A DNA stretch of 22,031 nt from a virus: positions 1-22,031 of the IMG/VR virus record IMGVR_UViG_3300050017_000009. One strand, 5' to 3'. The notes beneath the pieces were generated by a model, which was given only the letters and a program-made list of their open reading frames with translations, did not search any database and had not been told where the DNA came from. The position numbers and the translations under genes were made by a program. Below, one piece after another: positions 1-22,031 of this stretch (position 1 is the stretch's first letter; each line of letters starts with the position of its first letter).

Positions 1-684
1 TGCCGCTGTGATGCCGCTCACTGTACCTGTAAATGTCGGTGAGGCTTTGGGCGCGAGCAGCGCCTCAGCCGCTTCAGCGCGTGAGGTTTCCGTAGCTACG
101 GCTGCTGTTGCGGAACTCTCAGCAGCCGCAAGGGCAGCAGCGGCAGCACCGAGCGCATCGAAATCAGAGGCGAGCGCTGACTGCACTGCTGCAATACTCA
201 AAACGGACTTAACATTGCCAGCAGACGGATTACTGACAGAAATATAGGTGCCGTCTCCCTCAAAATTGACAGTGCTGTCAGAACTGAGAACAGAACCAGA
301 TGCTTCAAAAGTTGTGCTCTGAGCCGTTGCCCCGGTGGGTGAAACCCACGAGATGACTTGATTCGGAATCCATGTACCGAGGTCGAACGTCGAACCCGCG
401 ACTTGCTGATTGTTTGGACCCCACGCGGGCTGGCCCTTCGCGGTGTATCCCGTTACGCGGTAGTAAGTATTGACTGGGGCGAGAACGTCGTTGCCCCAGA
501 TGCTTGACCCACCCACAGCGTTCGCACTAGAGTCGAGTGCGATTCGTATTTCTACGCCGGAGCAGATGTTGCTTGTATTGACGGAGGCGTCTTGACTCAA
601 TCGAAACGTGAGATACCCAAGAGCAAGAACGTTCCCTTCGCTATCTTGGAATGCCCCGCCTGTGAGTGTGCAAGGTGAACTCAT
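1..684 (-). CDS. Tail fibre-like protein (3' end outside window)
   Basis: An open frame of 228 codons starts at ATG 684-682 behind AAGGAG (5-base spacing) and runs off the left edge without a stop, so the C-terminus is missing. Residues 1 to about 105 form a beta-rich N-terminal domain that closely resembles most of the neighbouring 122-aa protein at 1427-1795; both contain a Y-T-A-x-G-Q-P-A-W motif. After this comes an Ala/Ser/Glu-rich stretch likely to be a trimeric coiled coil, then the motif SPTFTGTVSG, which is common in repeats of phage tail fibres. The inferred role is a virion appendage or tail fibre whose conserved N-terminal domain attaches to the particle and whose distal part, outside the window, contacts the host. 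The fibre class is fairly sure; the exact role is not. Confidence 0.75.
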   Translation of the reverse strand, partial: MSSPCTLTGGAFQDSEGNVLALGYLTFRLSQDASVNTSNICSGVEIRIALDSSANAVGGSSIWGNDVLAPVNTYYRVTGYTAKGQPAWGPNNQQVAGSTFDLGTWIPNQVISWVSPTGATAQSTTFEASGSVLSSDSTVNFEGDGTYISVSNPSAGNVKSVLSIAAVQSALASDFDALGAAAAALAAAESSATAAVATETSRAEAAEALLAPKASPTFTGTVSGITAA

Positions 685-693
685 GGTGCTCCT

Positions 694-1425
694 TTATTCC
701 CAAAGTGGGATACAAACTCCATCAACCGTACCTTGGGGCGTAAATGGCGTCAAGGCTCCTAAAGTGGCCGGGAGAACTGTTGTTGGATTCCCTTGGGGGT
801 TATTCGGGCCGTCAATTGCGAGATTCGCAGCGGTAGCACATCGAACGGCGTTCTGGTTGAAAGTGTTCGCGATGTAAGCAAACACAGTACTTGGATTCAT
901 AAAAATCCCGGTAAATCCCGCTGCTACCCTTGTCCGATTACACACTTGGGCGTGCCAATAAAGTCCGGGATTGAGGGTCACAGGAGAAAAAGAATTCGTT
1001 TGAACAACCGGGCTTGTCAAACTATTAAACGACCCTCCATCGACAACTAAGTTCCCATTGATATCGTAGATGCCGAAAGCTGAGGTATGTCCCCCAACAT
1101 TGTCGTTAGCTTGTTCAGAGCACTTACTAATCGTAAATTCATCGAGCATCTGGAAGAGATACAATATGACCGTACCTGCGGAGGAAACATAGCTACCGTT
1201 TAACTGGCAGGTCGAGATGACGGCGAGGTTAGTAAGGTCGAATGGGTGTTCTGTTAACGCGGGGCCGTAGAAAAAAGCCCCGTTACCCCCGAAAGAAGGA
1301 CTACTTGCGAGAGCCGCGATACTTGCTGCGGTCAAGCTGAAGTTCGCCCCACTACGATTGATAGGAATCTGGTCGGAGCCTTGGGCGGGATTACCACTCG
1401 TCATTTGTGAGATTTTTAGACTCAT
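694..1425 (-). CDS. Probable tail appendage / receptor-binding protein
   Basis: This 243-aa protein starts at ATG 1425 behind GGAG, one base after the stop of the preceding gene. The N-terminus (KISQMTSGNPAQGSDQIPI) resembles the short anchor found at the start of many phage tail and fibre proteins, where an I-S-Q-[LM] start is followed by a D-x-[LI]-P-[IV] element. The remainder is rich in Ser, Thr, Asn and aromatic residues with a beta pattern and no recognisable enzyme motif, which suits a receptor-binding or baseplate-appendage beta-sandwich. It lies between two proteins that share an appendage domain. The function is inferred from composition and context. Confidence 0.65.
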   Translation of the reverse strand: MSLKISQMTSGNPAQGSDQIPINRSGANFSLTAASIAALASSPSFGGNGAFFYGPALTEHPFDLTNLAVISTCQLNGSYVSSAGTVILYLFQMLDEFTISKCSEQANDNVGGHTSAFGIYDINGNLVVDGGSFNSLTSPVVQTNSFSPVTLNPGLYWHAQVCNRTRVAAGFTGIFMNPSTVFAYIANTFNQNAVRCATAANLAIDGPNNPQGNPTTVLPATLGALTPFTPQGTVDGVCIPLWE

Positions 1426-1426
1426 C

Positions 1427-1795
1427 TTATATCTCCGTCAAGATTGCAGCCGGGGCACCCGTCTCAAGATAGATGAGCGTGCCGTCTTCAAGCAGAATAA
1501 AACTCGGAAGGGAGGTCGATATCGTGATAGTTCCACGCCACGCAGGTTGGCCCGAAGCCGTGTACGCTTGTACAAAATATATAGGCGACGGTGACAATCC
1601 AGGTAACCATATTTCCGCAATTCCAGTCCCGGTGCTATCTAAAGACAAAGTAACCATTCGCCCTGCGGACACCTGCGGTCCCCCTGCTACACCTGCGGAT
1701 ATATCCTGTTGAAGATGTAATGTCGCACTACCATTCGCTAAGGGATTCCCTGCGGGGTCCTGAAAAGTCAGAACCAAGAGTTCTTGGGTGGGCAT
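1427..1795 (-). CDS. Small appendage protein sharing a domain with the fibre at 1-684
   Basis: This 122-aa beta-rich protein starts at ATG 1795 behind AGAGGA. Residues about 9-85 align by eye with residues about 10-95 of the fibre at the left edge: both have an F-Q-D-x-x-G-N start, a central L-D-S motif and the ending Y-T-A-x-G-Q-P-A-W. The domain therefore occurs once alone (here) and once as the N-terminal part of a longer fibre, which suggests a shared attachment or stacking role at the tail tip. It has no catalytic motifs, signal peptide or membrane segment. The name is inferred. Confidence 0.65.
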   Translation of the reverse strand: MPTQELLVLTFQDPAGNPLANGSATLHLQQDISAGVAGGPQVSAGRMVTLSLDSTGTGIAEIWLPGLSPSPIYFVQAYTASGQPAWRGTITISTSLPSFILLEDGTLIYLETGAPAAILTEI

Positions 1796-2743
1796 CTATT
1801 GTCCTCTCGCAGCGATGCCCTGCTGCATCTTCATCGTATACCCAGCTTGCAAATCTTCCCAATTATTCAAGAAGATATTCTTCTGTTCCTCTGTCAGACC
1901 CTCAGCCCGACCGAGCAGAGCCGCCTTGAACTGGTTGCTGGCATACGCTGCACGAGGAGCATCGTCCGAGAACTGCCACATCAGGGACATGAATCCCCAA
2001 TTGTAAACGTTCATCATGAAGTCCGGCACGCCCCATACTTGATTGATACTTGTATAAAGAGGTGCAACTTTCTGAATATGTACAGAAATGGGAAACTTCT
2101 TCGAGGGTGCTGCGGAGACACGAAAGGTCGTGTTGCCCGCCCCATCTTCCGTGTGGGGAGAGATGAATTCAGGACGAGCCTTGACGTTTTCAAGAGCCAG
2201 TGTGTTCTTGACAGTCAATTCGTACCACTTCAACGGATTGCCCGTAGCATCGAGGTCAAGGACACTCGCGTGTTCGATGTGCGAAAACTCAGGCGTCGGA
2301 ATCGTGTAGTCCTGAGTTGTCAGGTTCGTAAACGTTCCGGTCGTGTCTGTAGAGTTCGGCAGATTGACATTGGCGGTGAAGCCAGAGCCAGTGGCCGTCA
2401 ACACTTCGAGGATTTGTCCGTTGAGTGCAATAGAGCCGCCCGCGATAGCAGAGGGCAGAAGCAAGTCACCAATAGCAAAAGTGTTCGTCGCCGTCACAGT
2501 GACAACGCCGCCAGAGATGCTGATGGCCGTGCTCGTCGCGGAGTTCGGAACGGGATTGCATGTGAAGACCAACTCCTCGTTGTTCCACCACCATTCAAAC
2601 GGAGGGCTGAGAATCGTCTGGGTAATGAGATATGCACTGGTCAACGCGGGTTCGAGACCGTTGCCGAGGACCATGCCTCGTGCGAAGGCGAATTTCTTCG
2701 CCCATTCAATGCTGTTCGCGATTGTGTAGGTTGCCAGTGCCAT
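1796..2743 (-). CDS. Virion structural protein (unknown)
   Basis: This 315-aa protein starts at ATG 2743 (GGAAG upstream). Two segments likely to belong to one domain (residues 1-60 and about 145-300, rich in Trp, Tyr and Phe) flank an inserted Ser/Thr/Ile-rich beta domain at about 65-140 that looks Ig-like. The region near residues 230-285 (VPDFMMNVYNWGFMSLMW, then a DDAPRAAY segment) resembles the corresponding part of the 357-aa protein at 3408-4481 (PDDFFSYFKTGFFCQCYRF, then a HPDPRQRAKF segment), so the two are probably distant paralogues. Its place between capsid and fibre genes suggests a tail, connector or baseplate component. I do not recognise a named family. Confidence 0.7.
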   Translation of the reverse strand: MALATYTIANSIEWAKKFAFARGMVLGNGLEPALTSAYLITQTILSPPFEWWWNNEELVFTCNPVPNSATSTAISISGGVVTVTATNTFAIGDLLLPSAIAGGSIALNGQILEVLTATGSGFTANVNLPNSTDTTGTFTNLTTQDYTIPTPEFSHIEHASVLDLDATGNPLKWYELTVKNTLALENVKARPEFISPHTEDGAGNTTFRVSAAPSKKFPISVHIQKVAPLYTSINQVWGVPDFMMNVYNWGFMSLMWQFSDDAPRAAYASNQFKAALLGRAEGLTEEQKNIFLNNWEDLQAGYTMKMQQGIAARGQ

Positions 2744-2746
2744 TGT

Positions 2747-3160
2747 CTAATCTTCCTTCTTGCGGAGTCTATTGACAACTTCAAACGCCCAAACAAAAGG
2801 AGCGAAAGTCATCAGCCACTCACCGAGCATCAGTCCGAAATCTCCGATGCTATAGATACCATCATGCATATCGAAAATATCCGCGAGATAGTTGAGATGA
2901 GTGTCTTTGGTCATGACACAGTGGACATCGTCAATCATACCTTCAGGCACGGGGAGGTCAACCCCGGCTTCAGCAGTCGCAGCTTTCCAGTCACTCTCCA
3001 TCTTATAAACCATGACTTCTTCTTTGAGAGTGTTGACTTCGACAGGGAATTTGTCGTGATTAACAACGAGGACTAACTGGTTAGAAGCTGCACCCATCAG
3101 GCTGAGGGCAAGTGGGACTGCGAGAATCCAAAGAGCGGTCTTGCGTAGAAACTTCAACAT
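2747..3160 (-). CDS. Small membrane protein, possibly DUF5317-like
   Basis: A longer frame is open upstream, but I choose the ATG at 3160 (137 aa). From there the protein begins with a classic hydrophobic segment (LRKTALWILAVPLALSLM) and upstream codons are low-complexity and overlap an HNH remnant in another frame. A second hydrophobic stretch lies near the C-terminus (FGLMLGEWLMTFAPFVWAF), followed by a basic tail ending RLRKKED. The central segment, with H-x-V-M-T-K-D-T-x-L-x-x-L-A-D then Y-S-I-G-D, recalls the DUF5317 family; this is a memory-based resemblance only. The start has a weak ribosome site (GGTG). It ends 3 bases before the structural gene at 2743. A role in lysis or envelope modification is possible but not shown. 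Confidence 0.6.
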   Translation of the reverse strand: MLKFLRKTALWILAVPLALSLMGAASNQLVLVVNHDKFPVEVNTLKEEVMVYKMESDWKAATAEAGVDLPVPEGMIDDVHCVMTKDTHLNYLADIFDMHDGIYSIGDFGLMLGEWLMTFAPFVWAFEVVNRLRKKED

Positions 3161-3347
3161 CTTTTTCACCAGACAGGGCATCCATATTACGTGGCAGCGA
3201 TGCTGCCCCTGTTCCACGGGCGTAGAAAGCGATGTAGGCCGTTGCTTTCTCCCATAAGGGTTCGAGCCGCCCCAACGCGGTATTGCAAGGGGCGCAGAGT
3301 ACGCCTCTATGAGTCCCTTCTTGTCCGTGCTTGCATTGTTCTCGCAT
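3081..3347 (-). pseudogene. Truncated EndoVII-type HNH endonuclease remnant
   Basis: An 88-codon frame encodes, in residues 5-45, the C-terminal half of an endonuclease VII/HNH domain (HRGVLCAPCNTALG followed by a helix ending ATAYIAFY). This matches the C-terminal part of the intact EndoVII-like gene at 4468-4923 (TRGLMCNKHNLALG, then EAAVYL). The N-terminal zinc site and the D-H catalytic pair are absent; at the equivalent place the sequence reads QCKHG. The last 40 codons look non-homologous and overlap the start of the membrane protein gene in another frame. It is best read as a decayed homing endonuclease, but a promoter-like sequence placed exactly before its ATG means a small expressed protein cannot be excluded. 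Confidence 0.5.
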
Positions 3348-3353
3348 CTTCCT

Positions 3354-3382
3354 AGTCTAACACGAGGAGAAAGCGAAGTCAA
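3354..3382 (-). promoter_or_regulatory. Sigma70-like promoter before HNH remnant
   Basis: On the minus strand TTGACT (3382-3377) and TAGACT (3359-3354) are separated by 17 bases. The ATG of the HNH remnant begins 6 bases after the -10, so a transcript would start at or next to the start codon. The geometry equals that of the stronger promoter before the plus-strand HNH gene at 8227. Confidence 0.4.
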
Positions 3383-3407
3383 TAGCTGCTAAGTTGTTGA
3401 TTCTACG

Positions 3408-4481
3408 CTAGTAAGTCCAGGGGCCATATGGTAATGAAGGACTTACCGGATTCCACGACATGCCTGTTTCCATAACGTTACTCGACGGCACGAAGCCGAA
3501 GTCATCTTCCTCGCGGGAGCCTTGGCGAACTGCGGCATCGAGCGACTGCATCCACAGTTGATACTCTTGAGTGAACTTCGCCCGCTGTCGTGGGTCCGGG
3601 TGAAAACGGTAGCACTGACAGAAGAAACCCGTCTTGAAGTAGCTGAAGAAGTCATCAGGAATCGGCTCGATGAACTGGTCAAGGGCCGTGAACTGAGGAA
3701 CCTTCGCCTGTCCAATCGGAGCAAGCTGCCACACGGGGCCGGACTGCGAGGGCATTGGACTGATGCGGAATCCTGCTGCTACAGGATTGACCGCTGTCCA
3801 AGTGACGCCGCCGTCCGCGACAGTGATGGGCACCGTCGTCGGGTTGAGCACCGTCGGATATTGGTTGTTCGGATTCTGGTTGGTCGTGAACGGGTTCGTG
3901 TTGCCGCACGTTCCATAGCCTGTCACAATCCACAGGTTGCCGAAGCTGTCACGCACCTGAGTGATTGGGTTGGCCGGGAGAGCCGTCAGCCCACTCGGGT
4001 CACCGATAGTGACGCCGGGACTGGGGTTGTTCAAGCCTGTCAACGAAACGACAGTCGCTTGTCCCCACACGCCGTACTGAAGATTTTTGTTTTGCTCCCA
4101 CTGAATCTTCGCGAGACTTCCCCATTGTGCGTTCGTGATGAGAATGTCTTTGCGAACTTCAACGACTCGGAACGGCTTCGGGACTTGAGTCGAACTCGTG
4201 TTGTACGCTCCGCACGATTCCAACCAACCGAGGTTGAGAATGTTCGACGCGTAATCTTGCTGGTACGAGTTGATGAAGAAAGGTGGGATGTTGATGCGGT
4301 TGAACTTGAAGTTGAACGGCGAACCTTTGGAACTGCCTGCCAGCATCGCGGTCATCGCATCATTCGTAGCAGACAGTGCCACTGTTTCGTATGCACCACC
4401 TGTGGGCAGTGTTGGTGCAAGGTCACCCATCGCTCGTGCTATATCCACGAGCGACTGGACGGTATAGCTACTGTTTCCCAT
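3408..4481 (-). CDS. Virion structural protein with Ig-like insert
   Basis: I place the start at ATG 4481 (GGAG 8 bases upstream), giving 357 aa and a 14-base overlap with the inserted endonuclease upstream; the frame is open 10 codons further but those lie inside that gene. N- and C-terminal segments rich in aromatic residues flank a central domain that carries the phage-type motif ADGGVTWTAVNP (about residues 225-240). A similar DGSITWLNVSP motif occurs in the ice-binding-domain protein at 19532-20929. The C-terminal part (PDDFFSYFKTGFFCQCYRF onward) resembles the 315-aa protein at 1796-2743. Probably a tail or connector protein; the exact role is unknown. Confidence 0.7.
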   Translation of the reverse strand: MGNSSYTVQSLVDIARAMGDLAPTLPTGGAYETVALSATNDAMTAMLAGSSKGSPFNFKFNRINIPPFFINSYQQDYASNILNLGWLESCGAYNTSSTQVPKPFRVVEVRKDILITNAQWGSLAKIQWEQNKNLQYGVWGQATVVSLTGLNNPSPGVTIGDPSGLTALPANPITQVRDSFGNLWIVTGYGTCGNTNPFTTNQNPNNQYPTVLNPTTVPITVADGGVTWTAVNPVAAGFRISPMPSQSGPVWQLAPIGQAKVPQFTALDQFIEPIPDDFFSYFKTGFFCQCYRFHPDPRQRAKFTQEYQLWMQSLDAAVRQGSREEDDFGFVPSSNVMETGMSWNPVSPSLPYGPWTY

Positions 4482-4923
4482 TGAAAGTCTCCAAATAGAC
4501 AGCAGCTTCACGGAGTAGATTCGGGCTGTTTCCGAATAATCCTAAGGCGAGGTTATGTTTGTTACACATCAAACCTCTAGTTTGGCTACGCTCGTGACAA
4601 TGGTCGATATCCGTTGCAGGTTGACCACACGACAATAGAGCACACAACCCATTCTGCTTCTTGAACATTTCTTTATACTGTTCTTCAGTCAGATTGTAGA
4701 GTTTCTGCATTCTATATCGCCGGGAATGCTCACGGGCAATCTTCCTGCGTTCTTCGGGATGCTCTACATTCCATTGCTTCATGCAGAGTTTGCATCCTCG
4801 CCCTGTCAAATTTTCAGGTATGCGAAGATGCCCGCGTTTGCAGTGTGTCTTAACAGGTTTCGGACGCCTTTTGAACACTGCCAGTTCTATATCGGTAAAT
4901 TTTCGTACGTACTTCCGTGGCAT
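4468..4923 (-). CDS. Free-standing EndoVII-type HNH homing endonuclease
   Basis: This 151-aa protein starts at ATG 4923 behind AGGAGA. Cys28, Cys44 and Cys47 (with nearby His32) look like an N-terminal zinc site. The catalytic domain follows: Cys94 and Cys99, then DIDHCH (Asp107-His108), RGLMC (Cys120) and H123-N124, with the usual trailing helix (EAAVYLETF). This matches the recombination endonuclease VII/HNH family, which cuts DNA and in phages usually acts as a mobile homing endonuclease. It sits between a terminator-like hairpin (4947-4969) and the structural gene it overlaps by 14 bases, so it appears to have been inserted between two phage genes without breaking either. Confidence 0.88.
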   Translation of the reverse strand: MPRKYVRKFTDIELAVFKRRPKPVKTHCKRGHLRIPENLTGRGCKLCMKQWNVEHPEERRKIAREHSRRYRMQKLYNLTEEQYKEMFKKQNGLCALLSCGQPATDIDHCHERSQTRGLMCNKHNLALGLFGNSPNLLREAAVYLETFNGKQ

Positions 4924-4937
4924 TTCATTCTCCTAGT

Positions 4938-4969
4938 AAAAGAATTGGGGCGTGTTACTAGCACGCCCC
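4938..4969 (-). terminator. Terminator-like hairpin upstream of the HNH gene
   Basis: GGGGCGTG and CACGCCCC form a perfect 8-bp stem (4947-4954 with 4962-4969) around a 7-base loop. In the minus sense it is followed by AATTCTTTTA, a weak U-tract. It would end transcripts from the zinc-ribbon gene at 5123-5815, just before the ribosome site of the inserted HNH gene. Confidence 0.55.
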
Positions 4970-5122
4970 GCTTGTGGGTAATTAGTCCACAAGTATAAAA
5001 GTTCCGATGTCTGCACAAGGTGTACGCCCTTGCGACTTACAAACTTTGCAACTCTAGAAATAGCCGGGGTCGGATACTCCCGTTAGTTTGTGCTGGGATG
5101 CAGTGCCACGGTACTTGTTCTC
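4970..5122. other. Non-coding gap with several hairpins
   Basis: I see no gene here. Three structures can be drawn: CTTGTGG/CCACAAG (4971-4977 with 4987-4993); CAAGG/CCTTG around 5015-5032; and a 7-bp helix ACAAACT/AGTTTGT (5039-5045 with 5085-5091) enclosing a CTA-GAAA-TAG hairpin and a CGGGG/CTCCCG hairpin. Together with the terminator at 4947-4969 they make an unusually folded untranslated region. No tRNA or known riboswitch was recognised. Confidence 0.35.
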
Positions 5123-5815
5123 TTACCGCAGATTGGTCGAGCCGATGCTTTCGCGATAGAGGTCCGTCGCGTCAATCACCTTGCCCGTCTCTGCATCGAC
5201 GGTGCTGAAGCGGCACTGAACAGATGTGGACATTGAGTTATTCGTCTCGAACATGGTCGCCTTCTTGTAATCCTCGACGGCCTTCTCAAATTTGTCCTTG
5301 CTGAATTCTCCATCGACCTGGGCTACCGAGCGACCCTTCGCATCGAAGAAGAAGTTGTTCATGACCGGGGGTGCCCACGTCTTACCGCAACGGAGACAAC
5401 GAACCCAGATGTCGCCGTTAATCATCTGGTGTTTCAGAACGGCGTACTGTGCTGCGTTTCCACCTGTCGAGAGCACGCGTTGGTCGCGGGGCGATACAAG
5501 CCCGCCCTTTTTGTGCGTGCAGATGGTGAACCGATACTTGTCGGTCGCGTCTTGCTGGGCGATGGTGCGGCCTTGCTGCTCACGGTCTTCCTTCAACTGC
5601 TTTTCCGTGATTTCGCGGTCGGCCAGCTTCGCCTTGAGGTCTTGGATGTGATACTTGCGTTCCTGAATCTCAAGGCTCTTGGCTTCGAGTTCCTGACGCT
5701 TGATTTCCAGTTCCATCAATTTCGCAGCAAGTTCTGCCTGCTTAATCTGGTCTTCGACCGACGCTGTCGGGTCTACTTCTGGAATCGCTGTGGGCTTCGT
5801 GGTTTCTTTACTCAT
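5123..5815 (-). CDS. Coiled-coil protein with zinc-ribbon-like C-terminal domain
   Basis: This 230-aa protein has a disordered N-terminus, then a long charged coiled coil (residues about 20-85, Glu/Lys/Leu/Gln-rich). The C-terminal domain has Cys99-x-His101-K-K-G-G, then KHQMINGDIWVRCLRCGKTW (His129, Cys140, Cys143), a probable zinc site. The same domain is found in the protein at 6535-7098: both have KHQM[IM]NGD, VRCxRCGKTW, and a later TNN-x-x-S-T-S-x-Q-x-R-[FW] element. The gene starts at ATG 5815 behind GGAGG, 9 bases after the stop of the previous gene. Its function is unknown; its place suggests a virion or morphogenesis role, perhaps an oligomer built on the coiled coil. Confidence 0.7.
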   Translation of the reverse strand: MSKETTKPTAIPEVDPTASVEDQIKQAELAAKLMELEIKRQELEAKSLEIQERKYHIQDLKAKLADREITEKQLKEDREQQGRTIAQQDATDKYRFTICTHKKGGLVSPRDQRVLSTGGNAAQYAVLKHQMINGDIWVRCLRCGKTWAPPVMNNFFFDAKGRSVAQVDGEFSKDKFEKAVEDYKKATMFETNNSMSTSVQCRFSTVDAETGKVIDATDLYRESIGSTNLR

Positions 5816-5824
5816 GGTCTCCTC

Positions 5825-6535
5825 CTAGTCTTCTAATCTCGAACCCGCATCGCGGAATCTCCGCAGGGTTGAGTTGTAACGATGGAATGCGGGAGTCGTT
5901 TTTGGCTTCCCGAAAATCTCATCGGCTTTCTTCTCACTGATGACGCCCTTGAGAATCAACTGCAAGAGCGGCGTCCGCCAGCCGCGATACTTCTCCGCGA
6001 GAGGGATGCCGTGGTCATCAAACCGCATGATTGAAAGTTCAGGTGCAAATCCTTCTTGGCACCAGCATCCAACTTCAGGCGGCAATGCTGCACGCTGGAC
6101 AACGAGCGTGATTTTTCCGGGCTGAGGGTGATTACGATACCAGCAGTTCACCCCGGCTTTCTGGAGTTTGTTCAAGAAGACGACTGAGTGCATGATGTGG
6201 CCGATGCGTTCTCCCTCGTTCTTGTATTCCTCCGGTGAAAGCCATTGGTATTCTTTTACCTGTTCAGCCGATGCTTCTCTCAGGCGGGCCAGTTCTTCCT
6301 TCGTCTGGTTAGTCGCCTCTGCATCGCTGGTTCGACCCGCGTACTCGGCCATCGCTTCGAGGAGAGCGGCGTCTTCGATGTCGCCCATCATCTCTTCGTC
6401 GTACGTCTGCCAAGACGGTTTGTCGCTATTTCGTGTACCTTGTAAACGCTGAATCTCTTCCGGCGTCCGTTCGGTCGCAACGGGCGTCGGGGCAGCTTGT
6501 TCCCACCGCTGGAGGTATTCTTCATTGGTAGGCAT
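5825..6535 (-). CDS. Conserved-looking phage protein, function unknown
   Basis: This 236-aa protein starts at ATG 6535, overlapping the stop of the preceding gene by one base. The N-terminal 85 residues are charged and probably disordered. A central block (WLSPEEYKNEGERIGHIMHS, then FLNKLQKAGVNCWY) looks folded, and two Cys at about 155-160 (GCWCQEG) may bind metal. The C-terminus holds RGWRTPLLQLILKGVI and a basic end. I recognise no family. It lies between two paralogous zinc-ribbon-like genes, so the three may act together. Confidence 0.65.
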   Translation of the reverse strand: MPTNEEYLQRWEQAAPTPVATERTPEEIQRLQGTRNSDKPSWQTYDEEMMGDIEDAALLEAMAEYAGRTSDAEATNQTKEELARLREASAEQVKEYQWLSPEEYKNEGERIGHIMHSVVFLNKLQKAGVNCWYRNHPQPGKITLVVQRAALPPEVGCWCQEGFAPELSIMRFDDHGIPLAEKYRGWRTPLLQLILKGVISEKKADEIFGKPKTTPAFHRYNSTLRRFRDAGSRLED

Positions 6536-7098
6536 TAGACCCTCGCTGCCATCGCTTTGCGTGGAACCTCTGAGCCATCACTACCGTCGCGGTATCTCCA
6601 GCGGAACTGGAGAGATGTGCTCGACACGTTGTTCGTCGGGAATCCGACTGCGGTCTCATATTCCTCTATCGCCGCCCAGAACTCACGGTCGTTGCGGTAC
6701 TCCTGACGAATCGGTGTGGTCCAAGTCTTGCCGCATCGCGTGCAGCGGACTCGCCAATCACCATTCATCATCTGGTGTTTCATGACACTGAACTGTGAAC
6801 ACGTGCCATTCTGTAGGCACTCTGCAATCTTCACCGACGAGGTCGTCTCATTCGGATTGCGAACGATGACTCCCCCTTTGCGATGGTTGCACTTCATCTG
6901 GGACGTGGCAATCGTCCGGTCCATCTGGTTAAGCCTGTTGCCTTTCTCGACGCACTGCTGGCGTTCCAACGCGGTCAACACACGCGGGTGAACCGCACGC
7001 CACTTCGCCCGCAGACTGTAGTACCATCGACTGCAATCATAGACGAAGTAGTATTTCAAACCCCAGTACAAATTAAACAATGCCTCTCTGATTTTCAT
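6535..7098 (-). CDS. Zinc-ribbon-like protein with hydrophobic N-terminus
   Basis: This 187-aa protein starts at ATG 7098 behind a strong GGAGGAG. The aromatic N-terminus (LFNLYWGLKYYFVY) could be an amphipathic or membrane-associated helix. Residues 70-126 carry a probable metal site (Cys70-x-His72, His108, Cys119, Cys122) nearly identical in pattern to the protein at 5123-5815, making the two clear paralogues with different N-terminal parts: coiled coil there, aromatic helix here. No enzyme motif is visible. It may serve as an interaction or nucleic-acid-binding module in the virion, but this is inference. Confidence 0.7.
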   Translation of the reverse strand: MKIREALFNLYWGLKYYFVYDCSRWYYSLRAKWRAVHPRVLTALERQQCVEKGNRLNQMDRTIATSQMKCNHRKGGVIVRNPNETTSSVKIAECLQNGTCSQFSVMKHQMMNGDWRVRCTRCGKTWTTPIRQEYRNDREFWAAIEEYETAVGFPTNNVSSTSLQFRWRYRDGSDGSEVPRKAMAARV

Positions 7099-7117
7099 TT
7101 CTCCTCCAAGAATGTGT

Positions 7118-7173
7118 AAGGCTTCTCCGGTGCGGCTTCACGGACGGCTTCAATCCACGCAGGGAGAAGCCTT
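7118..7173. repeat. 11-bp inverted repeat (stem-loop) before zinc-ribbon gene
   Basis: AAGGCTTCTCC (7118-7128) and GGAGAAGCCTT (7163-7173) are perfect inverted repeats around a 34-base loop that itself contains two copies of CGGCTTCA. The element lies just upstream of the ribosome site of the 7098 gene and has no U-tract, so it may be a leader hairpin, an RNA processing site or an attenuator. The rest of the gap (7174-7243) holds nothing I recognise. Confidence 0.45.
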
Positions 7174-7243
7174 CACTTGGTGCTGTATATCGACCTCTTT
7201 CGCGATAGCAAGTCGCAGTGAGCATCGACGCTTTCACGACATT

Positions 7244-7525
7244 CTAGACTGTCGTTTCCGCCTGTGTTCCCGGCTCCGGTAATCCACCATCCTCGGGACG
7301 CGTGACCTTGGCACCATAGTCGCTCGTGCATAACTCTTTGAACAACTCGTCGTTCTGCTGGGCAATCGCCACTTGGTTCCGCAACGCTTGGTTGGCCGAA
7401 CGCAGGGCACTATGCACACGACGCAGAATGCGATTGTTGTTGCGAAGCTGGGCTAACTCGTCCCGCAGATTGTCATTAGACTCGATTAAAGACGCGATGA
7501 TTTGGTCCTTCTCCTGATTTTCCAT
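7244..7525 (-). CDS. Small coiled-coil protein
   Basis: This 93-aa protein starts at ATG 7525 behind GGAGGAG. Residues 3-70 show a continuous heptad-like pattern rich in Leu, Asn, Gln and Arg (LIESNDNLRDELAQLRNNN), so it is very likely a coiled coil; the C-terminal 20 residues are Pro/Gly/Glu-rich and unstructured. It follows the terminator of the Ig-like protein gene. The length and composition would suit a small scaffold, chaperone or virion minor protein; nothing identifies which. Confidence 0.6.
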   Translation of the reverse strand: MENQEKDQIIASLIESNDNLRDELAQLRNNNRILRRVHSALRSANQALRNQVAIAQQNDELFKELCTSDYGAKVTRPEDGGLPEPGTQAETTV

Positions 7526-7540
7526 ATCTCCTCCAGAGAT

Positions 7541-7584
7541 AAAAATAAAGGCCGCTTGTACAGCGTTTAACTGTCAAGCGGCCT
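7541..7584 (-). terminator. Rho-independent terminator
   Basis: In the minus sense AGGCCGCTTG (7584-7575) pairs with CAAGCGGCCT (7558-7549), with an inner ACAG/CTGT pairing in the loop, followed by TTATTTTT. It lies 19 bases beyond the stop of the Ig-like protein gene, and is the clearest terminator in the window. Confidence 0.85.
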
Positions 7585-7602
7585 CTGATTCTTGCGTCTC
7601 CC

Positions 7603-8172
7603 TTACGGGATCACAGTGCAGACCACCTGAACGTAAATCATGTCCTTCGGGTTGCCTGTCTGAGAGTAATCCCCGTTCGTGTTATCGAACGTTGGGAACT
7701 GACACTCGACAATTGCCTGTCCGGGGTGCAGTGCAGTGATGGTAAAAACTTCGTTACCAGACGACACTGTCGCTTCCGAAACAGACGCAACGTCAGCGGA
7801 GTAACCCGCGAAGTTGCTTGGGTTGTACCACGCCGGACTTCCAGCAGACGGGTTGTTGTAAGACTTGGCAACGATGCTGCCCACCGGAGTGTATGCAGAG
7901 TTGCTAACATCTTTCAGAGCAGCCAGCACAGCCAGAGACGAGGCGTACCCACCAGCCGCCGAAACGCTCAACGTCAGCGAATACTGTGCGACCGGGAAGG
8001 AACCAGATGCAGCGGTGCCGGGGCCGATACCCTGACCGTTGTTACCGTTGCTCTTGTTCGCCCCACCACTGGAGTTGTAGATGACCGAACTTCCGCTGGA
8101 CCCGCTGAGGGTCACGTACGCGGCTACACCCAGACCATCGGTCGGAGTGTGCTGAGGACTTGGATTTGCCAT
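7603..8172 (-). CDS. Probable capsid decoration / Ig-like virion protein
   Basis: This 189-aa protein starts at ATG 8172 behind AGGA and ends before a strong terminator. It is Gly/Ser/Ala-rich in the first 60 residues and beta-rich throughout. The last third (VASVSEATVSSGNEVFTITA, then HPGQAIVECQF) resembles bacterial Ig-like (BIG2) domains. Being the first phage gene after the major capsid protein, it is a good candidate for a head decoration or head-fibre protein, though the evidence is position plus fold resemblance only. The plus-strand HNH gene separates it from the capsid gene. Confidence 0.65.
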   Translation of the reverse strand: MANPSPQHTPTDGLGVAAYVTLSGSSGSSVIYNSSGGANKSNGNNGQGIGPGTAASGSFPVAQYSLTLSVSAAGGYASSLAVLAALKDVSNSAYTPVGSIVAKSYNNPSAGSPAWYNPSNFAGYSADVASVSEATVSSGNEVFTITALHPGQAIVECQFPTFDNTNGDYSQTGNPKDMIYVQVVCTVIP

Positions 8173-8191
8173 GCGAATATTCCTATCTGCG

Positions 8192-8220
8192 TTGACAATT
8201 GACGCAACTTCTGTTATGAT
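8192..8220 (+). promoter_or_regulatory. Near-perfect sigma70 promoter driving the HNH gene
   Basis: TTGACA (8192-8197), a 17-base spacer and TATGAT (8215-8220) on the plus strand match the bacterial housekeeping promoter consensus in 11 of 12 positions. The ATG of the HNH gene begins at 8227, 6 bases after the -10, where transcription normally starts, so the message is predicted to be leaderless. Confidence 0.8.
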
Positions 8221-8226
8221 TAATCT

Positions 8227-8790
8227 ATGAAAAGAATGAATCTAACAGGACAAACTCTTCAGTCTGGTGTACATGTCGTGTCACCAGCGGGCGTTTCCAT
8301 TCATGGCAAAAGCCAGTGGAACTGCGTGTGCCCCTGCGGGAAGGACTTTATAGCCCTCGGGAGCGAACTCAGGAACAACCACACACGAAGCTGTGGTTGT
8401 TATTCCCGCTCAGGAACCTTCGTTACGAAACACGGGCATCGTAGTGTCACCAAAGGGAGTAATCAACAATCTCCAATGTACACACTATGGATAAACATCA
8501 AGTCACGATGTTTTAATCCCGAACACCCGCATTATGCCGACTACGGGGGTCGGGGCATAACATTGTGCTCTCAATGGACGAGTTCCTTTGAAACTTTCTT
8601 AACCGATGTCGTCAACGCTATTGGCGAGAAGCCGCCGCTTGTAAAAAGTTACAAACGATACTGGTCTATCGACAGAATCAACAACGGTGGCAACTATGAA
8701 CCCGAAAACATTCGATGGGCGAACCCACACGAACAGAAAACGAATCAACGTCCGCGTCGTTGGAGAAAACGACCAGAGGGTGTGGTTTAA
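8227..8790 (+). CDS. Free-standing HNH homing endonuclease (only plus-strand gene)
   Basis: This 187-aa protein has an N-terminal zinc-type module (WNCVCPCGK with Cys33, Cys35, Cys37, then SCGC with Cys56, Cys58). The catalytic region of phage HNH homing endonucleases follows: YADYGGRGITLC (103-114), SIDRINNGGNYEPENIRW (about 147-164) and HEQKTNQRPRR. This family makes specific double-strand breaks that spread its own gene. It opposes all other genes, sits between the capsid gene and the Ig-like gene, has its own promoter and lacks a Shine-Dalgarno site at the first ATG; a second Met at codon 4 is an alternative start. Its stop codon lies in the loop of the hairpin at 8775-8800, which it shares with the capsid gene. 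Confidence 0.9.
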   Translation: MKRMNLTGQTLQSGVHVVSPAGVSIHGKSQWNCVCPCGKDFIALGSELRNNHTRSCGCYSRSGTFVTKHGHRSVTKGSNQQSPMYTLWINIKSRCFNPEHPHYADYGGRGITLCSQWTSSFETFLTDVVNAIGEKPPLVKSYKRYWSIDRINNGGNYEPENIRWANPHEQKTNQRPRRWRKRPEGVV

Positions 8791-8800
8791 TACACCCTCT
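8775..8800. terminator. Bidirectional terminator-like hairpin between HNH and capsid genes
   Basis: AGAGGGTGT (8775-8783) and ACACCCTCT (8792-8800) form a perfect 9-bp stem with an 8-base loop that contains the HNH stop codon. In the minus sense it lies 21 bases after the capsid stop and is followed by GGTCGTTTTC. U-tracts are weak on both sides, so termination strength is uncertain. Confidence 0.55.
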
Positions 8801-8821
8801 AAGTCCTTTCAAATCAACGAG

Positions 8822-10786
8822 TTAGGAAATCGCACTTGCAGCGTCGATTTGACGCATACGGCAATGTTGTTACTCACCTTTCGGCGGGATAAGACATTTC
8901 TGCTTACCTCTCATACTTACTTTTCGTATGAGTTCAGACTATCGCATCACCTTTCGGTGTTCTCTCGCTTAGTCGTTCAGGCTGCCTCACGGCTTGCCCC
9001 TTGTTGGCATTTCAGCGTTCAAGTCAATCAGAGAGAATTTAACAACCACCTGTATGCTTTATAGCAGGCTAATGGTTGTGTCTGGTCCGAGGCTGGTCGT
9101 GAAGTGAACACGATAGCTCGTCCCAATAAGGCTCGTACCAGACTTTCCGGTCAGACGAAATTAACCGGGGATGAGACCTTCCGGGTCGGCAACGGTCGGT
9201 TCAGCGTTCTGAACGATGTTGCACTTGATGTTTCGCCAATCGCCATCACCGAAGCTGGTGTCGTTTTGGGCACCGAGGTTGATAGCGAAGATTCCGTCCT
9301 TACCGAAGATGTAGGTACGGAGAGCAGACAGGCCAGTGACGCCCTTATAGTTCGAGGTCTTCGTCACGAGGTTGGTCTGGAAGAAGTGAACGCCAGTGGA
9401 CGGCAGTTCGATTACTTCCTCAAGGTCAACGCTCACGAGTTCGTCCATCTTTGCCTGGCCCACAGGGGTGTGCTTCAGGATGTCGATGGGCGAGTCGTTG
9501 CTGTTGTCAGCCAGCACGTCGCCAAGGGCGAACGGATGGATGACCCCAACGAATGCCATGCTTGCTTCGTCGAACGGACGCACGGAGCGACCCGCCAGCG
9601 ACTGAACGCTGTTACGAATCTGGCTCAGTGAGAGAGCGGTGAAGCTGGACGTGCCCGATGCAGCAAGCTGCACGAGGACGCTGGAGTCGATGCTCGACGC
9701 ACCGTCCGCAGTTGCACGGACCAGAGCAGAGAGGGACTCGCCAAGGCGATACGACATTTCCTTCGCGACGTTCTCGACGGTCGAGTCAATCGCGGTTGCG
9801 AGAGACAGAGACGAGAAGTTCGCATAATCTGCATCAATGTGTTTAGGAGACCGAGATCACCCTCGGTTCGCTCTGCATGTCACCATGCAGTTCAGACTCT
9901 ATCTTTACGATACGGGAGTATCGATGTTTGACGTATTAGTCGTTGGGGATTTAGAATGAGGTTGAGAAGAATTATTCAAGGCTAACATTATGTGCCGCAG
10001 CCTATCACGTTCTTCTGGGACATCTTGTCCGTGCAATCTAGCAAAGTCTAGGGCAACTTGTGCCTGTTGTTTCTTAACGATTAAATACGGCAGAATAGCA
10101 AGAATAAAACTTTCCATTTTGCCATTACCCGTAATCGTCAAATCCCATTTAGGTTTCCAATCACATACCTGTTTTTTATTAGAAAGTTGTCCACCGAAGT
10201 GTTCAACAATCCAATCCAATACCTGTTTGTTGGTATTGGTGATCTTAACGTGCAAGTGATATCGAATTCCCTTGACTTTACTGCCATCAACTCGCTTCTT
10301 AATCTGGTAGGTTTTGACGATGGAGAAGCTACCTTCCCCGTCCATGAAACCTGCTAGATACGCAGCATTTGATTGTGAAGACATTCTATCTTTCCTCCGT
10401 CTCGTCTGATTCTATCAGAGATTGACGGATATAGTCAAATTTAAACAGTGAGCGACAGATTTTCACTCACCGATGGTCGCAGTCGTGGTCAACACAGAAA
10501 CGCTGAGGGATGAACCTACAGTACCTTCCGTGGTCTGGTTGGTATTAGCAGCCAGCGGAACATACATAAACATTTCGTATTGATTTCCACTCTTCATGGG
10601 GAGGTCAAGGCGTTCCGCACAACGTACGAACGGAGTGTTAGCCTTCAAATTCTCCCGAAATCTTTTGTCGTAATACTTCCATCACGACTCCTATTAGAAA
10701 CCACTCTCCTAATCTTAGCGACTCACGGCAAAGACCGTGGATTGGGGGAGGTTAGATAGCTGGTTTCCAGCAGGACTAAATGACAT
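8822..10786 (-). CDS. Major capsid protein, N4-gp56-like, in five exons
   Basis: The HK97-fold capsid protein that forms the shell. It must be read as join of 10786-10734, 10679-10465, 9834-9163, 9123-9072 and 8861-8822: 1032 bases, 343 aa. ATG 10786 follows AAAGGTGA. Recognisable N4-gp56-family segments run across every junction: NQLSNLPQSTV|KYYDKRF, TTTATIGEY|ADYANFSSL, GLIPGW|TSYRVHF, PDTTI|RMRQIDAAS. The joined codons are GT|G (Val18), T|AT (Tyr90), T|GG (Trp314) and AT|C (Ile331). Interruptions 2 and 4 are group I introns; 1 and 3 are 54 and 39 nt with group I-like ends only. The family assignment and junctions come from remembered family conservation plus the sequence; splicing is inferred. 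Without removal of all four, no full capsid protein could be made. Confidence 0.85.
8862..9071 (-). ncRNA. Group I intron, 210 nt, no ORF (capsid intron 4)
   Basis: P1: exon end ACAACCAU (ending at 9072) pairs with the internal guide GUGGUUGU (9049-9042), with the splice-site U opposite G. Downstream, in order: ACGCU and AUGCC (P3/P4), a GGGGC...GAGGC region (P5/P6), GACUA (P7), AGCG (P3'), CACC-GAAA-GGUG (P8) and UAGUCUGAAC (P7'). P9-type hairpins follow (CUCAUAC/GUAUGAG, GGUAAG/CUUAUCC, CGCC-GAAA-GGUG). It ends in CAUUG with the expected terminal G at 8862. Removal joins AT|C to give TTIRMRQIDAAS. All parts are visible, so the call is strong. Confidence 0.9.
9124..9162 (-). other. 39-nt interruption with group I-like ends (capsid element 3)
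   Basis: The in-frame stop TAA directly follows DPEGLIPG. The exon end CCGGUU (ending at 9163) can pair with GACCGG inside the element, placing the splice-site U opposite G as in a group I P1. The element ends in UUAUUG (G at 9124). Its removal gives T|GG, the Trp of GLIPGWTSYRVHF. An ACCGGA-AAG-UCUGGU hairpin can also form, and TGGTACGAGC near its end imperfectly repeats the junction TGGGACGAGC. There is no space for P3-P8, so it cannot self-splice alone. Confidence 0.65.
9161..9834 (-). CDS. Capsid exon 3 (main exon, read-through to in-frame stop at 9161)
   Basis: This is the central two-thirds of the capsid protein, about 224 codons from DYANFSSLSLATAID through SYRLGESLSALVRATADG to DPEGLIPG. 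Unspliced it ends at TAA 9163-9161; after removal of the next 39 bases the first T of that stop becomes the first base of a Trp codon. An internal ATG at 9757 is not the true start, because conserved capsid sequence continues upstream to 9834. Confidence 0.85.
9905..10384 (-). CDS. Intron-encoded LAGLIDADG homing endonuclease
   Basis: This 159-aa protein starts at ATG 10384 behind GGAGG. A single LAGLIDADG motif (LAGFMDGEG, residues 10-18, with Asp15/Glu17 acidic residues) indicates a homodimeric enzyme, which would cleave intronless capsid alleles at the exon junction so that the intron is copied in by repair; some members also act as maturases. The body (ITNTNKQVLDWIVEHFGG, WDLTITG) fits the family. 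Its last 15 or so codons (PTTNTSNIDTPVS) also specify P7, P3' and P8 of the ribozyme. LAGLIDADG enzymes are less common in phage introns than HNH or GIY-YIG types. Confidence 0.92.
   Translation of the reverse strand: MSSQSNAAYLAGFMDGEGSFSIVKTYQIKKRVDGSKVKGIRYHLHVKITNTNKQVLDWIVEHFGGQLSNKKQVCDWKPKWDLTITGNGKMESFILAILPYLIVKKQQAQVALDFARLHGQDVPEERDRLRHIMLALNNSSQPHSKSPTTNTSNIDTPVS
10409..10438 (-). promoter_or_regulatory. Possible internal promoter for the intron ORF
   Basis: TTGACT (10438-10433) and TAGAAT (10414-10409) are 18 bases apart on the minus strand, 24 bases before the LAGLIDADG start. The same bases form P3 to P5 of the intron, so the match may be incidental. Confidence 0.3.
10465..10679 (-). 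CDS. Capsid exon 2
   Basis: It encodes the conserved N-arm and early core of the capsid protein: KYYDKRFRENLKANTPF, then ERLDLPMKSGNQYEMFMY and EGTVGSSLSVSV, ending in TATIGE. In frame it is preceded by TGA and followed within one codon by TGA, so it cannot be expressed on its own as a normal gene; a TTG at 10648 lies inside the conserved part and is not a credible start. Confidence 0.85.
10680..10733 (-). other. 54-nt interruption with group I-like ends (capsid element 1)
   Basis: It splits codon 18 of the capsid gene and holds five in-frame stops. Exon end CACGGU (ending at 10734) pairs with GCCGUG after a 4-base loop, again with U opposite G. A second hairpin, AUUAG(g)AGA-GUGG-UUUCUAAU, fills the middle. 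The element ends in GUGAUG (G at 10680). Removal joins GT|G and gives LPQSTVKYYDKRF, as expected for the family. It is far too short for a group I core. Confidence 0.65.
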
Positions 10787-10811
10787 TTAGGTCACCTTTC
10801 ATTGCAAATGA

Positions 10812-11963
10812 CTACTGACCGAGTTGCCGAGAACGACGCCGCGTTGCGGCCTCTTGTTCGAGTCTTTCGTTCAACGCACGATTCGCAGGGATTTTCATCC
10901 ACTGCTTGAATACTTCTGCGGGCATCTTGTCGATAGTCTCAAGAGTCACCGAACTTCCCTCCACAGGGACCAATGGTCCTGCTGCTGAAGCGATTGACGC
11001 ATTCAGACCGGAGGGTACGTGACTATGACGCTTTGCTTGCGGCTGCGGCTCTGACCCCAATCCGGGGGTTGCTGCAACTGGAGCCTGCGGATTTGGCTCC
11101 GTTACCACGGGCACGACGGGCACTTCCGCTACAGGAGCGGGAGCCGGGGTCGGCTGTGTTACCTGCTGCACAACAGGAGCATCTTCAATCAATCCAGATT
11201 GACGACACTGGTTTAGGGCAATTTGGAAATTTGCGACGGTTGGAGCGAGGTTTCGCTTGCCCAGCCAACCTGTCAGGACTTGTCGATTGTTCATGCTGTC
11301 GAGGACTCCCGTCGCATTGACGAAGTCGATGTAGTTCTCAACGGCACGTTGCTGAATGATGAATCGCTGCGTGTCATTCAGTGTAGACGCCAACTTTGCG
11401 GGTGTGACCCCGAACGCGGACTCAATCAACTGGTCGCGTGCGTCTGCGAATGTCTCCGGGTTCGTCAGACCTTCCGCAATTTTGAAGCGGTCGGCTGCTG
11501 ATAACTCACGGGGTTTGAACTCCGTTACATTCTGGAATCTCTCTGCGTCGGTCGGGACATCCTCGGACGACCCGAGTGCCTTCTCCCGATTCACTTTGCG
11601 GAGTTGGCGAATAAGCAGGTTGTTCGCGGCGATGACCTTGTCGAACTTTTCCTGCTCTGTGCGATATAGGATGACCTGGCGGCCTCCGAGCGGGCGGTCG
11701 TTCTCGTCCGTCGGTTGCCACTCATACCGCTTCTCAGGAACCTCATCCACAGGGGCTGGAGCGGGTGCCGGAGCCGGGGCGGGCAATGCGACTGGAGCTA
11801 CTTCTGCCGGAGTCTCCTCAACGGGAACGCTCGACGCCACAGGATTGCGTGGCGGGTTCTTCAGAAGTGCGTTGACCTCCGCAGCAAATGCGGGGTCGGT
11901 GTTCATCTTCTTGGCGTATTCCGCCGAAGACAGATTTTCAATATCCAAAAGTGTCAATGCCAT
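10812..11963 (-). CDS. Probable scaffolding / capsid assembly protein
   Basis: This 383-aa protein starts at ATG 11963 behind AGGAGGAG. Two low-complexity Pro/Ala/Val segments (about residues 40-75, with a run of alternating Ala-Pro, and 265-300) separate a helical central region (about 95-255) and a basic helical C-terminus ending RRRSRQLGQ. This mix of helices, disordered linkers and charged C-terminal helix, directly between portal and capsid genes, is typical of phage scaffolding proteins, which guide capsid assembly and then leave. No protease motif is visible. The role is inferred from position and composition. Confidence 0.65.
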   Translation of the reverse strand: MALTLLDIENLSSAEYAKKMNTDPAFAAEVNALLKNPPRNPVASSVPVEETPAEVAPVALPAPAPAPAPAPVDEVPEKRYEWQPTDENDRPLGGRQVILYRTEQEKFDKVIAANNLLIRQLRKVNREKALGSSEDVPTDAERFQNVTEFKPRELSAADRFKIAEGLTNPETFADARDQLIESAFGVTPAKLASTLNDTQRFIIQQRAVENYIDFVNATGVLDSMNNRQVLTGWLGKRNLAPTVANFQIALNQCRQSGLIEDAPVVQQVTQPTPAPAPVAEVPVVPVVTEPNPQAPVAATPGLGSEPQPQAKRHSHVPSGLNASIASAAGPLVPVEGSSVTLETIDKMPAEVFKQWMKIPANRALNERLEQEAATRRRSRQLGQ

Positions 11964-11975
11964 GTTAGTCTCCTC

Positions 11976-12350
11976 CTAGTTGGCTTCGTCCGATAAATCC
12001 TGTCCAATAAATTCGACTGGATAGGGCGGTTGTTCCGGGTTATCAGCGGTGCCGATACCTTGAGCGTTATATTGTTGAACTTGCAGGATGCCAACGAGGC
12101 GTTGCATCAACCCCGCATAAAACATTCCCGCACCCTTAGCGACGGCATGGTTGGCCAGAATTTCTTGGGGATTTGCGGTATCCGTATTCAACAGTTTTAT
12201 ATTCAGTAGCTTGACTTCTCTCTCCATCAATTTCTGAAGTAAGTCAAACCACTCTTGCTTAACCGCTGAAGCAAGCAGGGCACAATCTTTCTCAGAAAGT
12301 TCAAAATCCATGTCGAGACCTTTAACAGCCCCCTCCGTAACTTTTAGCAC
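11976..12350 (-). CDS. Small conserved-looking head-region protein, unknown
   Basis: I choose GTG 12350 as start (124 aa) because GAGGAG lies 7 bases upstream; an earlier GTG at 12374 would put that ribosome site inside the coding sequence. The protein is mainly helical (ELSEKDCALLASAVKQEW, then LMEREVKLLNIKLL) with a helical hairpin near AKGAGMFYAGLMQRLVGIL and an acidic C-terminus. It lies between portal and scaffold, but its family is not recognised. Its first codons overlap the end of the GIY-YIG gene by 7 bases. Confidence 0.65.
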   Translation of the reverse strand: MLKVTEGAVKGLDMDFELSEKDCALLASAVKQEWFDLLQKLMEREVKLLNIKLLNTDTANPQEILANHAVAKGAGMFYAGLMQRLVGILQVQQYNAQGIGTADNPEQPPYPVEFIGQDLSDEAN

Positions 12351-12805
12351 GAAGCCCTCCTCTTTACCCACCACGCTTTAATCGCGGCGGATTTATTAGC
12401 GTTCGCAAGAACCGAATACTTATAGCCTTTTGGACAGCCATGTCCAGAAGCATTCTGGTTTTCCATCTTGGCAAGAGACATCCGACGACAGGATTCTATC
12501 GAGGCTCGTTTACCAGTCCGATTAGTGTTACCTCGCAACTTTTCCTTCGCTTCTTTTCTATGACGATATCCTATCGGACCATCCCCGCCATCAGTGAGGT
12601 TTATCAGACAGCCCGTTGATAAATCTTTCCGACCGAATAGCGAGATTAAAAACTTTTCGGCTTGAAACGCATCTTCGTGAGTTAAAAAATCTTGCACTAT
12701 GATTCGTTCTCGGGGAGGGCTACCTCGTCGCCATGCTCGATTCTTCGTACCTTTGCCAACGTAATACGGACTCCCATCTTCTCGAAGCCAAAGATATGTA
12801 TACAT
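12344..12805 (-). CDS. Free-standing GIY-YIG homing endonuclease
   Basis: The start is ATG 12805 behind AAGGAGA, giving 153 aa; the frame is open 16 codons further but runs back into the hairpin. The GIY-YIG core appears as YTYLWLREDGSPYYVGKG (residues 2-19) with Arg23, and Glu50 in AFQAEKFL is the probable metal-binding residue. The C-terminal half (RKEAKEKLRGNTNRTGKRAS onward) resembles NUMOD3-type DNA-binding repeats found in such enzymes. It sits between the portal terminator and the next head gene, which it overlaps by 7 bases, without disrupting either. Confidence 0.9.
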   Translation of the reverse strand: MYTYLWLREDGSPYYVGKGTKNRAWRRGSPPRERIIVQDFLTHEDAFQAEKFLISLFGRKDLSTGCLINLTDGGDGPIGYRHRKEAKEKLRGNTNRTGKRASIESCRRMSLAKMENQNASGHGCPKGYKYSVLANANKSAAIKAWWVKRRASC

Positions 12806-12815
12806 GACTCTCCTT

Positions 12816-12852
12816 AGAAAAAGAGTTGAGGGGTGTTCTAAGGCACCCCTCA
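12816..12852 (-). terminator. Terminator-like hairpin after the portal gene
   Basis: In the minus sense TGAGGGGTG (12852-12844) pairs with CACCCCTCA (12835-12827) around an 8-base loop, followed by ACTCTTTTTC. It lies 24 bases after the portal stop and just before the ribosome site of the GIY-YIG gene. Confidence 0.7.
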
Positions 12853-12876
12853 TTCTACGGGTTATAACGCCGTAGA

Positions 12877-15006
12877 CTACTCGACCGTGGGAAGCTGACC
12901 TTGTAAACCTTGTTGAGAAGGTTCACCATTCACGGCTTCCGAAAGCCCGCTAGCTTTGGCCGCCTCACGAGTAATGTCTCGTTTGATACGGTTGTCGCTA
13001 GCTTGGTCTTCAAGCTGTTGTTTTTGCTGAAACTTCTGCTGGTCGCCTTGCTGTTTTGCTTGCATCTGTTGTTGCATCAAAGCAGCTTTAGAATTCTGCT
13101 GACGCTGTTGAATCATCTCAGGGGTCATCTTCTTGATGATATCCTGCTTGTTCTTCCATTCCGACGCTTCGAGCCACATGCTGATGATTGGCTTGAAGTC
13201 GATGTACTCTTGGTTGATGTCCGCGAGACTCTGTTGAATCTGTGGATTGTCGAGAATCTGCGTGAGCATGACCATCGACTGTGCCATCGTTCGCTTTGCA
13301 GCGAGTGACGACCCTGCGAGTACCTCGTATTCGATTTGCGAATCGTGGAAGGACTGGATGCTGAAGCCCTTCAGGAAGTCCGTGCCCATCTCGTTGCCGA
13401 GGATGTGCAGGATGGCCGCATCGGACATGACGTTGAAGACGAGCATGTCGATGATGCCGAGGAACGGTTTGAATACCTGTTCGATGAAGTTGTCGAGCGG
13501 ACCATCAAGACGAGTGGCCGAAGCCCCTGCCATGATGTTCGCACCCGCTGCTGACCGACCCATGCCGGAGCGTGGGCCAGCCGAAGACCCTTGAACGAGC
13601 GTTTGGTCTGCTCCAGAGGACGATTCCGTTGCCGTCTCGCTCTCTTTCAATGCAGCCCAGATGTCACCGGGAACCTTCGGGGTTTCCATCAGCTTGTACG
13701 ACTTCTCAGTGTCCGTGACCGAGAGAATCTTGCCCAGACCCGTACGAATCGTTTGGGTCGGTGCGTTGTCTTCGCGGTTACGGAGATAAATTGGGTTGAC
13801 GCCGTAGCTCAGAATTTTGAGGATGGCGTTGATGGTGCCTTGGTCCACACGCTGGTTCTGGCCGACGATGAGTCCGAGACCCATGCCGTAGAATGCACGC
13901 GGACGGTTCCACCAATTCGCACTCAAGAACGGAATCCGTTTGAACTCGTTCTCGGTCGAACAAATGACATGCTCTTGGTTGAGGACGACAATCTTGCGTC
14001 CCTTGTCCCAATACTCCAGAATCTCCAGCTTCTTGCGGAACGGGTCCGGCGAAACCTTGATGTTGTTTTTCTCAGCGTGATGTACAACGCCTTCGATGTA
14101 GGTCGCCTGTTCCGTTTCGAGAGTCGCTGCGTTTGTTCCCGGCTTCTCCCAGAGGGCTTTCAATGACGCTTCTGTTGGGAATGTCCAGCCCTGAATTGCT
14201 TTGCCCGTCTCGCCGTCTTTGATGGCGTTTTCAATCGCGTCTTTCAACGCTTTGAGTTGGTAGAAGTCCATGTACTGGACATCGACAACCCACGCTGCAC
14301 GCCGGATGTCCGCGACCCACAACTGCGGGTCAACGAGCACCTTGTCAATCGGACGCCAATAGAAGAATGGCATCGGGACGGTCATCACTCCTTCAGTGAT
14401 GTCAGGAGGAACGTCGGACGGAATACGAATCGTTGCTTCCGCTCCCGGCTCCCCGCTTGTAATTTCGTGGACAGTCGCCTTACGCTTGTAAGTAAGGATG
14501 TCCTTCCAGTCGTAGCCCCACTTGAAGATGCCCGTTCCGAGGAACGCCATCTGTTCGAGTCCCCACTTGGTCTGCGTTTTGAATTCGCAGTTGTCAAGGA
14601 TGAACGAGAACAGCGAGGTCTTCGCATCGACAACTTCCTGAGAAGTGCCGGGGCGAGGCCGCATCAACATTGGCGGGTCGTCATAGAACAGACCCTTGTA
14701 AAGCTGAGGCACAACAGCGTTGACAACCTTTGCGACCGTAAACCGCTGAACGTTCGGTTCGAGAACGTAAGTGTTCTCGTAGACCGTCATCGGACGCGGG
14801 CTTTGATACAGGAGGTCAGCGTCTCGCCAGAGGAGGGACCATTGGCGATTCGCGATGTACGCTTTGGCTTGGGCGGCACTCTGCACAACCAAGGCAAGTT
14901 CGCCTCCGATTGTTTTCAGGGTGCCGTCGTTCTTGAAGTCTTGGCCTGTCAGGACCGCGTTCGGATTGCCATCGGGCTGTGGTGCTGCAACTTGTGTCGC
15001 TTCCAT
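12877..15006 (-). CDS. Portal protein
   Basis: This 709-aa protein directly follows the terminase (11-base gap) and starts at ATG 15006 behind AAAGGG. Recognisable portal features are the early helical region (YIANRQWSLLWRDADLLYQS), the sequence PFLSANWWNRPRAFYGMGLG with downstream VGQNQRVDQGTINAILKIL (stem/wing region), and a long Gln/Lys-rich coiled coil near residues 625-680 typical of a C-terminal crown. Length agrees with portals of podovirus-like phages with N4-type capsids. It forms the dodecameric ring through which DNA enters the head. Assignment rests on position, length and these segments. Confidence 0.88.
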   Translation of the reverse strand: MEATQVAAPQPDGNPNAVLTGQDFKNDGTLKTIGGELALVVQSAAQAKAYIANRQWSLLWRDADLLYQSPRPMTVYENTYVLEPNVQRFTVAKVVNAVVPQLYKGLFYDDPPMLMRPRPGTSQEVVDAKTSLFSFILDNCEFKTQTKWGLEQMAFLGTGIFKWGYDWKDILTYKRKATVHEITSGEPGAEATIRIPSDVPPDITEGVMTVPMPFFYWRPIDKVLVDPQLWVADIRRAAWVVDVQYMDFYQLKALKDAIENAIKDGETGKAIQGWTFPTEASLKALWEKPGTNAATLETEQATYIEGVVHHAEKNNIKVSPDPFRKKLEILEYWDKGRKIVVLNQEHVICSTENEFKRIPFLSANWWNRPRAFYGMGLGLIVGQNQRVDQGTINAILKILSYGVNPIYLRNREDNAPTQTIRTGLGKILSVTDTEKSYKLMETPKVPGDIWAALKESETATESSSGADQTLVQGSSAGPRSGMGRSAAGANIMAGASATRLDGPLDNFIEQVFKPFLGIIDMLVFNVMSDAAILHILGNEMGTDFLKGFSIQSFHDSQIEYEVLAGSSLAAKRTMAQSMVMLTQILDNPQIQQSLADINQEYIDFKPIISMWLEASEWKNKQDIIKKMTPEMIQQRQQNSKAALMQQQMQAKQQGDQQKFQQKQQLEDQASDNRIKRDITREAAKASGLSEAVNGEPSQQGLQGQLPTVE

Positions 15007-15017
15007 GCAATCCCTTT

Positions 15018-17012
15018 CTAACCGAGCAGGTCACCGAGCGGGTCAGAAGCCATGTATGCCGCGTCGTCCGCAGCTTGCTTCGCGAGAGTGTCCGGGGCTT
15101 GCTCAGGAAATTCCAGAGCAAGATTGTGAGCGTTGTACTTGTCGTACTTGCCCAACCCATAAACCTGGTCGTAGAACGACTTGCCTTTGGGGTCCGGGGT
15201 GTAGTCGAGCGAAGCGGCCTGCAACTTGGCGTCGATGTCCGCGTAACTGGAGAAGGTGTTGACGAGAATCGCGAGAGCATCCACGATGTCATCGTGCGTG
15301 CTTGCCGCAGTCCCGAACTTGCTCAACTCGTCGTAGAGGTCTTCGAGAGACGGGCAAGTGTTCACGAACTTCAGTCGGTCGTCACCAAGGAATCGAAGGA
15401 CTGGTCCGGCCTTCATCTGCTTCGAGTTCTTCTTCGAGCCTTGGCCGAGCGGCACTAGCTCAATCGGGCAGCGACACTTCAGCTTGTCCATCTCGCGATA
15501 GACTTCACGCTGAATGTACTTCATAGCTCCCGTCTCTTCGATGCAAACCCGTTTAGGTTTCCACTTGAGAGCCGTTGCCGCAATCATGGCCGGGAGAGTG
15601 TATTCGTCGTAGCGGCCTCGCGACATGTCTATGATGTAGAATCGCCCCTGACTAATCAGTGCGGTAACTATGACTGTGTAATCCGCCCACGACTTTGTCG
15701 AGTAGGCAGTGTCCACGCAAGTCACAATCATCCCGGTGCTGGGAACCTCGACAGCGTTCACCGTTTTACGGATGAGCATCTCGCGAGGGAACTTGATGAC
15801 GTGCATCTGTGTCGGGTCATTCAAGTATTTGATTGCGAAGTACGGGTCAGTCTTTTTCTTGTGATAGAGGAATTCGTAGGTGAGTTGGCCTTCGACATTG
15901 AACCACAAGTCGTAGTCGGCCTTAGTCATCTCGTCTTCGATTTTTCCAGCCTTGCGTGCGACCTCGTTCGGCCACCAGCACGGACGGATGTAAATCTTCA
16001 TCGGGCAGATTTCGCCCTCCTCCTCGTACATCTTCATGGCCTTGATGTCTTGGCCGTAGGTGTCTTCGGAGTCGTACCACGTTCCAATCTTGTCGTAGAA
16101 CCCATACGGGTGCAACATAGCTTGGTTGATGGACACTTGCTTGTTGACTGCCTTCAGTCGTTCGACCGTCAGCGAGTTCTCGTTGGTGACCACGTCATCC
16201 AGTTTCAGGATGCAGACGTGGAAACCTGTCAAAGACTGTTCGATAGATGCCGAGAAAACAGTCGGCTCTTTCTGTCGATTGGAGACAGCGGGCGTTTGAA
16301 ACTCACTCGCCTTGCCGTCGTCCAGCGGAATGCAATGCTCCGCGAACAGTGCTTGAAACAAGAATGGTGTGCCATCGCCCATCGTGCGTGGACAGAAATT
16401 CTTCTTTTCGACAAACAGACCAGCGAAGTCAGCCCCACCTTCTTCAAGCGTGAAGTGACCTTTGATTTCGCCAACGAACTTGTTAGCGAGGGACAGCACG
16501 CCGGAGAGCACGAGAATCGTAATCTCGGGGAAGCTAAGAACCCACTGCACACAATCCGCCATGTTCATCGTGGATTTGAATCCACCACGGGGGACGAGCA
16601 GTAGTCGTTCTTTCTTGTCGATGTAGTTCTTAATCGACGAGAATTCCTTGAAGGTCTTGTACGTCGGGTTCTTCCGAACGAAGAACTCGTTGCAAATCTC
16701 TTCGTGAGTGTTGTGGACCGTGCCGTCAATCCAATTGTATTCTTGGTCGCTCATGTCCTTGTAGAGTTCAAGGAGTTTGCAGAGAAAGAACAGATCGGTC
16801 TGGGCCATGAATCGTGCCCGCTTGAGGAGCACTTCGTCTGTCAAGCCGAACTTCGCACAGACTTTGAAGACCTTCGTCATTCGCTCTTGAGTGAGCCGGT
16901 CGAAAGAAATCTTAGCCTTCGCATCGAACTCCTCCCACGACATGTCGCGGTGCTGGTAGTTCTTGTCCGATTTGTGCTTATGTACCAGTTCAGACAGTTG
17001 GTCCGGTGTCAC
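15018..17012 (-). CDS. terL: Terminase large subunit
   Basis: This 664-aa DNA-packaging motor starts with GTG 17012 behind GAGGAG. The ATPase domain holds Walker A LLVPRGGFKST (138-148) and Walker B CILKLDDVV (about 267-275; the family norm is D-E, here D-D). The nuclease domain of RNase H fold shows CVDTAYSTKSWADYT (Asp434), VCIEETGA (Glu492) and HDDIVDAL (Asp574/575/578). No small terminase subunit is recognised in the window. The frame is intact and, unlike the capsid gene, shows no interruption. Confidence 0.96.
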   Translation of the reverse strand: MTPDQLSELVHKHKSDKNYQHRDMSWEEFDAKAKISFDRLTQERMTKVFKVCAKFGLTDEVLLKRARFMAQTDLFFLCKLLELYKDMSDQEYNWIDGTVHNTHEEICNEFFVRKNPTYKTFKEFSSIKNYIDKKERLLLVPRGGFKSTMNMADCVQWVLSFPEITILVLSGVLSLANKFVGEIKGHFTLEEGGADFAGLFVEKKNFCPRTMGDGTPFLFQALFAEHCIPLDDGKASEFQTPAVSNRQKEPTVFSASIEQSLTGFHVCILKLDDVVTNENSLTVERLKAVNKQVSINQAMLHPYGFYDKIGTWYDSEDTYGQDIKAMKMYEEEGEICPMKIYIRPCWWPNEVARKAGKIEDEMTKADYDLWFNVEGQLTYEFLYHKKKTDPYFAIKYLNDPTQMHVIKFPREMLIRKTVNAVEVPSTGMIVTCVDTAYSTKSWADYTVIVTALISQGRFYIIDMSRGRYDEYTLPAMIAATALKWKPKRVCIEETGAMKYIQREVYREMDKLKCRCPIELVPLGQGSKKNSKQMKAGPVLRFLGDDRLKFVNTCPSLEDLYDELSKFGTAASTHDDIVDALAILVNTFSSYADIDAKLQAASLDYTPDPKGKSFYDQVYGLGKYDKYNAHNLALEFPEQAPDTLAKQAADDAAYMASDPLGDLLG

Positions 17013-17030
17013 GGTCTCCTCACAATCCTA

Positions 17031-17246
17031 TTATTTCTTGCCGGGGTGTTTCCACCCGTGCATCGCTACAGCCATACGACCCATCGCTGCTACATGCGGA
17101 TTGTCTGAGTTGGCAGCTTCTTGTTTCTTCTCCATCGGAATAGGTTCCCCTTCGGGAATGTTAAAATGCCGATGCAGTGCCCCGCCATGCAATTTATGCA
17201 TGGACCGAGCGAAATGTTGCTTTTCTTCTTTTGAATGTTCCGCCAT
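17031..17246 (-). CDS. Small phage protein upstream of terminase
   Basis: This 71-aa basic, His-rich protein starts at ATG 17246 behind AAGGAG. The motif MHKLHGGALHRHFNIPEGEP and a tail ending AVAMHGWKHPGKK are of a type I recall from small phage proteins near terminase genes, where an MHKLHKGALH-like start is common. No function is known to me. Spacing to the terminase start is 18 bases. Confidence 0.7.
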   Translation of the reverse strand: MAEHSKEEKQHFARSMHKLHGGALHRHFNIPEGEPIPMEKKQEAANSDNPHVAAMGRMAVAMHGWKHPGKK

Positions 17247-17256
17247 TTTAATCTCC

Positions 17257-17886
17257 TTACATTCCCGGTGCCGCAGGGGCGGGTGCGGGGGATGGAGCCG
17301 CTGTCAACGGTGCGGGTGCCTCAGCACCGCTAGGAGCCGCTTCTCCCTCGTTAGGCACTCCTGCATGGTCTTCCATGTGCGAATGGACATCTGCCATGTT
17401 ATCGAAGGCATGAGTCTCATCCGGGTGATGTTCTGGGTGATGATGACGATGAGTCACAATATGTTTCCCATTGTGAGTCTTCGTATGTGCCATTTCCTTA
17501 ATTTCTTTGGGCGGTTTCGCTTTGCCTGTGATACCCGCCATTGCGTCTAATGCGTTCATGGTGTTCTTTTCCTTTGGGACAACCGCCTCGCCCTCGTGCA
17601 ACGTGTAGTTACCAGTCTTGGGGACGTAGGGTGTTCCGCTCTTATACGAGCCGAGAGGCTTCGCCCACTCCGTCGCTTTCTGATACATCTGTTTCTCGCC
17701 AGCGGGTGCGGGTTTCTTCTTGACAGACTCCCAAGGTGCGGGTGCGGGTGTCGGTTTCGGTTTTGCAGGTTCCGCTTTCACTAAAGAGGTATGAGGATTT
17801 AACTCTTCCATCGCTTGACGATGTGCTCGTACTGCCTCACCCTCGGATTCATCGCCGGGATGCAATACGTTTGAAGACTGAGGCAT
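17257..17886 (-). CDS. Pro/Ala- and His-rich protein, unknown
   Basis: ATG 17886 is chosen (209 aa, AAGGA 7 bases upstream) over a start 5 codons earlier. Low-complexity Pro/Ala/Lys segments flank a central YVPKTGNYTLHEGEAVVPKE block, a motif met in small phage structural proteins. A His-rich stretch follows (VTHRHHHPEHHPDETHAF) that could bind metal. The C-terminus is a Pro/Ala run. It is located between the phosphatase and the terminase-proximal gene and is probably a virion-associated or assembly protein; the role is unknown. Confidence 0.65.
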   Translation of the reverse strand: MPQSSNVLHPGDESEGEAVRAHRQAMEELNPHTSLVKAEPAKPKPTPAPAPWESVKKKPAPAGEKQMYQKATEWAKPLGSYKSGTPYVPKTGNYTLHEGEAVVPKEKNTMNALDAMAGITGKAKPPKEIKEMAHTKTHNGKHIVTHRHHHPEHHPDETHAFDNMADVHSHMEDHAGVPNEGEAAPSGAEAPAPLTAAPSPAPAPAAPGM

Positions 17887-17887
17887 T

Positions 17888-18385
17888 TTAATCCTTTCCA
17901 AAAAACTGGGGTAACGACTTCCATCGCTCCCTCGCGTGGCTTCTCATGCCGACGCCGGGGTCGTACTTGTCGTACATGTGCCGGAACTGACGCTCCGCAC
18001 CGATAAATCCTTGAGGCATCTCACCGACCGCGTGCAGATATATCAGCACGATGGACGGGCTGCGACTCATGCCCGCGTTGCAGTGGACAAGAAGGATGCG
18101 ACCTTTGTCCTGCATTTCCTTGATGAACTTCAGCCCCGCGTCGATGACCTTGTCGGGAATCATGTCCGGGTCTTCAACGTCGATGAGGTTGAGTGCCATC
18201 ACATCGCCTTTGCGGGCGAAGTAGTAATCTTTTCCATCGGGAGCACTGCGACCTTCGTATTCGAGCATCGAGCGATGCGAGTCAATCCCATCCTTACAGC
18301 AGCAAAGCCGAGCATATCCGCGACGTTTCGCCTCTGCGACATCCTCGTCGGAGCCAAGATATAAACCTTTTATGATTTCTTCCAC
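17888..18385 (-). CDS. Dual-specificity protein phosphatase
   Basis: This 165-aa protein starts with GTG 18385 behind GGAGG. The active-site loop HCNAGMSRSPS (His101, Cys102, Arg108) is the C-x5-R signature of cysteine-based phosphatases, and the upstream LNLIDVEDPDMIP contains a candidate general acid (Asp69 or Asp72). The start, IIKGLYLGSDEDVAEAK, is the typical opening strand and helix of DUSP domains. The domain covers the whole protein, so it should be catalytically complete. It would remove phosphate from Tyr/Ser/Thr residues or other substrates. Its presence within the packaging/structural gene row is unusual; the target is unknown. Confidence 0.92.
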   Translation of the reverse strand: MEEIIKGLYLGSDEDVAEAKRRGYARLCCCKDGIDSHRSMLEYEGRSAPDGKDYYFARKGDVMALNLIDVEDPDMIPDKVIDAGLKFIKEMQDKGRILLVHCNAGMSRSPSIVLIYLHAVGEMPQGFIGAERQFRHMYDKYDPGVGMRSHARERWKSLPQFFGKD

Positions 18386-18398
18386 GGCCCCTCCGAGA

Positions 18399-18791
18399 TT
18401 ATATTCCTATCGCGATAAAATTTATGACATTGGTTCCAGTTCCGGTAAAAGTCAACGTAGTCCCCGAAGTCTTAACGACTAAGACTGAGTGATTGGCGGT
18501 GACATCTAACGCCACGACGTTGTAGCTACCCGCCGAGGAAAACGCCGCTAATCCGGTGAGGGTTACCGTCGCACCGCCTGCGGAAAGAGTCACCGTGTCC
18601 GAGACTATGTGTGGGTTCGATACCCGAGTTCCCGCCGTGTTAAAAACTGGGAGACCGAGTAGGAAATTCCCACCCGGTATCCCAATTATGATTTCGTTCG
18701 TGTCAGTCGCTAGGTAGCTTTCTCCGGATTCGAGAATCGGAGCATTAGCTTTGACACCCCGCATTATCTGTAACCCGAGATTACGAGCCAT
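18399..18791 (-). CDS. Small fibre/appendage protein with tropism-determinant-like N-terminus
   Basis: This 130-aa protein starts at ATG 18791 behind AGGAGG. Residues 5-45 (LQIMRGVKANAPILESGE, then ATDTNEIIIG) resemble the short N-terminal domain of phage fibre and major-tropism-determinant-like proteins, in which Q-[IL]-x-R-G-T-x-A-x-x-P-x-L-x-x-G-E is followed by a T-D-x-x-x-[IL]-x-[IV]-G strand. The rest is a Thr/Val-rich beta domain. The gene follows a relative (18800-19318) that starts in the same way. Probably a small virion spike or fibre component. Confidence 0.7.
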   Translation of the reverse strand: MARNLGLQIMRGVKANAPILESGESYLATDTNEIIIGIPGGNFLLGLPVFNTAGTRVSNPHIVSDTVTLSAGGATVTLTGLAAFSSAGSYNVVALDVTANHSVLVVKTSGTTLTFTGTGTNVINFIAIGI

Positions 18792-18799
18792 GAAACCTC

Positions 18800-19318
18800 C
18801 TAGAAGGTTCCACAGTCAATGTTAGTCAAACTCGACCCTGCTCCAATAGTTGCAGGCAGTTGAGTCTGGGCTAACAGCCCCGAAATGTCAGTGAACGCAG
18901 GCTGTGACAAGTGCTGTATACCCGACGAATCAATATAAGTAACCCACTCATGAGCAACGGGTGCTCCGAGCGGCGTAACATCTGGACTGGTAATCGGTGT
19001 CCAGTTCGCCAGCGTAGACGCGGGGTAGGATTGAAGAATGTACGTGACTCCAGTACCTGTGTCAATTGCGAAATCACCAACGCCCGCAGCAAGTGCGGTC
19101 AGCCCCGCTGAAGTTGCCACAGTGAAAACGTTATGAGAATTCTCGACAGGTGCCCATGCTTTTCCGGGTCCAATACCGGGGGTTCCGGTCCCTGTATCGA
19201 CAAACAATTGGTTTGAATCGGTAGTCCACGCAAGAACGCCGGGAAATCCGGTCGTCGCCAGCGAAGATAAATCTGAGAGGGTGCCGCGATATGTTTGAAT
19301 CTTGATGTTCAGTGCCAT
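18800..19318 (-). CDS. Small fibre/appendage protein
   Basis: This 172-aa protein starts at ATG 19318 behind AGGAG. It opens with IKIQTYRGTLSDLSSLATTG and AWTTDSNQLFVDTG, the same type of fibre N-terminal domain as its neighbour at 18399-18791. A middle beta region and a short C-terminal tail follow; the protein ends in DCGTF. The 63-aa protein encoded just upstream ends in the same five residues, suggesting a shared interaction tail. Probably a virion appendage; the precise role is unknown. Confidence 0.7.
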   Translation of the reverse strand: MALNIKIQTYRGTLSDLSSLATTGFPGVLAWTTDSNQLFVDTGTGTPGIGPGKAWAPVENSHNVFTVATSAGLTALAAGVGDFAIDTGTGVTYILQSYPASTLANWTPITSPDVTPLGAPVAHEWVTYIDSSGIQHLSQPAFTDISGLLAQTQLPATIGAGSSLTNIDCGTF

Positions 19319-19328
19319 GATATTTCTC

Positions 19329-19520
19329 CTAGAAAGTCCCGCAATCCTGTAACGTCGGAGCGGCTGAAGAGATTATGGAATTCAACTGTATTCCTGAACC
19401 CGCAACATTTCCGAATCCGTCAGCAATTAAAACAACGCCCTCAGACTGGAAGTGTAAGTTCCAGTCTGCGGTTGCTGCGATAGGATTCGTACCGGACCCT
19501 TGACCGTTAAGGGTAGACAT
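19329..19520 (-). CDS. Very small appendage-like protein ending in DCGTF
   Basis: This 63-aa protein starts at ATG 19520 behind AAGGA, and its stop merges into the AGGAG of the next gene. Sequence such as ATADWNLHFQSEGVVLIADG suggests a small beta domain. It shares its final DCGTF with the 172-aa neighbour. It may be a tip or accessory protein of the same appendage. No family is recognised. Confidence 0.6.
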   Translation of the reverse strand: MSTLNGQGSGTNPIAATADWNLHFQSEGVVLIADGFGNVAGSGIQLNSIISSAAPTLQDCGTF

Positions 19521-19531
19521 GAGTTTCGTCC

Positions 19532-20929
19532 TTAGTTTTCCAACACAATCGCCAAACCAGTTGGAGCAGTCGGCGGTGCTGGGGGAACATTAGGAGGAGA
19601 TGGCGGAAGTGCAAGACAGATTAATGCACTCGCAGGAGAAACGTTAAGCCACGTAATAGAACCGTCGGTAGTGTTTCCGTTTACCGTACCATTAAAAATT
19701 GGTCGCGTTGCACCTGAAGTGCCCGCAATCACAACCTCTTGGAAGCTATCTGTCGCGTCGTCAAAAGTGACTTCACCCACAGAGTACTTGGTATTCGCTT
19801 GCCAGTTACCCGCGAAAGGGAGCATGTTAAACAGCACGACGTTATTGCCCGCGAGAGTAATTGCTCCCGTCAGTGCAAGCAATCGTCCGTTCACCGTAGC
19901 ACTTGTGTTGACCGCGATACTGGCTTGGGCCACAATCGACCCGACAAAAGTCGTATCAGTTCCGAGGGTAGCGGAACTACCAACCTGCCAGAACACATTC
20001 GCTGCTTGAGCCCCATTGACGAGCAGGATAGCACTATTTGATGCCGCCGTCGTCAGAGCACTTCCAATCTGGAATATCCAGGCTGCGTTCGGGTTTCCTT
20101 GAGCGTCCAGAGTCAAAATTCCAGTCACGCCGATTGTCGAGGACGAAGTGTAAACACCCGGAGTTAAAGACTGGCCACCGAGGTCACCTGAAATAGTCTG
20201 GGTACTCGTCATCAACATCAAAGCGTTATATAGTTGCTGTGCCGCTGCTTGACCGTTAGCCGCAACGAAGTCAGCCGCGTGGAACACACCGCTGATTACT
20301 CCGGGGGGAAATCCGGTAATAGATGTGCCGGGGTAAGTCCCCACATCACCCGATAGATTGGTTGCTCCTGTGCTCGTGACGGTGGACGAGGCCAGAACAA
20401 TAAAACTATCCAATCCTGTTAATTCAGGGGCTAAAGGAGTCGGACCAAACGGAACTGGTGAAGATTCAATGCCAAGAGAATCAGCACTCTCAACACCGCC
20501 GCTCACTGCCGTGATTTCGTAGCTGTACGAAATGCCGGGGAATACGTTCAGGTCGGTGTATTGAGGAATCTGGTTTGCCAACGCGACATGAGTTTCTGAG
20601 ACACCATTGGGGTTGGTCAAAGTCAAACTTGTCGCAGTCGAAGCTGTACACGCAAAGGTTCCGTTGTTAGGAACGTTGTTAAAGCCTGAAATCTTAAAAG
20701 AAAACCCTGCCCAAGCATTTCCCGCCGCACCTGAAAAACTTCCGGCGTAGACAGTAGACCCGCTCACCGCAGCCGCAACCGAGGATATAGTCCCCGGCGA
20801 AAAGACTGTCACCAAAGTGGCGTTAATAGGTGCCACACCTTCGTTACCGGGTAGTGTTCCTCGGTAAACATTGTAACCTGATACCGGAGTCGCACTCGGG
20901 TTCCATTGCAAAACAATTTCACTAGACAT
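19532..20929 (-). CDS. Fibre-like protein with ice-binding (DUF3494) domain
   Basis: ATG 20929 is chosen (AGAAGG 7 bases upstream; 465 aa); the frame is open 37 codons further without a ribosome site. An FN3-like fold is split (about 1-30 and 120-160) by an inserted Gly/Ser/Thr-rich domain (45-115). Residues about 172-366 match DUF3494, the ice-binding-protein fold: ITGFPPGVISGVFHAAD, LTPGVYTSSSTIGVTG, LTLDAQGNPNAAWIFQIGS, ANVFWQVGSSATLGTDTTFVG, and ATVNGRLLALTGAITL. A C-terminal module follows (YSVGEVTF... TDGSITWLNV), then a Pro-rich tail. DUF3494 proteins in bacteria bind ice or act as adhesins; here a surface-binding role in the virion is inferred. No signal peptide is seen. Confidence 0.85.
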   Translation of the reverse strand: MSSEIVLQWNPSATPVSGYNVYRGTLPGNEGVAPINATLVTVFSPGTISSVAAAVSGSTVYAGSFSGAAGNAWAGFSFKISGFNNVPNNGTFACTASTATSLTLTNPNGVSETHVALANQIPQYTDLNVFPGISYSYEITAVSGGVESADSLGIESSPVPFGPTPLAPELTGLDSFIVLASSTVTSTGATNLSGDVGTYPGTSITGFPPGVISGVFHAADFVAANGQAAAQQLYNALMLMTSTQTISGDLGGQSLTPGVYTSSSTIGVTGILTLDAQGNPNAAWIFQIGSALTTAASNSAILLVNGAQAANVFWQVGSSATLGTDTTFVGSIVAQASIAVNTSATVNGRLLALTGAITLAGNNVVLFNMLPFAGNWQANTKYSVGEVTFDDATDSFQEVVIAGTSGATRPIFNGTVNGNTTDGSITWLNVSPASALICLALPPSPPNVPPAPPTAPTGLAIVLEN

Positions 20930-20984
20930 ATTGTACCTTCTTGTTTCCCAACATAGGACCGGGACTTTCCACAAACTATGTTTA

Positions 20985-21005
20985 ACAGTTTTAGGATAAA
21001 ACTGT
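20985..21005. repeat. Perfect 9-bp palindrome in non-coding gap
   Basis: ACAGTTTTA (20985-20993) and TAAAACTGT (20997-21005) are separated by 3 bases. It lies in the 162-base gene-free stretch 20930-21091. No U-tract follows on either strand, so an operator or an RNA hairpin in the leader of the DUF3494 gene is as likely as a terminator. I saw no clear promoter in the rest of the gap. Confidence 0.5.
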
Positions 21006-21091
21006 GGTTGGCGAAGCCCTCCGGCAATCGCTAGTAGCATTCTGTGAACGATCTAGTCGTCACCTGCCCACTCAGGGGCCGCTTACCCAAC

Positions 21092-21316
21092 TTATAAAAC
21101 TGTTCCCGCCGGACGCCACTCAATCGTCAAACCATCAGACGCATACTTCTGGCCGTATACAACCAGCCCATTTTCTTTCACCAGGGCCACGACTTTAGGA
21201 ACTTCAGGAACTTCAGGAACTTCGGGCTGTGGTAATTCCACAACCTCAACAATTTCAACTTGAGGTTCGTGCCGTACTGGTGAAGTCTTCACCTTGACAA
21301 CGCCGGGGATGTTCAT
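21092..21316 (-). CDS. Small acidic protein with V-P-E repeat, unknown
   Basis: ATG 21316 is chosen (74 aa): AAGGA overlaps the stop of the preceding gene and lies 4 bases upstream, whereas the open frame further upstream is a shadow of that gene. Residues 20-45 hold a Val/Glu/Pro repeat (PEVPEVPEVPKV) that is probably an extended linker. The C-terminal part (ENGLVVYGQKYASDGLTIEW) looks like a small beta hairpin. The function is unknown. Confidence 0.6.
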   Translation of the reverse strand: MNIPGVVKVKTSPVRHEPQVEIVEVVELPQPEVPEVPEVPKVVALVKENGLVVYGQKYASDGLTIEWRPAGTVL

Positions 21317-21323
21317 ATTTTCC

Positions 21324-21608
21324 TTACATGTCCGTGAGGACGATAGTGGATTTAATAGGTTCCGGGGAGGGAACCGAGACGGGCAACTCCTCGGCTGGTG
21401 CCGGGGTAGTCGCTGCCTGCTTTGCCTTGAGAGCAGCCGCCGCCCTGACCTGAAGATCGTCGATATACGACCGGAGGACGACGTTAGCGAAATCAATGGC
21501 GAAACGCTTAGAAGTTGAATCCATAATCAACTTCATGCCCCGACAATCCCACACGCGAGAAAAGCCGTCGATGTCAGATTCCTTAACAGTAGGATAGTTA
21601 ATTCCCAT
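21324..21608 (-). CDS. Small protein, unknown
   Basis: This 94-aa protein starts at ATG 21608 and overlaps the upstream gene by 11 bases. It has a folded-looking N-terminal half (DIDGFSRVWDCRGMKLIMDS), a helix ending in an Ala-rich stretch (RAAAALKAKQAA) and a Pro-rich C-terminus. Gene spacing and overlaps indicate co-translation with its neighbours. I recognise no family. Confidence 0.6.
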   Translation of the reverse strand: MGINYPTVKESDIDGFSRVWDCRGMKLIMDSTSKRFAIDFANVVLRSYIDDLQVRAAAALKAKQAATTPAPAEELPVSVPSPEPIKSTIVLTDM

Positions 21609-21858
21609 TGTTCTCCCCCTTGTGTCGTTTGAGCATCTCTTCTACTTGCCTGTCGAGGTCCGTTTTAATCGGCATCTCTTCGGGCTTCTTACCATCGTCG
21701 CGAGGACTCTGGTCCTCCATCTTGAGGTCGTAGAATTTGCACAGCACACAGAATCGGTCTAACGCACGAATGCGTGTGGCTGGCGGAACTTTACGGTCGT
21801 GAGCGATTGACCGAGCGATGTTCTTCGCGAATTCGAGATTTTCTAGTTTGCGTGGCAA
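21598..21858 (-). CDS. Small charged protein, unknown (TTG start)
   Basis: This is an 86-aa frame with a TTG start at 21858 and a GGAGA 11 bases upstream; no ATG or GTG lies between it and the in-frame TAA upstream. Composition (IAHDRKVPPATRIRALDRF, then KTDLDRQVEEMLKRHKG) looks like a real, helical, charged protein. The start is uncertain; it could also be the continuation of the upstream frame by a frameshift near the CCCC at about 21859-21862. The function is unknown. Confidence 0.55.
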   Translation of the reverse strand: MPRKLENLEFAKNIARSIAHDRKVPPATRIRALDRFCVLCKFYDLKMEDQSPRDDGKKPEEMPIKTDLDRQVEEMLKRHKGENNGN

Positions 21859-22031
21859 GGGGTGCTCGTCTCCGCGTACTTATTTCTTGGGGAGACAGTG
21901 CAGACTCACAATAGTCTGCAAAGTGGTATGGGTCACAGAGAACATCGTACATGACGTTCATGATGAGATACCCTCTCTCCTCCTCGCTAAATTGTTTCTG
22001 CTCACTAAACTTCGACAGTCTAGTGAGCAGA
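21791..22031 (-). CDS. Partial ORF at right edge (5' end outside window)
   Basis: An open frame enters from the right edge and ends at TAA 21793-21791. The first 50 residues visible (SEEERGYLIMNVMYDVLCDP, then YHFADYCESALSPQE) look like a genuine helical protein; the last 27 overlap the next gene and look like a shadow, so the true protein may end or shift frame near 21860. An internal ATG at about 21961 lies 13 bases after GAGGAGGAG and is a possible start. No family is recognised. Confidence 0.4.
   Translation of the reverse strand, partial: LLTRLSKFSEQKQFSEEERGYLIMNVMYDVLCDPYHFADYCESALSPQEISTRRRAPLATQTRKSRIREEHRSVNRSRP

Follow-up and report, generated by a model that had tools for sequence, protein, structure and literature searches.

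The window analysed here, a whole stretch of 22,031 bases of an IMG/VR virus record, carries on its minus strand a gene for a 465-aa protein in which a DUF3494 domain of the ice-binding type is fused to phage modules. This gene probably encodes a modular accessory virion-surface protein of a podovirus resembling phage Tunturi_3, with DUF3494 as an exchangeable adhesion domain. The protein is read as a virion component because of its phage modules, its structural neighbourhood, the lack of a signal peptide and the repeated insertion of the same domain into virion proteins of other phages. Viral ice-binding genes have so far been read as auxiliary genes protecting the host; here, the domain is found in structural-type proteins of phages.

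The minus strand of the window forms a coherent structural block of a tailed phage, with genes for the terminase large subunit, the portal and the capsid, fibre-like genes and several homing endonucleases (Table 1). The start of the DUF3494 gene was placed at ATG 20929, which is common to the relatives L002 and L003 and has the Shine-Dalgarno sequence AAGAAGG upstream, and the gene limits given in the sequence-only reading (19532–20929) are thus correct. A longer, mechanically called ORF starting at ATG 21040 is without a Shine-Dalgarno sequence and was dropped. The dN/dS ratio, calculated for the window against L002 (91% identity), was 0.067 for the whole gene and 0.039 for the DUF3494 domain; both are under purifying selection. 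The N-terminus (MSSEIVLQWNPSATPVSG) has no hydrophobic core after Lys/Arg, i.e. no export signal by this heuristic rule (not SignalP).

Table 1. Features of the DUF3494 gene and its neighbourhood in the window
Feature	Position	Strand	Evidence
DUF3494-bearing virion-type protein gene P0001, 465 aa	19532..20929	-	ORF with its own Shine-Dalgarno AAGAAGG; homologues with the same start and ends
Shine-Dalgarno AAGAAGG of the DUF3494 gene	20936..20942	-	read off the sequence
N-terminal beta-rich, FN3-like region, residues 1-170	20420..20929	-	conserved in 13 homologues; modelled strands; fn3 E 0.024
Mobile module, residues 47-127	20549..20791	-	not present in L018 or L019; two copies in L015
Beta-solenoid of the ice-binding type, DUF3494 (PF11999), residues 178-364	19838..20398	-	Pfam, six-frame match, Foldseek, B-face
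C-terminal module, residues 374-429	19643..19810	-	phrog_20658 (head decoration) E 5e-4; Tunturi_3 gp13 and gp19
Pro-rich tail, residues 433-465, LPPSPPNVPPAPPTAPTGL...	19535..19633	-	conserved in 13/13 homologues; predicted disordered
63-aa gene that follows the DUF3494 gene in the cassette	19329..19520	-	order kept in L003, L013, L019
172-aa fibre-type gene of the cassette	18800..19318	-	order kept in L003, L013, L014, L019; phrog_5207 (unknown function) 1e-7
130-aa tail fibre/Mtd_N-like gene	18399..18791	-	phrog_32740 (tail fiber) 1.7e-18; Mtd_N E 0.0019, below the Pfam cut-off
Dual-specificity phosphatase; anchors the synteny to Tunturi_3 ORF146	17888..18385	-	PF00782 6.4e-9; 41% to Tunturi_3
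Terminase large subunit	15018..17012	-	phrog_38 2e-46; Tunturi_3 46%
Portal protein	12877..15006	-	PF23899 1e-11; Tunturi_3 61%

The sequence-only reading had noticed a DUF3494 pattern in the protein and proposed a search with the PF11999 profile. This search gave a match with an E-value of 1.2e-58 and 198.6 bits (cut-off of 28.7), spanning positions 1-207 of the 208-position profile, so the pattern is a complete PF11999 domain; at an E-value of 1e-58 a chance match is ruled out. Nearly all solved relatives of the domain are ice-binding or antifreeze proteins, and the best of them by sequence are the ice-binding proteins EfcIBP (6EIO; 4e-46), 5UYT and AnpIBP1a (7BWX). The AlphaFold (AF2) model of the window protein (mean pLDDT of 78.8) has a long helix (residues 221-238) beside a right-handed beta-solenoid, and in Foldseek it matched AnpIBP (7BWY) with a target-normalised TM-score of 0.95 and an rmsd of 1.0 Å. 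The DUF3494 ice-binding-type fold is thereby confirmed. A six-coil solenoid, a long helix and a B-face of small residues are common to the window domain and to AnpIBP1a (7BWX), EfcIBP (6EIO) and SfIBP_1 (6BG8); however, these proteins are secreted or cell-surface and ice-active, whereas the window protein, known from sequence and a model, lacks a signal peptide and is joined to phage modules. Among cultured phages, neither the whole protein nor the domain had relatives beyond three unconvincing matches at E 3, and tblastn against the whole phage collection yielded no credible DUF3494 copy. The best matches to the fold in BFVD, three named DUF3494 proteins (A0A3G5A745 and two others), all belong to Hyperionvirus, which is a giant virus of eukaryotes and not a phage.

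The anatomy of the protein was deduced from 13 homologues. They show a modular build: an N-terminal beta region opening with the pattern MSxEITxxWNPSPxxVSGYNVYRGT is followed by an approximately 80-aa module, which several relatives lack at this place, by DUF3494 and by a C-terminal module of some 60 aa. The Pro-rich end is conserved and is retained even in homologues lacking the C-terminal module. Modules of phage fibre type, as suggested from the letters alone, are indeed present on both sides of DUF3494. Residues 47-127 have two counterparts in Tunturi_3 gp7 (annotated as tail fiber; E 6e-11), and a similar module sits within the DUF3494 domain of four homologues. Residues 352-430 recur in Tunturi_3 gp13 (3.7e-9; annotated tail protein) and gp19 (4.9e-7; head decoration), and BFVD has phage proteins, some of them baseplate wedge entries, with a segment folded similarly to the C-terminal module. 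The match of the window gene to a virion protein family, phrog_20658, is weak and not decisive, and the link to the virion is made by common modules and synteny. As to the FN3-like flank that had also been described, its beta character holds, since the N-terminus is modelled as beta strands, while the FN3 assignment is weakly supported (fn3 match below cut-off).

The closest cultured phage for the terminase, the portal and the protein encoded at 3408-4511 (45%) is in each case Tunturi_3 (PP885686), to which the capsid protein is also similar (approximately 80%), and with which the window shares gene order and modules. Tunturi_3 is a podovirus from Finnish tundra soil infecting Tunturiibacter psychrotolerans X5P2 (PMC11924767), a member of the Acidobacteriota; the host of the window phage is probably also an acidobacterium. 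The DUF3494 gene, lying upstream of the terminase and portal genes and outside the tail block, forms a cassette with the 63-, 172- and 130-aa genes between a homologue of ORF143 (5.9e-12) and the ORF146-like phosphatase. In Tunturi_3, this site is instead taken by ORF144 and the 118-aa ORF145, and a profile search of 45.6 kb of this phage detected no DUF3494. The possibility that the contig had picked up a gene for a secreted host protein was considered and dropped, given that phage modules flank the domain on either side and that the region is syntenic with Tunturi_3.

Other features of this phage group were also recorded. The 63- and 172-aa proteins have a common C-terminal motif, DCGTF, possibly an assembly or attachment signal, and the phosphatase gene occupies the same place, beside the terminase gene, in Tunturi_3. 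Tunturi_3-like capsid genes were found in at least 194 IMG/VR stretches (including L169-L248), on contigs of up to about 99 kb, which shows that this phage group is common there. In Tunturi_3, the capsid protein (gp6; exons approximately 80% identical) is continuous, whereas the capsid gene of the window (9161-10786, minus strand) is interrupted after ...TTATIGE by a region containing a LAGLIDADG endonuclease gene (9905-10384; PF00961 6.9e-8). This region also matches the group I intron family, though weakly (RF00028, E 5.6e-5, under the gathering score). In the relative L086 (13381-15900), the capsid gene is in about five pieces. A second insert, at about 10679-10732 (minus strand) between ...NLPQSTV and KYYDKRF, comprises 54 nt, is in-frame and contains a stop; the matching insert of L086 (~15800-15860) has 60 nt, and its 3' hairpin shows paired changes relative to the window. 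The site is uninterrupted in 60 of 82 relatives, and several carry, at roughly this place, a long insert that resembles an intron and contains an endonuclease ORF. At 54 nt, the insert of the window falls far short of the size of a group I intron; bypass, a remnant and an internal start are the candidate explanations. In all, the structural genes are interspersed with four genes for homing-type endonucleases, which differ in class (endonuclease VII, HNH, LAGLIDADG and GIY-YIG-like) and are located at 4468-4923, 8227-8790 (plus strand), 9905-10384 and 12344-12853.

A profile-guided scan of IMG/VR, in which the contigs are fragmentary, revealed at least 75 DUF3494 loci, most of which encode long proteins without an export signal. 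By a crude rule, which asks for Lys/Arg followed by a hydrophobic core, a secreted-looking start is present in 77 of 80 cellular DUF3494 proteins versus 8 of 74 viral ones, of which about five are convincing. The viral proteins carrying the domain include clear virion parts (i-iii) and insertions relative to proteins of Tunturi_3 (iv and v): (i) a contractile tail sheath (L064; phrog_2839 5.5e-30, PF17482 4.3e-11), (ii) the L029 group, homologous to L064 (1e-49) and to the protein annotated as sheath in Tunturi_5 (7e-13), (iii) a baseplate-J wedge (L060; PF04865 3.5e-16, phrog_6 5.7e-30), a family matched by 4 of the 47 proteins scanned, (iv) two homologues of gp19 (L083 and L049), which align with it on both sides of DUF3494, and (v) a homologue of gp7 (L252), in which DUF3494 (245-443) lies between gp7-like ends. 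The direct PHROG and Pfam scan of L029 gave no sheath match, and its sheath assignment comes through L064, Tunturi_5 and the solved sheath 5LI2, which is matched by the joint profile of the L029 group and L064 (E 3e-4); for the L041 sheath, profile and pairwise evidence was used instead of the AlphaFold model, which is poor outside DUF3494 (pLDDT of 56). A common sheath segment (46% over 68 aa) precedes DUF3494 in L029 and follows it in L064, and the domain has therefore entered homologous sheaths at two places. In L083, residues 805-1112 correspond to gp19 711-1000 and residues 1336-1477 to gp19 995-1135, with DUF3494 (1133-1323) between them. Of the loci L249-L259, which include L252, only L249, L252, L254 and L255 were used (L250, L251, L253 and L256-L259 were left out). 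Together, these alignments show, at the level of sequence comparison, repeated insertion of DUF3494 into unrelated outer proteins of environmental phages. The window family formed one clade (SH-aLRT 91) when 154 domains were placed in a tree, and the virus/cell labels need only 8 changes, which points to mainly viral lineages rather than fresh captures, although the cellular set consisted of the best 80 hits and is biased.

Two peculiarities were seen among these loci. In L082, L085 and L054, DUF3494 aligns in a permuted or split manner (in L085, profile positions 51-193 and then 3-53), as if circularly permuted. In L051, the domain occurs in two adjacent structural genes, at the end of a baseplate-J-like gene and, in two copies, in a 1634-aa fibre-like gene.

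The collection of viral proteins bears on the possibility that the window gene is an auxiliary gene, i.e. that its product is a soluble, released ice-binding protein that shields the infected cell against freezing. Such a role has been published for other viral PF11999 genes: three PF11999 vOTUs are treated in PMC11515562 as auxiliary genes for host cryoprotection, and one viral antifreeze gene is reported in PMC8407431. A few viral copies (L023, L025/L026, L036 and L084) do possess signal peptides. The genes of PMC11515562 are of the same Pfam family and likewise come from viral contigs, but are reported there in terms of host cryoprotection. The window protein, in contrast, is without an export signal, carries phage modules in the same chain and is encoded in a structural cassette, and fusions to sheaths and baseplates cannot be secreted cryoprotectants, which makes this role very improbable for the window gene. 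Incorporation of the protein into the virion of the window phage is, on the comparisons above, likely.

The domain is accessory within this phage group, DUF3494 being present in 8 of 48 Tunturi_3-like contigs; one contig has it at three places, and about fifteen contigs longer than 84 kb are without any. This, and the fact that modules come and go among the homologues, would also fit a structural spacer or stabilising domain without a ligand, a sturdy beta domain in exposed loops like the Ig-like domains. With the AnpIBP B-face, which was located by mutation (PMC7277481), as the reference, the outward residues of the window domain are S182 T183 T185 T187, G355 A356 T358 A360, A336 S337 A339 N341, S318 S319 T321 G323, S290 A291 T293 A295 and S264 T265 G267 T269. 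They form a flat, partly hydroxylated face of small residues, 23 of 24 being G/A/S/T. Across 71 viral domains, the B-face sites (columns 1, 2 and 4) are 96% G/A/S/T, and their mean entropy is 0.60 versus 1.11 elsewhere (P 2e-4) and 0.93 for the inward residues beneath. A spacer needs no such conserved face, and the conservation therefore counts against this explanation, which is unlikely. It is quite probable, judging from this pattern, that the B-face has a binding function.

What the face would bind is less clear. Cellular DUF3494 relatives, largely from mesophilic soil actinobacteria and not from cold specialists, have 93% G/A/S/T at the B-face sites, and since these mesophilic domains share the B-face, it cannot separate ice from another flat surface. 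The same virion protein might therefore bind a polymer of the host or matrix (capsule, exopolysaccharide or S-layer), with ice being irrelevant. The spread of DUF3494 with the same face in mesophilic soil bacteria agrees with this, as do the fibre-type neighbours of the window gene, one with an Mtd_N-like start, and those cellular copies that have sortase-type ends or an adjacent class F sortase, as in cell-surface adhesins. However, insertion into sheaths and baseplates, and not only at fibre tips, fits general adhesion better than the binding of one specific receptor, and the flat face of small residues seems to offer none of the aromatic or charged pockets that glycan binders usually have; polymer binding, the main rival to ice, is considered somewhat unlikely. 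Ice is plausible as the most specific candidate ligand, and as the main ligand it is proposed only tentatively. Two types of column 2 have been described (PMC12337378): a Ser/Thr/Ala type tied to frozen sediment, rock and subsurface, noted in EfcIBP, and an Ala-rich type tied to polar sea and glacier ice. The window domain has the Ser/Thr/Ala and not the Ala-rich type, with columns mapped after AnpIBP, which may differ slightly from the mapping of that study. The sequence-only reading, which saw a phage protein sticking to surfaces, thus stands as to the protein family, its fusion with phage modules and the sticky virion, in keeping with the sheath, baseplate, gp7-like and gp19-like insertions; its choice of ligand is not settled by sequence.

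As a virion-surface adhesion module, the domain may be compared with the Ig-like domains of virions (Hoc and the model of bacteriophage adherence to mucus, on which the literature includes PMC6867891 and PMC11853027). These are likewise accessory beta domains that come and go between relatives and serve non-specific adhesion. Their fold is unrelated, and the window domain, a beta-solenoid, would work alike without being a member of that group. No paper joining DUF3494 with phages, or ice-binding with tail sheaths and phages, was found in a search that lay mostly outside subscription journals, and the eCIS receptor-domain catalogue has ice-binding only in a reference. A search for the IMG sample identifiers, meant to reveal the environment, likewise brought up no paper naming them. 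As far as can be told, the domain family and accessory virion domains are each known, and their repeated union is new.

The following mode of action is proposed. The protein would serve as a short fibre, or as a decoration protein, in a podovirus, the host of which is probably an acidobacterium, attached to the particle by its N-terminal region, C-terminal module and Pro-rich tail. The flat B-face, with its small Ser/Thr/Ala/Gly side chains, would lie on an ordered, extended surface, and with many copies per particle (sheath or decoration display), weak contacts could sum to firm attachment. Phages would in this way be held at the ice/water or matrix layer, where their hosts live. It is conceivable, although the odds are rather against it, that phages of cold soils have, time and again, equipped sheaths, baseplates, fibres and decoration-like proteins with an ice-binding domain, and that their particles adsorb to ice.

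A virion-borne domain predicts that particles partition onto ice or the soil matrix, and related phages with and without DUF3494 offer a clear comparison. In contractile sheaths, the domain would be present in very many copies per particle, and it provides a naturally displayed surface-binding module for study. If the proposal is true, there are ice-binding virions, and their adhesion would be a trait steering free phages when soil or peat freezes, which bears on phage persistence and host encounter in frozen soils and peat.
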